Source of the DNA: Polystyrenella longa
GTDB taxonomy: Bacteria; Planctomycetota; Planctomycetia; Planctomycetales; Planctomycetaceae
Length of the DNA stretch: 64,000 nucleotides
Assembly (NCBI RefSeq): GCF_007750395.1
Contig: NZ_CP036281.1
Location: 781,211 to 845,210, forward strand
Direction of reading: 5' to 3'
Shown here: piece by piece, positions 1-64,000 of the stretch
How positions within the stretch are numbered: the stretch's first letter is position 1
Layout: the number at the start of each line of letters is the position of its first letter
Notes under the pieces: model-generated
Told to the model about the DNA's origin: nothing
The model's database searches: none
What the model saw: the letters and a program-made list of their open reading frames with translations, nothing else
Made by a program: the position numbers and the translations under genes

Positions 1-1683
1 CAATACCAGGCTGTAGTGCGTCAACAGCGCCCGGTTCATGACATTCAGCATCTCATCGTCGGAGAGGTCGCTGTAGTCCAGTCGGTTGAACTGCATAGCC
101 GTTAGTGATGACAGGGTGTGTTCGTCATCAGGTTTAATCTGGGGCAGGGGATCGAGTTCAAGCGTTTCCATTATTCGTGGAAGATCGAAAGGGAGTTGTC
201 GTTGTCCACTGAGGGCATCCAGTACATGAGCCGCAGCGTACTTACGAACAGAGTTCGGTTCCAGCTCTGCCGGTGTCTGGCCATCGAGTACGGATTGTGG
301 AGTCTTGGGCCACTTTTCATACACGAGATCTTCCCATTTCTCCAGGAAGAGTTCCATTCGTGGTTTAGCAGCAAACTTGGTCGGGAAACCCCAACGCCAG
401 TAGTAGACCTGGTGTTCCTTTGGAACTCCCGGAGGTTGCGTCAGTTCGGTCATCGACTCGTTGCGACTCTCGTTTTCGAGCTTCACATCATCTGTTGCTT
501 GTTGAACGATTTTAATCGTTTCTTCCAAGCGATCATGAGAGTCGCTGGAGATGATCACTCGTTTGTCCGATTCAGCGTCGGGAGTCTCTTTGAGAATAAA
601 GATCTCTCCCAGAACTTCGGGAATGTCATCGGGTTTCAGATCGGTAACTCCCGCTTCGAGACGGGGACGATCCAGAACTTCAAAGCCTGCTTCGGCCCAT
701 TCTTCAATCTGTGAGTTCTGTTGATTGGTGATGCGTTGGATTTGTCCGGCGTCGGCGAGAACGGTCAGCAGTCGCGAGATGGAGTCCACATCGTAGTGAG
801 CCGATTCAGGGACGATCTTGTCTTCAACGCAGTTCCAGGCGAGCAACTGCGAAAGCGTTTCCAACTCGACAGCCTGACCCATGTCCTCAGTCAGTTCCGC
901 CGCTTTATGGAAGTAATGAGCCGCCTGCGCTTCGTTGCCGTCCCACGCATGGCAGAGCCCCGCGTTATGATAGAGCAGTGCGTCTTCGGAATGGTTCTCG
1001 ATCAGCTTGACGTAAATACGCGCGGCAGGGGCATAACATCCCAGATCGGCCAGTTTGTGTGCTTTTCGATCTTCTTTCGACTCAGCATCATCACCCTGGA
1101 AGTTGAGCAGAGGTTGGCCACTGCGGAACGGGTAAGGAATGGCGTAGTTCGCATCGAACGACATTAGCTCGTAGAAGCAATCCTGTTTGGCTTCTTTGGG
1201 CGCAAGTCTCATCGCGAGGACCAGGTAAGCTCGGGCGCCCATCCAGCATTGCTGACGGGCGAAGTTGGCTGAGACGGCCGAAGCGACTTCACTCGCCAGG
1301 TCGGGAAGCAGGCCAGAGCCTGACTGAAAGACGTTGTAGATGACCGACTTCGATTCCTGGAACTTACCACTGAGCGCCGCCGTCATCGCGTAGAGACCGA
1401 TACCCGCTGGGTGCTCGGAGTTCTGTTTCAGCAAGGTTTGCAGAACCTGCCGGGCGAGATCGACCTTGCCTTGCTCAATCAGCATGGAGGAATGGGCGAT
1501 GCAGGCCCAGGCGACCGGGTTCTCGGGGTCGTATTGCTTTTCGATTAACTGCTGAGCCTGTCGGACGTTCCCTTTTTCCTGCGCAGACTGGACCTTCTCC
1601 ATAACCTCGGTCATGGCGGCACAACAGAATTTCAGCTTCTTTCCGGAACCACAGGGGCAAAGTTGATAAGGATCTAAAGGCAT
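1..1683 (-). CDS. SEC-C motif and TPR-like protein (3' end outside window)
   Basis: The frame is open from an ATG at 1683 to the left edge of the window (561 codons, no stop), so the C-terminus is missing. The N-terminus reads MPLDPYQLCPCGSGKKLKFC, with a final Cys next. This is the CPCGSGKK...CC zinc-binding SEC-C motif found at the end of SecA and at the start of many bacterial accessory proteins. It is followed by helical repeats that look tetratricopeptide-like (for example residues 30-110 and the 'LLYHNAGLCHAWDGNEAQAAHY' region, where the alanines and small residues recur with TPR spacing). No signal peptide is seen, so it is probably cytoplasmic. In planctomycetes such proteins are annotated only as SEC-C/tetratricopeptide proteins; the partner and exact role are unknown. 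The long plus-strand frames in this stretch are codon-phase mirrors of this gene. Confidence 0.85.
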   Translation of the reverse strand, partial: MPLDPYQLCPCGSGKKLKFCCAAMTEVMEKVQSAQEKGNVRQAQQLIEKQYDPENPVAWACIAHSSMLIEQGKVDLARQVLQTLLKQNSEHPAGIGLYAMTAALSGKFQESKSVIYNVFQSGSGLLPDLASEVASAVSANFARQQCWMGARAYLVLAMRLAPKEAKQDCFYELMSFDANYAIPYPFRSGQPLLNFQGDDAESKEDRKAHKLADLGCYAPAARIYVKLIENHSEDALLYHNAGLCHAWDGNEAQAAHYFHKAAELTEDMGQAVELETLSQLLAWNCVEDKIVPESAHYDVDSISRLLTVLADAGQIQRITNQQNSQIEEWAEAGFEVLDRPRLEAGVTDLKPDDIPEVLGEIFILKETPDAESDKRVIISSDSHDRLEETIKIVQQATDDVKLENESRNESMTELTQPPGVPKEHQVYYWRWGFPTKFAAKPRMELFLEKWEDLVYEKWPKTPQSVLDGQTPAELEPNSVRKYAAAHVLDALSGQRQLPFDLPRIMETLELDPLPQIKPDDEHTLSSLTAMQFNRLDYSDLSDDEMLNVMNRALLTHYSLVL

Positions 1684-2425
1684 CTCGACAGTGTTCTTTC
1701 CAGTGATGTCTAAGGAGGGAAGAAGGGGAACGGGGTCTCGTTCCCGAGCGTGGTCTCTTCCTGCTCCCTGGACAGTATAACCCGTCATCGATCGACGGGT
1801 CGAATTTGATTTATAGGGGATGTTGGTCTGAAACTCTGCAAAATGCGGTCAGAGACGCAGCGTTTGTTCTATTTGCTGTTAAGAGGAGGATCGCCTCCCA
1901 AGTGATAGAACAGTCTTTAGTGCAGGTCAGTTGATTTTTTTTGTTCGAGAATCTGGTCTCGTTTGAAGAATGATCATATGTCGGGCAATCCCGGCGAAGA
2001 AGCATCGTAGCAAATCCGGCTCTATTTGACAGGACAAACGGCGTGCTTACTGGTCCGGAAGGAGAGGGAATGTTGCGGTTGGGCGGGAAAACGAGCAGGC
2101 ACGCAATCGAGCAGATGATGCCCTGAAAAAAGCCTGTTCCGGTCGTGAGTCTTGTGCTGAGAACCAGTCAGGCGGAAGGCTCTTGCCAATTCTCCTGAAG
2201 CTAACCAGCGTTAAAAAACTCATACCAAAAAAAACTCTTACCCAGAGTCCCAGGTAAGAGTTTTCGTGTGCCAGATTGGTAAATAATAGCTGCCCGCTGA
2301 ATGAAGGTTGGGCACACATATAATAGATGATGTATTTAATTATCCACATTGCTGAAAAAATGTCAATAAAAATCGGACTCGTTGACGGTTTTCCTTCAAA
2401 GGACCTAAAGTCCTGAAGGTACTGG
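1684..2425. other. Gene-poor spacer between SEC-C and GYF_2 genes
   Basis: It holds the upstream region of the SEC-C gene, an inverted repeat GGAGG-atcg-CCTCC near 1886, and the GYF_2 gene terminator at 2224-2264. Short open frames here have no recognisable family, no ribosome site and run through the terminator, so I see no supported gene. Confidence 0.5.
2224..2264 (-). terminator. Rho-independent terminator of the GYF_2 gene
   Basis: A perfect 12-bp stem pairs 2231-2242 with 2253-2264 around a 10-nt loop. Read on the minus strand it is followed by a run of seven T (2224-2230). It lies about 160 nt after the stop of the GYF_2 gene at 2426. Confidence 0.85.
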
Positions 2426-3850
2426 TCAATAGTTCCCGCTTTCGTATCTTTTACGGCCCTCATCCAAGTGATATTTGATGGTTTCGGCACCCTGTTCGTT
2501 GTTTTCCGGATATTTGCTGAGGTAGGGGATCAGGCCATCTTTTACAGCTGTTTTCACGTGAGCAATGACTTTGTTTTCGATGTTGGGAATTGGTTTTAGT
2601 GATTCCCATAGTTCCTGGGCTTGCGGCAGGTAGACGGAGGCGGCTTCATTGGGGAAACCGGGATCGCTCTGTTTGGTTTGCACTTCAGCCCAAAGTTGTT
2701 CCGCAGCCGTTAGCTGGCTGCCCCCTCCTTTGAAAGGATTGAAGAAATAGAGCCCCAGAGCCAATCCGAATAAAACAACCCCGACAAGGGCGTACCGACC
2801 GGGGCCTTCAGCAAGCGAGCTGAAGTCGAAATTAAGGCTCATTCCACCACCAACATTTTTTCGCCGTGGCGCAGTCGCCATTACTGGCTTATTCACTGGG
2901 AGAGGGGTGGTTGGTTGGCTGAAATCGGCCGGAGTCGGGTTGTTCACCATCTCAGATGAAGAGTTTCTGTCGCTGATGTTCAGGTCGACGGGGGCAGTTC
3001 CTTCTTCGTCATCAAAATCGTGATCGGCAAAAAAGGCTGCGAGCGCCGCTGCTTTTTCGTCTGAATCTACTTCGTTCTGTCCGGTGATTTTATCGGCTCG
3101 GGACGATTTCGACTTCCGTCTGGATTTGCGTTTGGGTTTGCGAGGAGTAGAAACCTGAGAGTCCAGGTCGGCTTCTGGCTCTTCTGGCGCTGAGGAATCG
3201 AGAGGAGCAGATGCCAGTCTGAGTTTGGATGTAGGGAACTTGAAATCGTCAACCCGTTCTGCCCGTTGCCAGGCGCCGGTTGTTCCTCTACGAAGAAAAT
3301 CGTTCCGATCAATTTCTTCCCGGCGGACTTTCATCTGCAGTTCGAGAGGGCTGAACGGTCCTGATTCTTTTCCCAGAGATTTCACATACCAGGGTTCCAT
3401 CAACTGGCTGGCAATATCCCCCGCCAGTTCAAAATGGCTGTCTTCGGAATTCTGGTCGATTGACGAGGGGATCTTGGAACCATGCTGGTTTAGAAAGTTT
3501 TCCAGCGAGAGTGACTGTTGATCGGTTTTGTCTTCCCGGGCGATAATGATATCGTCCAGGCTGGGAAACTCTGAACTGCCCGTTAAAGGCGTGGTAGTTG
3601 GAGTTGCTCGCCGGGCTCCGTCGTCCCAGCCGGTCAATGTCGACATCGGAATGATGCCTGATTCCAGCCGAATCTCTTCAACACGAGTAAAGTCAATCAC
3701 TTCACTGGCTTGTTGCCAGTCTGTATTCTGGCCGTTGCGCACGGAATCGGTTTTGGACAGCTTTCCGATCTGCGCCAGGCTTTCCAGCTCGTCTTGAGAG
3801 ACGGGACCGAATTGTTCTCCGAATAATTTGAAATACCAGTTTTCCGACAC
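2426..3850 (-). CDS. Tandem GYF_2-domain single-pass membrane protein
   Basis: Two GYF_2 domains are visible: residues about 4-50 (NWYFKLFGEQFGPVSQDEL) and about 152-205 (PWYVKSLGKESGPFSPLEL), each with the W-Y/F...GP-x-S core. A low-complexity acidic/basic linker with a KPKRKSRRKSKSSR patch follows, then one membrane helix at about residues 350-370 and a tail of about 100 residues. GYF_2 is a presumed peptide-binding module common in planctomycete membrane proteins; the partner is unknown. A TTG at 3853 could extend the frame by one codon, but GGAG lies six bases before the GTG at 3850, so GTG is preferred. The gene is monocistronic, with its own terminator downstream. The function is not known beyond the domain; a role in membrane-associated protein interaction is inference. 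Confidence 0.85.
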   Translation of the reverse strand: MSENWYFKLFGEQFGPVSQDELESLAQIGKLSKTDSVRNGQNTDWQQASEVIDFTRVEEIRLESGIIPMSTLTGWDDGARRATPTTTPLTGSSEFPSLDDIIIAREDKTDQQSLSLENFLNQHGSKIPSSIDQNSEDSHFELAGDIASQLMEPWYVKSLGKESGPFSPLELQMKVRREEIDRNDFLRRGTTGAWQRAERVDDFKFPTSKLRLASAPLDSSAPEEPEADLDSQVSTPRKPKRKSRRKSKSSRADKITGQNEVDSDEKAAALAAFFADHDFDDEEGTAPVDLNISDRNSSSEMVNNPTPADFSQPTTPLPVNKPVMATAPRRKNVGGGMSLNFDFSSLAEGPGRYALVGVVLFGLALGLYFFNPFKGGGSQLTAAEQLWAEVQTKQSDPGFPNEAASVYLPQAQELWESLKPIPNIENKVIAHVKTAVKDGLIPYLSKYPENNEQGAETIKYHLDEGRKRYESGNY

Positions 3851-4320
3851 CAAAGGCTCCTCAGAGAGGTTTGGAGATGATCTTAAATTATACCCAAAGG
3901 CAAACGGGGCAATAAATTCATCGCACAGATGGATTCATTTTCCGCATTTTTCAGGGACTTAAGCTCCAGACATAGGGGTGCCAACTTCCTCCCACAACAT
4001 TGGCATGAGCTGTATCGCATCTTCAATACAGTAGGGGTGCAGATTGGCGGGCGGGAAAATGGGGGTTGCGGTAACCGGTTAACATCGTCCGCATGCGTGC
4101 GGTGAGGCTGGGATGCTCGCGATTCTGTTCTCAATGCTGGCTCCCCGAATTGATCGCCAATCTGTCCTCGTATCTTTCCACAACTCAAGCGAAATACAAC
4201 CCGCAAATTGCCAGTTTTTGTCAGAATGTGCGAACAGAGACCGCCCCGGAGGTCCGGCAAGACTGACAGGGCGAAACCCGGCTTTCGGATACTGAAAGAA
4301 CGAATAGGACTGAGCTGGTG
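3851..4320. other. Spacer without a supported gene
   Basis: It contains the upstream region of the GYF_2 gene. Both strands have short open frames, but they overlap each other, have no ribosome site and resemble no family. No hairpin with a T-tract was seen after the Tat protein stop at 4321. Confidence 0.45.
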
Positions 4321-5877
4321 TCAGACAATACCGCATTTTTTCAGGAAGTTCGTCGTGATCTGCTGGACGCGTCGATCGGGGCCGTGTGGGCGACCAAAAT
4401 GGCTGAATGGGAGTGTGAACCCAGGGGGATCGCTAAGCCCCATCGACCAGTAGATCGTCGACGCGTTGAACACCAGGTTGTCCTTCGGACCCGAGTACAG
4501 GGTCGAAGTCCAGTTTGCGTCACGCCCGCCGGCATTTGTCGACGTTCCTGCGGCAATTACCTCTAATCCGGGAATCGCAGCAGGGTCACCATGGAATTCC
4601 CAACCGACCAAACCGGGAATCCCGTCGCCCGCTTTCATTCCCGTATCGGCGAATAGCCAGTGATCGGGCTGGCTGCAAATCCAGTCGCCGGAACCGTTGA
4701 ACGGATCGATGGTCCGCGCTCCAATTAACAGGTTTTCGTTCGGGCCTTCCATGTCGAAGGGACCGAACCCCATTTCCTTTTCTGCTTCGATTAACCCACC
4801 ATATCGACCAGCCCGGTAGAAGGTACGGTTAGGCTGAGACTGGCTGCTTTCGGTCATCGGGGCGACAAAACAACTGGTATTTCCCGACAGGAAACCGACG
4901 TTCAATCCGTCAGCGATGGCCTGTTTTAAATTCTGGTGCATTTCCAGGCTGTAGTACTCGTCGTGCCCTACGGAGAGGAAGACAGGAGCCCGCTTTAAGC
5001 TGGCGGGATCTGTATGCAGATCGAGATTCGAGCAGTAGGTGATGTCGTAGCCTTGTTGCTCTAACCAGAAGGCGAGAGGAAATTCCCACAGCAGAAACTC
5101 GCCTGAACCTAAAGAGAGGGGTTGATCGACGACTTGGGGGTACCAGGCATAAGGTCGATTGAAACTGACGCGGGTCGTTCCGTTCAGGGAATTGTTGGGA
5201 GGGTCGCTGTTATACAACGAAAATTCATGAGGCCATTTGTTATACGCCTGCCAGGTATTGTCGCTGCATTGCATGATGATGTCAGCCGGTTCATCATCGC
5301 GCACGATGAAAACCACGTAACTTTGATACCGGTGCGCATTGCAGGAGAGTTTGCCAAGGTACACACCGCTGGTCCAGTCGTCCGGAATCGTCAGCGACGC
5401 GGTTTTATTCCACTCGCATTCTCGAATCCGATTGGGGCCGATTTCCGGATCGGGTTGCGGGGAGACGGTGACTGGACCGAGTTGTTTCCGCCAGCGACCG
5501 CCGGTTCCCTGATAGTAACCCATGCGGTACAGATCGATTGTTACGTCCGTTTTTTCGCTCGCATTGACGAAGAAGTCGATCGTTTCGCCCGGTCGAACGC
5601 GTTGTTCGGAACAGTAACCTTCAATCAATTTGGATCGCCGGTTTTCTGCACGGTCCGTCCTTACAAAAGTCAGTTGCCAGTCGGTAGTTCCCTGGTGAGC
5701 ATTTTCCCGGGTGATCTTGTTGTCAGGTTTTGACGACCGCAGAACCGGTTCGGCACTCTCTGCTTTCGATTTCGATAACCCCGCGACACACAATCCGAAT
5801 GCAGCGGATTTCAAAAGACTGCGGCGGTTCAATTGATCGGTGGCTGTTTCGTGCTGCTCGTGTGTTTCATCCGCCAT
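4321..5877 (-). CDS. Tat-exported N,N-dimethylformamidase beta-subunit-like protein
   Basis: 518 residues. The N-terminus has a twin-arginine signal (NRRSLLKSAAFGLCVAGL, residues about 17-34), which predicts export of a folded protein. The rest resembles the large subunit of N,N-dimethylformamidase and related DUF6605-type proteins: a beta-sandwich-like part with a MGYYQGTGGR segment, then a glutamine-amidotransferase-like part with FLSVGHDEYYS and GFLSGNTSCF. In true dimethylformamidase, tyrosines and a glutamate bind a mononuclear iron; the HDEYYS stretch could supply such ligands, but I cannot assign them. The substrate is unknown; the broad planctomycete family may act on other amides or glycans. 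AAGGA lies seven bases before the ATG, which supports this start. It appears to be transcribed alone. Confidence 0.75.
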   Translation of the reverse strand: MADETHEQHETATDQLNRRSLLKSAAFGLCVAGLSKSKAESAEPVLRSSKPDNKITRENAHQGTTDWQLTFVRTDRAENRRSKLIEGYCSEQRVRPGETIDFFVNASEKTDVTIDLYRMGYYQGTGGRWRKQLGPVTVSPQPDPEIGPNRIRECEWNKTASLTIPDDWTSGVYLGKLSCNAHRYQSYVVFIVRDDEPADIIMQCSDNTWQAYNKWPHEFSLYNSDPPNNSLNGTTRVSFNRPYAWYPQVVDQPLSLGSGEFLLWEFPLAFWLEQQGYDITYCSNLDLHTDPASLKRAPVFLSVGHDEYYSLEMHQNLKQAIADGLNVGFLSGNTSCFVAPMTESSQSQPNRTFYRAGRYGGLIEAEKEMGFGPFDMEGPNENLLIGARTIDPFNGSGDWICSQPDHWLFADTGMKAGDGIPGLVGWEFHGDPAAIPGLEVIAAGTSTNAGGRDANWTSTLYSGPKDNLVFNASTIYWSMGLSDPPGFTLPFSHFGRPHGPDRRVQQITTNFLKKCGIV

Positions 5878-6191
5878 AGTACCGTCCTTCGTCGTTGCGA
5901 AATTGAGAGAGTTGCTTTATTCATCGTAAGCCAGTACTCCCGCCTGCCGCAATGTCGTCCGAGCTGGAAGGTCGAATGTTCTCTTCTTTTCCACTGAGTC
6001 GTCGTGGAACCTACCGAGGCTTAAAATTTCTCCTGGAGTTACAGGTCCGATGGCAGCGGCAACCCGGTTTCAGGAAGAGAACGAAAAGCGAATTCAATAA
6101 AAAAAACGACATGGAAACGGGTTCCATGTCGATTCTATTGTTTTGTCGAACAGTCAGTGACTGTACTACTATAGACTTTATTGCATTAAAA
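5878..6191. other. Spacer with one terminator
   Basis: It holds the promoter side of the Tat protein gene and the hairpin terminator at 6099-6131. I see no gene in it. Confidence 0.5.
6099..6131 (-). terminator. Rho-independent terminator of the small secreted protein gene
   Basis: A 10-bp stem (CGACATGGAA at 6107-6116 with TTCCATGTCG at 6122-6131) closes a 5-nt loop. On the minus strand it is followed by eight T (6099-6106). It lies 61 nt after the stop at 6192. Confidence 0.85.
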
Positions 6192-6785
6192 CTATTTGGT
6201 GACGATCGATTCGATTTCGTCGAGATGCTTCTGCGTGTCTTGCAGTCTTTTCTGCAGGTCGCTGAGGTCGTCGTTCAAGTCCTGGGATTCGTTGAGGTTC
6301 ATGACGCTCAACGAACCGAGGCCGATAGCAGCACCGCCGGCTGCTACTGTTCCGGCTCCACCGAGCGCACCCAGTGCTCCCAGTTGGCCACGAACGACCT
6401 GGGGTGAGGAAACCAGTACGGTTTTGGTAGAGGCGTTAGGAGGAGCTGCGTCTTCAGTCCAGAAACGGTAAACGCCGCTAGCCTGGCCAGCAGAGACGCG
6501 GTAAACGCCACCACGCAAATTTTTGACGGCGAATAAACCCGTCTGGTCGGTCACGGACGAAGCAACTTCTGATTTGCCTTTATAAACTTTAACGACCGTG
6601 CCTTCCAAGGCCGTTCCCTGTGCGTTCACAACGTGTCCGAAGAACGTGCCACCAGGAGCCAAAGCAATGTCACTGACATTGTTCGTGGCAGGGGCAACAG
6701 GACCGGCGGCCATTACGATCGCTGAAGAGATTGTCAAACCTAGGCAGGTCAGACCTGTCACGGCGAATTTCATTACTGATTTCAT
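6192..6785 (-). CDS. Small secreted protein with carboxypeptidase-regulatory-like domain
   Basis: 197 residues from the ATG at 6785. A signal peptide is clear (residues 1 to about 26, ending near SAIVMA-AG). Residues about 40-100 resemble a CarboxypepD_reg/transthyretin-like fold (GTFFGHVVNAQGTALEGTVV, then TDQTGLFAVKNLRGGVYRV). A Gly/Ala-rich hydrophobic stretch (GALGALGGAGTVAAGGAAI) follows, then a short coiled coil (LNDDLSDLQKRLQDTQKHLD). This layout is frequent in small planctomycete envelope proteins of unknown role. A GTG at 6794 would add three codons, but AAGGAG sits only three bases before it and eleven before the ATG; the signal peptide also favours the ATG. The glycine-rich stretch could insert in a membrane (inference). 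It has its own terminator. Confidence 0.75.
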   Translation of the reverse strand: MKSVMKFAVTGLTCLGLTISSAIVMAAGPVAPATNNVSDIALAPGGTFFGHVVNAQGTALEGTVVKVYKGKSEVASSVTDQTGLFAVKNLRGGVYRVSAGQASGVYRFWTEDAAPPNASTKTVLVSSPQVVRGQLGALGALGGAGTVAAGGAAIGLGSLSVMNLNESQDLNDDLSDLQKRLQDTQKHLDEIESIVTK

Positions 6786-7424
6786 TTCGTCCACTACTCC
6801 TTGTATAGACGTGGGTCTGTCCTGTTGAGGACTTTGGTAAGTGGGTTAGTCAGTGCCTTCGGCTGATGGCAATCGGTTCTAAAATCAATTGCCGGGTCAG
6901 CTTCTCTGACTGGTTGATCTAATTCAACGAAACCAGTGTTGCACGATTTTGAACGCGCAGTGAATCCGTATAAGAGGCACTAAATCCCGATTGGGCTTTG
7001 ATCTGCTGAACCTGAAGTCATCATTTCGTTTGGAATGGAATGATTCGAATTTGTTCTCAGAGATCCAAGCGACGTAAGTTTCACCTTATGGCAGAGATAG
7101 TTCGTTCTCCATTAGGGGCTGTTGACCTGGAATGAACAATCCGTCCATGTGGATTCATTCGACAGTCCCATAGCGAATCGGATTGGAACGACTGATGAAA
7201 TCACGCTCAAATCTGGCCCGCTGGGTAGAATATCTACGACTACCATTCTCAGATATCGGCACCTGTCACAGTTCTCCCCACTTCTGCTTACAGCGACCTT
7301 ATATTTTGACATGTCGCCCTAGTTTACCGCTGGAATTGAGCGCGTACTGATGTCGGGAAGGCTTTACTTCATCTCATCCAAGTCAAGACAGGAGGTCTGG
7401 TTGAAGTTTATTGATTCGTAATTG
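6786..7424. other. Gene-less spacer upstream of the small secreted protein
   Basis: It carries the upstream region of the minus-strand gene starting at 6785. Two overlapping frames of 66 codons on opposite strands near 7112-7322 mirror each other and have no ribosome site or family; I see no gene. Confidence 0.5.
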
Positions 7425-7468
7425 AAAACAGCCTTACTCCTTCGCGGACGAAGGAGTAAGGCTGAAAA
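7425..7468 (-). terminator. Strong terminator after the SGNH hydrolase gene
   Basis: A perfect 16-bp stem (7429-7444 with 7449-7464) closes a 4-nt loop. It is flanked by AAAA on both sides of the plus strand, giving a T-tract on the minus strand. It lies 24 nt after the stop at 7489. Confidence 0.85.
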
Positions 7469-7488
7469 TCAAAGTAGTCTGATTGCCA

Positions 7489-8754
7489 CTACGGCTTCTG
7501 TTGCAATTCCTGTTGCCACCAGGCCTGTAAAAAAGCAGTGGCATCTTTCTGTTTCACGTTTTTAACATCCGAGTCAGAAAGCGTGGTAAGAGAGAGCAGG
7601 TTCAGATCCTGATGTCGTACGAACTGGTGCAGGATGCCTTCTCGCATGTGCTCCTCATCCGTCGTGGCCGGTCCGGTTAAATCGGGAGAGATGACAATGC
7701 AATCCCATTCCAAATGACCGAAGCTGAGCGACTTATTTAAAATCCAGGAGAGGCTGCGTAGTTCTTGCGCGTCTTTCCCGGGAAGGACTTCGCGAGGTAA
7801 CGCGATGATGACCCAGTCCGCTTTCGAAGATCGAACCTGATCCGCTGATTTTTCAATTTCGGGCAATGACAATCCGTCGACAGTCCAGGTCGTGACTTCA
7901 AGTTTGGCCTCAGGGAAGTCTTTTTGGATTACCCTCTTAACCAGCGTGTCATAAGGGGGCATTGCCAGAATCTTAACCGGTTCACCTGTTCGGAGTTTAG
8001 CAAGAGTGAACGGCAACGTCGGAGTGAGAGGATCGACGTCCTGCAGAGAGATCGTTTGGCCGCTGATACGATTGACGATCGTTTCGGCAATCAGTTTATG
8101 TCCTCCCATATTGGGGTGAATGTCGTCACTCATCATCATCGTCCATGCCCATTCGTCCTGTTCTCGTTTCTCTTCATAGGCGGCATAACAATCAGCGAGG
8201 GGAAGGTTTTCTCGTTTGGCCACTTCACGAATTTTGGCGACGTAGGTTTCCAGTTTTTTAGTAGGGCGCCCGGTTGAATCAATAACAGAATTCGGGGTGC
8301 ATAACACAACTGCTGATCCCGTTGCCTGAATCTGTTTGATCATCGACATCAAGTTGGATTCGAAATTCGCCATCGGTATGCGGGTCATATCGTTTAACGA
8401 AAACTTGATCGTGACCAGGTCTGGATTCTTACTGAGAACATCGCGTTCCAAACGATTGAGTCCGTCGGCAGTGGTGTGGCCACTGATTCCCGCGTTGATG
8501 ACTTCAATTTCCGTTTCCGGAAAGGCCCGCTGTAATCCGATTTCGACGAGTGCCGAATAAGCCCGGCGACCCCCGGTGTGGTAATACACGCCCGTGACAG
8601 AATCGCCCAGACAGATAACGCGAACGGATTTGTTGGGTGCTTCAAACAGTGAGTGCATTTCAGGTTCATTGGCGGTAGCGTATTTGGATTGGCTAGACAA
8701 TAAAATACTGAAGAGCATGAGCACTGTGGTTTTCATTAACATGGATTTAGCCAT
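7489..8754 (-). CDS. Secreted SGNH/GDSL hydrolase with a second, degenerate SGNH-like half
   Basis: Blocks of the SGNH esterase/lipase family are visible: VICLGDSVTG (nucleophile Ser), VINAGISGHTT (block II Gly), TIKFSLNDMTR (block III Asn) and DDIHPNMGGH (catalytic Asp-His). Members hydrolyse esters in polysaccharides or lipids; the substrate here is unknown. A signal peptide follows the chosen start (MLMKTTVLMLFSILLSS...ATANE). The last 170 residues (from VKILAMPPYDTLVKR) repeat the order strand-helix-strand of the first half but lack the GDS and the DxxH, so they look like a decayed second SGNH domain. The frame opens at a TTG at 8862; ATGs at 8775, 8754 and 8742 are all possible, and none has a good ribosome site. 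I chose 8754 for the best signal peptide. Confidence 0.75.
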   Translation of the reverse strand: MAKSMLMKTTVLMLFSILLSSQSKYATANEPEMHSLFEAPNKSVRVICLGDSVTGVYYHTGGRRAYSALVEIGLQRAFPETEIEVINAGISGHTTADGLNRLERDVLSKNPDLVTIKFSLNDMTRIPMANFESNLMSMIKQIQATGSAVVLCTPNSVIDSTGRPTKKLETYVAKIREVAKRENLPLADCYAAYEEKREQDEWAWTMMMSDDIHPNMGGHKLIAETIVNRISGQTISLQDVDPLTPTLPFTLAKLRTGEPVKILAMPPYDTLVKRVIQKDFPEAKLEVTTWTVDGLSLPEIEKSADQVRSSKADWVIIALPREVLPGKDAQELRSLSWILNKSLSFGHLEWDCIVISPDLTGPATTDEEHMREGILHQFVRHQDLNLLSLTTLSDSDVKNVKQKDATAFLQAWWQQELQQKP

Positions 8755-8895
8755 GCAGAAGTTATGGTGAGTCATCAGATGATTGTTCCGAAGAGTAGAG
8801 GAGGATGAGCAGGTAAGTCTTTCGGTTCTCTCATTCTCACCCGGTGAAGGGGGGATTTTCAATCCTGTAGTACATCGGTGTGGAATGAAAACAAT

Positions 8896-8932
8896 AAAGC
8901 CTCGCTTCCCGATAAACGACGGGAAGCGAGGC
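8896..8932 (-). terminator. Rho-independent terminator of the transposase-like gene
   Basis: A 13-bp perfect stem (8899-8911 with 8920-8932; an extra A-T pair extends it) has an 8-nt loop. On the minus strand it is followed by TTATTGTTTT. It lies 38 nt after the stop at 8971. Confidence 0.8.
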
Positions 8933-8970
8933 TGGATGGCAGGAATCGTGATTAAAAGCAGGCGTGGCCA

Positions 8971-9477
8971 CTATTGAGGAGCCGCGTGCGATGAGTAATT
9001 AAAACGCTGGTCGGACCAATCGACGTCCGTTGCCAGGCATGATGGAACGTCTTCCATTCGGGGGTACGGATTCATTTTGTCCACAGGGGGAAGTAAGTCT
9101 GGCTGGGGGCGTTCGGGATTATTTTTTGAAGCCTCCGACTCGTTATCCAGCTGACGAATGACCTCTTGGCGGACGATTGGTAAACGGGCGGGTGAACTCA
9201 ACAGTAGCGTGCGGATTTTAGAAAGAAGCCCCACCTGTTCCCACCGTCGCGAGTACATGTAGACGGTGTTCCAGGATGGCAGGTCGTGAGGCAGCATTCT
9301 CCAGACGCAGCCAGACATCCAGCGGTAATTAATCGCGTCAAGAACTTCCCGCACATTTGTTTCGCGCTTGCGACCGAGCTGTTTTTCTTCCAACGGAGTG
9401 ACCAGTGGTTTGATCGCCAGCCACTGGGCCTCTGTTAAGTCACTTGGATAACGACGTCGACAGATTGATTCGGGCAT
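8971..9477 (-). CDS. Stand-alone IS5-type transposase N-domain (DUF4096-like), probably domesticated
   Basis: 168 residues. Residues about 10-90 match the N-terminal DNA-binding region of IS5-family transposases (YPSDLTEAQWLAIKPLV, then WMSGCVWRMLPHDLPSWNTV and YMYSRRWEQVGL). The DDE catalytic half is absent. The remaining 80 residues are a Pro/Asn-rich tail unlike a transposase. The frame has a clean ribosome site (GGAG eight bases before the ATG at 9477; an upstream TTG at 9498 has none) and its own terminator, and no inverted repeats flank it, so it looks like a kept gene rather than IS debris. A DNA-binding role is inferred from the retained domain. It follows two other small genes at about 80-nt spacings. 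Confidence 0.7.
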   Translation of the reverse strand: MPESICRRRYPSDLTEAQWLAIKPLVTPLEEKQLGRKRETNVREVLDAINYRWMSGCVWRMLPHDLPSWNTVYMYSRRWEQVGLLSKIRTLLLSSPARLPIVRQEVIRQLDNESEASKNNPERPQPDLLPPVDKMNPYPRMEDVPSCLATDVDWSDQRFNYSSHAAPQ

Positions 9478-9558
9478 CTGATTGTCTCCCACAAACAATA
9501 AACTCAGAAACGTGAAATCAGAGAACAGTTAAGCAAAATTAAGAAGAGCCTCAGCCAA

Positions 9559-9753
9559 TTACGATATTTCATTCCAGGTGAGTGAAGTTGAAGCGTCGTT
9601 CTGTTCGTGAAGCCGGTCCAATTCGGGACGCAGCCAGCGGCGACAGAGTTCAGTCATTGGAATGTGATGACGAGCTGCTTCCATGCGCATTTCCTTCCAG
9701 TCTTCAACTGGCATGAAAATGGAAATCTGCTTACGGCGAGGTGGTTGTTCCAT
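9559..9753 (-). CDS. Small ribbon-helix-helix-like protein
   Basis: 64 residues. The pattern strand (KQISIFMPVE), helix A (DWKEMRMEAARHHIP) and helix B (MTELCRRWLRPELDRLHEQ) fits a CopG/MetJ-type ribbon-helix-helix DNA-binding fold. Members are dimeric repressors or antitoxins. GAAAGG lies six bases before the ATG. It sits between the 69-residue orphan and the transposase-domain gene, all on the minus strand with about 80-nt gaps, facing the XRE regulator. No toxin of a known family is next to it, so an antitoxin role is only a possibility. Confidence 0.7.
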   Translation of the reverse strand: MEQPPRRKQISIFMPVEDWKEMRMEAARHHIPMTELCRRWLRPELDRLHEQNDASTSLTWNEIS

Positions 9754-9834
9754 GGAAAGCCTTTCTAATACGAGGAGAATAAGGAAATAAAAAGGGATCT
9801 CTTAAAAAATCTGATACTTGGCGAAGGAAGTGAT

Positions 9835-10044
9835 TTAGTCTGCTTTTGGTTTTGCACTCATTTCAACATTGCCTCTCTTCTCAACAGATGAAAGCGATTT
9901 CGTTTGCCGTTTCTTACGGCGCACCTTTGGAGGTTCAGGGAGATCCAATTCCCAGTCGTCCTCCGGTTCATCAAATGCCGAGTTCATGCGAGTTCGATCA
10001 TGAGGGTCTAGGTCGTCCCAAGAAAAACGAGTGCTGCGATCCAT
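9835..10044 (-). CDS. Small charged protein of unknown function
   Basis: 69 residues, not recognised. It is rich in Asp/Glu in the first half and Lys/Arg in the second (KVRRKKRQTKS), without hydrophobic segments, so it is likely disordered and cytoplasmic. The start is supported by GGAG five to six bases before the ATG at 10044. It is the first gene of a possible three-gene minus-strand unit and lies 267 nt from the divergent XRE gene. No function can be given. Confidence 0.6.
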   Translation of the reverse strand: MDRSTRFSWDDLDPHDRTRMNSAFDEPEDDWELDLPEPPKVRRKKRQTKSLSSVEKRGNVEMSAKPKAD

Positions 10045-10311
10045 GGTTTCTCCGTTATTCCGAATAAATTTTTGGTTGGTCGAAAAAAATAGACAGCAGA
10101 CTTAGGTTGTGTGTTCTAATGTTCCTGTCGTGGATTAGGTGTTCTTTGTAAAATACGACTCTTGATTAATAATGAGTGTTGTTTAATAATCGGGCCGTCA
10201 ATACGAATATGTGTACCTGTGTATAGTATATTTTTGTGTGCCGTAAGGCAATAGGGGTGCACAATAAATGTTCAATATTTGCCTGTTTGGTTTTGAGTTC
10301 AGGAGTATTTA
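10045..10311. promoter_or_regulatory. AT-rich divergent promoter region with repeated TTAATAAT
   Basis: This 267-nt gap separates the XRE gene (plus) from three small minus-strand genes and must hold both promoters. It is AT-rich and contains a direct repeat of TTAATAAT in the 10160-10195 stretch, 18 bases apart start to start, plus several TGTGTA-type runs. Binding by the XRE or ribbon-helix-helix protein is inference. Confidence 0.45.
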
Positions 10312-11049
10312 ATGGGGTTAGAGAAAGATTCTAATCACCAGGATCGCCAATTGTTGCTGTTGCGTATTGACCGGTATTGTCATCGTAAATGTATAAGTCA
10401 GCAGACTTTAGCGAAGAAGGCGGGGATATCACGTACCTTCTTTTCGAATCTGCAACGGGGGAAGGTCCGTTGGCCGCAGACGAATACCCTCGCAAAAATT
10501 GCTCAAGCTCTCGAGATCTCAACCGAGGAGCTATGCGACTGTGACGACGAGCGAAACTTTCAGTTGGGGCTTTCGACGGGCTCGACAGGGAACATTGGTG
10601 AACTCGATCGACGGACGAATCCGGTCGTAACCGAAATCAGTATGTCTGAACCACAACTGTTCGCCGGGTGGCAGCCACAGGACTGGGAAGAGATTTACAG
10701 TTCGTTCGGAGTCGGTGGGTCATTAAATGAAGATGGTTTAAAGCAGGTGGCCGCTCGTATTAATGAAAAGCGGGAATTGATGCGAAAGGTTCAGGTGATT
10801 CTGGAGACTCACCAGAGCGAAAAGCTGGAAGAGCTGGTCGATTCGCTCTATCAATCCGTCCGACCCGATCCCAATCTCTATCAACCTAAGCCTGCTGCAA
10901 GGTCGTCGTTCAGTAAGGAGAGTGGGGCAAATGAGGACGATAAGGAGTCCACAGACGGAGGGATCACAAATAAAGGGGGCACAGAACAACAGACTCAGAT
11001 GGAAGCTTCCCCCGAGATTGATTCCCGAACCGATTCGCAGTCGTCGTGA
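10312..11049 (+). CDS. XRE-family helix-turn-helix regulator with long C-terminal tail
   Basis: 245 residues. Residues about 18-72 form a Cro/C1-type HTH (ISQQTLAKKAGISRTFFSNL, then NTLAKIAQALEISTEELC). A middle segment (residues 115-190) is predicted helical (RINEKRELMRKVQVILE...), and the last 60 residues are polar and likely disordered. AGGAG six bases before the ATG fixes the start. It is divergent from three small genes, one with a ribbon-helix-helix fold, an arrangement typical of two opposing regulators at a switch (phage-like or toxin-antitoxin-like), but no phage genes are present. The target and signal are unknown. Confidence 0.8.
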   Translation: MGLEKDSNHQDRQLLLLRIDRYCHRKCISQQTLAKKAGISRTFFSNLQRGKVRWPQTNTLAKIAQALEISTEELCDCDDERNFQLGLSTGSTGNIGELDRRTNPVVTEISMSEPQLFAGWQPQDWEEIYSSFGVGGSLNEDGLKQVAARINEKRELMRKVQVILETHQSEKLEELVDSLYQSVRPDPNLYQPKPAARSSFSKESGANEDDKESTDGGITNKGGTEQQTQMEASPEIDSRTDSQSS

Positions 11050-11273
11050 ATCCCTGGGATAGCGATGCCGAATCTCTCTTGGGAAAATGGCGGTAAGAAA
11101 GACGGTTATCAGGGCACTCGTCAGAGGTGGCACTTTACAATGATCTATCTGGCAGCCTACCGTGGAAGAACCACCGTGTTATTACGGAATGCCTTTTCAA
11201 AGTAGCCCCGCCCAACGTCTCGCTGAGAACGACCTCTTACAGATTGACCCGCCTCATGTCTTGTCGCTATGTC

Positions 11274-12914
11274 ATGCAACAGTGCCTTCCCCTGGCTCGA
11301 TTCATTTGTTTGCCACTGTGTCTCCTGTCGTTTTTATCGAGTAGTTTCATTGTCGTGAAAGCGGCCGATGTGACTCAGCGAGGAGGGAGTGGGCTTCGTA
11401 ATAATGTATCGACGGAAACGGGAGCCCCCACCGTCTGGGACGTGGATGCCAAAGAGGGCGTGAAGTGGTCGCGCGAATTGGGATCGATCACTTATGGAGG
11501 GCCAGTAGTGGCGGATGGCCAGGTGTATGTGGCGACGAATAACGATGCTGCTTATCTGGAAAAATACCCCAACAATATCGACATGGGCTGTCTGCTCTGT
11601 TTTTCCGAAGAGACCGGTGATTTCCTGTGGCAGCTTTCCCGCCCGAAGTTAGAAGCGGGAGATGACTACGACTGGGCGCACCAGGGAATCTGTTCTGATC
11701 CCTACGTCGAAGAGAACCGATTATGGATCGTCACAAATCGTTGTGAAGTTCTCTGTCTGGATACCGCGGGTTTTAGCGATCAGAAGAACGATGGATCGGT
11801 TACTGATGAAGTCGATCAAGATATTCAGAGTGCGGATATCATCTGGCAGTTGGACATGCTTAATGATCTAGGAGTACAACCGCGAAACATGACGACTTGT
11901 TCGATCACGGGGGCGGGCGATTTGATTTTCGTCAGCACTTCCAATGGCGTTGCCGATGTCGATTCGGTCACCGAAGAAAATCCTGTCCCCGCGCCCGAGG
12001 CTCCCAGCTTTCTGGCCATTAACAAAACGACGGGCAAGATTGTCTGGAGCGATAACCGACCGGGGCCCAACTTGTTACAGGGCGTCTGGTCGTCTCCCGC
12101 TTATGCTGTCATTGATGGTCGGGCACAGGTGATCTTCGCGGCGGGGGATGGATACTGTTACGGCTTTGATCCTGCGGGAGATGGCGATGGGAACAGCCGG
12201 TTGTTGTGGAAGTTCGATTGCAATCCGAAGTCGTCTGTTTGGGATCCGTTTGATCAGGAAGGTCGCAACAATCTGATTGCAACTCCCGTTGTTCATGATG
12301 GCATTGTTTATATCGCCGTGGGACAGGATCCGGAAATAGGAGATGGCCCTGGTTGCCTGTGGGCGATCTCGCCGAATAAACAGGGAGATGTCAGCCCAAC
12401 TTTAGTCGTCGATAAGAACAACAAGCCAGTGCCACCTCGGCGCATTCAGGCATTGGATGAAGATGCGGGTGAGAAGGAAGTTCCCAATCCAAACAGCGCC
12501 CTCGTCTGGAAGTACACGGGGGAAGATCGAGATGGCTCAGGTTCAGTTGATCTGGAAGAAGAAATGAGTCGGGCGATTGCGTCCGTTACGATTCAGGACG
12601 ACATACTAGTGATCGGTTGCTTCTCCGGTGTCGTGCATTGTCTGGATTCTAAAACGGGAAAACCGCATTGGTCGTATGACATGTTCGCTCATCTGTGGGG
12701 AGCGGCGTTGATAGTGGAAGACAAAATTTATCTGGGGGACGAAGATGGCGACCTGGCTATATTTGAGTTGTCCATCGATCCGGAAGTCGCCATGGCGGAG
12801 GGAGAACCGCATGAAGAAATTAGCATGGGGGCCGCCATTTATACTTCGCCAGTTTTTGCGAACGGAACGTTGTATATTTCGACGGCGAATACGCTGTTTG
12901 CACTCGAAAAATAG
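11274..12914 (+). CDS. Secreted PQQ-like beta-propeller protein with an EF-hand loop
   Basis: 546 residues from the chosen ATG. A signal peptide (residues 1 to about 30, ending FIVVKA-AD) leads into repeated blades of the BamB/PQQ-dehydrogenase type: GPVVADGQVYVATN, CFSEETGDFLWQL, PVVHDGIVYIAVG, CLDSKTGKPHWSYD and SPVFANGTLYISTAN. Such propellers in planctomycetes usually act as scaffolds outside the cytoplasm; PQQ binding is not implied. DRDGSGSVDLEEE (near residue 416) matches a canonical EF-hand calcium loop inserted between blades. The frame opens at a GTG at 11127; an ATG at 11256 is the other choice, and no start has a good ribosome site, so 11274 is chosen for the signal peptide. An alcohol dehydrogenase and a second propeller follow on the same strand after a 339-nt gap. 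Confidence 0.8.
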   Translation: MQQCLPLARFICLPLCLLSFLSSSFIVVKAADVTQRGGSGLRNNVSTETGAPTVWDVDAKEGVKWSRELGSITYGGPVVADGQVYVATNNDAAYLEKYPNNIDMGCLLCFSEETGDFLWQLSRPKLEAGDDYDWAHQGICSDPYVEENRLWIVTNRCEVLCLDTAGFSDQKNDGSVTDEVDQDIQSADIIWQLDMLNDLGVQPRNMTTCSITGAGDLIFVSTSNGVADVDSVTEENPVPAPEAPSFLAINKTTGKIVWSDNRPGPNLLQGVWSSPAYAVIDGRAQVIFAAGDGYCYGFDPAGDGDGNSRLLWKFDCNPKSSVWDPFDQEGRNNLIATPVVHDGIVYIAVGQDPEIGDGPGCLWAISPNKQGDVSPTLVVDKNNKPVPPRRIQALDEDAGEKEVPNPNSALVWKYTGEDRDGSGSVDLEEEMSRAIASVTIQDDILVIGCFSGVVHCLDSKTGKPHWSYDMFAHLWGAALIVEDKIYLGDEDGDLAIFELSIDPEVAMAEGEPHEEISMGAAIYTSPVFANGTLYISTANTLFALEK

Positions 12915-13253
12915 GGCAGACTTTAAAGTGGGCCGGGTAGTGGTGATCTGTATCCTGTTCTGGATGAATCCACTGGCTGAGAGCAGAGTTTTCGAGTAAT
13001 CGATTTGCCAAGGAGTGACGATCCTCATAAACTAAAGGGACGAAGCAGACCGACTTCCCGTTGTTCGCGGAATTAGAGTCTGCTTTTCCCGCCTTCTCAA
13101 TCTTGCCTCTGACTTGCCTTGAAAAAGGGTAGCGACTTCAGGTTCAGAAAAGTCGTTTGGAAATGTGGTTTCGTGTCGCCACATCCTGATACCATATAAC
13201 ATGATGCGAACAGGCCCGCTTGCCCGGCTCCTTCCCCAGATTTCGCTGACAGG
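12915..13253. other. Spacer between propeller and alcohol dehydrogenase genes
   Basis: I see no gene and no strong hairpin. The size leaves room for a separate promoter for the dehydrogenase, but none is recognisable. Confidence 0.4.
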
Positions 13254-14419
<1,166 letters not shown>

Positions 14420-14438
<19 letters not shown>

Positions 14439-15601
14439 CTGGAAAACTGCTTTTAGCGTTGGGGTGTTTTGGGCTCTTTGTTCTTGCTCCTTTGAGGGCA
14501 GAAGAACTTAAAGTAGCCGCACCAACCCCAACTAGCTGGCCTTCTTTTCGAAATGGGAATTTGCAGCAGGGGGTTGCCGGTTCACCTCTTCCGGAAGAGC
14601 TCGAAGAACTTTGGAAGATCGACGTGCCTGATGGTGTTGTCGCCACGGTGGCGATTGTCGGTGAATACGTTTATCTACCAGCACTCAACGGCCATCTGAT
14701 CTGTTTGAATCTGAATGATGGTTCGGAAGTCTGGCGATATCGGTCGTTGGAAAGTGAAGACCCGGATGAGTTCGCCCCCGGGTTTCGTGCGACTCCGCAG
14801 GTGACGGAGAAAATGGTCTATCTGGGCGATGAAGATGGCATTCTGCACGCCGTCGATCGCGCAACGGGCAAGCTTGTCTGGAAGTATGCGACGGGAGACG
14901 AAATCAGCGGGTGCGTGGCGATCTATAACGGTAAAGTAATCGTCGGTTCCTATGATTCCTATCTCTACTGTCTGAACGCGAAGACCGGAGCCGAGGACTG
15001 GAGTTTCGAAACGGGTGACCGAATCAATGGCTCTCCCGGCGTTGTAGAAAACTTCACCTTCGTGGCGGGATGTGATCATCATCTTCGAGTAATTGATATC
15101 GATGCCGGAACCCAGAAAGCCGATATTCCACTGGAGACTTACCTGATCGCCTCACCCGCTATTTGGAAGGATGAGCTTTACGTCGGAACTCAGGCGGGAG
15201 AAGTTGTCGCCGTAAACTGGAAGACGGAAGAAATTACCTGGCGATACACAGCACCGTCCCGGAAGATGCCCATACATTCTTCCGCTGCTGTAACAGAGAA
15301 GCATGTTTTTGTGGGAGGGCATGATAAACTGCTACACGCAATTGATCGCAGCAATGGAGAGGGGCTCTGGACCTTTCCGACAAGAGCAGGCATTGAGTCT
15401 TCCCCCGTCGTGGTAGAGGATCGCGTTTTCTTTGGATCGCGAGACCGAAACTTGTATGGCGTTTCAGTCGAGACGGGTAAAGAAGTCTTCAAAGCAAATC
15501 TGGGGAAGTCGATTATCGCCGGGCCCGCTGTAGGTGAGAACTGCCTGGTCATCGGGACTGAAGGTAGCAACGGAACGTTGCACTGCTTTGGAAGCAAATA
15601 G
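14420..15601 (+). CDS. Secreted PQQ-like (BamB-type) beta-propeller protein
   Basis: 393 residues. The signal peptide covers residues 1 to about 27 (ending LRA-EE). At least seven blades repeat the pattern 'G-x-V-Y-(5)-G-x-L-x-(A/C)-(L/V)-D-x-x-T/D-G-x-x-x-W', for example YLGDEDGILHAVDRATGKLV and VFVGGHDKLLHAIDRSNGEG. This is the BamB/outer-membrane scaffold or PQQ-propeller fold; no catalytic residues are evident. It starts inside the alcohol dehydrogenase gene (19-nt overlap), so the two are probably co-expressed, although one is cytoplasmic and the other exported. Why they are coupled is unclear. Confidence 0.85.
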
Positions 15602-15881
15602 GGATAGCCAGTGGTTTGGGGATAGACCGTAAGAGATAACGGATTTAGCGATCATCGCGCCCTCAAAATGAGTACATCTTTATCAATATGAATACACTCC
15701 GGCAAAGTGTGCCACTCAGAGGATGAGTTTTTCGGGATTGATAAGTTCTTGTGTATCAATAGGATAGGGGAATAGCGTTTCTGCGGCATCCGGAATGGCA
15801 TGCCAACTGCTTTTTGAAATGGTGTCAAACAAACAACTGATTTCAAAACGAAATCATCCAATCATTTCAAGGAGAAATTCA

Positions 15882-16187
15882 ATGAAACGTTACTTACTAC
15901 TTTCTGTAATGGCTGCTGGTTTGTTCTTCGTCGGTTCTAATGGCAGCGTCCTTGAGGCAGGTGGCCGCGGAGGGCATCATGGCGGGCACCACGGTGGACA
16001 TCACGGAGGCCATTGGGGTGGTGGACATCATGGCGGACACCACGGTGGACATCGTGGGCATTATGGACACCGGGGACATCGCAGCTACTACGGCGGCGGA
16101 TACGGATACCGTCCTTACTATCGTCCCTACTACGGCAATGGTTTTCAGTACCGTGGCAACGGATTCTCATTCGGAATCTACAAATAA
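15882..16187 (+). CDS. Secreted His/Gly-repeat protein, probable metal binder
   Basis: 101 residues. AAGGAG seven bases before the ATG at 15882 sets the start; an in-frame ATG at 15795 has no such site. Residues 1-24 are a signal peptide (MKRYLLLSVMAAGLFFVGSN). Residues about 28-65 are tandem GGHHGGH repeats with about 20 histidines, and the C-terminus is rich in Tyr/Gly/Arg (YGYRPYYRPYYGNG). Such sequences bind Ni, Zn or Cu in other secreted proteins; the metal is unknown here. A terminator follows at 16391 after an intervening mobile palindrome. The repeats on the opposite strand open long false frames. Confidence 0.85.
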   Translation: MKRYLLLSVMAAGLFFVGSNGSVLEAGGRGGHHGGHHGGHHGGHWGGGHHGGHHGGHRGHYGHRGHRSYYGGGYGYRPYYRPYYGNGFQYRGNGFSFGIYK

Positions 16188-16255
16188 ATCCTGTGTAGTG
16201 AACCCTTCCTGTCTCCCGGCAACATCTGATGTAGAACTCCTGACACTTTAAATTA

Positions 16256-16349
16256 GTCCTGTCCAGGATAAGTGTGGCGGCTACCGGTCCCTAAAAGCCC
16301 TTAAAAACGGCAGGCTACGCCGCTAGGACACGCTACGGTTATCTGGAAT
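16256..16349. repeat. 93-94-bp imperfect-palindrome element, copy 1
   Basis: The same element occurs at 31103-31196 with about 10 differences in 93 bases, nearly all transitions. It starts TCCTGTCCAGGATAAG and ends GGTTATCTGGAAT. The two halves can fold on each other (CCAGGATAA against TTATCTGG; GGCGGCTACC against GGCTACGCCGC). It lies between convergent genes and before the terminator at 16391. No target duplication is visible at this copy. It encodes nothing, so it looks like a MITE-type element. Confidence 0.75.
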
Positions 16350-16390
16350 ACGCAATAGATATCGAGGCTTAACATGATGTTTGCTGATTG

Positions 16391-16427
16391 AAACCTCGTC
16401 CGGTTTTCGGGCGAGGTTTTTTTGTTT
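16391..16427 (+). terminator. Terminator downstream of the His/Gly-repeat gene
   Basis: The stem AAACCTCG (16391-16398) pairs with CGAGGTTT (16412-16419) and is followed by seven T on the plus strand. It closes the His/Gly-repeat transcription unit; weak T content on the other side means it may serve proC only poorly. Confidence 0.75.
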
Positions 16428-16462
16428 CGAGCGTGAACCGTTTAGCAGACAGGATATTGTCG

Positions 16463-17287
16463 TTAGTTCGACAACTCCCGGGATCGTTCCGTGGCGGCGC
16501 GAACAGCGTTGATGAGAGTCGCCCGCAGTTGACCTTCTTCCAGTTCCGCGAGGCCGGTGATGGTAGTTCCCGCCGGGCTGGTGACGGCGTCTTTTAATTG
16601 CCCCGGGTGCTGGCCTGTTTCCAGAACCATGCGGGCGGCACCGTAAAGTGTTTGGGCCGCGAGTTTGGTCGCCGTGTTCCGAGGAAGACCGACAAGCACG
16701 CCGCCGTCGCTTAAGGCTTCGATGATCTGGTAAACATAAGCCGGCCCACTCCCCGAAAGCCCCGTGATTGCATCGAGCTGAATTTCGGGTACTTCGAAAG
16801 CGATACCGACTGTTTCCAACATGCGACGAGTCAGCTCCGCATCCTCTGGCGTAGCGGCACCACCGCGAGCGAAGCCACTGGCCCCAGCGCCAATCTGACA
16901 AGGAGTGTTTGGCATGACTCGGATGATTCGCTGGTCTGTACCCAGACTTTTCTCGAACGCGTGAATCGAAACACCTGCGGCGATGCTGATCACTAGCTGC
17001 CCAGTATTAATTTCAGATTTCAATTCGGTAAGCACATCAGGCATATACTGAGGTTTGACCGCCAGAATAATGATGTCGACGTTCTGGATCAGCGTCCGGT
17101 TATCGGCCTGTACTACACCGCCCGTTGCTTCCGCGAACTTGCCGCGGTTCCCATCATTAGGATCACTCGCATGGAGTTGCTTCGCCTGAATGAGACCGGA
17201 TTGAAGGAACCCTTTGGCAAGAGCGATTGCCATCTGTCCCGCACCGATAAAGCCGACACGTTCGTTTACAGGTTTCAGGTCAGACAT
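16463..17287 (-). CDS. proC: Pyrroline-5-carboxylate reductase
   Basis: 274 residues, the normal length. It catalyses the last step of proline synthesis, reducing 1-pyrroline-5-carboxylate with NAD(P)H in the cytoplasm. The Rossmann motif VGFIGAGQMAIALAKG is at residues 11-26, AVKPQY follows near 76, and the C-terminal signature region GLSGSGPAYVYQIIEAL...AAQTLYGAARM...TSPAGTTITGL matches ProC. AGGA lies nine bases before the ATG. It is a lone gene, convergent with the His/Gly-repeat gene. Confidence 0.95.
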   Translation of the reverse strand: MSDLKPVNERVGFIGAGQMAIALAKGFLQSGLIQAKQLHASDPNDGNRGKFAEATGGVVQADNRTLIQNVDIIILAVKPQYMPDVLTELKSEINTGQLVISIAAGVSIHAFEKSLGTDQRIIRVMPNTPCQIGAGASGFARGGAATPEDAELTRRMLETVGIAFEVPEIQLDAITGLSGSGPAYVYQIIEALSDGGVLVGLPRNTATKLAAQTLYGAARMVLETGQHPGQLKDAVTSPAGTTITGLAELEEGQLRATLINAVRAATERSRELSN

Positions 17288-17414
17288 GGAACGGGTTCCT
17301 GTTTATTTCCAGATCGACTTTCCGGGTAGTCGAGATAGGGAAGAAAAGAGAGGATGAAAACAGCCGCTGATCACGAATGATGGAACGACTGTCAAACCTT
17401 GTTGAAATCTAACT

Positions 17415-18761
17415 TTACTGGACGACATCCAGTTCGGGGAGTGCTTCTTTGAGCTTGTTGATTGCTTCGGGGCTCAGCTCTGGAAGACCTTTGATGCTCA
17501 ACCGTTTCAGGCTTTTCACTTCCTGAAGTTTTGCCAGACCAGCGTCGGTGATTTTAGTCTGGTCGAGGGTCAGGTTTCGCAGGTTTTTCAGTTTGGCTAG
17601 TTCCTGAAGCTGTCCGTCAGTGATTTCTGTTTCTGCCATCCCCAGTTCTTCCAGTGAGGTCAACTGGGCTACGATGGGCAAGGCGTCATCGGTGATATAA
17701 GTGAACCAGAGGTCAATACTTTTGAGGTCTTTCATTTCAGTCAGGAACTGCAGGCCTGCTTCATCGATATTGGTCTGTTCCAGTCCCAATGTCTGGAGTC
17801 CACTCAGTTTTCCGATGACCTCCAGATCTTCGTTTTGAATGAGGGTTCCCCGCAGGAGAAGCTCTTTCAATTTGTCTTTACCTTCCAACACTTTCAGGCC
17901 ATCTTTCTCGACGAACGTTCGGCGCAGGTGCAGGCGTTCCAGATTATTGAGTTTGGCAAGATGTTCCATACCGGCGTTGCCCACGATAGTGTCGTCCATC
18001 ATCAGCACCCTCATTTTGGTAAGGCCGCTGATATGCACGAGATTCTTATCGATATTGTTAGAGCTGTTTGGCAGGCAAATGTCGAGATGTTGCAGGTTCT
18101 CAAGAGGCGCCATCGATTCGAGGCAGGCATCCGTAATCGGGCATCGCTGCAGCTGGACGTTGGTAAGGGTTTTGATTTCGCTCAGGTACTTGGCCCCTTC
18201 GTCATCGATTTTAGTAAATCGCATGTCGAGTTCTTTGAGCTTGGGCAGTGCCTGAAGATGTTGAAGTCCATCGTTGGTGATGTCCGAACGTCGCATCTGG
18301 ATGACAAGCAGGGTCGGAATCTTTGCCAGCGATTTCATGCCTTCGCCTGTAATCCCGACTGCCTGCAAGTTGATGACACGCAGTTTCGGACATCCGACGA
18401 GGTTCTCGAGACCTTCATTGGTGATTTCCGTTTCCTTCAAAGTGAGTCGATCAAGGTACGGGAACTTGGGTATCAGGGCGAGGTCATCGTTGGTGATGCT
18501 GGTATTGGAAGCATCAATGTTGATGACTGATCCTTCGCCATTCTTAGACAGCGTAATGTCTTTGGCTTCCAACGTTTTGATCGCTTCGGCGTCGTCGGGT
18601 TCGATTTTGGGTTTGGTCTCCACGGGCGCGGCCGATTTAGAATCGGTGGCGGCGGGTGGTTGAGATTCAGTCGTCTCCGAGTTGGGGCAGCCCGAGAGCA
18701 GGATCAGACAGAACAGGGAAAAAAGAACGGGAAGAAAAGTTCTTGGTCGCGAGTAGGACAT
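17415..18761 (-). CDS. Leucine-rich-repeat lipoprotein
   Basis: 448 residues. A lipoprotein signal ends in the lipobox LLSG-C25. From about residue 85 to the end there are some 14 leucine-rich repeats of 23-25 residues (for example LTLKETEITNEGLENLVGCP, LRRSDITNDGLQHLQALPKL), of the cysteine-containing/ribonuclease-inhibitor-like type with 'xITDxGL'. Repeats of this sort bind proteins or glycans; the ligand is unknown. A short Ala/Thr/Pro-rich linker (residues 28-60) separates the lipid anchor from the repeats. GGAG lies ten bases before the ATG. It appears monocistronic. Confidence 0.9.
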   Translation of the reverse strand: MSYSRPRTFLPVLFSLFCLILLSGCPNSETTESQPPAATDSKSAAPVETKPKIEPDDAEAIKTLEAKDITLSKNGEGSVINIDASNTSITNDDLALIPKFPYLDRLTLKETEITNEGLENLVGCPKLRVINLQAVGITGEGMKSLAKIPTLLVIQMRRSDITNDGLQHLQALPKLKELDMRFTKIDDEGAKYLSEIKTLTNVQLQRCPITDACLESMAPLENLQHLDICLPNSSNNIDKNLVHISGLTKMRVLMMDDTIVGNAGMEHLAKLNNLERLHLRRTFVEKDGLKVLEGKDKLKELLLRGTLIQNEDLEVIGKLSGLQTLGLEQTNIDEAGLQFLTEMKDLKSIDLWFTYITDDALPIVAQLTSLEELGMAETEITDGQLQELAKLKNLRNLTLDQTKITDAGLAKLQEVKSLKRLSIKGLPELSPEAINKLKEALPELDVVQ

Positions 18762-18945
18762 CCAGGGAAATCTCCATCGGGTTGATCAGGTTCCACGCAG
18801 TCTTACAGTCAGGTTGCGGGAAATGAGGGATCGCGGTTTACATCATGGGTTACAGTAGTACGGGTGAGGGTTGTTGGTCAAACAGAGTGAGGGTGACGGT
18901 CACGGGTCGGACTCCTTCCGGTTGGTAGTTACTACTTAACCAGTT

Positions 18946-19125
18946 TTAGGCCGTTGGATTCGACGATTCCGGTTTTTGTTTCGCATGGATTTCCTCCAGG
19001 GAACTCACCCTTTCCTTGAGCTTTGCGTTCTCCTCTTCCATCGACCTAATTTTCTCATAGTTATCGAAAATGAAAACTATACAGGGAGAAAATATGAAGA
19101 AGACGTACCAAATCGAAACTAACAT
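18946..19125 (-). CDS. Small single-pass membrane protein with coiled-coil tail
   Basis: 59 residues from the ATG at 19125 (a GTG just before could also start it). One membrane helix at residues 2-20 (LVSIWYVFFIFSPCIVFIF) is followed by a heptad-like charged helix (MEEENAKLKERVSSLEEIHA). No family is recognised. The layout recalls small envelope or phage-shock-type membrane peptides, but that is only a resemblance. AGG seven to eight bases upstream gives weak support. Confidence 0.5.
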   Translation of the reverse strand: MLVSIWYVFFIFSPCIVFIFDNYEKIRSMEEENAKLKERVSSLEEIHAKQKPESSNPTA

Positions 19126-19351
19126 CACAGTACCTGCTCTTCTTATGAAGGGAATAACGCAGTGAATTTGTTCAGAGTAATCTGCTGAAGAATTAAACGC
19201 AAACGAGCCGCCGTTAAGGGGCCAAAACTGCTGGAGGATTTATCGGAGAGGGCTGCAACGACGGTAAAAACGGTTGCAATGTTATTCTAAACACAAGAGT
19301 ATTGAACAAGTGTGCTCTTTGATTGCTTTTCAATAACAGGAGATGTTCAAA

Positions 19352-19822
19352 ATGTCTGACACGGACCCCCTTCCTTCGGTGACCCCCTATCTGGTCGTTC
19401 GCCATGCGGCAGAGGCGATTGCGTTTTACAAACAGGCCTTCGATGCGAAAGAGCTGTTTGTGATGACTCTCCCCGGGACGGAGGCCATTTTGCATGCCCA
19501 GTTGGCGATTGGAAATTCGCAGATCATGCTGGCGGAGGAAATGCCCGACATGAATCCCATGAGTCGCAGTCCGAAATCGCTAGGGGGTTCACCCGTGACG
19601 ATTCACCTTTATTGTGACAATGTCGACAAAACATTCGAGCAAGCCGTTGCTGCCGGTGCGACGGTGACGATGGAATTGATGGACGCCTTCTGGGGCGACC
19701 GCTACGGCCGCCTGGAAGATCCCTTCGGCCACCACTGGTCCCTCGCCCAACCGATCGAAGATGTCGCCCACGAAGAGATGGCAAAACGGGCCCTCGAATT
19801 ATTCGGCGGCGAGGGCTCTTAG
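19352..19822 (+). CDS. VOC-superfamily (PhnB/glyoxalase-like) protein
   Basis: 156 residues. Two beta-alpha-beta-beta-beta halves are visible: VTPYLVVRHAAEAIAFYKQA (residues about 9-28) and VTIHLYCDNVDKTFEQAVAA, with the C-terminal YGRLEDPFGHHWSLA typical of PhnB/bleomycin-resistance-like VOC proteins. Enzymes in this group are diverse, so the reaction is unknown. The glyoxalase glutamates are not clearly placed. AGGAG sits nine bases before the ATG at 19352 and directly abuts the ATG at 19343, so 19352 is preferred. It is convergent with the permease gene. Confidence 0.85.
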   Translation: MSDTDPLPSVTPYLVVRHAAEAIAFYKQAFDAKELFVMTLPGTEAILHAQLAIGNSQIMLAEEMPDMNPMSRSPKSLGGSPVTIHLYCDNVDKTFEQAVAAGATVTMELMDAFWGDRYGRLEDPFGHHWSLAQPIEDVAHEEMAKRALELFGGEGS

Positions 19823-19873
19823 AGAACATCCCAATGGCATCGACCTCAATCTGTTGCGAATCGTTGTGCTCGC

Positions 19874-21670
19874 TTAGAAGGGCCACCAGAGGGGGGTGAT
19901 GATGGTGGTGATGAGGCAGACGATGAGACTGAGGGGAATGCCGATGACCATGTAGTCGCGAAGTTTATAGCCGCCGGGGCCGTAGATCATCTGGTTAGTC
20001 TGGTAACCGTGGGGTGTGGCGAAACTGCTGGCAGCGCCGATGATGACGGCGATGGCAAACGGCCATGGGTCGACACCGAGTTCCCGCGCGACGGCGACGG
20101 AGATGGGCAGGCAGAGCAGTCCAGCCGCTTTGGCGGTGATGATGTTATTAAACAGCATCGTTAAACCGCACATAATCGCGAGGGCCAATCGGGGATTGTT
20201 GCGCAAGTCGTCCCCCATATAGTCGATGCCGGAGACGAACTTGCCCGCGAGGTAATTGTGGGTTTCGGTATAGATCATCGCCTCGCCCAGTCCGATACCC
20301 GCGGCAATGGTGAGCAGGACACTCAAGTCGATGGATGCTTTCGCTTCACTGGCGCGGCAGCAGCGGGTGGCGATCATCACGCAGGCAGCCAGCATGGAGC
20401 CTTTCAGCATGTCGATGCCAAAGAACTGGAAGCTGACCAGGATGATCATTCCAATCAGAATGATTCGTGCTGCCCAAGCTCGTTCGTGGCGCGGGGCGCG
20501 AGAGTTCTGGACTTCGCTGACGAGATAAAAGTCGCGTGAATTGCGTTGAGCTTCTAAAAAGCTGGGACGGGCTTCGAGGAGCAGAGTGTCTCCACTTTCG
20601 AGCGTGATGTCCCCAATTTTTTTATCGACTCGTTGGCCATCCCGGGTTACGGCAATGACGGCAGCGTTGTAATAAGACCGGAACCGGCAGTCGCGGATGG
20701 TGCGATTCTTAAACGGAAAACTATTGGCGACAACGGCTTCAATCAGCACTCGGTCATTGTGTCTTTTTTCGAGTCGGAACTGCTGGTCGGCAGCCGTTTT
20801 TAAACCGGGGAACTTTTGCAGGTCGATGACCGAGTCGACCACTCCAACGAAGATTAAGCGGTCGTTCCCCATGAGTCGTTCCTGAGGCGATACGGCGGGA
20901 ATGACATCCTCCTGCCGTTCGATTTCAATCAGGTACATGCCAGGCAGACTTCGAAGTCCGGCCTGTTCAATCGTCTGGCCGACGAGAGGTGATGTCGGTT
21001 CCAGCAACATTTCTACGGAGTATTCGCGGGCATTGCTCATTTCCTGATGAGCCGATTTACGCTCGGGGATAAGTCGTTTGCTGACGAGGAGAAGGTAGGC
21101 CAGACCGATCACCATAATCGGTATCCCGATGATCGAAATATCATACATACCCATTTCCGACAGGCCCTCGTAATCACGCAAGGTTCCGTTCAGGACAACG
21201 GTAGTGCTGGTACCGATCAAGGTACACATGCCGCCGAGAATGGTGGCGTAGCTGAGTGGCAGAAGCAAGTGCGAAACGGAGATGCCGATTTTGCGAGACC
21301 ACTCGGTCATTAAAGGCATCACCATTGCCACGATTGGCGTGTTGTTGATAAACGCACTGCCTATCGCGGCGGGGAGGGCAATCTTAGCTTGAGCGCGGAC
21401 GATGCCTTTGGGCGTACCGAGCCAACGCTGGCCCAGAAAATTCATCGCCCCCGTCTGCCGCATTCCTTCTGCCACGACATATAAAAAGGCGACGGTTAAC
21501 AAGCCTTTGCTGGCGAAACCTTCAATCGCTTTTTCAGCCGGAACCACTCCGGTGATCACGAGGAGTGTCAATCCGCCAATTAGTATTAAGTCGGGACCCG
21601 CTTTCATGAATATCAGGCTAAGCAGCACAATGGCCAGAACACTTAGCGTTATCATTTGTGGATCCGTCAT
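19874..21670 (-). CDS. SLC13-family permease with two RCK_C (TrkA-C) domains
   Basis: 598 residues. N-terminal helices with FINNTPIVAMVMPLM and the mirrored FNNIITAKAAGLL match the SLC13/CitT-like sodium:anion transporter family, whose paired 'NNT' motifs lie in re-entrant loops. Residues about 210-380 are two TrkA-C (RCK_C) domains (SPLVGQTIEQAGLRSLPGMY; FPFKNRTIRDCRFRSYYNAA), a ligand-binding module of unknown ligand inserted between the halves. Proteins with this build may take up sulfate, dicarboxylates or other anions; the substrate is not determinable. No strong ribosome site precedes the ATG at 21670. Confidence 0.85.
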   Translation of the reverse strand: MTDPQMITLSVLAIVLLSLIFMKAGPDLILIGGLTLLVITGVVPAEKAIEGFASKGLLTVAFLYVVAEGMRQTGAMNFLGQRWLGTPKGIVRAQAKIALPAAIGSAFINNTPIVAMVMPLMTEWSRKIGISVSHLLLPLSYATILGGMCTLIGTSTTVVLNGTLRDYEGLSEMGMYDISIIGIPIMVIGLAYLLLVSKRLIPERKSAHQEMSNAREYSVEMLLEPTSPLVGQTIEQAGLRSLPGMYLIEIERQEDVIPAVSPQERLMGNDRLIFVGVVDSVIDLQKFPGLKTAADQQFRLEKRHNDRVLIEAVVANSFPFKNRTIRDCRFRSYYNAAVIAVTRDGQRVDKKIGDITLESGDTLLLEARPSFLEAQRNSRDFYLVSEVQNSRAPRHERAWAARIILIGMIILVSFQFFGIDMLKGSMLAACVMIATRCCRASEAKASIDLSVLLTIAAGIGLGEAMIYTETHNYLAGKFVSGIDYMGDDLRNNPRLALAIMCGLTMLFNNIITAKAAGLLCLPISVAVARELGVDPWPFAIAVIIGAASSFATPHGYQTNQMIYGPGGYKLRDYMVIGIPLSLIVCLITTIITPLWWPF

Positions 21671-21901
21671 GGAGGCGACATTCTATCCGCGAAAATAAAT
21701 AAAGTGGCTACAGATTGGTGAGGCCGACTAAACCTGGGTGACTAATTCAGTTCAATCAGCAGAATGGTTACGGGGTTGATTTCATCATGCTTAAAATGGT
21801 TGGGTCTGAGTTTCCACTCGATCTCAAACGGAGATTCCGCGCACCAGACTCGTTGTTCGAACCACGTTCCGATTATGACAAGGAGGAAGGGAGAGCAACA
21901 A

Positions 21902-22906
21902 CTATTGTTGTTGAGCTTCTTCGGCCTGACGGGCTTCAACTACTTTCGAGACCACCGCCTCGTGCAGCTTACCGTTGGTGACGATGACGCCCAAATTCTC
22001 TTCGAGCTGATGCCCATAAGTGAACTCCAGCGGTTTACCAGTGACGTCGGTGACCTTCCCACCTGCTTCTTCCACGACCAACACTCCGCCGGCATGGTCC
22101 CAGATTTTCTCCCGGTAACCAGGTCGGGTTGGAAGTCGCAAGTAAATATCGGCGTCTCCACGGGCGACGACAGCGTATTTCGCTTGGGAATCGAGTCGGA
22201 CCGGGTCGTTTTTGATCCCTAGCGCGTCTGCGACACGTGCCGATAACCCATGGGCACTGTGCCCGGATTCAACAGACTCGCACAAGCGGGCGTCGGAAAA
22301 CGTTTCGGCAGAACTACAATGAATTTGTTGGGGTTCGCCACCGGACAGGGGGACTTGCCAGGCTCCCTGACCACGAACGGCATACAGCAGGACACCTTTG
22401 GTCCCCTGGTTGTTCGGTTCGGAATACAAATTGGGGCAACCGAGCAGAGCGACGTCGATTTTTCCATCGACGATGAGCGCCAGCGAGACGGCGTATTGTT
22501 CGCCGCGGAGGAATCCTTTCGTGCCATCGATCGGGTCGAGGGTCCAGAAGCGGGAGGCGTAGGTATGGGACCCACCCCGGTCAATCCAGCCGCAAATGTC
22601 TTCAGGCGAGCCATCGATTCCAATCTGGCTCAGTTCTTTTTGAACGTTCTCCAGGAAGGGGGCTGCTTCGGCCGTTTTGAGTTCGGCGGAGTCTTCTTCA
22701 CCAATGACGGGGTCGTCTGGGAAGGCGGCCTGCAATTCACGGCAGATGACGGCCTGACTGGCGAAGTCGGCCACGGTCACAGGGCTTTTGTCTTTTTTAG
22801 CGAGCGATTCGGTGGTAATTGCCTGCTGGACGGCCTGACAAACCTGGGCAGCGATCCGCACTGCTTTCTGTGCGACTTCCAACTCTTGTGTGTACGAACC
22901 GGACAT
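21902..22906 (-). CDS. 3'(2'),5'-bisphosphate nucleotidase-like inositol-phosphatase-family enzyme
   Basis: 334 residues. Family motifs are GEED (residues 69-72), DPIDGTKGF (124-132) and WDHAGG (from about 268), which place two or three Mg2+ ions. The family includes CysQ/Hal2, which remove the phosphate from PAP made during sulfate assimilation, and inositol monophosphatases; the Hal2-like DPIDGTKGFLRG stretch favours PAP. AGGGAG lies four bases before the ATG at 22906; the frame extends 38 codons further without signal or similarity. No transmembrane segments. Confidence 0.8.
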   Translation of the reverse strand: MSGSYTQELEVAQKAVRIAAQVCQAVQQAITTESLAKKDKSPVTVADFASQAVICRELQAAFPDDPVIGEEDSAELKTAEAAPFLENVQKELSQIGIDGSPEDICGWIDRGGSHTYASRFWTLDPIDGTKGFLRGEQYAVSLALIVDGKIDVALLGCPNLYSEPNNQGTKGVLLYAVRGQGAWQVPLSGGEPQQIHCSSAETFSDARLCESVESGHSAHGLSARVADALGIKNDPVRLDSQAKYAVVARGDADIYLRLPTRPGYREKIWDHAGGVLVVEEAGGKVTDVTGKPLEFTYGHQLEENLGVIVTNGKLHEAVVSKVVEARQAEEAQQQ

Positions 22907-23143
22907 GAAACTCCCTGTAGTGTTGAAGGTAACCTGTAATGGAACGCCCGCGACAGTATAACCGGCTGTCCCGCTTAAATGCGACCCGCGGTTGCGCCGA
23001 AAAGCAGCGGATCTCTTCAACCGTTTTGTGGATCGTCATTTTTGTTCTCTGTACCTGATTGATTGTTCACATCTGCCTGAGGCTCTGGTAGCATGGCAGG
23101 GCATGACGAGTGTACGGTTTTTGATCGGAGTACCCTCATTATT

Positions 23144-23174
23144 TATCACTAATATACTAATATATAGAGTGATA
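23144..23174. repeat. Inverted repeat upstream of the GYF_2 gene
   Basis: TATCACT (23144-23150) and AGTGATA (23168-23174) are inverted 7-bp arms around an AT-rich 17-nt centre. The position, just before the GYF_2 gene, suits a promoter or operator; no binding protein is indicated. Confidence 0.35.
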
Positions 23175-23241
23175 GTAGCAGGGTGATGCGGAGGAACCGG
23201 TGGCGGGTTTGCGGGAATTGAATTTCAGGTGTGGCGTCATT

Positions 23242-23982
23242 ATGGCAGAGTGGTTTGTCAAACGAGATGAGCGAATTGTCGGTCCGCTCTCCACGGAAAA
23301 ACTGAAATCGTACGCGGAAAAAGGGAAGCTGCGACCCGAAGATTTAATTGGCAAGTCGAAACGAGGGCCATTCCGCGAGGCTGGTCGGTTGAAGGCGCTG
23401 TTTCCTGAAGAGATCGATTCAGATGACTTTGAGAACGAAGAACAAGACTTTGGGTTTCCAGCCCTGAAAAATATCGACGTCAATGCGGGAGAGCGGGTTT
23501 TCGAGTCTTATGGGGCAGAACGCGCGTTTGACGAGAATGTTTACGATGACGATGACGACGATTATTACCGTTCCGGACGACGTCGTCGTCCGCGTGGGTC
23601 ACGCCAGAAAAATGTCGATTCGACGATAAACGCTGCCGCCACGATGTTAATCGTATACAGCTTCTGTGGTGTGCTCTTGATGATCGTGAATCTGGCTATG
23701 TTATTGATGGGGAAAGAGGCTGCTAATCCCTTCGGGGAAATGAACGAAGTTGTCGTTCCTGACTGGGTATATATAGCTCAGGGGTTTTCCGGACTGATTC
23801 TCGCTGGCATTTCCATTTTGGCGGGCGTCTGCATGAAGCAGCGAAGAGGGTGGGGATTTGTCGTCACCATGGCGGTCGTTAATATGCTTCCACTAATTAA
23901 TTGCTGTTGTATGACCGGAATTCCGGTTGGCATGTGGGTGCTGATTGTGATGCTCATGGGAGATGTAAAGAAGGAGTTTTGA
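23242..23982 (+). CDS. GYF_2-domain multi-pass membrane protein
   Basis: 246 residues. The GYF_2 domain begins at the start (AEWFVKRDERIVGPLSTEKL) and spans about 50 residues. A linker with a run of Asp (YDDDDDDYY) and an Arg cluster follows, then four hydrophobic segments (AATMLIVYSFCGVLLMIVNL; QGFSGLILAGISILAGVC; GFVVTMAVVNMLPLINC; GMWVLIVMLMG). Function unknown; the domain suggests binding of a proline-rich partner. An earlier GTG at 23200 has a strong GGAGG five bases upstream and would add 14 residues, so the start is open. It lies 285 nt before the GspE-like gene on the same strand. Confidence 0.75.
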   Translation: MAEWFVKRDERIVGPLSTEKLKSYAEKGKLRPEDLIGKSKRGPFREAGRLKALFPEEIDSDDFENEEQDFGFPALKNIDVNAGERVFESYGAERAFDENVYDDDDDDYYRSGRRRRPRGSRQKNVDSTINAAATMLIVYSFCGVLLMIVNLAMLLMGKEAANPFGEMNEVVVPDWVYIAQGFSGLILAGISILAGVCMKQRRGWGFVVTMAVVNMLPLINCCCMTGIPVGMWVLIVMLMGDVKKEF

Positions 23983-24267
23983 GCGTTGGACCTGGTTGAG
24001 CACCCGTTTTGAATCCGGCCAGATGTTCAGATTCAGGTCCGGTTCACTATGGAGTTAGGTCGGGGAGAGGGTTTAGAATGAGAAATGCCTACAACTTCCT
24101 GATATTTCTGATGTTAACAGGCACCGTTTTCCGTAATAGGAAAAGCATCTCTGAATTTCGGACGTCCTGGCCCGAGATTCAAAAGGCAGAATTCCTGACC
24201 CATTCGGGCTACAGGGCCACTCCTAGATACTGGAAACCGTGTTGAACACGTTAAAGACTGTCCTCGT

Positions 24268-26067
24268 ATGAAATCTTTGGTACCTCACATTAAGCTGAAA
24301 TCAGGGTCAATAAGTCTTTATGCGGGGGTGATTACCTTGCTTGGTTGGTTTCTTTCGGGGACCGTTCAAGCTCAGGGTTCGTCTGCATTATTGCCACTTC
24401 CGGCTAATCCGGAATCATTTCAGCGCGGAAACGGTTACGATGAAGTAGGAAGTTACCTCAGCCTCTTTTGCATTATTCTAATCCTCGGATTCTTCCTTGC
24501 ATGGGTGGGAAGCGTTAAGTGGGTCAGCAAAGACAGTGGTGCGCTGAAGGTGAACTACCCCAACTGGAATGGGATTTTGCTCGCCTGCTGTGCGATGGGT
24601 CTATTTTCGTTCCTGCTGATTCCCGTCCCGCTCCTCGGCTTTTTTGGGATGTTGCTCTTCTATGCTGTTCCGATGGGGATGTACGTCCACGAACGAAATG
24701 GACGTGTTCCGGCGAGTGCCCGTATATTAACACCGAACCATATGCGTAAACTGGCAAACCGATATGGGTCGAGGTTTGGAATTCGTTTTGGGAACAAGAC
24801 GACTTCCGAATCGGTCATGGGCCCTCCCATCCGCTTTGTCGGAAGTAGCGCCAACAATCGGGATGAAAATATTGCCCGCGCCCGCCAGGTGGAAAACTCT
24901 CGTGGATATCTGGCGGCGAAAGAACTGATCTATGACGCGATTCTTCGTCGCGCGACAGACGTGCATATGGAACCTAAATCGGACGAGATGTCGATTCGGC
25001 TACGTATCGACGGCGTGATGTATCCGAGCGAGCCGTTCGACACGGCGCAGGGACTCGCGTTAGTTAACATCTTCAAAGTTCTTTCGGCCATGGATATTAC
25101 GGAAAGACGTCGTGCACAGGACGGCAGTTTCAGCGCGGAACTGGAAGGTCGGCATATCGACTTTCGTGTGGCGACGCAGGGAACGCGCTACGGCGAAAAA
25201 ATGAGTCTGCGTATTCTGGACCAGTCAAACTCGGTTAATACACTGAAAGGACTTGGGTTCCGGAAGCAGCTTCTCGAACGGATCGAAGAGACCGTCACGT
25301 TGCCACACGGTTTGATGCTGGTCTGTGGTCCGACAGGTGCCGGTAAGTCGACCACGCTTTATGCCGCGCTCAATTCTATCGACCGCTTCCAGCAGAACAT
25401 CATCACGGTGGAAGACCCGATCGAGTACAAGATTGATAACGTCAACCAGATCGAAATCAATACGAAGTCGGGGCAGACGTTTGCGAATTCGCTTCGCTCG
25501 ATTCTACGACAGGACCCGGACGTCGTGATGATCGGTGAGATTCGCGACTCGGAGACAGGTGTCATTGCCTGTCAGGCGGCGAATACGGGGCACATGGTCT
25601 TTTCCTCGGTTCACGCCAACGACTCGATCACGGCACTTTATCGTATGATCGAACTGGGGGTCGAACCCTTTATGATCTCCAACTCGATCAGCGGAATTCT
25701 GGCTCAGCGACTGTTGCGCCGGTTATGCCCGGACTGTAAAAAACCTTATAAGCCCAAACCCGAAATATTAAAGAAGCTGGGTCTGCCACCAGAAAAAATT
25801 AATGCGTTTTACCGACCACCGAAACCGCAGTCGGAGGAGGAAATTTGTCCTCGCTGTGGTGGTCTTGGTTACTTCGGACGAATCGGCGTGTTCGAATTCC
25901 TGCCAATTAATGACCGCATCCGGGACCTCCTTAAGAATAAGTCCGGTATGTCGCAGATTAAAGCAGAGGCCCGTAAAAACGGAATGCTGTTGATGCGAGA
26001 GGAAGGACTACGGTTGGTCGTCCGGGGCGTAACTTCGATGGAAGAACTCGGCCGCGTCGTGAAATAG
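24268..26067 (+). CDS. GspE/PilB-type secretion ATPase fused to an N-terminal membrane domain
   Basis: 599 residues. Residues about 200-599 are a type II secretion/type IV pilus assembly ATPase core: DVHMEPKSDEMSIRLRIDGV, Walker A GPTGAGKST (from 354), Asp box VEDPIEY, Walker B-like VVMIGEIRD (about 420), His box GHMVFSSVHANDS, and a CPDC...CPRC zinc module (about 489 and 527). In place of the usual N1/N2 domains the first 150 residues hold a signal-like helix (YAGVITLLGWFLSGTVQAQG) and three or more membrane helices. So the motor would be membrane-tethered, which is not normal for GspE/PilB. No pilin, PilC or secretin genes are nearby. The next gene, 52 nt on, encodes a multi-pass membrane protein. 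Confidence 0.85.
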   Translation: MKSLVPHIKLKSGSISLYAGVITLLGWFLSGTVQAQGSSALLPLPANPESFQRGNGYDEVGSYLSLFCIILILGFFLAWVGSVKWVSKDSGALKVNYPNWNGILLACCAMGLFSFLLIPVPLLGFFGMLLFYAVPMGMYVHERNGRVPASARILTPNHMRKLANRYGSRFGIRFGNKTTSESVMGPPIRFVGSSANNRDENIARARQVENSRGYLAAKELIYDAILRRATDVHMEPKSDEMSIRLRIDGVMYPSEPFDTAQGLALVNIFKVLSAMDITERRRAQDGSFSAELEGRHIDFRVATQGTRYGEKMSLRILDQSNSVNTLKGLGFRKQLLERIEETVTLPHGLMLVCGPTGAGKSTTLYAALNSIDRFQQNIITVEDPIEYKIDNVNQIEINTKSGQTFANSLRSILRQDPDVVMIGEIRDSETGVIACQAANTGHMVFSSVHANDSITALYRMIELGVEPFMISNSISGILAQRLLRRLCPDCKKPYKPKPEILKKLGLPPEKINAFYRPPKPQSEEEICPRCGGLGYFGRIGVFEFLPINDRIRDLLKNKSGMSQIKAEARKNGMLLMREEGLRLVVRGVTSMEELGRVVK

Positions 26068-26118
26068 AGACGGGTTAATCTGTTTATTAAAATCTTTCCC
26101 ATTCGGAAAAAATGACTG

Positions 26119-26868
26119 ATGATATTGAGCATTCTACTCTTGGTTATCCTCGCGGCTGTTGTCTGGTCTGTCGCCAGTGAAGGTCCTTGGGGAGCGACCA
26201 TCATGTTTTTCTCGGTCCTCTTTTCGGGATTGCTGGCGCTCAATTTCTTTGAGCCAGTGGCCGCCACTCTGGATAGCGTTTTTCCTGCTACCTGGGCCGT
26301 GCATCCCGACTTTTTCAGTCTGCTCGGTTTGTTCACTCTCTTTATTGTGCTGTTTCGCGTGGCGACTTTGTACCTGCTGCCCAGTTACGTCGAAGTTCAC
26401 CCCATGGTGTATGAAGGAGCCCGCTGGGTCTTTGCCGGGTTTACTGGTTACATGGCGATGGGGTTCATTCTGCTCAGCCTGCACACGGCTCCCATGCCTC
26501 GGGAGTTCATCGGGTTCAAACCTGAAAATAATAACTTCTTTGGGGTGACCGCCCCCGACCGGCAGTGGCTCGGGTTTATGCAGTACCTGTCGGAAAAGAA
26601 CTTCTCCCGGTTTGGTGAACCTCGCATTTTTGATGGACCTGTAAAAGCGGGCGTGATCGGTGTGGATAACACGATCTGGCCCTCGTTCCCGATTCGTTAT
26701 GCCTCGCGACGCGATGCTTATTCACGCAATCTGGGTGTGGAGTATGTCGACATGGGAGGCTCCGAGTCTGGCAGTGGTGGTTGGAACCAGGGTGACCAGA
26801 ATAAGTCCAACGACGACCCCGGCAATCTCCGTGGCCCGGGTGCCAGAAAAGGGGCTCCCGCGTTTTAA
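26119..26868 (+). CDS. CvpA-like multi-pass membrane protein with polar tail
   Basis: 249 residues. Four hydrophobic helices occur in the first 140 residues (ILSILLLVILAAVVWSVA; TIMFFSVLFSGLLALNFF; FFSLLGLFTLFIVLFRVATL; ARWVFAGFTGYMAMGFILL), in a layout like CvpA. Then comes a soluble part of 100 residues ending in a Gly/Asn-rich tail (GGSESGSGGWNQGDQNKSND). CvpA proteins affect colicin V export and envelope homeostasis, but the resemblance is weak and the assignment is tentative. It lies 52 nt after the ATPase gene and is probably co-transcribed with it, which hints at a membrane partner. Confidence 0.6.
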   Translation: MILSILLLVILAAVVWSVASEGPWGATIMFFSVLFSGLLALNFFEPVAATLDSVFPATWAVHPDFFSLLGLFTLFIVLFRVATLYLLPSYVEVHPMVYEGARWVFAGFTGYMAMGFILLSLHTAPMPREFIGFKPENNNFFGVTAPDRQWLGFMQYLSEKNFSRFGEPRIFDGPVKAGVIGVDNTIWPSFPIRYASRRDAYSRNLGVEYVDMGGSESGSGGWNQGDQNKSNDDPGNLRGPGARKGAPAF

Positions 26869-26903
26869 ACGTACGCTGATGGCGTGAAATGATAATCGCC
26901 CCA

Positions 26904-27584
26904 TTAAGTCTCGTTCGATAACGGAGCAGGAGAATCGATCTGGATTTGTCCGTGGACTCTCTCGTCCGGAATGTTCAGGAAGTGCTCGATCTTGTATTCC
27001 AGGAATAAAGCCAAGTCGGATCGTGGAATGCGATCGACGACCATTCGCGTTTTGCTCGTTTTGTCCAGCACCCATAGCTGGAATTCCGATGAATTTATTT
27101 GCCTGCAGTAAAGTTGTTCGATTTTGCTCACAGGCATTTCGAAATGGACTTCTTTGTCATCACTGATTCTTCGAAGACGAATCTCATCAACAACCAACGC
27201 TTGCTTGCCCGATTGAATCGAAGGAGTGCTGGAGAAATTCTTGAGCAGCAAGAAGAGGGAAGGGGCTCCAATCAAAAAGCCAAATGGTCGAGAGGCAGAA
27301 AAGAATAGCAGGCAAAACGATATAAAAAGTAATGTGAAAATAAAGAAATAAGGGGGCTTCCTGAGTTGCTGTTCCCAAGTAATACAGACTTGCTCCTCTG
27401 ATTCGTCGAGATGATATTCCTCGGGACAGGGGACGTGAAACCGAGGGGTCGCAACGCGCTGCTTTACACTCGCAGGTTGCGGCAGTACGACTTCGACTCC
27501 GCAATACCCGCAACGATAATTCGTCTCCGTCCCTTCGACAGGGCTTAGTGGTGCATTACATTGCGGGCAGAGAAGTTCTTGCAT
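26904..27584 (-). CDS. Zinc-ribbon membrane protein of unknown function
   Basis: 226 residues. The N-terminus has a double CxxC zinc ribbon (CPQCNAPLSP...YRCGYCGVEV, residues 6-31). A hydrophobic region of about 40 residues (YFFIFTLLFISFCLLFFSA, then GFLIGAPSLFLLLKNF) gives two membrane helices, and a soluble C-terminal domain follows (KIEQLYCRQINSSEFQLWVL). No enzyme motif is visible. Genes of this kind are common in planctomycetes and often regulated with membrane stress (inference only). The start at 27584 has AGG about nine bases upstream. It is convergent with the CvpA-like gene, 35 nt apart. Confidence 0.7.
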   Translation of the reverse strand: MQELLCPQCNAPLSPVEGTETNYRCGYCGVEVVLPQPASVKQRVATPRFHVPCPEEYHLDESEEQVCITWEQQLRKPPYFFIFTLLFISFCLLFFSASRPFGFLIGAPSLFLLLKNFSSTPSIQSGKQALVVDEIRLRRISDDKEVHFEMPVSKIEQLYCRQINSSEFQLWVLDKTSKTRMVVDRIPRSDLALFLEYKIEHFLNIPDERVHGQIQIDSPAPLSNET

Positions 27585-28052
27585 AGAAACGGGCCTGAAG
27601 AGAATTACAGAACGTAGAGCAAACCGGGGAGTTTTGAATAACGTTGAATCGGGTTGAATGGATCTTCAGATTAATAGAAAGTCTGTCTTATCAACAGCAG
27701 AAAGTGGGGAGTTGACCGCCGCAGTAAGAATTTCTATTTAATGTAAATTGATTGAGCGCATAAAAAAGGCCGGGGATTTTGGTTCCCGAAACGATTGCGA
27801 CAGATGCTCATGGAGGGGAGGCACCCCGGTCACGGAACAGGTCGTGATTCAGAAATCAGGGGGGCATCAGTTAGTCGTGAGTTGAGTTCCGTCTTGGATG
27901 CCGTATTCTGGGATCGTACTGGTTCCTGTGGGGGCGAATGGACATGATCAGGTTCTCTTTTCAGGAGAACCTGTATAGCAATCAGATGGCCAAGCAGTTT
28001 ACTGAGCTGACGGTGTCAGGATTGGTTTTTAAAGTTATGAAGGAGATTAGTC
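27585..28052. other. Spacer at the left edge of the accessory block
   Basis: It contains the left 23-bp direct repeat (27752-27774) and then sequence without a supported gene. A 50-codon frame at 27938-28090 runs into the next gene and has no ribosome site, so I do not call it. GGGG-aggca-CCCC near 27816 is a short inverted repeat. Confidence 0.45.
27752..27774. repeat. Left direct repeat of the accessory block (ahcY-terminator-like)
   Basis: These 23 bases (TTGAGCGCATAA, then AAAAGGCCGGG) are identical to 31029-31051. At the right copy they continue into the ahcY terminator stem; here the following bases diverge and the hairpin is weak, with no minus-strand gene to terminate. The block between the copies is about 3.25 kb. 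Confidence 0.8.
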
Positions 28053-28700
28053 GTGTTCGACGGTGGTTTCGGCTTATTGATGAACGATGATCGACCCGAT
28101 GCTGATAAACCCACCTGCTTCGTTGATTCTCGCCCTGATGGTAGCCACGCTCTCATGGTTTTTGGAAAGAGGACAAGAACCGAAAAAATTTCTCATACAA
28201 TCCCCGTCATTATTGGGGTATTGTTAGGGGGTGGTTTGTTGGTGTTCAATTTAATGTTTCCCCAAATGTTGCCTCAGGACTTTTTCGTGTTGGCGTTCTT
28301 TACTGTGTTAATGACCGCTGTCTTGATGTCACTGTTCATTTCATTTATTCGTATATGGAATCTGAACAGTGAAAAAAGTCTTGGAGGAATTGTTGTTCAT
28401 CTACTGTCAGACGGATCGTGTGAACTTCCTAGAAGCTCCGAAAATATAGATCCTTTTGTGACTCCTAAATTGCAGCTCGTGATAGATACGGTCACTATTA
28501 GAAGAGGTCCAAGCACCACGGTTAGCGTCCGATCGGAGATCAACCTGACTGTAGGGATGGAGCGTGATGAGCGGCGTGTTCCCCTTCTCGGTTGCAGAAG
28601 AAGTCACCGTAGTTTAAGAGATTTAGCGAAAGAAATTGCTGAAAAAACAGGTTGGCCTCTTTCGGTTGTTGAAGGTGGTGGTTTCTTTGCGAGGTTCTAG
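28053..28700 (+). CDS. Two-helix membrane protein of unknown function in the accessory block
   Basis: 215 residues starting with GTG; AAGGAG seven bases upstream supports that start strongly. Two membrane helices lie at about residues 50-70 (TIPVIIGVLLGGGLLVFNLM) and 78-100 (DFFVLAFFTVLMTAVLMSLF). The C-terminal half is soluble with a KLQLVIDTVTIRRGPSTTV stretch and ends near SVVEGGGFFARF. No family is recognised. It is the first gene of the run that includes NADAR. It could be a membrane anchor or sensor for the block, but nothing in the sequence proves it. Confidence 0.65.
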   Translation: MFDGGFGLLMNDDRPDADKPTCFVDSRPDGSHALMVFGKRTRTEKISHTIPVIIGVLLGGGLLVFNLMFPQMLPQDFFVLAFFTVLMTAVLMSLFISFIRIWNLNSEKSLGGIVVHLLSDGSCELPRSSENIDPFVTPKLQLVIDTVTIRRGPSTTVSVRSEINLTVGMERDERRVPLLGCRRSHRSLRDLAKEIAEKTGWPLSVVEGGGFFARF

Positions 28701-28703
28701 ATC

Positions 28704-28778
28704 ATGTCCAAGGTAAGTGAAGGCGACTGTGAGAGAGCAATCGCCGAGATGCAAGCGGCTGGAATAAAGATCGAATAG
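28704..28778 (+). CDS. Possible 24-residue leader or gene remnant
   Basis: MSKVSEGDCERAIAEMQAAG followed by IKIE and a stop. It begins four bases after the previous stop and ends 12 bases before the NADAR ATG. It could be a short coupled peptide, or the left-over N-terminus of a lost gene. AGG has no clear role upstream. Low confidence as a gene. Confidence 0.25.
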   Translation: MSKVSEGDCERAIAEMQAAGIKIE

Positions 28779-28790
28779 GAGCAAAGAGAA

Positions 28791-29237
28791 ATGGCTATCG
28801 GATTTTACACTACTAAGGACGAGTACGGTGAATTCTCCAACTTTTCTGCCTTCGGTATAGAACTAGATGGACAGTGGTACCCGACAAGTGAGCATTACTT
28901 CCAGGCTCAGAAGTTCGAAGATGCAGGCTACTGCGAGAAGATTCGCTTAGCGAAAAGCCCGATGATCGCTGCGCGTCTAGGAAGGAGCAGAAAGGTCAGG
29001 ATTCGTGGCGATTGGGAAGATGCCAAAATCGACGTAATGCGAACGGCTGTGCGCAAGAAATTTGCGACCCATGCTGAGCTAGCAAAACTTTTGCTGAGCA
29101 CGGGCGAGGAAGAGCTGTTTGAAGTTGCACCGGGAGACTACTTCTGGGGCTGCGGCAAGGATGGAAGCGGGCAGAACTGGCTCGGTCAGATACTGATGGA
29201 AGTTCGCGAAGAATTACGGAACGAGATAGAAAGTTGA
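28791..29237 (+). CDS. NADAR-family N-glycosidase (YbiA-like)
   Basis: 148 residues, close to the family norm. Hallmarks in order: EYGEFSNFSAFGI (residues 11-23), TSEHYFQAQKF (32-42), RTAVRKKFATH (84-94), LSTGEEELFEVAPGDYFWGCG (about 102-122) and GQNWLGQILMEVREEL (127-142). NADAR enzymes cut N-glycosidic bonds: YbiA-like members act on early riboflavin intermediates, and others remove ADP-ribose from guanine bases as the antitoxin side of DarT-like systems. Sequence alone does not tell which applies here. AGGAG nine bases before the ATG supports the start. No ADP-ribosyltransferase is recognisable in the neighbours, but the adjoining genes are orphans. Confidence 0.9.
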   Translation: MAIGFYTTKDEYGEFSNFSAFGIELDGQWYPTSEHYFQAQKFEDAGYCEKIRLAKSPMIAARLGRSRKVRIRGDWEDAKIDVMRTAVRKKFATHAELAKLLLSTGEEELFEVAPGDYFWGCGKDGSGQNWLGQILMEVREELRNEIES

Positions 29238-29293
29238 ATGAAGGGAGTAAGAATTCCGTAAATTGACTATGATTAATAGATAGGAGTGCTGTC

Positions 29294-29542
29294 ATGCTTA
29301 AACGGCAAAAGATTTCCCCTGCTATCAAAGCCACCCAAACCTTGGTTATTCAAGCTCGTTTTATGGATGGATTAACAGGACAAGATGAACTTGCAAAGTT
29401 ATTAGACGAAATTGAATATCTTCCACAACTAATTTTAAGTGGTGCGGATGAGGCAAGCACATTTGAAATAGCACTTAAAGGGATATCCGACCAGCATCCA
29501 TCATGCCGAAAAGCTTACGAGGAATTCACCAATTCAAAGTAG
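29294..29542 (+). CDS. Small orphan protein in the NADAR block
   Basis: 82 residues, mostly predicted helical (DELAKLLDEIEYLPQLIL) and acidic. AGGAG seven bases before the ATG is a strong start signal. No family is recognised. It lies 56 nt after the NADAR gene and its last 40 bases overlap the next tiny frame. It is AT-richer than genes outside the block. Small acidic helical proteins next to effector genes are often immunity or antitoxin proteins, but this is inference. Confidence 0.6.
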   Translation: MLKRQKISPAIKATQTLVIQARFMDGLTGQDELAKLLDEIEYLPQLILSGADEASTFEIALKGISDQHPSCRKAYEEFTNSK

Positions 29543-29655
29543 ATGAGGATAAACCTTTTAAGCTTCGAGGAGGTCGGGGTGAGCATATTCGTTATTCGCC
29601 TACTGATCTCGAAGTAGATGCTGAAGATATTCTTGAAATTTCAGGGGTGCAGTAG
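29503..29655 (+). CDS. Overlapping 50-residue orphan frame
   Basis: It starts at an ATG inside the previous gene (40-nt overlap) and ends nine bases before the next gene's ATG. The peptide (RGIHQFKVDEDKPFKLRGGR, then an acidic end ...VDAEDILEISGVQ) has alternating charged residues like a folded small protein rather than random frame. The ribosome site is weak, so translational coupling is the only plausible route. It may instead be the C-terminal scrap of a lost gene. Confidence 0.4.
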   Translation: MPKSLRGIHQFKVDEDKPFKLRGGRGEHIRYSPTDLEVDAEDILEISGVQ

Positions 29656-29663
29656 GTGTTAAA

Positions 29664-30134
29664 ATGGAAATTACAGGTTATGACAATGTCATCTTCACAG
29701 ACTGTAAAAAACGTTTTGTTTCAAACAATATTCTGACATGGATTAAAACTCTTTGGCCTAATTGTCTTTGTCAGTTTGATGGTCAAGATAATCACATTCT
29801 TTTGCCTGATCTCCCAAAACAATTGTCTTGGTTTGAAGGTTATTTCTGTAAAAATGACACAATGGAAGTTCACTGGGAAGAGAATGGATACTCATTAATG
29901 AAGGATGGTGAAGGACCATTTGGTATTCTTTTCCGTGAGCGAAATATGCTTCATTTGAAGTTGAACGGTGTTACAGAAGTGAACGACCCAATAGTTGAAC
30001 CCAACTATTCAGCAAATCTTCTTTTGAATAATAGCTTAGAGATGACCGTGATTACTCCTTGTGACCCTCATAAGGACTCTTTTTCTGAGCTTGTTCTTGA
30101 AAACTGTATTTCTGCTTGTAACTACGAGTCGTAG
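29664..30134 (+). CDS. Orphan soluble protein in the NADAR block
   Basis: 156 residues, unrecognised, no signal or membrane segment. It is rich in aromatic and Asn residues (WIKTLWPNCLCQFDGQDNHI; MEVHWEENGYSLMKDGEGPF), with a beta-strand-rich look and clearly AT-rich codons (one 60-base line counts about 37% GC, against about 60% in ahcY). It resembles the style of immunity proteins of contact-dependent toxins, but no family match is claimed. AGG lies seven bases before the ATG. Confidence 0.6.
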   Translation: MEITGYDNVIFTDCKKRFVSNNILTWIKTLWPNCLCQFDGQDNHILLPDLPKQLSWFEGYFCKNDTMEVHWEENGYSLMKDGEGPFGILFRERNMLHLKLNGVTEVNDPIVEPNYSANLLLNNSLEMTVITPCDPHKDSFSELVLENCISACNYES

Positions 30135-30159
30135 AAATGAGTGGATCTTGATGGGTCAA

Positions 30160-30322
30160 TCAGTTGGCTGGAAATCGGCAACGGGAATTCTTCAGCCATC
30201 TGATCGTCCGTTCGACTTTACGCCGGTTCTTATGCAGTAGCTGGTCACGTTCGCTCAGCTTCTTCGCCTTTCCATTTCGTCGTTTTAGAAAAGGTGAGCT
30301 CAATCGCTAGTACCCAATATCC
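30160..30322 (-). pseudogene. C-terminal scrap of an IS5-family transposase
   Basis: Read on the minus strand, 30322-30160 gives ...ELTFSKRRNGKAKK, then SERDQLLHKNRRKVERTIRW and LKNSRC, ending in a stop. The 'RRKVERTIRWLKN' stretch is the region around the catalytic Glu of IS5/IS1031-type transposases. Nothing of the rest of the transposase is present and there are no terminal repeats, so this is debris of a past insertion inside the accessory block. Confidence 0.7.
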
Positions 30323-30373
30323 TGATTAAAGAATATGAATATTGAGTAGGTCTATTCAATTAAGGTCTAACTG

Positions 30374-30946
30374 ATGAGCAGTAGTAAACTATTATCTGTT
30401 TGGTTCTTTGTGATAATTGTCATTGCTGTAATTGCATCCGTGATTTACTTGTTGAGCTGTGATCCATGTTCACAGATGAGATTTCCAAATGGAGTGAAAT
30501 ATTTCTCTAAAAGTGATGCAGTGTTGTGCCGTTTCTCAGATGGAGACCACGATTTTAGCCATGCGAGCTTATTGCTAGTCGTTGAGATGAATGATGGAAC
30601 GTTGGTCTTACCTGCTCAGAATGAAGAAAGAGCTCGTAGAAGTGGTTTCATGGGAGGATTAAGGAATGAGAAAGTCTGTCATTATGGTGAGGGAGTTTTA
30701 TCGACAACTGACGAGTTTCCGAAGACATTCTGGATCCCGGTCTCTAAAAATGTAAGAGAGGTGTATTTTCATGTGTGCAAAGCACCACGCATTGGTGAAT
30801 CACCCGATAAAAACGAATGGTACATATGGAAGCTTCCCCCCAATCCTGAAGACACGATAATTCTACCTGGGAAACAAGTTGATGAACTCACTGCACAGAC
30901 TAAGAAAGTGAGAGCGTTCGCGATCAAGCATAGTGATCTGTGGTAA
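30374..30946 (+). CDS. Membrane-anchored or lipoprotein orphan
   Basis: 190 residues. The N-terminus is a long hydrophobic helix (WFFVIIVIAVIASVIYLLS) followed by Cys29; LLSC resembles a lipobox but with Leu at -2, so it may be a lipoprotein or an N-anchored protein. The rest is a soluble outward domain (ASLLLVVEMNDGTLVLPAQN; DEFPKTFWIPVSKNVREVYF). Not recognised. AT-rich like its block. The start at 30374 has no clear ribosome site. It is the last gene before the right direct repeat. Confidence 0.6.
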   Translation: MSSSKLLSVWFFVIIVIAVIASVIYLLSCDPCSQMRFPNGVKYFSKSDAVLCRFSDGDHDFSHASLLLVVEMNDGTLVLPAQNEERARRSGFMGGLRNEKVCHYGEGVLSTTDEFPKTFWIPVSKNVREVYFHVCKAPRIGESPDKNEWYIWKLPPNPEDTIILPGKQVDELTAQTKKVRAFAIKHSDLW

Positions 30947-31028
30947 ATTGAACGACTATAGGGTTGCCAAAATACTTCCAACGACAATTCGCCACCACCC
31001 CATCATCATGACGCAGCGGTGCGGTACG

Positions 31029-31051
31029 TTGAGCGCATAAAAAAGGCCGGG
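31029..31051. repeat. Right direct repeat of the accessory block
   Basis: Identical over 23 bases to 27752-27774. It overlaps the first arm of the ahcY terminator, so the repeat contains a functional element here. Confidence 0.8.
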
Positions 31052-31072
31052 AATTTCAATCCCCGGCCTTTT
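31041..31072 (-). terminator. ahcY terminator
   Basis: A perfect 11-bp stem (31041-31051 with 31062-31072) starts and ends in AAAA/TTTT, with a 10-nt loop. Read on the minus strand it ends in a T-tract (31035-31044 region). A mobile palindrome now lies between it and the ahcY stop. Confidence 0.85.
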
Positions 31073-31092
31073 CGAATATCAAGTTATCGGCA

Positions 31093-33251
<2,159 letters not shown>

Positions 33252-34133
33252 ATGCGCCTGGCAGATATTTTTCGCGATCATTCACAACAACGCTTCTCTA
33301 TCGAGATTTTTCCTCCTCAGACTGAAAAGGGGGAAGAGTCTTTATTGAATGCCTTAACCCGCTTGACCGAATTTGGTCCGGGGTTTGTCTCTTGCACGTA
33401 CGGCGCGGGCGGCAGTACTCAGCAGAAGACTCTGGAGTGGTGCGAAAAAATCCAGAATGTCCTTCAACAGACAGCAACCGCTCATTTCACCTGCGTAGGG
33501 AGCAGCCGGGAAGAGCTGGTCGACTGGTTGAACCAGGCGGCGGGTCGCGGTGTCCAGAACATTATGGCCTTGCGAGGCGATCCTCCCCGGGGAGAAACCG
33601 AATTCAAAGCGGCCGAAGGGGGGCTGCGATACGCCAACGAACTGGTGGAGTTGATCCGGGAACATTCCCCCAATGCTGGTATTGGTGTAGCGGGATATCC
33701 GGAGAAGCACCTGGAAGCACCCAGCATGGCGGACGATCTTGATAACTTGAAACGCAAAGTCGATGCGGGCGCCGATGTCATCGTGACGCAGATGTTCTAC
33801 AACAACGAGCATTTCTTCCGATTTCAGGAAGCATGCCAAGCACGTCAGATTTCCATTCCGGTGGTTCCCGGCATTATGCCGATTACGAACTTCCAACGGA
33901 TTCAGCGCATCACGGCGATGTGCGGATCAGAAATTCCAGAAGGCCTGGCGTCGCGGTTAGAAGCAGTGCAGGATGACGAAGCGGCCCAGTTTGAAATCGG
34001 AGTCGAGTTCGCCATTCAACAATGTCGGGAGTTACTGGAAGCAGGGGTGCCAGGCATTCATTTCTATGTCCTGAATAAGTCGCAAGCGTGCGAACAAATT
34101 CTGGAAGAATTGAATTTTCAGACGGCAACCTGA
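33252..34133 (+). CDS. metF: 5,10-methylenetetrahydrofolate reductase
   Basis: 293 residues, as in E. coli MetF. It reduces methylene-THF to 5-methyl-THF with a bound FAD, the methyl source for MetH. The TIM-barrel motifs are [58 protein letters not shown] and [11 protein letters not shown]. The ATG at 33252 has only a weak AGG upstream. metH follows 151 nt downstream, after a hairpin, so the two act together and may share control. Confidence 0.96.
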
Positions 34134-34208
34134 TCACAGCTATCTGAGACAATGTCGGGTAAGCCAACAGATGTTCTTAGTTGGCAATGATGATTTAGAA
34201 ACGGTTTG

Positions 34209-34227
34209 ATCAGGAAAACTTCCTGAT
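34209..34227 (+). terminator. Hairpin between metF and metH
   Basis: ATCAGGAA (34209-34216) pairs with TTCCTGAT (34220-34227) over a 3-nt loop. There is no T-tract, so it is a weak terminator at best; it may stabilise or process the metF message. Confidence 0.45.
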
Positions 34228-34254
34228 TGAATCAAGATACCTCGTTAATGAATT

Positions 34255-34274
34255 CTTAGTTGATAACTAAGGGG
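34255..34274 (+). promoter_or_regulatory. Hairpin abutting the metH ribosome site
   Basis: CTTAGTT (34255-34261) pairs with AACTAAG (34265-34271), and the ribosome-binding run AAGGGG begins within the second arm, ten bases before the metH ATG. Folding would hide part of the site, so translation control of metH is possible. Confidence 0.4.
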
Positions 34275-34284
34275 ATGTATTTAT

Positions 34285-37200
34285 ATGACAGTCGGGACCG
34301 AACAGCCGGCCGGTGACGTGATTCGCGAATTGCTGGATAAACGTATTTTGTTGCTCGATGGAGCAATGGGTTCGTTGATCATGGCAGAGAGACCGTCGGA
34401 AGCCGACTATCGAGGGGAAAAGTTCGCCGGTCATAACGTCGATCTCAAGAACTGCAATGACATTCTCTGTCTGACGCAGCCGGACATGATCCGCACGATC
34501 CACCGGCAGTATTTCGAAGCGGGTTCGGACATCGTCGAGACCAACACATTCAATGCGAATGGGATCTCGATGCGGGAATATGACCTGCAAGACTACACCG
34601 TCGAAATCAACCAGGAGGCGGCTCGGCTCGCACGCGAAGCGGCAAAGGAAGCGGGAGTGAAACGGCCGCTGTTTGTGGCGGGAAGTATCGGACCGATGAA
34701 CAGATCGCTGTCGATTTCTCCTGACGTGAATGACCCAGGGAGCCGGCTGGTCACCTTCGATGAAGTCGTGGAAGGATACCTGTCGCAGATTCATGGACTC
34801 GTCACCGGTGGTGTCGATATCCTGATGCCGGAAACAGCGTTTGACACGTTGAATCTGAAGGCGTGTCTGTTTGCAATCGACCAGTACTTCAAAGAGCACA
34901 ATGTCTCGTTGCCCGTGATGGTTTCGGGGACGATTACCGATGACAGTGGCCGCACCATGACGGGGCAGACGATCGAAGCCTTCTGGGCATCGATTTCGCA
35001 CTTCGACATGCTTTCGGTCGGGCTGAACTGCGCCCTCGGACCAGAGAAAATGCGTTCGTTCATTGAATCTATCTCAGGCATGGCTCCACCTTATGTGAGC
35101 TGTTATCCGAATGCCGGACTCCCTAATGAAATGGGTGAGTTCGACATGACTCCCGAACAGATGGGGAATCATCTGCGTGAGTTCGCCCAGAACGGTTGGT
35201 TGAATATCGTTGGTGGTTGTTGCGGAAGCACGCCCGCGCACCTGAAGGCGATCTCCCAAGCCGTTCACGGAATCGCTCCGCGCAAACGTCCCGATGTTCC
35301 GAAGTATTCAACTTACAGTGGTCTGGAAGATTTGACCGTTCGGCCGGAAACAAACTTCTTGATGATTGGGGAACGAACCAATGTGACCGGTTCCCGCAAG
35401 TTTGCGCGGTTAGTACGTGAAGAAAACTACGACGAAGCTCTCTCTGTCGCCCGACATCAGATTGAGGGCGGAGCGAATATGCTCGACGTCAACATGGACG
35501 AAGGCTTGCTCGACAGTCCGCTCGTCATGAAGACTTTCCTGAACCTGCTTGCTGCCGAGCCCGACATTTGCCGCGTGCCGATCATGGTGGATAGTTCGAA
35601 CTTCGACGTGATCGAAGCGGGACTGAAATGTATCCAGGGTAAAGGAGTCGTTAACTCGATCAGTTTGAAAGAGGGAGAAGAAAAATTCCTTGAACAGGCG
35701 CGACTCGTTCGTCGCTACGGTGCGGCTGTTGTCGTGATGGCGTTCGATGAAAATGGCCAGGCCGTCGATGCCGACCATAAAGTTTCCATTTGTAAACGCG
35801 TATATAAACTGTTGACCGAGAAGGTTGGTTTCCCGCCTGAAGACATCATCTTCGATCCGAATATTCTGACCATTGCGACGGGAATGTCCGAGCATGACAA
35901 TTACGCCGTTGAATTCTTTGACGCCGTGCGAAGGATCAAAGAGTCGTGCCCCGGCGCGAAAACATCTGGTGGCGTGAGTAACGTCTCGTTCTCGTTCCGC
36001 GGCAATGATGTGGTGCGTGAAGCGATGAACGCCGCCTTCCTGTATCATGCGATTAAGGCGGGCCTCGACATGGGGATCGTCAATTCGGCGCAACTGGAAG
36101 TTTATGAAGAAATCGAACCGGAACTACTGGAACACATTGAAGATGTGTTGCTCAACCGGCGCGAAGATGCGACCGAACGGATGGTTGACTTCGCCGAAAA
36201 AGTCAAAGACCAGGGCGGGGCGGTTACTGAGAAGAAAATCGACCTGTGGCGACAAGGGACAGTGGAAGAGCGTTTACAGCATGCGTTGCTGAAGGGGATT
36301 ACTGACTACATCGATGAAGACACAGAAGAGGCGCGATTGAAATACCCGCGACCTCTTGATGTGATTCAAGGCCCACTGATGGACGGGATGAACGTCGTTG
36401 GTCGGCTCTTTGGTGAAGGGAAAATGTTCCTGCCCCAAGTGGTTAAGAGCGCCCGCGTGATGAAAAAATCGGTCGCTTGGCTCATGCCTTTCATGGAAGC
36501 TGAAAAAGAGGGCGATCCTGAGGCGGATCAGTCGCGCGGTAGAGTGTTGATCGCCACTGTGAAGGGCGATGTCCACGATATCGGTAAAAACATCGTCGCC
36601 GTAGTATTGCGATGTAATAACTTCGATGTGATCGATCTGGGTGTGATGGTTCCCGCAGAGAAGATTCTGGCGACTGCCAAAGAGAAAGGGGTCGATATTA
36701 TCGGCCTGAGTGGTTTGATTACGCCCTCGCTCGACGAGATGGTGCACGTTGCGCGTGAAATGAAGCGGCAAGAGTTCAGCGTTCCCCTGTTGATTGGCGG
36801 AGCGACCACCAGTTCCAAACATACTTCTGTTAAGATCGCGACGGAATACGGCGAACCTGTCGTGCATGTGGCCGATGCGTCGTTATCGGTGCCGGCAGTG
36901 GAGTCGTTGCTCGACAAGAAAAATCGGATCGCGTTTATTGAAAGCAATCTAGCGAAGCAGGAACGCGACCGCGAGATGTTTAATAAACGTCAAACGGTAA
37001 ACCTGGTTCCATTTGCCGAGGCCTGCGAACGCAGTTTGACTTCAGATTGGGATTCTCTGCCAATCGAGAAACCTTCCTTCCTGGGACTGAGGCCGATTGA
37101 AGTCGGCTTAGAGAAGCTGGTTCCTTATATTGACTGGTCACCCTTTTTCCAATCATGGCAACTCCGAGGGAAGTACCCGTCTATTTTTGAAGATAAAATT

Positions 37201-38001
37201 GTCGGCACCGAAGCGAAGAAATTATTTGATGACGCGAGCAAGCTGATTGATCGTATGGTGAATGAGAAACTGCTCGCCGCTAAAGGAGTGTATGGGTTCT
37301 GGCCTGCGAATGCAGACGGGAACGACATCATTGTTTATACGGACGAATGCCGCACAACCGAGAAAATGCGATTTAACATGTTGCGGCAACAGTGGGAACG
37401 TAAAGATCAGAAAGCGTTCCGCTCTCTGGCCGATTACATCGCTCCTGTCGAGTCTGGGCGAGCCGATTATATCGGTGCTTTTGCCGTCACGACAGGCCAT
37501 GGTTGTATGGAACTCGTTCAAGAATTCCAGGAAGATCATGACGATTACAACTCGATCATGACCAAAGCACTGGCCGATCGTCTGGCGGAAGCCTTTGCCG
37601 AATACCTGCATCACGAGGCACGCGTAGAGTGGGGCTTTGGGAAGCAGGAGGATCTCGATAGCGAAGAGATGATCGACGAAAAGTACCGAGGGATTCGTCC
37701 AGCCTTTGGTTACCCCGCCTGTCCAGATCACACAGAAAAATGGAAGCTGTTTGATTTACTGGATGCGGAATCTCACACCGGGATTACTCTGACGGAAAGT
37801 CTGGCGATGCTGCCCGCGGCAGCCGTAAGCGGGTTGTACTTTTCTCACCCCGATGGTCGTTACTTCTCTGTGGACCGAATTACTCGCGAACAGGCGGAAG
37901 ATTACGCACGTCGTAAAGGGATGGAACTGACCGAAGTTGAACGTTGGTTGTCTCCAAACCTGGGATACAATCCGAATGAGGAGCCGGCGGCGGCTAAGTA
38001 A
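34285..38001 (+). CDS. metH: Cobalamin-dependent methionine synthase
   Basis: 1238 residues, full length. It moves the methyl group of methyl-THF to homocysteine through cobalamin. Domains in order: homocysteine-binding barrel with zinc ligands Cys249, Cys312 and Cys313 ([17 protein letters not shown]); pterin-binding barrel from about 350 ([14 protein letters not shown]); cobalamin cap helices; Rossmann B12 domain with the DxHxxG base-off motif (DVHDIG, His764); and the C-terminal activation domain that uses AdoMet and flavodoxin (VTTGHG... [17 protein letters not shown]-like region, here [18 protein letters not shown]). It sits after metF and a hairpin, with its own terminator downstream. 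Confidence 0.97.
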
Positions 38002-38100
38002 TATTCCTATGACAACGTTCTATAGGCGACGCCTGAATGTGTTGCTGTCTGAATAGGGTCTCTATGTGGACTGTCTATACAGATTAAATCAAAAAATAGC

Positions 38101-38151
38101 CTGCGGTAGAACGATGCATTTTGCAGTCTGATCTACCAGCAGTTTTTTTTT
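38101..38151 (+). terminator. metH terminator
   Basis: CTGCGGTAGA (38101-38110) pairs with TCTACCAGCAG (38132-38142) with one bulged base, followed by nine T (38143-38151). It lies 100 nt after the metH stop and may also serve the convergent flavin reductase gene. Confidence 0.8.
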
Positions 38152-38167
38152 GTCTGCTGTCCCAGCC

Positions 38168-38743
38168 TCAGGCTTTGAGCTTGGCCAGGAGTATTGCCAG
38201 ATTGGCGCCCAGGTCAAGGATGCGTTGTTGCTGAGATTCGTTTTTCAGGTCACCCGTGTCGGTGAAGGCATCGAACGCTTGACCGACGGCCACCTGTTGT
38301 GGCAGCACCGTGACACCGATATTACCAAGAATGTCGCGGACATGATTGAGGCCTCGTAATCCACCGAGGGCACCGGGTGAAGCGGCCATCAATGTAGCGT
38401 ACTTTCCTTGAAACCCAGCGAGGCCAGGTAAATCTTCTGTCGGACGCGAAACCCAATCGATCGTATTTTTCAGTAGAGGCGTGATCGAACTGTTGTATTC
38501 TGGGGACGAAATCAAGAACCCTTCATGGTCTACGAAAAGCTGTTGGAGCTTCCGGAGGTTTTCAGGTGTACCCCGCTGTTCCAGATCTTGATTGAAGAGA
38601 GGAAGGGGGTATTCGTCCAGGTTTAAGTAGGTGACTTCCGCTCCCGCCTGTCGGGCACCTGCGGCCGCGATCATTACCAGTAAAGAGTTCACAGAGCCGA
38701 CACGAGTGCTTCCGGAGAAAGCGAGGATTTTAGGAGTGGTCAT
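38168..38743 (-). CDS. NAD(P)H-dependent FMN reductase
   Basis: 191 residues. The flavodoxin-like phosphate loop is GSTRVGSVNS (residues 10-19), and SSPEYNSSITPLLKNTIDW is the classic second flavin-binding motif, so it belongs to the NADPH-dependent FMN reductase/azoreductase family. Members reduce quinones, azo dyes or chromate. The start codon is three bases after the DoxX stop, so the two are one transcript, under the MarR operator. That points to defence against electrophiles or quinones (inference). Confidence 0.92.
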   Translation of the reverse strand: MTTPKILAFSGSTRVGSVNSLLVMIAAAGARQAGAEVTYLNLDEYPLPLFNQDLEQRGTPENLRKLQQLFVDHEGFLISSPEYNSSITPLLKNTIDWVSRPTEDLPGLAGFQGKYATLMAASPGALGGLRGLNHVRDILGNIGVTVLPQQVAVGQAFDAFTDTGDLKNESQQQRILDLGANLAILLAKLKA

Positions 38744-38746
38744 CGT

Positions 38747-39172
38747 TTAGGATCCCTTGTTTGTCTGGCGGTTATCGAGGCTCATTGGTCCGGGGCCATT
38801 AGCGATGATGAACACCATGGTGCCCATTAGTGCCAGATTTTTCATGAATTGAATCATTTGCTGCTGTTTGGCGGCCGCTTCTTCGATTGTCCAGAAATCA
38901 TGGAAGAAATACGTCGCGAGAACAAGGAAGACGAGTAATAAAGATGCCCCGCAGCGTGCTTTGAATCCGACGATCAAGGAAAGGCTTCCTGCGCTCAGAA
39001 AGAGAATGGCACCTGCGAGCATGACTTGAGGGATGGGGACGCCTTCGGACTCCATGTAACCGGCAACATTGTTGAAGTTGGGGATCTTGTTACCGACCGC
39101 ACTCATCAGGAAGATGGTGCTGATCATGATGCGTCCCAAGAGGCTGGCTATTCCTTGCAAAGTTTTGTTCAT
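38747..39172 (-). CDS. DoxX-family membrane protein
   Basis: 141 residues with four membrane helices (LGRIMISTIFLMSAVGN; VMLAGAILFLSAGSLSLIVG; ASLLLVFLVLATYFF; KNLALMGTMVFIIANG). DoxX proteins act in redox membrane complexes and are often regulated with quinone or thiol stress genes. The operon partner (FMN reductase) and the MarR-type operator upstream fit that. The ATG at 39172 has no strong ribosome site. Confidence 0.9.
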   Translation of the reverse strand: MNKTLQGIASLLGRIMISTIFLMSAVGNKIPNFNNVAGYMESEGVPIPQVMLAGAILFLSAGSLSLIVGFKARCGASLLLVFLVLATYFFHDFWTIEEAAAKQQQMIQFMKNLALMGTMVFIIANGPGPMSLDNRQTNKGS

Positions 39173-39234
39173 AAGAGTCTGCTTTCAATGTGAAAATCAA
39201 TCAAGTGTGGAGGGGTTTCAAAGAGATTGATCTT

Positions 39235-39260
39235 ATGTAAATTATTTACATGTAAACTAA
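39235..39260. promoter_or_regulatory. Palindromic operator upstream of doxX, overlapping inverted repeats
   Basis: ATGTAAATTATTTACAT (39235-39251, perfect 7-bp arms) overlaps TTTACATGTAAA (39245-39256, a perfect palindrome). The same core occurs at 39779-39796 before the marR gene, so a common repressor is likely. Confidence 0.75.
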
Positions 39261-39277
39261 AGGGCAGAAAAATCGAC

Positions 39278-39745
39278 TCAAACGCTGGTCCGCGCCTTTT
39301 CCAGAAGGCGTGATAGCTCTTTGAGTTCTTTCTGCGATAAATGACCCAGTAATGATTTCTCCAGATCGTCCACCGGTTTGTCCAGCTGTTTGAGTAGTTT
39401 GAGGCCTTGTGGGGTAATCTCGATATAAACGACTCGACGATCTTCTACGCAACGTTCGCGGGAAACCAGTTCCTGCTTTTCCAAACGGTCGATTAAGCCA
39501 GTAATGGCGGGGACAACCTGGATCATGCGATCCGCGATCTCCAGGCTGGGAAGTGGTTTGCCTTCCCCTCGTAAAATCCGGAGGACATTATATTGTGATG
39601 ACGTGAGTCCATGTTCACGAAACAATCGCCCGTACCGATTCTGGAATTGATCACCAGTACGGAGCAAATTCAGCATGGCTTCCTTTTCCAGGGTTTCGAA
39701 TCCGGTTTTTTTCTTTAGTTCTAACTGCAGTTTACTCTTGGCCAT
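39278..39745 (-). CDS. MarR-family transcriptional regulator
   Basis: 155 residues. The winged helix-turn-helix spans about residues 45-110 (GLTSSQYNVLRILRGEGKPL, then PSLEIADRMIQVVPAITGLI) with the wing DRRVVYIEITPQGL (about 110). MarR proteins are dimeric repressors released by phenolics, oxidants or metals. Palindromic sites lie both in its own upstream region (39779) and before the doxX-FMN reductase genes (39235), giving autoregulation and control of the next operon (inference). AGGA eight bases before the ATG supports the start. Confidence 0.93.
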   Translation of the reverse strand: MAKSKLQLELKKKTGFETLEKEAMLNLLRTGDQFQNRYGRLFREHGLTSSQYNVLRILRGEGKPLPSLEIADRMIQVVPAITGLIDRLEKQELVSRERCVEDRRVVYIEITPQGLKLLKQLDKPVDDLEKSLLGHLSQKELKELSRLLEKARTSV

Positions 39746-39778
39746 TAATTTGTCCTGTAGGGAATGCTTATGTGGACA

Positions 39779-39796
39779 TAGTTTACATGTAAACTA
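39779..39796. promoter_or_regulatory. Palindromic MarR operator upstream of marR
   Basis: TAGTTTACATGTAAACTA is a perfect 18-bp palindrome, 34 bp before the marR ATG. The core is shared with 39245-39256. Confidence 0.8.
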
Positions 39797-39819
39797 ATAT
39801 CTGTCAAGAGAGGGCATGA

Positions 39820-39858
39820 AAAAGGGTCCTCCCCAGCGTGGATGCATGGGGGGACCCT
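39820..39858 (-). terminator. Terminator of the PVC dehydrogenase-cytochrome gene
   Basis: AGGGTCC-T-CCCC (39823-39834) pairs with GGGGGGACCCT (39848-39858) with one bulge. On the minus strand TTTTT follows. It lies 105 nt after the stop at 39964. Confidence 0.75.
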
Positions 39859-39963
39859 GGGAATGATTATGAAACCTGATTGCGGCCGTGTGTTGAGCCG
39901 CTTAACAAGGGCGAATTTCACTTGCAGTGAGTTTCAAGGGCCATCTGTGCTGTGCGATGATGG

Positions 39964-42756
39964 CTATCTTAGCGATTCCAGGTAACTCAACAGGTCGCGA
40001 AACTCCTGCGTGGTGATCTGATCGATCAGTTTTTCGGGCATGATCGACTTATTTTGCGGCGTGGTCGACTCGATTTCCGTGAGTGGAATCAGGTTGATTC
40101 GACCACTCGTTTCACCTAGTTTCAGCTTTCCATCGGCGGTTTCGCCCAGATGAATTCCGTTGTAGGTTTTGCCGTCTTCCGTGATGACCGAGTAGGTGGT
40201 GAACTGGGGGGCGATTTCGGCGTGGGGTTCGAGAATCGATTCCGCCAGTTTTCCCCGAACGGAAGTGCGGGCGATGTTGGACAGGTCGGGGCCAATTTCG
40301 GAGCCGCGACCTTGGATCATGTGACAATTAAAACAGCCTGACCCCATCTGGTGGAAAAAGACGCGTCGACCGGCTTCCGCATTGCCTTCAAGTGCGGCTC
40401 CCTTTTTCCACTCGGCTAACTGCGACGGTCGAGCCAGAAGAGCATTCTGCATGAACTTAGGAAACTCAGGTCCTACGTAAACCAGACCGAATTGTTCGGC
40501 CAGTTCGTTTTGTTGTTCAGCGTCGAGATCTTTATTCAAGCTTTCAAACTGGGCGAAGTATTTGGCGTAGAATTCCGGATTCAGGTTTGGGACGCCTCGC
40601 AGCATTCGGAGTGCTTCCCTCTGTGATTGGGAATCTTTACTCAACGCAAACTCTTGAGCAACCTTTTGTATTTCTGGAGATTGTGAGGCGATACGTCCGA
40701 GTACAAACAAAATTTCTGGTTTAATTTCAGGCGGTGTTTCCGGGGCCTGCAATTGCTTCAGAAGTTCGGCCTCAAAAGGAGAACCAGGGGCAAGGTGAGG
40801 GGATTGCTGGAGTGTATAGAGTGCTTCCTGTTTCAGGAGCGGGTCCGTCGATTGCAGCAAACTGGTCAGCAGTTTTTCTGTCAAACCGAAGTGATAGGGG
40901 GGCAACATACGCAACGCTTGAGCCCGCATGGCGGCAGGCCGTTCGGCGTCATTCAGCATTTGGAGAATATACTGAGTTCCGGGGACTTCAGCGGAGGCTG
41001 TCCGTTCTTCGCCATCAAGTCGCTCGAGGGAAGCGAGGATGTATTGAAATACGAGTGAGGTTAAATGGGGATTTGTGAGGAGCTTTTCCAGGTCGGGGCG
41101 GAGACTCTGCAGTTCCTCTTCACCCACCCAGCGAACTGCCGTTTGCTGTACGAGCGGGTCCAGGTCATAGAGTGCGATTTTCAGCCCGTCGGTGTTCGCC
41201 GGATTCTTCAGACGCAGGGCGACGAGGTAACCTGCACGCGCAGTTGGTGCGGGTGTTTGCGACTGGTTAAGTCGTTTGACCAGGTCTTCCTCTGTGAGGT
41301 GGCGTGCCGCATTGTGAATAACTTCGTTGAAGAGGTGTTTGTCGTTCAATTGGCCGAGCCGGGTGAAGAGGGCTTCGCCCGCACTACTTTCAAACAGGGA
41401 AAGATCGCGATGGGTGTATAACAAACGGCGACTTTGGGTATTGTTCTGCGCTGAAGGAGTGTTGCTCAAGCGTTTGAGGGCATCGAAGAGGGCGGGTTGT
41501 TCGAGTCGAGTGATTTCGGCGGGTGTTGCGACTTCCATGTTCGATTCAACCGGTTGTTTGGCAGAGAGACGCCATAAGCGACCTTGCCCGTGAACCTTGT
41601 ATTCTTTCAGAACCCAATCGGTGAAATAGAGCGAACCATCCGGAGCAAGGGCGAGACCCACCGGTCGGAAGTTCTCGCCTCCTTCAACGATTGGTTCAGC
41701 GTGCGAGGTGAACGAGGAACCTTTGGGGACCAGTTGGAAACGTTCAATGCGATGATCGCCCCAAGCCCCCACGAGAAGTGAGCCGTGGTATTCAGCGGGA
41801 AATGTTCCCTTGTCGTAAGCAACGATGCCGGATGGGGCTTCTCCGGTGCCAGCCAACATGGGCAGCGTACCGGGGAGTTCTCCGTTCCAGGAAGTATAAG
41901 GATGGGTTCCCCGTCGACCATTTCGGAAGCGGTAACCAAAGTCACTGTCAGGCGTGACGTGCAGTAACCGACAAGGAGGGCGGCTGTCGGGGTCGTTGTC
42001 GACCGTAAAGATTTCACCGGCGGCGTTAACGCAGGACGCGTGGGGGTTCCAGAACCCGGTGCTCCAGTGAGTCAGCTTCGAACCATCCAATTGAAACTGA
42101 AACAGAGACCCTCCTTCACCTCCTCCGCTGTGCGAAGAGTCGTCGGAACCGGTCAGCTTGTATTCCGCCCCCAGGTTTTCGCCGAGGCCAATGTAGAGAT
42201 TGTTGCCAGAATCCATCGCGAACCCGGCAAGTCCATTGTGCGGGTAGTCTCCGTCCGTTTCGAGTTTCAGGAGAGACTGTTGGTCGTCGACCTTCAGATC
42301 CTGATTCTCATCTTTCAGGAGCAGGACTTCTTTTCGTGTCGCCAGGTACACCTGTCCCGGTTTCGGGATGATGATGCTCATCGCATGGGTAAAGCCATCT
42401 GCAAAGACGACGGGGTCACTGGTAGATTTACCGTTAGAATCGACCGTGAATACGAGAATGCGGTCAGTCGGATGCCCGCTATACTCTTCCGGTGGGAAGT
42501 GAGTATTGCTTTCGATGACCCAGATACGACCGTCGGAGTCGACTGTCAGACCAGTGGGAGTGACGAGTTGCGGATGCTCGGCAACCAGCGTCAGTTGCAG
42601 GCGATCGTCCAGCGAATGGGGTTCAACGAATTTTTCTGATTCTGGTGTGACGGTTTCCTGAGCACTGATCAATAAGCTGGAGAAAAGACCCAAACCGCTC
42701 ATCAAAGAGGCGGACAGGAGAGATTTTGCAAACAGGGTAATTAGGGAGGAACGCAT
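39964..42756 (-). CDS. Secreted PVC-type membrane-bound dehydrogenase with a CxxCH heme domain
   Basis: 930 residues. A signal peptide (residues 1 to about 33) leads to a sorbosone/glucose-dehydrogenase-type beta-propeller (residues about 60-410; GLTVDSDGRIWVIESNTHFP, YIGLGENLGAEYKLTG), helical HEAT-like repeats (410-770), and a C-terminal cytochrome c-like PVC heme domain with CFNCH (about 806-810) and ARTSVRGKLAESILEPHAEI. Such proteins are found outside the cytoplasm in planctomycetes and are thought to oxidise sugars or other polyols with electron transfer to heme; the substrate is unproven. AGGA seven bases before the ATG supports the start. The FKBP gene lies 87 nt upstream on the same strand. 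Confidence 0.88.
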   Translation of the reverse strand: MRSSLITLFAKSLLSASLMSGLGLFSSLLISAQETVTPESEKFVEPHSLDDRLQLTLVAEHPQLVTPTGLTVDSDGRIWVIESNTHFPPEEYSGHPTDRILVFTVDSNGKSTSDPVVFADGFTHAMSIIIPKPGQVYLATRKEVLLLKDENQDLKVDDQQSLLKLETDGDYPHNGLAGFAMDSGNNLYIGLGENLGAEYKLTGSDDSSHSGGGEGGSLFQFQLDGSKLTHWSTGFWNPHASCVNAAGEIFTVDNDPDSRPPCRLLHVTPDSDFGYRFRNGRRGTHPYTSWNGELPGTLPMLAGTGEAPSGIVAYDKGTFPAEYHGSLLVGAWGDHRIERFQLVPKGSSFTSHAEPIVEGGENFRPVGLALAPDGSLYFTDWVLKEYKVHGQGRLWRLSAKQPVESNMEVATPAEITRLEQPALFDALKRLSNTPSAQNNTQSRRLLYTHRDLSLFESSAGEALFTRLGQLNDKHLFNEVIHNAARHLTEEDLVKRLNQSQTPAPTARAGYLVALRLKNPANTDGLKIALYDLDPLVQQTAVRWVGEEELQSLRPDLEKLLTNPHLTSLVFQYILASLERLDGEERTASAEVPGTQYILQMLNDAERPAAMRAQALRMLPPYHFGLTEKLLTSLLQSTDPLLKQEALYTLQQSPHLAPGSPFEAELLKQLQAPETPPEIKPEILFVLGRIASQSPEIQKVAQEFALSKDSQSQREALRMLRGVPNLNPEFYAKYFAQFESLNKDLDAEQQNELAEQFGLVYVGPEFPKFMQNALLARPSQLAEWKKGAALEGNAEAGRRVFFHQMGSGCFNCHMIQGRGSEIGPDLSNIARTSVRGKLAESILEPHAEIAPQFTTYSVITEDGKTYNGIHLGETADGKLKLGETSGRINLIPLTEIESTTPQNKSIMPEKLIDQITTQEFRDLLSYLESLR

Positions 42757-42843
42757 GAAAACATCCTGGCTTACTGGTGGGGAACGGGTAAGTCAGGATG
42801 ACGCATTTTCAAATTGGATTCAATAGCGATGCGACTAATTCTA

Positions 42844-43755
42844 TTAAGGTACATCTTTATATTGAATTCGGCCCAATTCAGCGATGAAGTGAATCGGAGT
42901 GTCAGCTGGTAAAACGTCTTTGCCTTCATTCGGGATGGCCATCCAAGTGAGTTTGCGATCTCCTAAAAGTTCGGGTGGAACAATGAATTCAACGGATCCG
43001 GAGACGGGGCACTGCATAATTCCTTCTTGAATACCTATTGGAAGCGCGTTTAACGGTCCGTGCCGAGCAGATTTCCTATGATAACTATCATTGAAAATTT
43101 CGCCGTCGGCATCGTTGAGTCGGATGCGAAAAAAAAGGGAAACAGTGTCCAGACTCGTCGGTTTGATACGGTCCGTTTTTACACGTAAGCGATATTTGAC
43201 TCCGCTTTTGGTCGTGCTGAATTCCTCCGGCGCATCCGCATCCGGTTCCAGCGGTTTGTCGGCCAGGGAGCGATGCGAGAGATCTTCTTTTTTTCGTTCA
43301 ATTCTCTCCACTTCGACGAGGAACGTTAAAGCAGCGTTTGGCGGAATCGGTCCTTGCCCTCGCTCGCCATATCCTAGTTTAGGGGGAACGATGAATTCGA
43401 TCATACCTCCCTTTCCTATCAGGGAAAGGGCTTCGCGCATTCCAATAATGAGGGAATTGTAGTCCACATGCATCAAGTGTCCGTCATGGTAGGTCGTGTC
43501 AAAGACGTAACCATCATCGAGAGATCCACGCATCATCATGGCAACCTTATCACCAGGTTTGACCGGCTTACCCTCGTATTCTCGCAAGATTCTATACTTC
43601 AATCCGCTTTCGGTAGTTTTGAACTCCATATCGGCATCGGGATCAGCGGGTTTGGGAACATATCGCTCTGATGGTTTACATCCCGACAAGGTTACTAAGC
43701 TTAAAAAGCAGAGTAGAGTTCCAAGTAAAAGAACGGAAATCGTTTTATTCTTCAT
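42844..43755 (-). CDS. Tandem FKBP-type peptidyl-prolyl isomerase lipoprotein
   Basis: 303 residues from the ATG at 43755. The signal ends in a lipobox (LSG-C26). Domain 1 (about 45-160) keeps most FKBP landmarks: FDTTY, IPPNAALTFLVEV, PPKLGYGERG, though the usual central Trp is replaced (GMREAL). Domain 2 (about 180-300) is weaker, with FN in place of FD (EIFNDSY). So domain 1 may fold proteins in the envelope and domain 2 may only bind. An ATG at 43767 starts 12 bases earlier, directly after the AGGA, so the true start is not settled. It probably precedes the dehydrogenase gene in one transcript. Confidence 0.82.
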   Translation of the reverse strand: MKNKTISVLLLGTLLCFLSLVTLSGCKPSERYVPKPADPDADMEFKTTESGLKYRILREYEGKPVKPGDKVAMMMRGSLDDGYVFDTTYHDGHLMHVDYNSLIIGMREALSLIGKGGMIEFIVPPKLGYGERGQGPIPPNAALTFLVEVERIERKKEDLSHRSLADKPLEPDADAPEEFSTTKSGVKYRLRVKTDRIKPTSLDTVSLFFRIRLNDADGEIFNDSYHRKSARHGPLNALPIGIQEGIMQCPVSGSVEFIVPPELLGDRKLTWMAIPNEGKDVLPADTPIHFIAELGRIQYKDVP

Positions 43756-43767
43756 TGTGACAATCAT

Positions 43768-44212
43768 TCCTGTTACTCGATTGAATTCAAACAGGGAGAA
43801 ATATAGGCGAATGAGTGGGGTTAATGAAATCTCAACTGTGGTGAAATTCGATTGGACATGTTGTAGTTAAGATTTTCGTTTGGAATTGGATGTTAGCAAA
43901 ATAAATAGAATTCAGCCTTAAAGACGAACGCTTTGTTGTGCTGGTGGAACGAGAATTCTATGTTGAGGGCACCCGCTCGCATGGGAGCGTTCTGAGAAGG
44001 GCATGAGACATGATAGGCATTTCCTACTGACTGTTGCCGATCAGGATAACGCTCGGAACTGGTTTTGAACGGCATTATTGTTGTTCGAAAAAGGCGTTCC
44101 CGTGAAAAGGTGAACAGACATCCCGAACTTGATTGTGAGTCTAAAGGTCGACTAAGGAGGATTCAATTGAATAATTCAGGGAACGACCATTCTCGATTCG
44201 AAAAGAAACTCC
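43768..44212. other. Divergent spacer between FKBP and EamA genes
   Basis: It holds the upstream regions of both genes. I see no gene or strong hairpin; a 60-codon minus frame at 43893-44075 lacks support. Confidence 0.45.
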
Positions 44213-45127
44213 ATGAATGCACCTTTGCATCGCGAATCTCCTCCCCGCATGACTTTCACGGCCGTTCTACTGACGTTGTCGATTTGTCTGTTGTGGGGTG
44301 GAAACCCGGTCGCAGTTCAATTTGCGGCTAAAAATCTGCCGCCATTATTAATCGCCAGTATTCGATTTCTACTGGCAACCGGGTTCATGTACTTCTGGTG
44401 TCGGCTGGGTGGTCATCGGATCAGTATTACCCGTCAGCAATTACCCTATGTTGTGGGGGGCGGTATTCTACTGTTCGTCCAGATTGGATTATTCCACCTG
44501 GGAATTGCCCGAACGTCCTCTTCTCATGCAACACTCCTGATTAATACGTACGTATTCTGGGTGATGGTTTTAGAATCATACTTACTACGCGCTGCGTTGC
44601 TTTCCCGTTGGAAAATTTCCGGTTTGATACTGGCTGCGATTGGAGTGGTCATCATCATTCTGTCGAGTCTGGGACAGAAAGAGCAGTTGGATCAACCAAC
44701 CCTACGGGGGGATGTACTACTTGCATTCAGCGGATTGATGTTGGCCCTGAAAATTCTACTGACCAAAGCCGCGATGCCCAAAATTGCTTCGTCTCCCTTC
44801 ATTTTCTGGCACGACCTTATCGGGATGTCGTTATTGGTCATCGCCAGTTTGACGTTTGAGACATGGCCCGGAATGGAGGCCTTTGACATGGTCTCCTGTG
44901 TGAGTCTGGCTTATCAGGGCTTATGCGTCGCCGGATTCTGTTTTGGAATGCAGGCCTATCTGTTGCAGAAGTACTCGGCCACCAGTATTTCGGTGTTCAG
45001 TTTTACCTCGCCGATCTTCGGGGTCATGCTGGGTGTGGCGATCCGCGGGGATGAATTCTCCGTCTGGTTTGGACTGGCGGCATTGCTGGTGGCGGGCGGA
45101 ATTTACCTGGTCAACCGACCCGATTAG
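44213..45127 (+). CDS. EamA/DMT-family transporter
   Basis: 304 residues with ten predicted membrane helices in two five-helix EamA repeats (AVLLTLSICLLWGGNPVAVQ near the start; second repeat beginning DVLLAFSGLMLALKILLTKA). The drug/metabolite transporters export amino acids, nucleotide precursors or small solutes; the substrate is not determinable. The start is the ATG at 44213; no strong ribosome site is seen. Confidence 0.9.
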   Translation: MNAPLHRESPPRMTFTAVLLTLSICLLWGGNPVAVQFAAKNLPPLLIASIRFLLATGFMYFWCRLGGHRISITRQQLPYVVGGGILLFVQIGLFHLGIARTSSSHATLLINTYVFWVMVLESYLLRAALLSRWKISGLILAAIGVVIIILSSLGQKEQLDQPTLRGDVLLAFSGLMLALKILLTKAAMPKIASSPFIFWHDLIGMSLLVIASLTFETWPGMEAFDMVSCVSLAYQGLCVAGFCFGMQAYLLQKYSATSISVFSFTSPIFGVMLGVAIRGDEFSVWFGLAALLVAGGIYLVNRPD

Positions 45128-45364
45128 ATTGGTGTGGTTTCCACGAATCATTGGATAGAATTGATCGAAGCTTCATCTAAGACCATCTGGAAATGAAGTT
45201 TCAATGTGCTTTAGATGAACTTGTGAAAGTGCTCTCGGTTCGGCTCATGACTTCTCTTATGGTTTTGCGAAATAATCCATTGAATGAAGGATCGACGGCA
45301 AACGCAGGATGGGTATGTCAACAAAGGTCCTACCATAAATACCGAGCCAATACGCAGGGAAGCG

Positions 45365-46279
45365 ATGGTACAACACATGCTAAAAGAACAGTTGCAGAAT
45401 CAGGAATGGTGGCAAAACAAATATCTGTGGGCGGCGATCCCCGTTCTAACATGGGGAGTTATTCAAGGAGTTGACCGGCAACCGGCAGACCCGGTGACTC
45501 CAATTGTGCTGAAGAATCAGGATCGATGCGAGCCGCTGGAACGAGAATCGGTTCGGTTGGGAACTTTCAATATCCATGGTTTCAAAGGCCGCGATGGGGT
45601 CGCTGATATTTTGCGAACGGAGAAGTCACTCGCAGAACTCGATCTGGTTGTATTGCAGGAGGCTCATGGAACGCCATTTGATATCTGGCAGGATGACGTA
45701 ACGGAATTGGGCGAACAGATGCAGATGGCGTCTTGTTTTGCCGCCACAGAAGAGCGGTACTGGGGCGAGTCGTTTGGGAATGGACTCGTTACGAAAATTC
45801 CATTGAACCAAATCTGGCGTATTCCCCTACAGGGAACCCAAGGACGAAAGTTCCGCAATGCCCTGGTCACCTGCTTTGAATTAGAGGGTGAGCGAGTCAA
45901 TCTGATCTCGGTTCATCTCGATAAACGACAGGATCAAGCAACTCAATTGGAAGCTGTTATCGAACTGTTCCGCTCGGTATCGGCCCCTGCGATATTATTG
46001 GGAGACTTCAATGCTCGCGTCGATAATCTACAGATAAGTGCATTGATCCACGCGGATGATGTTGATGAAGTTATCAGTGGCGATCAACATCCGTCAGACA
46101 AGGGCGTCGACTGGATATTTACTCGTGGATTGCGTGCCCGTCAGGCTGAAGTTCGCGAATTGGGAGCCTCTGATCATCCTGTTCTGTGCGGAGAATTCGA
46201 AATCATTCGTGAAGACGATCCAGCAACGACTCCCGTTCAGGTAACCCATGTACTGCCTGACGGATCACGCGTCAACTAA
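45365..46279 (+). CDS. Membrane-anchored endonuclease/exonuclease/phosphatase-family protein
   Basis: 304 residues from the ATG at 45365, which has AGGG five bases upstream; the longer frame to 45284 is less likely. A membrane helix near residues 22-38 (LWAAIPVLTWGVIQG) precedes the EEP fold: GTFNIHGFKG, VVLQEAHG (metal Glu), LGDFNARVD (Asp/Asn) and GASDHPVLCGEF (Asp-His). These residues hold Mg2+ in DNase I, sphingomyelinases and inositol phosphatases, and the substrate could be a phosphodiester or a lipid; this one is likely outward- or membrane-facing. It is convergent with the sugar ABC operon, 43 nt apart. Confidence 0.88.
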   Translation: MVQHMLKEQLQNQEWWQNKYLWAAIPVLTWGVIQGVDRQPADPVTPIVLKNQDRCEPLERESVRLGTFNIHGFKGRDGVADILRTEKSLAELDLVVLQEAHGTPFDIWQDDVTELGEQMQMASCFAATEERYWGESFGNGLVTKIPLNQIWRIPLQGTQGRKFRNALVTCFELEGERVNLISVHLDKRQDQATQLEAVIELFRSVSAPAILLGDFNARVDNLQISALIHADDVDEVISGDQHPSDKGVDWIFTRGLRARQAEVRELGASDHPVLCGEFEIIREDDPATTPVQVTHVLPDGSRVN

Positions 46280-46322
46280 GGTCGTAGCGGACATGCTCCG
46301 AGTAGAGAATTGAAGTGGTGAG

Positions 46323-47381
46323 TCAGATTCCGAAGTCGTATTCATCAATGTTTTCGGCGGTGAATCGAATTGGTTCGGACATGATGATCGTTGTAGCGTC
46401 ATCCGGATGAAGTTGGATCGGGCCGTACTTGGGGAGCTCTGTTCCTGATTCAATTTCCTTACCGGAAACCAGAGCATGAGCCACACGCACAGTCAGTTCG
46501 CCCAGTTGCTGGGGGTTCCACAAGTAGAAAGATTTAAGGACACCTTCTTTGATGTAGGGCTTCATTGATTTAGGGGTGGAATTGCCTACGAGGGCGATCT
46601 CGCCCACTTTGTTGGCTCGCTTGATCGCTTCGGCGGCACCGGGAACAGAGTTACTGTCAAAGGCAACGATTCCTTTAAGATCGGGATTCGCGTTGATCAG
46701 ACTTTGAACCATTTGCCGGGCCGTTTCTGCATCTTCCTGAGTGACGACGGTATCGACTAACTCCAGATCCGGGTATTTTTCTTTGGCGTGTTCTTCAGCA
46801 TATTTACGCCAGGTGTTTAAGTTGGAGGCGTCGAGACTGGCGATGGCGATCGCCCATTTTCCAGATCCACCCATCTGTTCGGCGATATCATCAATCAGCA
46901 TGCGACCGAGCACGGCGTCGTTCACCTGATTGACCATAAAGGCCCGTCCGCTATCGGGCGCGTCACTATCCCAAGTGATGACTTTGATTCCACGGCCTTG
47001 AGCCTGTTCAACGAAGCGTTTAATCGACTTCGGTTGATTCGGGGCAATGCAAATGGCATCGACCCCTTGGCGAATCCAGGTTTCGATGAATTTATTCTGT
47101 TCAATCCCGCTGGGTTGCTGCGGGCCGTCATAGACCAGTTTTACACCGAGATCTGCCGCCGCTTTTTGTGCTCCCTTTTCGCAGGCATCGAAGTAGTCGA
47201 TGTTGACCAGCTTGGGGAGAACGGCGATGACAATTTCGTCATCGGAACTGGCTGAAGCGTTTTCTTCGCCAGCCGGTTTTTCTCCGCATCCGGAAAGTAA
47301 GAAGCCTGCCAGGCCACAGAGAGCCAGGCAAAATAGAAATGACCGTCGAGAAATGCGTTTGCTGACAGGGAAGCGGATCAC
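46323..47381 (-). CDS. Sugar/AI-2-type ABC transporter substrate-binding lipoprotein
   Basis: About 353 residues. The chosen start is one of two adjacent GTG codons (47384/47381), with AAAGGA four or seven bases upstream; the upstream frame to 47459 has no signal. A signal with RR then a lipobox (LLSG-C32) follows. The body is a type I periplasmic binding fold of the RbsB/LsrB/RhaS group: AVLPKLVNIDYFDACEKGAQ, GIKVITWDSDAPDSGRAF and SFYLWNPQQLGELTVRVAHA, ending FTAENIDEYDF as in LsrB. It is the last gene of an ATPase-permease-permease-binding-protein set with the lsrACDB order. Whether the ligand is AI-2, rhamnose or another sugar is open. Confidence 0.85.
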   Translation of the reverse strand: MIRFPVSKRISRRSFLFCLALCGLAGFLLSGCGEKPAGEENASASSDDEIVIAVLPKLVNIDYFDACEKGAQKAAADLGVKLVYDGPQQPSGIEQNKFIETWIRQGVDAICIAPNQPKSIKRFVEQAQGRGIKVITWDSDAPDSGRAFMVNQVNDAVLGRMLIDDIAEQMGGSGKWAIAIASLDASNLNTWRKYAEEHAKEKYPDLELVDTVVTQEDAETARQMVQSLINANPDLKGIVAFDSNSVPGAAEAIKRANKVGEIALVGNSTPKSMKPYIKEGVLKSFYLWNPQQLGELTVRVAHALVSGKEIESGTELPKYGPIQLHPDDATTIIMSEPIRFTAENIDEYDFGI

Positions 47382-47534
47382 CACATCATCCTTTCGCGCG
47401 TTGTGAAGAGGGGCTCCGTTGAATGGAATCAGCATACAGTCTGCCGAACTGGTCACCAAACCGCAAGAACATCACGTCTACCAAACAGGATGTCGACCTG
47501 AATCGGCCTTTCGTTTTCTTTGATTCCGATTGAG

Positions 47535-48476
47535 TCAGGTTGGTTCGTTTCGCTTGTTAAGCCAGACCCCGCCAATCAATAACAGACCGAGCAAAACGTA
47601 GCGGAGATGGTCGATGTTTTCGAAGGTGGTGCCTGCTCCTCGAAGACCTTCTTCCAGTACCGCGATCATTAATACGCCAATTAGTGAACAGATGATCGAC
47701 CCACGGCCTCCTTCAACCCGAGTGCCTCCCAGTACGACGGCGACGATCACTTTCAGTTCCAAGCCCTGGAAAGAAGAGGCGGAGACGGAACCGTTCCAGC
47801 TGGTCAAGCAAAGTGCGGCAATAAAAGCGAAAAATCCCATCAAGGTGTAAACCTGCACGAGTCGCCAGCCGACGGGGATTCCGGCGTAGCGCGCGGCGAT
47901 CGGATTTCCACCGATCATGAGCAAATCGCGTCGCCAGCGAGAGCGATAATAGGCATACGCGCCGCCCAGACAGATCATTACGACCAGCGCGAGCAATGTC
48001 TGCATATTCCGAAATATCTCGTAATGAGGAATCTCGCCGAAGATCGCGTTTTCGGATTGTTTCACGGTGATGGTACAGAGACCGCGATAGAAAATGAGCG
48101 TGCCCAACGTGGTAATGATGGGCGGAACATCCATCCGAGAGATAAGGAAGCCGTTAAACAAACCCAGTCCCAGTGCCAGCACGAGCCCTATCAAAAAGCC
48201 GGTGTACCAAAAAGCTTCCGGCGATTCAGTTAACGACATAACGCAGGCGATGAGGGCGACCATGGAGCCGATGGAAAGGTCGATCCCTCCCGTCATCAGA
48301 ATAAAGGTCATCCCGACGGAGAGAATTAACAAGGGAACAGATTGTTCGAAGATCGCTGAACAGAACCATCCGAAGGAGAAACTGAATTCACTCCATGAGC
48401 TGAACGTCACCCCGTTGAGTGGGGCAAAGAGGATCAATTCCAGGAGGAGAATAATGAGTAAAATCCAGTAACGCAT
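47535..48476 (-). CDS. ABC sugar transporter permease (RbsC/LsrD-like)
   Basis: 313 residues with 8-10 membrane helices of the ribose/xylose/AI-2 permease family (GGIDLSIGSMVALIACVMSL; GLFNGFLISRMDVPPIITTL; VVLGGTRVEGGRGSIICSLI). The GG(x)DLS(x)G and GG(x)xxxGG motifs are family hallmarks. Second of two permeases, 34 nt after the first. Confidence 0.9.
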   Translation of the reverse strand: MRYWILLIILLLELILFAPLNGVTFSSWSEFSFSFGWFCSAIFEQSVPLLILSVGMTFILMTGGIDLSIGSMVALIACVMSLTESPEAFWYTGFLIGLVLALGLGLFNGFLISRMDVPPIITTLGTLIFYRGLCTITVKQSENAIFGEIPHYEIFRNMQTLLALVVMICLGGAYAYYRSRWRRDLLMIGGNPIAARYAGIPVGWRLVQVYTLMGFFAFIAALCLTSWNGSVSASSFQGLELKVIVAVVLGGTRVEGGRGSIICSLIGVLMIAVLEEGLRGAGTTFENIDHLRYVLLGLLLIGGVWLNKRNEPT

Positions 48477-48510
48477 TTACGCGAGGTGTCCCATAGCTGT
48501 TAGAAGCTCG

Positions 48511-49557
48511 TTATTTTAATTCTTCGAGTAGTTTCTCAGTTCGGTGCAGCCAGCAGTCGATGCCAATCACACTAACGATGACGGCACCCTCAATCGCCTC
48601 TCGCCAGTAGACATCAACGCCAAGGTAGATCATGGATCGGGAGACCAGATACAGGAAACAGGCACCCAGGGCCGAGCCAAGGTAGGTTCCCTGCCCACCG
48701 AAGATATTGGTTCCTCCCAGTACGACCGCCCCAATGACGGTCAGTTCGAAACCGATGGCAATCTGTCCTGGTTTGATTTCCTGGGGATTGGTGACCAGGG
48801 TGAGGGCGGCCAGTCCGAGGAATAGACCACTCACAAGGAAGGCAAGACTCCGGAGTCTTGCCGGGTTAAGACCCTGGCGTTCGCATGCGACGGGAGAACA
48901 ACCAATTGCCAGCCAGAGTCGGGGTAACTTGCCGAATGCTTCCCAGAGAAGAACTCCGATCATAACAACAAGGAGAATCTCTCCCGCGTAAAATTTGCCC
49001 GGACCCTGATACGCTTCGTCCTGAATGCTGAAGACTTCGGGAAAGTCAGGAACCGTGAGGTGCGCGATGATCAACGCGAGCCCTCTGTATAATGTTAACC
49101 CGCCCAATGTCAGAATGATGGGAGAGACTTCTAGAAGGCGAATGAGCCAGCCGTTCAATACGGAGAAAGCAACAGCGGTGGAAAAACATCCCGCATAGCA
49201 AACGGCGGGGGAGAATTCGTAGTAATGGAGAATGCCAAACGTACTTCCTGCGACGGCGATAATGGAACCGATGGAAAGATCAATGGCGCCGCAGAAAATC
49301 AAACCAGTGAGGGCGAAGGCTCCCAGAACTTGCGGTGCGATGTTGGGTCCAAGGTCGACGAGTTCATTCCAGAAGGAGCTTTCCCGCTGCTGAGCGGCGA
49401 AAAAGAGATAGCCAAGCAGCACCAAATTCCCAAACAGTAAAAACAGAATTCGCTGTCGTACCGCAGGAGGCGACTGACGATAAATCAGTTGAGCCGTAGA
49501 ACGGGCAGGTTTGTATTTAGGAGACGCCGGATCCGTTTTCGCGGATGAGTTTGTCAT
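48511..49557 (-). CDS. ABC sugar transporter permease (RbsC/LsrC-like)
   Basis: 348 residues, multi-helix, same family as its neighbour (AIDLSIGSIIAVAGSTFGIL; SVLNGWLIRLLEVSPIILTL; VVLGGTNIFGGQGTYLGSAL). Its ATG overlaps the ATPase stop (ATGA), so translation is coupled. It would pair with the 47535-48476 permease in a heterodimer. Confidence 0.9.
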   Translation of the reverse strand: MTNSSAKTDPASPKYKPARSTAQLIYRQSPPAVRQRILFLLFGNLVLLGYLFFAAQQRESSFWNELVDLGPNIAPQVLGAFALTGLIFCGAIDLSIGSIIAVAGSTFGILHYYEFSPAVCYAGCFSTAVAFSVLNGWLIRLLEVSPIILTLGGLTLYRGLALIIAHLTVPDFPEVFSIQDEAYQGPGKFYAGEILLVVMIGVLLWEAFGKLPRLWLAIGCSPVACERQGLNPARLRSLAFLVSGLFLGLAALTLVTNPQEIKPGQIAIGFELTVIGAVVLGGTNIFGGQGTYLGSALGACFLYLVSRSMIYLGVDVYWREAIEGAVIVSVIGIDCWLHRTEKLLEELK

Positions 49558-51101
49558 GTCGTCTTCCCATCGTGAATGAGGCCGGACGCGGCAAGGACGA
49601 CATTTTGTTCGGTTTTATCGTCACCGGTAAGCTCTGTTTCGATTCGACCTCGGTTCATGACGAGGACACGGTCCGACATCGCCAACACTTCGGGGAGGTC
49701 AGACGAGATGAGTAAAATCGCTTTCCCTTTGTCGGCGAGTTCTTCGATCAGAGAGTGGATTTGGGCTTTGGCGCCGATATCGATTCCGCGCGTCGGTTCG
49801 TCAAGAATGATGACTTCTGGATTTCGCTCGAACCAGCGTCCCAGGATCGCTTTTTGCTGATTACCACCGCTCAGTTGGCCAATCGATTGTTCTCGACCGG
49901 CACTGCGGACGTCGTAAGTTTTGAGGACGGAGTCGACTTTCTCTCGTTCTTTCTTGAGAGAGATGAAACCAAAGCGACTCACTAATCGCGAAAAACCAAT
50001 GCTGATGGAATCGTTCAGAGAATGATCGAGAACGAGTGCCTGCCGTTTGCGTTCTTCGGGAATATAGACGAGTCCGGATTCAACTGCCTGCTGCGCGCTA
50101 GAAGGTTTCCAGAGACGGGTCCGATAATGCATCTGGCCTGATTCAATGGGGTAGAGTCCATAGATTGCACGGGCGAGTTCAGAACGCCCGGCACCAACGA
50201 GCCCTGCCAGGCCGAGGATTTCTCCCGCGTGGAGCGAGAAGGAAATGTCGTAAAACATATTATTCCGGGTGACGTTTTCCAGTTCCAGCAGCGGGAGCCC
50301 CAGCAACCGTTGTTTACGATGTGGAAAAACCTGTTCCAGGTCTCTTCCGACCATCTCTGCCACCATTCGCTCTGCCGTGATGTCGACGGTGGGACAGTGG
50401 TTGATGAGTGTGCCTTCTCTCAGGATCGCCACGTGGTTGGTTAACTCGAAGATTTCATCGAGCCGATGCGAAACATAGATCATACTGACCCCTTCTTTTC
50501 GCAACCTTTTCAGGTGCCCGAATAAACGTTTAATTTCAGGCTCGGTAAGCGCCGCACTGGGTTCGTCCAGGATGAGCAACTTAGCTTTACGGGCCAACGC
50601 GTTAGCGATAGCGACTTCCTGTTTCTGAACAGCGGATAACGATTCGAATTGAGCGTCGGTCGCGATTTCAATACCGAACGATTGAAGTCGCTCCTGTGCA
50701 ATGTTGTGAACCGCTTGCCAATCTGTACTCCACCAGGGAGTGCGGGGCCACGGTTCGCCTAGCAGCATATTTTCGGCGACGGTCAAATGGGCTGCGTATT
50801 CCAATTCCTGATGAATCGTTGCGATCCCGGTTTCCAATGCCTCGCGTGGAGACGGGAATTCGACCGGCTTTCCCTGAAATCGAATCGTTCCCGAGTCGGG
50901 CGAGTGGAGTCCGCTTAATAGTTTGATCAGCGTCGATTTGCCTGCACCATTCTCACCAACGAGCCCCAGTATTTCTCCTTCGCCCAGGGAGAGATCCAAG
51001 GGCTTCAGAGCCACATATGCCCCAAACGATTTCGTTAATCCCTGTAGATCCAAAAGAGTCGGAACGGAATTGGTTTTTGTTTGGGAGTCGGTCCGGATCA
51101 T
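49554..51101 (-). CDS. ABC sugar transporter ATP-binding protein (RbsA/LsrA-like)
   Basis: 515 residues, two ABC domains in tandem as in RbsA. Domain 1 has a Walker A GENGAGKST (about 51-59) and a Walker B LLILDEPSAAL; domain 2 has a degenerate Walker A (GLVGAGRSELA), a signature LSGGNQQKAILGRW and VIILDEPTRGIDIGAKA. It energises the import of a sugar-like ligand. It is the first gene of the ATPase-permease-permease-binding-protein operon, the same order as lsrACDB. The glycosidase-like gene lies 70 nt upstream on the same strand. Confidence 0.93.
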   Translation of the reverse strand: MIRTDSQTKTNSVPTLLDLQGLTKSFGAYVALKPLDLSLGEGEILGLVGENGAGKSTLIKLLSGLHSPDSGTIRFQGKPVEFPSPREALETGIATIHQELEYAAHLTVAENMLLGEPWPRTPWWSTDWQAVHNIAQERLQSFGIEIATDAQFESLSAVQKQEVAIANALARKAKLLILDEPSAALTEPEIKRLFGHLKRLRKEGVSMIYVSHRLDEIFELTNHVAILREGTLINHCPTVDITAERMVAEMVGRDLEQVFPHRKQRLLGLPLLELENVTRNNMFYDISFSLHAGEILGLAGLVGAGRSELARAIYGLYPIESGQMHYRTRLWKPSSAQQAVESGLVYIPEERKRQALVLDHSLNDSISIGFSRLVSRFGFISLKKEREKVDSVLKTYDVRSAGREQSIGQLSGGNQQKAILGRWFERNPEVIILDEPTRGIDIGAKAQIHSLIEELADKGKAILLISSDLPEVLAMSDRVLVMNRGRIETELTGDDKTEQNVVLAASGLIHDGKTT

Positions 51102-51171
51102 TTGTCTTGGGAATCAATCGGAACAGGAAAGACAACGAGGATCAAATACTGAGGAATCAATTATTGGGGAA

Positions 51172-52686
51172 TCAATTATTGCGAAACGCAAAGCTGTAAA
51201 GGTCACAATTATTCATCTGAAATCGAATGTAAACAGGTTGTCCTGCGTACTTGGAGATGTCGAAATCTGGAAAATCAACAGGAGCTCGTAAGTGATCGCC
51301 CGAGACTGGAATTGATTCGGCGAGAAGGAGACCGGAGGAATCGTGTAAATGAACGACCACCGACCCTTTGGGTTTCGTTTGAATGTTGAGTTCCAATCGA
51401 TCACCCGAGAAAACAACCGGGACTGTTTTCAACGATCCGGTTAATTCCCCCGATTTCGCTGATACAAACCGGTCTCGCTTCCATGTGACTAACCCAATGC
51501 TGCCCGTGTATTCTGAAAGGCGGCCTGTTCCTTCTGCTCGATAAAGGCATGGGTTTCCATGCGTGAAATTGCAGGCACTGTAATACAGGCGAACTTCATC
51601 ATTCACCAGAATGGCTTCCGCGGGTGTCGTAAAGAACCCGCTGTCCCACTGGCCTGGTTTTCCGCGGGGAACAACTGGCGTTCGAAAAGGGCGTTCCCAA
51701 GTGACGAGGTCGCGAGTGACTGCGAGTTGGATCTCCGAGGGGCCTTCGTGGTTTCCGTATCGGGCATCATTATTAATAGTGAAGACCCAGGGGAAACCGA
51801 CCGTACAGCTTTCTGCCTGATAAACACCTGCTCCATAGAATTCGGTTCGCATTAAATCAGGTGCATCGGGAACGTCCAGTAGGGATCGAACTTCCTCAAT
51901 TCGGGCGAGCGAACTGGCGTCGTCGCGTAAATCGGGTTTAAAGATATAATAGGGTTCAGACCAGGTTAGAAAATCCTGGCTGATCGATAGACCAAAGCAG
52001 CGGCGGATATGATCGCGATGCTTCGTGACCAGTTTGGGAATTGCGACATACTGTTGCCGTTGTCGGTCGAAATATCCAGTGAGAACATCGCTGGAACGAA
52101 CGACATAAGTTTTGCTTAATCTCGTCCAATGGATGCCATCGGGAGAGACCATCGTCTGCGGTCCCCCTTCTGGTTTGGGAGCATCAATGTGACAAAGCAT
52201 TTTATAGCGGCGTGAGGGATCAGCCTCTTTGTTATCTTTAATGACAGAGGCTAAATGGCACTCTGCTACAATGTTCGTCGGTTCGCCAGCTTCTGTGAGG
52301 TATTCCTTCAGTAGCGGTTTAGTCCAATGGAGACCGTCCTCACTGGTGGCATAGCAAGTGACATAGGTTTCGCTTTGATCAATTCCATTCGAGGCGAGAT
52401 ACCACATTTTGAAGAGCTGTTCTTCTTCATCGAAGAGAACTGTTCCGTACAATTCAAGTCGCCAGCCTTCCCAGGAACGGTCGACGGTGATCAGAGGGTT
52501 TTGGGAATGTCGTTTTCCGGCATGCATCTTGAAATGCACGTTTTCAGAGTCATGAACCAGGACCTGGTCGACGAATAATTGAGCTTTGTCAGCCACGTCG
52601 AACGGGGAATCGCCGGCCAGCGCCGAAAATGAGCAGATGACGAGCGATAATGTCAGGAACACGAACGTCCATTTTGAGTTGGGCAT
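51172..52686 (-). CDS. Secreted five-bladed-propeller glycoside-hydrolase-like protein
   Basis: About 504 residues from the ATG at 52686. A signal peptide (FVFLTLSLVICSFSALA-GD) precedes a GH32/43/68-like beta-propeller: FKMWYLASNG, YATSEDGLHWTKP, MVSPDGIHWTRL, SISQDFLTWSEP and GQWDSGFFTTPAEAIL. The final 120 residues form a beta-sandwich-like region (LELNIQTKPKGSVVVHLHDS). It is probably a sugar-polymer hydrolase, but I cannot place the catalytic acids. A GTG at 52704 with TAGG four bases upstream is another possible start. It lies just upstream of the sugar ABC operon, so its products may be the imported ligand (inference). Confidence 0.75.
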   Translation of the reverse strand: MPNSKWTFVFLTLSLVICSFSALAGDSPFDVADKAQLFVDQVLVHDSENVHFKMHAGKRHSQNPLITVDRSWEGWRLELYGTVLFDEEEQLFKMWYLASNGIDQSETYVTCYATSEDGLHWTKPLLKEYLTEAGEPTNIVAECHLASVIKDNKEADPSRRYKMLCHIDAPKPEGGPQTMVSPDGIHWTRLSKTYVVRSSDVLTGYFDRQRQQYVAIPKLVTKHRDHIRRCFGLSISQDFLTWSEPYYIFKPDLRDDASSLARIEEVRSLLDVPDAPDLMRTEFYGAGVYQAESCTVGFPWVFTINNDARYGNHEGPSEIQLAVTRDLVTWERPFRTPVVPRGKPGQWDSGFFTTPAEAILVNDEVRLYYSACNFTHGNPCLYRAEGTGRLSEYTGSIGLVTWKRDRFVSAKSGELTGSLKTVPVVFSGDRLELNIQTKPKGSVVVHLHDSSGLLLAESIPVSGDHLRAPVDFPDFDISKYAGQPVYIRFQMNNCDLYSFAFRNN

Positions 52687-52787
52687 ACGGGAAATGATTT
52701 GCACTATGCCTACTTTCAAATTTTAAAAGACGAATCGTTGCAATTCAGATAGTTGTTGGTCAGGAAGAATAGAGGCGACGTCTGGAA

Positions 52788-55700
52788 CTACTTCAAGGGG
52801 ACGATGCCGATGTATTCGCCGTTCCCCGGATGAGTCGCCGTGATCTTGATCGTCAGCGGTTTACCGGGGGTGACCATGTTCGCGGGTACTTGCAGTTCAA
52901 TGACACCGCTTGACTTTGATCCGGAAGATTCGAGAGCCATGTAACGTGCGAGTAATCCATTCTCCTCGTTCATCCATTGAGCATCTTCAATTGTCGAGGC
53001 GATTTCAACCTGTTGATTGTCATTGATGGAAAGAGTGAAGGGATGTGTTGGTTGGTCACCAATTTTCATTGCGATGGGAAGCAGAACGGATTGAGGTTTG
53101 GCGGGGTCGGCATCTTCCGGAATGACTGTAGTCTCACAGATAACGTGAGTCGCAGCGGTGCCGGCTACGCTGACGGCGACTTTGGTGTCACCGTACCAAC
53201 CGAGATGATTGACCAGCACGGGGCTGGCAGCTTCGTTGCCCACCTGGACGGTTGCGGCTTCTCGAACAAGCTGTCGTGCATTGTTTGCAATTCGCTCGTC
53301 GGTAGCCCCAGTCGTGCCTGGTTTGCTTCTAAGGAACGCAATGATATCAGCCATGTCCTGATGCGAAACATCCTTCTCAAGCCCTTCTGGCATGAACGAC
53401 TTGCGGGTATTCACTAATTCATCAATGTCGGTTCGCAATAAGATCCTTTTGCGACCATTGTTTTCTGCCAAGGTAATGCTGCTGGATGATTCAGAAACGA
53501 TCATGCCGTTGTAAGCGCGGCCATCATTCATCACGGCAATGTAGTTGCGGTACTGACCTTCGACCGCTTTGTTTGGGTCGAATACAGCCAGAGCGATATT
53601 TCCGGCAGACTTATCGGACAACGCGGTAATATTGGGGCCGATATTAGTTCCCACGGCTCGGACCTGGTGGCAGGCCGAACAGGTTCGCCGGAAGACCAGA
53701 GAACCTCGTATCGGATTGCCGTCCATTTGAGCAACAGATTTGTAGTCTTCGACAATCTGGACACGATCACTCGAACCGGTGGATTGCAGAAGTTTGTTGG
53801 CTCGTCCACGTATTACATCGTCAGAGAGCGATATCAGGTTGGAACGGGTCGCCGGATCGAGGTCGACTGCGGCCACAGTTCCTTCTTCCAATGCATCCAG
53901 GAATATCTTAGTCCAGGCAGCTCTGCTGAGCAGAACACTAGTGACGGATCCTTGCAGGCTGGGAGAGTAGGCTCTCCAGTTCTCCAGCAACATCGTGGGG
54001 ACGGCATCGCTTTTCTTACTTGCCAGGTTCGTAATCGCGGCTTCCTGGAGCAATGAGGGAATGTTTGGAGTTAGAAGTTCTGAGAGAGCTTCGAGGTTAT
54101 CGTCGAGGTCATCAAGTCCTCGTCCCAGCAGACGAACGGCCAGCTGTCGCGAGGCGAGGTCAGCATCTTCATCGGTGGCGAGTTCGAGTGCGGATTCGAA
54201 AATGTCGTCCGTTTGTTCCCATAGTTCTTCCTGTTCGCCCGTCACTTTGTGAAGCGTGCTGAGATCAGAGCCTGCTCGTTCGAGCGCATCGAGAAAGGAA
54301 CCCATGGCTGAGTATTGCCAGGGAGCGATTACTGCATCTTCCGCTTGTTCATTTGGTAAGACGATGTTCGCGAGAACCTTTGTGGCAACTTCTTTCGATT
54401 CGACTCCCAAGGCAGTAACAACGAGATGCTGAACGAGTTCCGCCCAGGCGCCGGAAGTATCGGGATGCGCGAGGACATAGTCGAGCATCAACTCGGCATG
54501 GGGTAAAGCGGAGGAGAGAACGGCGGCTCGCATCCAATGGTCCTCGGCAGTGCTTACGCCCAGCTTGGCGAGGGCATCTGCTGCGAGCGGGTCGTTCCAT
54601 TCTCCAAGAGAAAGGGCGATTTGTAGTTTGAGTTTGATTTCCGGATGTTCAATCAGACTGGTGACCTTCTCCCCCAGTGTTGGGTGATCGTTCATCAGGG
54701 GTTCACTTAGTTCCACAGCGGCGGAGAGAACGTGCCAGTCGGTGTCGTTAAAAGCACTGAGTAAAATCTCTTCGTTAAGTGCGTTGATACCAGCGAGTGT
54801 ATGTAAAGCCTGTACTCGGCTGACGGGCAGGGGAGCATGCAGTGCGATCTGTTTGAGTGTTCGCAGCAGGTCCATATGTTTGGAAGAATCTTCACGGTTG
54901 ACGAGCAATTGCTGGGAGAGATCGCGTACCGGTCCGTTGGTACTTTTGAGATGCTCTGCAAGTTCAACAGAATCGAGCATTTCCAGATTAGGAAGAGGCC
55001 CCTGCGGCCGGTTCCCTTTTTTATAAACACGGTAGATGCGACCTTTGTCTTCGCCTGCGCGGACGTTCAACATCTTCTGCCAATCGTCCGGAATCCATTG
55101 GGGGTGTTCGATCACTTGACGATACATGTCGGCAAACCAGATTGCCCCATCGGGGCCCGTGGTGATGCGGACAGGGCGTGACCAGACGTCGGTGGACGCA
55201 AGGAATTCACGGTCCTGTTCACCCGGTGCACGAACACCGTGAAAAGTGACACCGTTGTCATTGAGCACCGTGCGAAATACCAGGTTGTGAACGGGTTCAC
55301 AAATGAGAGCACTATGTGCGAATTCGGGGCCGAGGGTGACATCGCGGAAGATCCCCTCACCACAAGCGGAGGTCACACGGTTCGCCGCGTAGAGGTCGTT
55401 AAACCGGTCGACCGTACGGCTGGCGGGATAAATGGGGGGAGCTACAGGCGGGTCGATCAGTTCTTCTCGTGGTGGAGGAGCAGGAAAAAATCGATTCCGA
55501 CGAAGGTATCGGTCTGAAATGACATAGTGATAGATCGGTCTACTGTTATCACTACCAAACCAGTGTCCCCAGTCATCACGAACGCGTCCGTACTGGGTCC
55601 GTCCACTTTCGGTTTCGATTTCGCTGGTATCTGGTTTGATGCGTATGTCGAGGTTCGACATGTTGATTTTCTGGCCAGTGAGAACGGCGGTGATCTCTTC

Positions 55701-57557
55701 ATTGGGGGCGCCGCTGCCGACATGAATCCAGTTATCGAGTCCCCAGGCAAAACCGTTGACACGGTGTTGCGGGTTCGACTCGACAAAGCCGGTGAAGAGA
55801 ACTTGTTTGTGATCTGCTTTTCCATCGCCGTCGGTATCTTCAGCGTAGAAAATGTCCGGGGCACAACTGACGATGGCCCCTTTCCGCCAGGGCATGACGC
55901 CGGTGGGGTAGGAAAGACCATCCAGGAAGATTTGGGCGTCGTCCATTTTTCCGTCACCATTGGTGTCGGTGAGGATGCGGACCTGTCCGCCCGGAGTTCC
56001 GTCGTTATTTAATCCATTTGGGTAGTCGCTCATCTGGACAACCCACAGTCGGCCATCGGGGCCGAAATTGAAGTTCACCGGGTCGGCGATGAGCGGTTCC
56101 GAAGCGACAAGTTCGATCTCGTAGCCTTCGGGTAGCTTCCAGGTTTTTAAGGCTTCTTTGGGAGACTTGGCTCCTTCGGCCGGGTTGGATTTGATTTCCT
56201 TGACCCGTTTCAGGACGAGGTCTTCGGTGCCGCTGGCCCAAGGGCCGGGGTGGTTGTAGAAGACCTGAGAAAAGTCGACTTCGTACCCTCCCTGTTGAAT
56301 CATCGATTCGGAGGGGACATAGCCAAAGACATCGTTGGCGTAAGCCGTAACCCAGGTGCGCTGGCTATCAGTCAACTCGTGTCGAATACGATGGGCGTAG
56401 GGAGAAACGACTTCGCCACCCAGAAAGACCATAGTCAGCTCATCACCGAAGGCCCAGGTCTGGATTGGCATTGGGTAGGTTTCGGGAAGACGACGTTTTC
56501 GCTCGTAGACTTCCACCATGTTCTCGGCATGCCGACGAACCTGAGGATTAGGGTCATTCAGGAGGTCGCGGAATTCCTGCACATCGCGACGATTGTATTC
56601 GAGTCCGGCGTAGCCAAATGAAGCTTCGGGAGCGGCTTGAATGGGTTCCAGCTTTGTACCCAGGATACGTTTCACTTCATCCGCGATGACACGCCCATTA
56701 CTGACGGCTTGTTCGAATTCACCACGAGGTTCCGGGTTGGCGTCGGCGCCGCAACCAATGGTGCAGAGGGCGACTGCATCGGTGTATTCTTCTTCGAGAA
56801 ACTTCTGAGCATAACCGGCCCAGTCGCCATTCACGAAATTATGTTTGGGAACGAGCGTGGTGCAATGACAGGCATAGTTGAAGACGATCCCGAGCAATTT
56901 GCCGTCGGCGGAGGTGACTCGAATGACAGGGAGAGTTTCGTCGATAATGCCTTCCGGATTGGGGCCCATACCGACACAGATGCCCCCTTTGATAATTCGT
57001 CGATTCATCGCGAGGCGAGAGGCTCCCTCGCCCCAACTGAGTTGAGCCGGCGCGAGTGATTTGATGGCTTCTCCGACGGAGTCGACCAGTTGGTCTTCGA
57101 TGTACTGAGTGTATCGATCCATCGCGGCGACTTCCGCTTCGGACTGGGGAGCCGCAAACAGGTTTGGGATTCCTGCGGAGGTATGAGGCGCGGTGTGCGA
57201 GTGGGTGTTTGCCAAGGCAAAGCGTTCACGACTGATACCGAAGTCTTTTTCGAGTCGTTCGGCAATCTGTTTGGTAATGACGCCGGAAAGACCAATCCCT
57301 TCCACCGAACTGAGGATGTGAATAGGTTGGTTGCCCTGACGGATGGCCAATGTACGCACGTAGATTGGTTCTTCCACACGCTCAAAGGGTTCAGTGCGGT
57401 TACCATATCCAGAAAGGCGCACAGGTTCGGTGGGGGTGATATCGCGTTTGGCAAAGCTGGCCTGGAAATCTGCAGCAAACAGGGCAGAGGAGCAAACCGA
57501 AAGGAGTCCGGTTAATACCAGCACGCACAAAAGATGACTTCTACCGAATGGAAGCAT
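52788..57557 (-). CDS. Giant secreted fusion: neutral ceramidase-like, PVC dehydrogenase, HEAT repeats and CxxCH heme
   Basis: 1589 residues from the ATG at 57557 (GAGGA five bases upstream; a TTG at 57569 is less likely). A signal peptide ends near LFA-AD. Residues about 30-440 resemble the neutral/alkaline ceramidase N-domain, including the zinc motif NTHSHTAPHTS (about 117-127) and FNYACHCTTLVPKHNF. From about 470 comes a PVC membrane-bound dehydrogenase propeller (LPEGYEIELVASEPLIADPV; FAWGLDNWIHVGSGAP), then HEAT-like repeats, a CSACH heme domain (about 1295-1300) and a C-terminal region of about 170 residues that looks beta-rich. So a hydrolase, an oxidoreductase and a cytochrome are on one chain. 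Export to the periplasm is likely; substrates are unproven. Confidence 0.85.
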   Translation of the reverse strand: MLPFGRSHLLCVLVLTGLLSVCSSALFAADFQASFAKRDITPTEPVRLSGYGNRTEPFERVEEPIYVRTLAIRQGNQPIHILSSVEGIGLSGVITKQIAERLEKDFGISRERFALANTHSHTAPHTSAGIPNLFAAPQSEAEVAAMDRYTQYIEDQLVDSVGEAIKSLAPAQLSWGEGASRLAMNRRIIKGGICVGMGPNPEGIIDETLPVIRVTSADGKLLGIVFNYACHCTTLVPKHNFVNGDWAGYAQKFLEEEYTDAVALCTIGCGADANPEPRGEFEQAVSNGRVIADEVKRILGTKLEPIQAAPEASFGYAGLEYNRRDVQEFRDLLNDPNPQVRRHAENMVEVYERKRRLPETYPMPIQTWAFGDELTMVFLGGEVVSPYAHRIRHELTDSQRTWVTAYANDVFGYVPSESMIQQGGYEVDFSQVFYNHPGPWASGTEDLVLKRVKEIKSNPAEGAKSPKEALKTWKLPEGYEIELVASEPLIADPVNFNFGPDGRLWVVQMSDYPNGLNNDGTPGGQVRILTDTNGDGKMDDAQIFLDGLSYPTGVMPWRKGAIVSCAPDIFYAEDTDGDGKADHKQVLFTGFVESNPQHRVNGFAWGLDNWIHVGSGAPNEEITAVLTGQKINMSNLDIRIKPDTSEIETESGRTQYGRVRDDWGHWFGSDNSRPIYHYVISDRYLRRNRFFPAPPPREELIDPPVAPPIYPASRTVDRFNDLYAANRVTSACGEGIFRDVTLGPEFAHSALICEPVHNLVFRTVLNDNGVTFHGVRAPGEQDREFLASTDVWSRPVRITTGPDGAIWFADMYRQVIEHPQWIPDDWQKMLNVRAGEDKGRIYRVYKKGNRPQGPLPNLEMLDSVELAEHLKSTNGPVRDLSQQLLVNREDSSKHMDLLRTLKQIALHAPLPVSRVQALHTLAGINALNEEILLSAFNDTDWHVLSAAVELSEPLMNDHPTLGEKVTSLIEHPEIKLKLQIALSLGEWNDPLAADALAKLGVSTAEDHWMRAAVLSSALPHAELMLDYVLAHPDTSGAWAELVQHLVVTALGVESKEVATKVLANIVLPNEQAEDAVIAPWQYSAMGSFLDALERAGSDLSTLHKVTGEQEELWEQTDDIFESALELATDEDADLASRQLAVRLLGRGLDDLDDNLEALSELLTPNIPSLLQEAAITNLASKKSDAVPTMLLENWRAYSPSLQGSVTSVLLSRAAWTKIFLDALEEGTVAAVDLDPATRSNLISLSDDVIRGRANKLLQSTGSSDRVQIVEDYKSVAQMDGNPIRGSLVFRRTCSACHQVRAVGTNIGPNITALSDKSAGNIALAVFDPNKAVEGQYRNYIAVMNDGRAYNGMIVSESSSSITLAENNGRKRILLRTDIDELVNTRKSFMPEGLEKDVSHQDMADIIAFLRSKPGTTGATDERIANNARQLVREAATVQVGNEAASPVLVNHLGWYGDTKVAVSVAGTAATHVICETTVIPEDADPAKPQSVLLPIAMKIGDQPTHPFTLSINDNQQVEIASTIEDAQWMNEENGLLARYMALESSGSKSSGVIELQVPANMVTPGKPLTIKITATHPGNGEYIGIVPLK

Positions 57558-58116
57558 TCTTATCCTCAATATTTATGTGGGGGATACTTTATGTATGGGC
57601 ACCTTCACGAGGGAAACCGAGAAGGGAAGGATCAGAGGGGAGTCCAGACTGCACAAGGAAAGGTCGCGCAGTGAGGCCACTAATGTACTTATAACAAATC
57701 AGACTCTATTAGACTTGATCGTGCGAGGGAAATGCAACTGAGCCGTTATTCGGGAGGGGTTAAAGCTTGCCAGGTTTCACTGACCGGCAGAGGTGGCAGC
57801 CTTACCGTAAACGGGGTTTTTCCCTTGTCCGAGTACCGATTATAGACGGACCTTCAATACCGGCAATCAGCGATGTCGGGATCAAAGTGTGCTGGACAGC
57901 GGCGAAAGTATCCGATTTTCGATAAGGAATGCCTTCCTTTTGGGATGTTGTCGGCTGGGCCAGGAGACTTAGACAGGGCTGACAATCACGTAGATTAGAC
58001 AGGCGTGCAGGAGTTCAACAGAAGACCCGATGCGATCGGGATCAGTTAACCCCATGATTTCTCGGCGATAGTCTAAGTCGGAGAGAAGTCAGAATCTGAT
58101 ACGTTGAAAGTTGGCA
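57558..58116. other. Divergent spacer upstream of the ceramidase fusion and the P/Q-rich lipoprotein
   Basis: Both promoters lie here. AAGGAATGCCTTCCTT (about 57926-57941) is a short palindrome. I see no gene; a 77-codon minus frame overlaps the lipoprotein start and lacks support. Confidence 0.45.
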
Positions 58117-59208
58117 ATGGATTTCCAATTCATAAAAACGACGGCCTGTCTGACTGGCCTTGGTCTCTGCAGTTCCCTGGTGGGCTGTCAGAGTACCGAC
58201 AAACAGGATTACTATCAGCCTCACGGTCACCGTGGAGAAATGGTGCAGCAGGTACCGCAGGCGCATTCTGTACATTCTGCTCCCGGTTACTCACAGCAGG
58301 CACCGATGCATCCATCGCAGATGAATTCTCTGCCACAGAATGACGCGCGGCCGATGCAGTCGGGTCCGCTGTACACACCGAAACAGCAGCATCAACCACG
58401 ATTGATTGCACCACCGGGACAAGGTGGTTCGTTGTCTCCTCCCATGGCACCTCCAGCGGTTCCTGGTGTCGCACCCTATGGGGCACCTAATGGCGGGGTT
58501 ATTCCCGTTCCCGCACCTACCAGTTGGGTTCCAGCACCTCAGGGTGGGTACATGCCCGCCAGCTACTTACAGCCTCAACAGGTGAGTGGTCCCTGGGCTC
58601 CGCACGTTCAACAAAATCAGATGGGTCCCTTCGGGCTGATCACACCAGAAACACCCCGTACCTTCGCTCCCGTTCCGATGCACTCTGTTTCTCAAGCAGA
58701 ACAGGTTAAGTACCTGCCTGTGCGGTTTGACTCTTCCAACGTGGTTCAGAATTCGGGTCAGGGTTTATTCGCACCAGGCTGGCAGGATCGTCAAACAGAA
58801 TGGACGGGTAACCGTCTGCAGATGACGACACCATGGCAGATGCAACAGAATGTGGTTAACCCCGTGGTACTCAATCCCATTCTTCAGCCGCAGTCCGCAA
58901 ACCGTTTTGTGACTCGTGAAGGTACCAGCGGACAGCAGTTCATGATTTCACCACCCAGCAGCACCTTGGTTGACGAATGGCCATTGAAGGTGGATGAAAC
59001 TGAACTTGTAAACGTAGAAGAATTCGTACCGGATGAGAACGTAGTCGAAGCATTTGTGTCGGGAGATTTGCCCATCATCCAACCAGAAATTCGCCATCGT
59101 CTGCAAAACGCACAAGCTTATTCGGAATCAGCACGAAAAACGCCCGTCTCTCGTTCCGCTGAAGCGAAACAGGAGACTGCAGGTCCTATGTTACTTCGTT
59201 TTGAATAG
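58117..59208 (+). CDS. Pro/Gln-rich lipoprotein of unknown function
   Basis: 363 residues. The lipobox is LVG-C24. The body is low-complexity, rich in Pro, Gln, His and Ala (AMPAPP-style runs, for example GGSLSPPMAPPAVPGVAPYG), with no enzyme motif, then a more ordered acidic end (VDEWPLKVDETELVNVEEFV). Such proteins are frequent surface components in planctomycetes. GAAAG six bases upstream of the ATG at 58117 supports that start. It has its own terminator at 59234. Confidence 0.75.
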   Translation: MDFQFIKTTACLTGLGLCSSLVGCQSTDKQDYYQPHGHRGEMVQQVPQAHSVHSAPGYSQQAPMHPSQMNSLPQNDARPMQSGPLYTPKQQHQPRLIAPPGQGGSLSPPMAPPAVPGVAPYGAPNGGVIPVPAPTSWVPAPQGGYMPASYLQPQQVSGPWAPHVQQNQMGPFGLITPETPRTFAPVPMHSVSQAEQVKYLPVRFDSSNVVQNSGQGLFAPGWQDRQTEWTGNRLQMTTPWQMQQNVVNPVVLNPILQPQSANRFVTREGTSGQQFMISPPSSTLVDEWPLKVDETELVNVEEFVPDENVVEAFVSGDLPIIQPEIRHRLQNAQAYSESARKTPVSRSAEAKQETAGPMLLRFE

Positions 59209-59233
59209 TCTAATCTCGAAACCCCTGTTGATG

Positions 59234-59271
59234 AAACGGCCTTCAACGCTCCATGTGTTGATGGCCGTTTT
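59234..59271. terminator. Bidirectional terminator between the lipoprotein and nitroreductase genes
   Basis: AAACGGCC (59234-59241) pairs with GGCCGTTT (59263-59270), extended by TCAAC/GTTGA across one mismatch, with T on both outer sides. The genes on either side are convergent. Confidence 0.75.
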
Positions 59272-59331
59272 CTATTGGGGTGAATTCGAAATTGATATCT
59301 ATTATTTCGAATTCTATTTTCAGAGAAACTT

Positions 59332-59934
59332 TCAGAATTGATCCCAGATCAGGACTTCTTCGAGCGGAATTTTCCCACCACGAGGTTTCGGTTCGCCGTC
59401 TGCTTTCCCGACGGCGACAAACATGGCGACGAGGTGATCTTCTGGCAGCTTGATCAGCTGACCAACCTTTTCGAAGTCGAATCCATCCATTGGGCAGGAG
59501 TCGAGCCCCATTCCTTTTGCGGTCAGCATGATCGTCTGGGCGATTAATCCGCTGGACCGAATCGCTTCGTCGCGTTGCAACTGATCGCGTCCGTCGTAAA
59601 AGTTCCGGATCATGTTGGCCAAATTCTGTTGAGTCTTTTCATCAACATGACTCCAGTACCGTTCCGGCTCCTTCTTCCAGGCTTGCATGTCCGCGCAGAG
59701 CACAAACAGAACGGAAGATTGTGTCACTTGTGGCTGATTATTGGCGGCCTCGCTGATTTGCTGAAGCAGTTCTTTATCTTGTACAGCGACGATTCTGTAA
59801 TGCTGGATGTTGAACGCAGAGGGAGCCAGTTTGGCAACCGAGATCAGTTGTTCGATATCTTGTCGGTTCAAGGAAAATTCTGGATCGAATGATTTAATGG
59901 CACGACGTGTCTGGATTGCTTCAATGACGTCCAC
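59332..59934 (-). CDS. Nitroreductase-family protein
   Basis: 200 residues from the GTG at 59934 (GAGAGG nine bases upstream); the longer frame to 60060 has no similarity. Family landmarks: AIQTRRAIKSFDPEF (FMN phosphate Arg pair, residues 5-19), LAPSAFNIQHYRIV (35-48), GLIAQTIMLTAKGMGLDSCP (central helix) and VAVGKADGEPKPRG. Flavin-dependent reduction of nitro compounds, quinones or enones by NAD(P)H in the cytoplasm; substrate unknown. Confidence 0.9.
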   Translation of the reverse strand: MDVIEAIQTRRAIKSFDPEFSLNRQDIEQLISVAKLAPSAFNIQHYRIVAVQDKELLQQISEAANNQPQVTQSSVLFVLCADMQAWKKEPERYWSHVDEKTQQNLANMIRNFYDGRDQLQRDEAIRSSGLIAQTIMLTAKGMGLDSCPMDGFDFEKVGQLIKLPEDHLVAMFVAVGKADGEPKPRGGKIPLEEVLIWDQF

Positions 59935-60507
59935 AGGCTCAGATCCTCTCTGGAGTTTTACGGGTAAACAGTTTGGTTGACTGATGAAAAGAGACAGATC
60001 GCAGCGAAACTGCGAGGGAGAGGTAAGTTCGGCACGATTCGACGATACAGGGCCCGCCAACTAAACAACAGTTTTTGCAACAACGGAGACTTTGTTCAGT
60101 TTCTGAAGTCTTTATAGAAGCTATCCTAACGGAACACATTGTGCGAATGTACTGTGGGCGGAGACGTGAATCGCGCTCCCTACCGGATTCGGTAGGGAGT
60201 TGCATTTGCCTCTTTCCGTGGTTTCAATGAGAAGATCAAGAAATTTTGCGGGTCAATAGAATGCATTACACGCATCATTTTCGAAGGAGCTAGAAAGAAC
60301 TCAAATTCTTGAGTGGAACAGAGTTGTGTTCTATCAACAGTGTCACAACTTGTGTTTTTCACGATCGTTAGAAAGTTGTTTATCGATAACCAGTTTCCGC
60401 TCGAGTAATAACTGATAGACACAAATGAATGAGTTCTTCGGGCTTGGCCTGTATTTATCCCCCCCCTCGTAAAGCTGAGTTCGATTGTAGAATCAACAGG
60501 ATACTTC
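59935..60507. other. Spacer upstream of nitroreductase and HEAT-sialidase
   Basis: Divergent promoters lie here. A strong 10-bp hairpin sits at 60176-60199. A 169-codon minus frame (60180-60689) overlaps the sialidase start and lacks a ribosome site, so it is not called. Confidence 0.5.
60176..60199. repeat. Perfect 10-bp hairpin in the sialidase upstream region
   Basis: CTCCCTACCG and CGGTAGGGAG (60176-60185, 60190-60199) close a 4-nt loop. There is no T-tract on either side, so it is not a plain terminator. A leader or operator role is possible. Confidence 0.45.
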
Positions 60508-62442
60508 ATGAATAATATGAACAAATTACACTCACCTGCCAGCAAATGGTTGCTGGGACTGACCCTGGTTTCTTTTATGAGCATTTCGGTAATGGCAGCA
60601 GAGCCAATCACGTTATCAGACGAGGTTTCCTCACAGGCTCTCGAAGTCCTTGAGTCTGGTCTCGGGGCCGAAGACTTCTGGCCTTCCATGCATGCTGCCG
60701 AAGCGTTGACGGGGGCAGGGCATCCGGAAGATGTGGTGACTGTCCTGACTCCGATGTTGGATAAAATCGACGATGATCAACAACGGTGCGGAGTGGCTCG
60801 CGAGTTAGTCCGCGCGGGCGAACGTCATCATCGCCATGTCCTCTTTTCAATACTGGGCAGTGACGACCCTTACGGTCACATTCATGCCTGCGAATCGATG
60901 TACAAAATCGGCGAAGTCCATTATGGAAACATGCTGCGAAAGGCACTCGCGAATGAAGAAAAACCAATTCAACAGATGATGGCGTCGGCGGCTCTAGCGA
61001 AAGCAGGACATCCACAAGCGATGGATCTGGTCCGTGCGAAGCTGAATGATCCAGACGTGAATATCTCTCGTATCTCTGCCTGGATACTGGCCCGTTTGGG
61101 AAATGAACAGGATATCGAACCTGTTCGTCAGGCAATGGCGAAGGCGACCAAACCGGAAGATCGTTGTTATTTCGAGCATGCCCTTGCGATGTTAGGTGAT
61201 CCTGCCGGGAAGGAAGCGACGTTAAAGAACCTGGAGCATACTGACTCGTTTGTTCGTCGCTACGCTGCAGTCTTTGCTGGAGAAGCGGGCCTAGTCGAAG
61301 CCCAACCTCAGCTCGAAAAAATGCTGAAGGACGAAGACGTGGATGCCCGAATTCGTGCCGCTCAGGCATTGTTCGTACTTTCGAAACCGCATCAGGATAT
61401 CCAGGAGATTATTGTCCGCGATGTCTTCGCAGCAGATGAAAAGCATCCTCGTTACAGCGAAGGATCTATTATTCAGCTCGATAACGGAAACCTGTTGTTT
61501 GCAAATACAGAATTCGCCGAGTCGACATCCGATTTTGCCGAAGCTCAAATCGTGGCAATGGAATCTGCGGATGAAGGCCGAACATGGACTGACAGACGTG
61601 TTCTTCAGGAAAACATTGGTGGGAAAAATGTGATGTCCGCAACATTGCGGCGGCTGACGCATGTGCAAAAAGAACCGGCTGCGATCGGGCTCTTTTATCT
61701 GGTCAAGAATGATTATAATGACCTGAAAGTGCACCTGCGGACTTCGACAGACGAAGGCAAAACTTTCGGGGAACCGACTGTGGTTACCGACGAACAGAAG
61801 TATCACGTCCTCAATAATGACCGCGTTACCTTACTGTCCACTGGCCGTCTGATCGTTCCTGTTGCAGTGAGTGCTGATGTTAAACAGGAAAACCACTTTG
61901 TCTGTTACTGTTATTACTCCGACGATGCCGGAAAAACCTGGGTAAAAGGAGAAGGGACCGTCGATGCTCCTCAGCGAGGGGCAATGGAACCGGAGGTCGT
62001 TGAACTCCGTGGAGGCCGTCTGGCGATGTTAATGCGGAACCAACTCGGTTTCATCGGTATCAGCTATTCAGAAGATAATGGAGTGACCTGGAGCGAGCAC
62101 GAGAGCTGGAACGTCACTGCTCCTGAAGCACCCGCGACGATCCGCCGTATTCCGGCTACAGGTGATCTGGTGTTGATCTGGAATAACAACTTCGAAGAAG
62201 GGGCCGGTCACAACGGCAAACGGACTCCTTTAACAGCGGCGATTTCCAACGATGAAGGGAAGACCTGGAAGCACGTTAAGAATCTCGAAACCTCTACCGA
62301 GCATACTTATTCCTACCCGAGCCTGATCTTCACGCAAGGACGAGCTGTGATGAGCTACTATGTGCACGACGAATCGACCAAGCTGTATTCCACCCGATTC
62401 CGTTCGGTACCGGTAAGCTGGTTTTATGAAGACGAGAAATAA
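60508..62442 (+). CDS. Secreted HEAT-repeat plus sialidase (Asp-box) protein
   Basis: 644 residues. A signal peptide ends near SVMA-AE. Residues about 40-300 are HEAT-like helical repeats (AAEALTGAGHPEDVVTVLTP; AKAGHPQAMDLVRAKLNDPD). From about 310 there is a six-bladed sialidase-type propeller with at least five Asp boxes (SADEGRTW, STDEGKTF, SDDAGKTW, SEDNGVTW, SNDEGKTW). Sialidases remove terminal sialic acid from glycans, but Asp boxes also occur in other glycosidases and I cannot place the catalytic residues. AGGA six bases before the ATG supports the start. The HEAT half may hold a partner or the substrate. Confidence 0.85.
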   Translation: MNNMNKLHSPASKWLLGLTLVSFMSISVMAAEPITLSDEVSSQALEVLESGLGAEDFWPSMHAAEALTGAGHPEDVVTVLTPMLDKIDDDQQRCGVARELVRAGERHHRHVLFSILGSDDPYGHIHACESMYKIGEVHYGNMLRKALANEEKPIQQMMASAALAKAGHPQAMDLVRAKLNDPDVNISRISAWILARLGNEQDIEPVRQAMAKATKPEDRCYFEHALAMLGDPAGKEATLKNLEHTDSFVRRYAAVFAGEAGLVEAQPQLEKMLKDEDVDARIRAAQALFVLSKPHQDIQEIIVRDVFAADEKHPRYSEGSIIQLDNGNLLFANTEFAESTSDFAEAQIVAMESADEGRTWTDRRVLQENIGGKNVMSATLRRLTHVQKEPAAIGLFYLVKNDYNDLKVHLRTSTDEGKTFGEPTVVTDEQKYHVLNNDRVTLLSTGRLIVPVAVSADVKQENHFVCYCYYSDDAGKTWVKGEGTVDAPQRGAMEPEVVELRGGRLAMLMRNQLGFIGISYSEDNGVTWSEHESWNVTAPEAPATIRRIPATGDLVLIWNNNFEEGAGHNGKRTPLTAAISNDEGKTWKHVKNLETSTEHTYSYPSLIFTQGRAVMSYYVHDESTKLYSTRFRSVPVSWFYEDEK

Positions 62443-62445
62443 TGA

Positions 62446-62475
62446 GCCTGTGACAGACCTTGGGTCTGTCGGCTA
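62446..62475. terminator. Terminator between sialidase and cytochrome-like genes
   Basis: AGCC and GACAGACC (62452-62459) pair with GGTCTGTC (62463-62470) and GGCT, with a 3-nt bulge. It lies in the 33 nt between convergent stops. The T-tract is weak, so a bidirectional RNA-end function is likely but not certain. Confidence 0.55.
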
Positions 62476-63852
62476 TTAAGAATCTGAACCGGCCTTTTTC
62501 CAATACGGGGGAAGGTCGGTTTTTGTTTGCTGGAGGATTTCGAGGATCGCCTGGCGTTGATCCGAATCGAGATGTGCGTAATCGTCGTCCTTATTGCGTT
62601 CCGTGAGAATGTCCCAAAGCTGTTGGTAGGCTGATTCTTTTACAGGTGCGGGTAGTTTGTCGAATGCGTCTGAATAGATCAGGTAGCTACAGGGATACTT
62701 GAGTATTCGGTTTTGCAAGTCGAGCTGGCGAAGTGATCGGCCTTCTGAATCGAAGGGACCTTGAGCGACGAATTCCTTCGCGAAGTCCGATGTCCCCATA
62801 ATTGGGGATGTGAACGGGGCACTCCCTTTGAAGAGGAGAGCCTGCACCAATCGCCGGGCGGCGTTATCGATACGGCGTTGGATTGATTCGCTCCGTTCGT
62901 ATTCTTCGATAGGGGCGTTGTCGGCGGCATCGCCCGATTCGTTCACACTGCTTTGGGCGAGCATTGATTTAATGAGCGTTTCATCATGCAACGCTAACTG
63001 GCCATAGTAGTTGGCCTGGGTAAGTGCGTTGTGCATTTGAGTTTGATGTTCGAGAACAAGTAACGCGACGATATCGCTATGTGGTGACGGATAACGTTCG
63101 GTATTGAGGAAGGGGGAGAGGTCCTTAATATTTGAACCGGTGGCGGCATCGAATTCTGTGTCGTCATCATTGACGGTCTCGACGAAATTATTGCCCAGAT
63201 GTTTGGCCGTACCGTGAGTGCCGGTGACGAACCAGCCGCCCCAGCGATCGTCGAAGGGGGTTTGATCGTCGACGAGATGAGTGCCCATACCGAAATTGAC
63301 TCGTCCCGTCTTTGTGGCAAAGACAGAACGGACGAGGTGCCCGGGAACATCGCGCGTATGCGATGTTGAATGGCATTGCAAACACTCGTGCGTCTTGCGT
63401 TCTAAGATCGGGGCGTCGGCTTCGCGTTGATCGAGCGTGTAAAAAATGCCACCCAGTTTCGGGTCGACGGTCGAGATCTCGAGAACCTTGGCGTGAGGAA
63501 TCCAACCGACGTAGGTGTCGTCGTTGAAATAGATCGCCCGTGGAGACTCGGGACTGATGAAGCGTTGCTGCAAGCTGGTCTTGGAGAAGACCAGCCCTTG
63601 AGAGCTAACGGGTATCTCTAACGCCTCTAACAACGCAGGGAGATATCCCTGTTGTGGGTCGTATTTGAGCTGCCGCTGACCTGCATCCAGCTCAGCCTGT
63701 ATCCGGGCCACAGGATCATTCGGGGTGCTTGTAAGATAGTTGATCGGATCGCGATCAAACAAATCCGCCGCCTGAAGCGAGGAATGGAATACAAAACCAG
63801 TACACAGTGTTAGACCAGTACACAGTAATAGGAAAATTCTGGAGCGCGACAC
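62476..63852 (-). CDS. Secreted single-CxxCH cytochrome-like protein
   Basis: 458 residues starting with GTG; GGGAGAAGG six bases upstream supports it. A signal peptide (residues 1 to about 28) is followed by a domain with KTHECLQCHSTSHTRDVPGH (about 152-171), where CLQCH is a heme-c binding motif. Flanking parts are helical (LALHDETLIKSMLAQSS) with no known enzyme signature. These planctomycete proteins are probably periplasmic electron carriers or heme sensors, but the family is not described in detail. It is convergent with the sialidase gene. Confidence 0.75.
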   Translation of the reverse strand: MSRSRIFLLLCTGLTLCTGFVFHSSLQAADLFDRDPINYLTSTPNDPVARIQAELDAGQRQLKYDPQQGYLPALLEALEIPVSSQGLVFSKTSLQQRFISPESPRAIYFNDDTYVGWIPHAKVLEISTVDPKLGGIFYTLDQREADAPILERKTHECLQCHSTSHTRDVPGHLVRSVFATKTGRVNFGMGTHLVDDQTPFDDRWGGWFVTGTHGTAKHLGNNFVETVNDDDTEFDAATGSNIKDLSPFLNTERYPSPHSDIVALLVLEHQTQMHNALTQANYYGQLALHDETLIKSMLAQSSVNESGDAADNAPIEEYERSESIQRRIDNAARRLVQALLFKGSAPFTSPIMGTSDFAKEFVAQGPFDSEGRSLRQLDLQNRILKYPCSYLIYSDAFDKLPAPVKESAYQQLWDILTERNKDDDYAHLDSDQRQAILEILQQTKTDLPPYWKKAGSDS

Positions 63853-64000
63853 GCAGAACCTTCTCCCAACAAAGGTTTAAATTGGATTAGTAAATCCAGA
63901 ATAGTCTTACGCTGGGGTAGGATCAAGCCTGATTTGGGCAGATCGTCGGTCTGCCCGGTCACCAACAGTTACAGTGTCTGTTAATGATTGTCAGGGGGCC
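63853..64000. other. Right window edge, upstream of the cytochrome-like gene
   Basis: It holds the promoter side of the minus-strand gene. I see nothing else here. Confidence 0.4.

Follow-up and report, generated by a model that had tools for sequence, protein, structure and literature searches.

A membrane-anchored GspE/PilB-family ATPase with PilT-like and CvpA-like partners in planctomycetes

Introduction

Pilus-type motors are described as ATPases of the cytoplasm, which a platform protein links to the membrane (PMC10191384, PMC6711533). Such motors may also come as pairs of related ATPases, as in the case of PilU, a second ATPase that depends on PilT (PMC6762196). We examined a 64,000-nucleotide stretch of the Polystyrenella longa genome (the window; NZ_CP036281.1, genome positions 781211-845210) for which an earlier note, made from the sequence alone, had described a secretion ATPase preceded by its own membrane domain.

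The gene that follows this ATPase leads to a second thread of the literature. To our knowledge, no ATPase partner of CvpA has been described, and the membrane part of the mycobacterial protein MarP is CvpA-like. MarP combines four membrane helices with a periplasmic domain that is a serine protease (PMC4992679), and enteric CvpA promotes bile-salt resistance (PMC6705877).

The planctomycete proteins resemble each of these systems in part. With PilB and GspE the anchored ATPase shares the N2 domain, the C-terminal ATPase core and a tetracysteine zinc motif, but it lacks N1 (MshEN), carries a predicted signal peptide and three predicted membrane helices, and has no adjoining platform, pilin or secretin gene. 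Together with a partner that scores as PilT it recalls the PilT-PilU pair (PMC6762196), except that the second member is here PilB-like and membrane-anchored, and that a third gene, CvpA-like, is present. The product of this third gene has the four membrane helices of CvpA and the topology proposed for it is that of MarP (PMC4992679), but it carries a conserved tail, and in those planctomycete tails that we tested we detected no protease domain. In the papers searched, a set that covers few subscription journals, we found neither the layout nor the module described; the publications listed on planctomycetes, type IV pili and PilT did not mention CvpA.

Results

Domain layout of the anchored protein

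The gene and its predicted parts are as follows (all on the + strand).

24268..26067, +: membrane-anchored GspE/PilB-family ATPase, 599 aa (open reading frame; Pfam T2SSE; full-length orthologues)
24268..24372, +: probable signal peptide, aa 1-35 (VQA|Q; hydrophobic helix 13-31, then an A-x-A-like site; the 'AQ' found here recurs among orthologues)
24457..24525, +: membrane helix 1 (TM1), about aa 64-86 (hydropathy 2.45; model helix 66-93, pLDDT about 90)
24556..24618, +: membrane helix 2 (TM2), aa 97-117 (hydropathy 2.37; model helix 97-117)
24628..24693, +: membrane helix 3 (TM3), about aa 121-142, then a basic stretch (hydropathy 1.79, charge count; model helix 121-146)
24694..24894, +: conserved linker, aa 143-209 (ERNxxVP...TPxH motif), without MshEN/N1 (alignment; Pfam, hhalign)
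24895..25242, +: N2 domain, about aa 210-325 (structural alignment to PilB/GspE from residue 210-211)
25243..26064, +: C-terminal ATPase domain (motif table; PilB/GspE structures)

The ATPase core proposed in the earlier note is confirmed by a Pfam T2SSE (PF00437) match of 372.9 bits, against a cut-off of 24.9, over aa 218-594. The closest solved relatives by sequence are PilF, PilB and GspE, with matches starting at aa 211-217, and solved PilB cores align to the model from residue 210-211 onwards (Z 46.9 to Geobacter metallireducens PilB, rmsd 1.9 Å, 378 residues). The motif table shows that the window protein keeps all catalytic motifs, namely Walker A (GPTGAGKST, aa 354-362), the Asp box (382-387), Walker B (GEIRD) and the His box, as well as both CxxC zinc motifs, CPDC at 487-490 and CPRC at 527-530 (C487/C490/C527/C530). 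It stays under the NCBIfam cut-offs for GspE (TIGR02533, 436.3 vs 630.25) and PilB (TIGR02538, 415.6 vs 675.65).

The signal-like helix and at least three membrane helices that had been read from the sequence are borne out by the model. Hydropathy maxima at aa 15, 65, 102 and 122 (19-residue mean 1.6-2.45) coincide with AlphaFold2 helices 13-31, 66-93, 97-117 and 121-146, the last three with a pLDDT of roughly 82-94, in a model built from a 34-sequence alignment (mean pLDDT 85). The N-terminal membrane region has no consistent Pfam match, and among the 11 T2SSE matches in the window genome N-terminal membrane segments occur in the window protein only. Together, sequence and model support a protein that sits in the membrane by its own helices. 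On average, the loop between TM1 and TM2 is neutral and gives no topology signal. After TM3 the net charge is +6 over aa 141-170 in the window protein (+3.8 on average), and this basic stretch implies that the ATPase part and the C-terminus would lie on the cytoplasmic side.

The helices had been said to stand in the place of both N1 and N2, and this holds for N1 alone. MshEN, which Pfam detects in four T2SSE paralogues of the window genome, was not found by Pfam in the window protein. The earlier note had named the 150-200 region as the place where an N1/N2 domain would speak against its reading; profile comparison (hhalign) of aa 44-217 with the N1 of the genome's own paralogues found no hidden MshEN (probability 0.2%). 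The alignment to solved structures from residue 210-211 on indicates that N2 is retained, so that the anchor is predicted to replace N1 (MshEN) only.

The window holds no match to T2SSF, secretin or N-methyl pilin profiles, in agreement with the earlier note that no pilin, platform or secretin gene lies nearby. Taken alone this is a weak argument, since these genomes do not keep related genes together: genes of type 4 filaments (platform, pilin, secretin) occur elsewhere in the window genome, and even the PilT-like partner described below lies at a distance here.

Distribution of the layout

Full-length orthologues of the anchored protein were found in 112 of 150 Planctomycetaceae genomes, among them named genomes of Gimesia, Schlesneria, Planctomicrobium and others; orthologues were called at 427 bits or more, and paralogues reach about 353 at most. 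A profile of aa 44-217 (A1) detects the layout in 70/392 genomes across Planctomycetota, and in every locus checked it matches the head of a T2SSE open reading frame. In several distant classes the signal peptide is absent and the protein starts at TM1. The comparison of domain layouts thus reveals an arrangement that recurs across the phylum, in many families besides Planctomycetaceae, and is not a one-off; its occurrence points to an old layout in Planctomycetota, and the shared N-terminal profile argues against chance.

These data also bear on the trivial explanation that a wrong start codon, or a membrane gene joined by chance to an ordinary GspE, created the anchored protein. The poor conservation of the signal-peptide region (23% mean identity over aa 1-43) would fit such an artefact. 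But over TM1-TM3 and the linker the mean pairwise identity of family orthologues is 36-59%, and these conserved parts stand in an open frame with T2SSE across the phylum. We reject an artefact on the grounds of this conservation and consider it extremely improbable.

Conserved partners of the anchored gene

In all 20 phylum-level loci (L072-L091), which come from other classes of the phylum, a PilT-like ATPase, the anchored GspE-like protein and a CvpA-like protein are encoded in this order on one strand, with the PilT-like gene directly before the anchored one; ten of the CvpA-like proteins in these loci were outside the set used to build the profile. Spacing is very tight in loci L228 and L229, with gaps between open reading frames of 48 and 3 bases in the former and of 33 and 21 bases in the latter. 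A conserved, apparently undescribed three-gene unit across planctomycetes is therefore well supported at the level of gene order and sequence. In the window genome (G000, contig C1) the partners are placed as follows.

26119..26868, +: membrane protein of CvpA type, 249 aa, with four membrane helices at the N-terminus followed by a soluble tail (conserved neighbour; Colicin_V in orthologues; model)
G000:C1:1218389-1219537: PilT-like partner, adjoining hisF, away from the anchored gene

The PilT-like partner exceeds the cut-off of the PilT family (TIGR01420, 389.6 vs 319.1 bits), and in our tree it forms a clade next to the canonical PilT of the window genome, which is separately present in the pilus cluster (L008). 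A hisF-like gene neighbours the PilT-like gene in many relatives too. In genomes G042, G047 and G029 (loci L223, L224 and L225) the PilT-like gene remains beside hisF without the anchored and CvpA-like genes; since it persists without the other two, it must have a role of its own as well.

The model of the downstream protein places its membrane helices at residues 2-19, 23-54, 63-86 and 95-123. Colicin_V (PF02674) matches 20 of 21 orthologues at E values up to 1 (best 1.2e-7); the window copy is far below the cut-off (10.4 bits vs 29.3; E 0.67), and the distant proteins of L083, L086 and L072 exceed it. The fold matches no solved structure at E<=0.001, with the tail modelled at low confidence, and so gives no clue to function. 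The tail is conserved and, by analogy with MarP (PMC4992679), probably periplasmic; its length in other classes can run to several hundred residues. In L083, L086, L087 and L090 the several hundred residues of the tail have no Pfam match of any kind. By eye, the gene after the CvpA-like gene resembles murD in L086 and L090. Viral contigs, scanned for relatives of the CvpA-like protein, yielded no match.

The anchored and CvpA-like genes are present or missing together. We compared the ortholog lists of the two genes in the 119 Planctomycetaceae genomes of good quality (at least 90% complete, at most 5% contaminated): 94 have both genes, 25 have neither, and none has just one, counts to be read with the caveat that the genes are usually adjacent, that an assembly gap may drop both, and that related genomes are not independent. 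The genomes that hold just one of the pair (G090, G114, G115 and G123) are 59-82% complete and thus fall outside the 119. G004 keeps both genes though they are distant (3.96 and 5.06 Mb on one contig), and the complete genome G042 has neither. In an independent search of named genomes with the CvpA-like protein, the anchored ATPase adjoined the match at 76 of 80 loci; in the other four the match starts 1-191 bases from the edge of the locus.

Motif decay

ATPase motifs are lost in 14 of 34 aligned anchored proteins, all among the 17 from outside Planctomycetaceae (14/17). The Walker A Lys, Walker B Glu and Asp box are kept in 17/17 proteins of the family and in those of L078, L084 and L091; as an example of decay, Walker A GPTGAGKST has become ARPEGGLST. 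The tetracysteine zinc positions are kept in all 34 proteins, with one motif shortened in L076. The PilT-like partner keeps its four motifs at 27/27 loci, the His box with minor substitutions. On the tree the decay needs two state changes, and a single change in 36% of bootstrap trees.

From the decay in the anchored protein, set against the intact motifs of its partner, it follows that parts of the phylum can do without hydrolysis by the anchored protein. The anchor, the zinc domain and the partners, in contrast, are not dispensable, and this combination is our strongest argument for a structural basic job. We therefore argue that the basic job of the anchored protein would be structural; hydrolysis would be an ancestral trait that some branches, that of the window among them, have retained.

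The window genome also encodes a second GspE-like protein of 449 aa (L055:6125-7474; G000:C1, about 1992124-1993473). It has lost the Walker A lysine (GPPGSGVTRT), has neither zinc cysteines nor membrane helices, and branches, on a long branch, among the motif-decayed anchored proteins.

The platform question and other neighbours

An orphan platform gene is found far from the window.

L052:9317-10366 (G000:C1:3043316-3044362; 3.04 Mb): orphan GspF/PilC-type platform gene, no adjoining ATPase

This gene lies just upstream of an apparent tgt-yajC-secD. Its orthologues occur in nearly all 150 family genomes, including those without the anchored protein, so we rejected it as a dedicated general partner. 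In the small module-carrying genomes G271, G369, G442 and G501, each T2SSF protein listed adjoins another GspE/PilB. Both distributions make a dedicated platform unlikely as a general rule. Ordinary GspE/GspF pairs are also present in 20/20 module-carrying genomes checked. A single opposite case was seen in G041 (L227, G041:C162), where the orphan GspF-like gene and the anchored gene are divergent neighbours.

Upstream of the anchored gene in the window, a gene at 23200-23982 (+) encodes an N-terminal GYF_2-like domain (24.9 bits vs a cut-off of 25.8), with hydrophobic segments discernible by eye. It was not seen adjoining the anchored gene in the other genomes read, and we left it out of the module because it is not conserved as a neighbour.

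Discussion

The fold and catalytic core of the anchored protein look like those of an ordinary PilB/GspE; its predicted anchor, its company and its pattern of decay do not. Sequence shows four things: the domain layout, the conserved order of the genes, the co-occurrence of the anchored and CvpA-like genes, and the decay of the anchored protein's motifs in several classes where those of the PilT-type partner are kept. The reading we favour, at a probability of about 0.5, is that three proteins form a module of the inner membrane, in which the anchored protein is a membrane-fixed subunit of PilB/GspE type beside a PilT-type ATPase and a CvpA-type protein. As to how the module works, and whether it serves ordinary pili, we can only infer.

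In the mechanism we propose, the anchored protein would form or cap a ring, fixed to the membrane by the protein's own helices where PilB and GspE dock through their N1 domain, and this ring would receive a cytoplasmic PilT-type ring. Where the anchored ring is intact, as in the window protein, both rings would supply ATP-driven movement, and elsewhere PilT alone; the movement would pass through the anchor and CvpA to a target in the membrane or periplasm. The contact between rings, the contact with CvpA and the movement are inferred steps. A more specific proposal, which we advance tentatively, is that of a platform-free machine, with a PilT-type ring on a membrane-fixed PilB-type ring and CvpA as the transducer, that would serve an envelope process other than pili and represent a separate lineage derived from pilus motors in planctomycetes.

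The main rival is that the anchored and PilT-like proteins are accessories of an ordinary machine for type IV pili or type II secretion, docking on a shared PilC/GspF and tuning extension or retraction, with CvpA helping in the envelope. The partner is indeed a true member of the PilT family, the published PilU offers a precedent (PMC6762196), the ordinary GspE/GspF pairs would provide the platform, and in G041 an orphan GspF-like gene even adjoins the anchored gene. But the pilus cluster of the window genome encodes a canonical PilT of its own, the orphan GspF-like gene also occurs in genomes that lack the anchored protein, and in the loci read the constant neighbours of the anchored gene are CvpA-like and PilT-like rather than pilin genes. 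Coupling of the PilC type would also leave CvpA without a role, and we consider this explanation unlikely on balance.

Alternatively, the anchored protein may be no motor at all but a scaffold or sensor, whose ATPase fold presents a zinc-domain surface that keeps the PilT-like ATPase at the membrane and regulates it, any remaining ATP binding acting as a switch. The 14 proteins that lost their motifs in one or two events on the tree while keeping the zinc cysteines fit this, and the soluble pseudo-GspE of the window genome (L055) offers a parallel. Against it, every catalytic motif is kept in 17/17 Planctomycetaceae proteins and in L078, L084 and L091; conservation throughout the family points to selection for hydrolysis there, which makes a general non-motor role improbable. 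The earlier note had itself proposed either a motor built into the membrane or a different job for the fold. The membrane part of the first proposal stands on sequence and model, but a motor alone is doubtful as the general role, given that motifs have decayed in 14 of the 17 aligned proteins from outside the family and that the PilT and CvpA partners are constant. The same motif decay outside the family and the same constant PilT-family and CvpA-type partners give the second proposal its real support.

Planctomycetes have an unusual envelope biology. A membrane-anchored relative of PilB and GspE with PilT and CvpA partners would be a natural test of how a ring couples to the membrane, and under the module reading the poorly understood CvpA family would gain an energised partner. 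Cultured genera such as Gimesia carry the anchored and CvpA-like pair, which makes these predictions testable.

Follow-up and report, generated by a model that had tools for sequence, protein, structure and literature searches.

A neutral-ceramidase-fold zinc hydrolase fused to a propeller, HEAT-repeat and cytochrome c chain in Polystyrenella longa: a possible carbohydrate deacylase and oxidase

A single open reading frame of Polystyrenella longa joins a zinc hydrolase domain of the neutral-ceramidase type to a propeller, a HEAT-repeat region, a c-type cytochrome domain and an extra C-terminal domain. This order had been read from the sequence in the initial annotation, and it agrees with the assignments obtained here over curated Pfam and NCBIfam cut-offs. 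We tentatively interpret the product as an exported oxidoreductase of the PVC propeller-HEAT-cytochrome kind which has captured a ceramidase-fold zinc hydrolase and couples carbohydrate deacylation to oxidation, a reading to which we give somewhat less than an even chance. Following this scheme, the zinc domain would remove an acyl group, held as an amide or an ester, from a carbohydrate-type substrate, and the propeller would then oxidize the exposed sugar (or amine). From there the electron would reach the respiratory chain by way of the fused His/Met heme and, within the genus, the released sugar would be taken up by a co-transcribed ABC transporter. Domain order, predicted folds, ligand conservation, distribution and the exchange of modules among sister chains are observations; the carbohydrate nature of the substrate, the action of both steps on one molecule, the redox cofactor, the course of the electrons and the operon are inferences.

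The gene lies at positions 52788-57557 on the minus strand of the window, the 64,000-nucleotide stretch of DNA that was analyzed, and from its ATG start it encodes 1,589 residues with no internal stop codon. A TTG start at 57569 (ORF 52788-57569) would add four residues, for a total of 1,593. Judged by eye, the N terminus resembles a Sec signal peptide (residues 1-29, 57471..57557), with a hydrophobic stretch followed by an alanine-rich, cleavage-like site near residue 29, and the protein is predicted to be exported. Next on the same strand come the ceramidase-fold domain (residues 30-455, 56193..57470), assigned through PF04734, a profile match to 2zws and 4wgk and a structural model, and a TIGR02604/DUF7133 propeller (residues 465-847, 55017..56165), recognized by Pfam and NCBIfam and modeled with a six-bladed fold resembling PQQ sugar dehydrogenases. 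A HEAT-repeat region with approximate boundaries (residues about 850-1275, 53733..55010) leads to the TIGR02603 c-type cytochrome domain (residues 1281-1411, 53325..53717), which was recognized by Pfam and NCBIfam and by a phmmer match to 7zs0, and the chain closes with a beta-rich, lineage-specific domain (residues 1420-1589, 52791..53300).

In the Pfam scan, Ceramidase_alk PF04734 scored 43.6 bits (cut-off 32.1), with a match to residues 35-260 that is shorter than the homologous block, which reaches about residue 455. DUF7133 scored 517 bits (cut-off 27), HEAT_2 33.4 (27.7) and Cytochrom_C 28.1 (21.3), and the NCBIfam models TIGR02604 and TIGR02603 scored 254.5 (122.2) and 103.5 (68.15). 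With both curated models over their cut-offs, the protein is, by sequence, a full member of the PVC-type heme-binding CxxCH proteins. The same Pfam scan recognized no carbohydrate-binding domain in it and no PF01522 (polysaccharide deacetylase, CE4), a domain that occurs in sister chains. An assembly artefact was ruled out by the full-length copy, 79% identical, that a congener carries and by the many fused homologues described below.

Residues 29-850 were modeled with AlphaFold from 25 aligned relatives (mean pLDDT 87.5, pTM 0.74). Structure prediction and a domain boundary check had been proposed in the initial annotation, and both the ceramidase fold and the sugar-dehydrogenase fold were matched in this model. 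Comparison by Foldseek and VIA-align with the neutral ceramidase 2zws gave Z 39.9 over 398 residues (3.2 A, 19% identity), and human neutral ceramidase 4wgk gave Z 37.0, so that the match of the predicted fold is unambiguous. Putative zinc ligands could be placed by profile alignment. His119 (57201..57203, minus strand) and His231 (56865..56867) correspond to His97 and His204 of the Pseudomonas aeruginosa enzyme, and Glu382 (56412..56414) and Tyr413 (56319..56321) pair with Glu411 and Tyr448 of 2zws in a second alignment segment that is weak, yet colinear. We take H97, H204, E411 and Y448 to be the zinc ligands of the Pseudomonas ceramidase. All four positions of the fusion are invariant among the aligned ceramidase domains of its relatives (33/33), and in every member of a second fusion subfamily (37/37) H, H, E and Y recur at positions equated by motif. 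The zinc site first proposed is thus upheld, and neither its ligands nor the heme cysteines, the residues whose variation among orthologues had been named as grounds for doubt, were found to vary.

Although its predicted fold is that of neutral ceramidase, we advise against naming the protein a ceramidase. GDVSPN is given as the ceramidase amidase motif in the accessible parts of PMC6952831 and PMC5874051; residues 270-275 of the fusion read GADANP in its place, and of 125 ceramidase-domain ORFs examined, only 2 have GD[VIT]SPN. The PF04734 match covers only positions 5-232 of the 509 in the model, and the ceramidase-like domains of PVC bacteria usually match only positions 1-232. The amide hydrolysis assumed in the initial annotation is at most a candidate activity, the ceramidase-specific motif being absent.

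The second half of the model came closest to the PQQ-dependent sugar dehydrogenase 3a9g (Z 25.4, 285 residues), followed by other six-bladed sugar dehydrogenases (2ism, Z 24.2; the AA12 enzyme 6i1q, 24.1; sGDH, about 22-23); SMP-30 lactonases and NHL propellers scored Z 20-21. At the level of fold the model therefore suggests a dehydrogenase as the best match among propellers, though by few Z units over the others. When solved structures were searched by sequence with a profile of 35 propellers, no relative was found, and comparison of the profile with Escherichia coli YliI reached a probability of 10%, a value so low that any mapping of residues is tentative. A catalytic His and an Arg that binds PQQ are named in the accessible part of PMC6881789. 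On this very weak alignment H598 tentatively fits the catalytic-His motif by spacing, with His in 26/35 propellers, and R653, aligned by eye, tentatively corresponds to the PQQ-binding Arg of YliI, with Arg in 11/35. Because these positions are so unevenly kept, yet six polar residues (E754, R794, D810, R813, E817 and H818) are invariant in 35/35, the propeller probably has a working site that is not clearly a PQQ site.

A cell whose propeller worked as an ordinary PQQ dehydrogenase would be expected to synthesize PQQ or take it up. We found pqqC absent from the P. longa genome and from 149 of the 150 family genomes, all of which match the fusion protein, mostly through the propeller core; pqqE was over its cut-off in 1 of 41, and not in P. 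longa. The sole pqqC-positive genome, G008, also has pqqE over cut-off, which indicates that the searches are able to detect the pathway. PQQ can also be scavenged. With pqqC missing from 149/150 genomes and the PQQ-site residues poorly kept, the dehydrogenase step that the model suggests is putative. The dehydrogenase of the initial annotation accordingly stands as a fold, and is weakened as an activity by the absence of PQQ synthesis from the genome and by the poor conservation of the site. About 10 kb from the fusion, 39964-42756 of the window encodes a second, unfused TIGR02604/TIGR02603 propeller-HEAT-cytochrome protein of 930 aa, which scored 24.3 bits against Glucose/Sorbosone dehydrogenase PF07995, just under the cut-off of 25.

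The cytochrome domain has a CSACH heme attachment site at residues 1293-1297 (53667..53681, minus strand) and a putative distal ligand at Met1389 (53391..53393). Both the Cys, Cys and His of the site and this Met are invariant in 104/104 relatives, as would fit a c-type domain with CxxCH and a distal Met. Met1389 aligns to Met292 of 7zs0, a distal ligand of a high-potential heme (PMC11791136, accessible part). The C-terminal domain, of about 170 residues, belongs to no Pfam or NCBIfam family and was found in 4 of the 150 family genomes (P. longa, its congener, G020 and G051), always at the end of a fusion, the G051 match being the cut end of one; the model of residues 1270-1589 was poor (pLDDT 52). 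Both domains had been noticed at the outset, and the first is borne out by TIGR02603 over its cut-off and by its conserved heme residues, the second as a lineage-specific addition.

Near-full-length fusions, with matches running from about residues 1-40 to 1390 or beyond, were present in at least 62 of the 150 family genomes, three candidates per genome being scored among the matches listed. Fusion homologues among named records include those of Roseiconus nitratireducens, Gemmatales, many Verrucomicrobiaceae and Hydrogenedentota. The combination had been described as unusual, which holds against textbook enzymes and fails within Planctomycetota and Verrucomicrobiota, where the design is common and not unique to P. 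longa. Open-access literature was searched, with most subscription papers lying outside, and no description of a ceramidase-propeller-cytochrome fusion was found; the accessible part of a Thermogutta paper (PMC5673643) holds nothing on this propeller-cytochrome family.

For a survey of domain arrangements, 103 core-bearing ORFs were kept. Eight locus ids were left out, seven as duplicates or re-fetched copies and L091 as a truncated copy of the L010 gene, along with all propellers less than 40% identical to that of the fusion. An N-terminal extension longer than 250 aa was present in 86 and lacking in 17. The extension contained a ceramidase-type domain in 74 of the 86, detected by BLAST in 68, by Pfam in L030 and by HMM in five (L042, L046, L063, L074 and L086), a share that is biased upward because the loci were found through the fusion protein. 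Separate versions of the parts, which the initial annotation had suggested looking for, occur in the P. longa genome itself: it has 12 PF04734 matches, most of them in stand-alone ORFs of 459-562 aa, and 19 distinct open frames over the TIGR02604 cut-off, the fusion included, most of about 900-1,200 aa with no N-terminal hydrolase.

A second set of fusions, centered on Verrucomicrobia, is built on another ceramidase subfamily. We compared the two sets in a ceramidase tree that took every second row of the second group (19) and dropped domains shorter than 330 residues. The planctomycete fusion group has the stand-alone L004 and L001 as its sisters (100/97), and the Verrucomicrobia-centered group has the stand-alone L006 (100/99), the exact places of several stand-alone rows being unsure as their branches are long. 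Forcing all fusions into one clade was rejected, with a log-likelihood 213 lower and a p-AU of 4e-54; for this test L091, which stands alone in the tree because its contig is cut, was grouped with the fusions. Since the tree rejects a single clade, the ceramidase-propeller fusion probably arose twice, most simply with the same redox chain acquiring a ceramidase-type enzyme on two occasions, a different one each time; a single capture with repeated splitting afterwards is a less simple history. In the propeller tree some of the rows scored as plain are contig-end fragments of fusions, and its counts of change therefore overstate mixing.

Several further arrangements were observed. In the verrucomicrobial chains L030 (2,115 aa) and L039 (2,170 aa) the redox core is flanked on either side by a ceramidase-type domain, and the C-terminal copy of L030 is over the Pfam cut-off. 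L131:5031-13400 has two tandem ORFs on one strand, each of more than 1,300 aa, and the first of them is the fusion. Near 3,727 kb of the P. longa genome (L001), two adjoining stand-alone ceramidase-type ORFs on the same strand are related to the fusion domain. Stand-alone ceramidase-type genes also lie near unfused core genes, at 2,610-2,622 kb of the P. longa genome (divergent, with one ORF between) and in L036 and L073; with a rough estimate of about 0.2 such cases expected by chance in the P. longa genome, this co-location is only a hint.

The substrate had rightly been left open in the first reading of the sequence, and domain swaps together with genus-level gene order now point to carbohydrates. 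N-terminal extensions with no ceramidase found by BLAST numbered 17, of which 12 have FG-GAP repeats and 7 have polysaccharide deacetylase PF01522; these sisters were found by similarity to the fusion protein, and their share is no unbiased census. Polysaccharide deacetylase is another metal-dependent deacylase. The extensions with the second type of ceramidase contain a laminin-G domain in 37/37 and a 3-keto-disaccharide hydrolase-like domain in 7/37. At the other end of the sister chains, 25 C-terminal tails included CBM6 in 8, F5/8 C in 3, and CBM35 in 3 by PF16990 and in 6 by PF18099, with some overlap among the models. PVC cytochromes joined to carbohydrate-binding modules, with a suspected role in carbohydrate metabolism, appear in freshwater Verrucomicrobia in the accessible part of PMC5615132.

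On the minus strand of the window, the next gene (51172..52719) encodes a 515-aa protein which belongs to no Pfam or NCBIfam family and has a weak resemblance to the carbohydrate-binding protein 6n1a (E 8e-4). Beyond it lie genes for a sugar ABC transporter: an ATPase of the AraG/XylG/RbsA type (49554..51101), two permeases (48511..49557 and 47535..48476) and a periplasmic sugar-binding protein (46323..47459) whose closest models are RhaS and LsrB, all of them assigned below equivalog cut-offs. Between 51101 and 52788 the minus strand has no terminator-like site. At the congeneric locus L119 the 515-aa gene is absent, and the ATPase match follows 88 bp after the fusion match, placing the transporter ATPase directly downstream (82-83% identity). 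Within its genus, then, the fusion apparently heads a sugar-ABC-transporter operon. A 29% relative of the 515-aa protein sits 5 kb from a core gene in L045. Elsewhere in the window, the gene at 60508-62442 joins HEAT repeats to a BNR sialidase-like domain, and it is kept at 73-76% identity in the same place in the congeneric loci L009/L119 and L010.

Outside the genus, none of the other fusions fetched was seen to have the sugar transporter next to it. The neighbors of 21 other orthologue loci (87 ORFs) had no consistent sugar function, the top families being methyltransferases (6), DUF1501 (5) and 3-keto-disaccharide hydrolase (3), and for loci outside the genus we rejected conserved neighborhood as a pointer to function. 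The carbohydrate reading is thus supported by the deacetylase, carbohydrate-binding and laminin-G modules of sister chains and by the transporter linkage within the genus; it is opposed by the restriction of that linkage to the genus, by the lack of a recognized carbohydrate-binding domain in the protein itself, by the missing cofactor pathway for the oxidation step and by the known chemistry of the fold. To our knowledge, ceramidase-fold enzymes of known activity act on ceramide. The case for ceramide as the substrate here is nonetheless weak, because GADANP replaces GDVSPN, sister chains carry deacetylase or carbohydrate modules, and the apparent operon includes a sugar transporter.

These observations bear on how the two halves of the chain might work, together or apart. 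It seems improbable to us that the zinc domain acts as a genuine ceramidase or an amidase of N-acyl lipids, whose product, a sphingoid base or amino alcohol, is then oxidized by the propeller and heme. The sequence profile finds no solved family other than neutral ceramidase, which also leads the fold comparison by far and whose zinc ligands are kept, but the amidase motif is replaced in the fusion and is rare among the ceramidase-domain ORFs, the PVC domains usually match less than half of PF04734, and sister fusions carry carbohydrate modules. A rather unlikely account, though one to be taken seriously, has the hydrolase and the redox part acting on different molecules and fused merely for joint export and surface placement, in the manner of mix-and-match PVC giant proteins. 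The core is indeed joined to several unrelated N- and C-terminal modules or left unfused at about 1,000 aa, it recurs in the 19 P. longa ORFs over the TIGR02604 cut-off, and module order varies, as in L030 and L039 with their two ceramidase-type domains. However, a zinc-dependent deacylase-type fold has come to lie at the N terminus through two ceramidase captures and a deacetylase, which is more than one would expect of random mixing.

The propeller could also be something other than a dehydrogenase, namely a binding scaffold or an enzyme of the lyase/lactonase type, with the heme serving for sensing, for peroxide, or for electron hand-over from elsewhere. Missing PQQ synthesis, the poorly kept positions tentatively matched to the PQQ-site Arg and catalytic His, the failure of the propeller profile to find a solved relative and the closeness of SMP-30 lactonases and NHL propellers (Z 20-21 versus 25) all argue for it. 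We consider it clearly unlikely all the same, since sugar dehydrogenases still rank first among propellers by Z, the family member at 39964-42756 touches PF07995, scavenging could supply PQQ, and the six invariant polar residues together with a fused His/Met heme suggest redox catalysis. Coupled deacylation and oxidation of a carbohydrate is the reading that we tentatively prefer. A bolder extension of it, which we regard as a long shot, is that Planctomycetota possess a PQQ-free class of propellers with the sugar-dehydrogenase fold, passing electrons to a fused c-type heme via an unrecognized cofactor or directly, and that this class has twice recruited ceramidase-fold hydrolases as carbohydrate deacylases. 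If so, each would deacylate and then oxidize its substrate on a single chain, sidestepping ordinary glycoside hydrolysis.

Complex polysaccharides are degraded on a large scale by PVC bacteria, which carry dozens of propeller-cytochrome chains of no known function, and fused hydrolases offer natural clues to the substrates of those chains. Should hydrolase and oxidase act in sequence, they would constitute an oxidative route of glycan use and would permit an easy first assay, in which zinc hydrolase activity is followed by heme reduction. For the propeller family as a whole, the absence of a PQQ pathway turns the cofactor into a concrete question.

Among known systems, the fusion shares its propeller, HEAT and cytochrome c core with the PVC-type heme-binding CxxCH proteins (TIGR02604 plus TIGR02603, DUF7133), to which it adds the N-terminal zinc hydrolase and the C-terminal domain. 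The PSCyt/PSD proteins, like relatives of the fusion, combine a cytochrome chain with laminin-G, CBM6 or F5/8 C domains; they belong to other Pfam cytochrome and PSD families, and the accessible part of their description mentions no ceramidase domain (PMC5615132). With the PQQ aldose sugar dehydrogenases and AA12 pyranose dehydrogenase (3a9g, 2ism, 6i1q and sGDH), the fusion shares a predicted six-bladed propeller fold, and the logic of a dehydrogenase plus a heme is common to it and to quinohemoproteins such as CcPDH (PMC6881789, accessible part). In contrast to these enzymes, its c-type heme lies at the far end, behind HEAT repeats, the positions tentatively matched to PQQ-binding residues are poorly conserved and the host has no PQQ synthesis. 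The diheme cytochrome Kustd1711 of an anammox planctomycete (7zs0) has CxxCH and a distal Met at the alignment position of the fusion's; unlike the fusion, it is described in the accessible part of PMC11791136 as a stand-alone protein with no enzyme domains, and its potential is tuned by calcium. Finally, neutral ceramidase (PF04734; 2zws, 4wgk) shares the predicted fold of the catalytic domain and the four zinc-ligand positions, whereas the fusion lacks GDVSPN, has a shorter middle part, and continues from its hydrolase into a redox chain where ceramidase has a C-terminal domain of its own.
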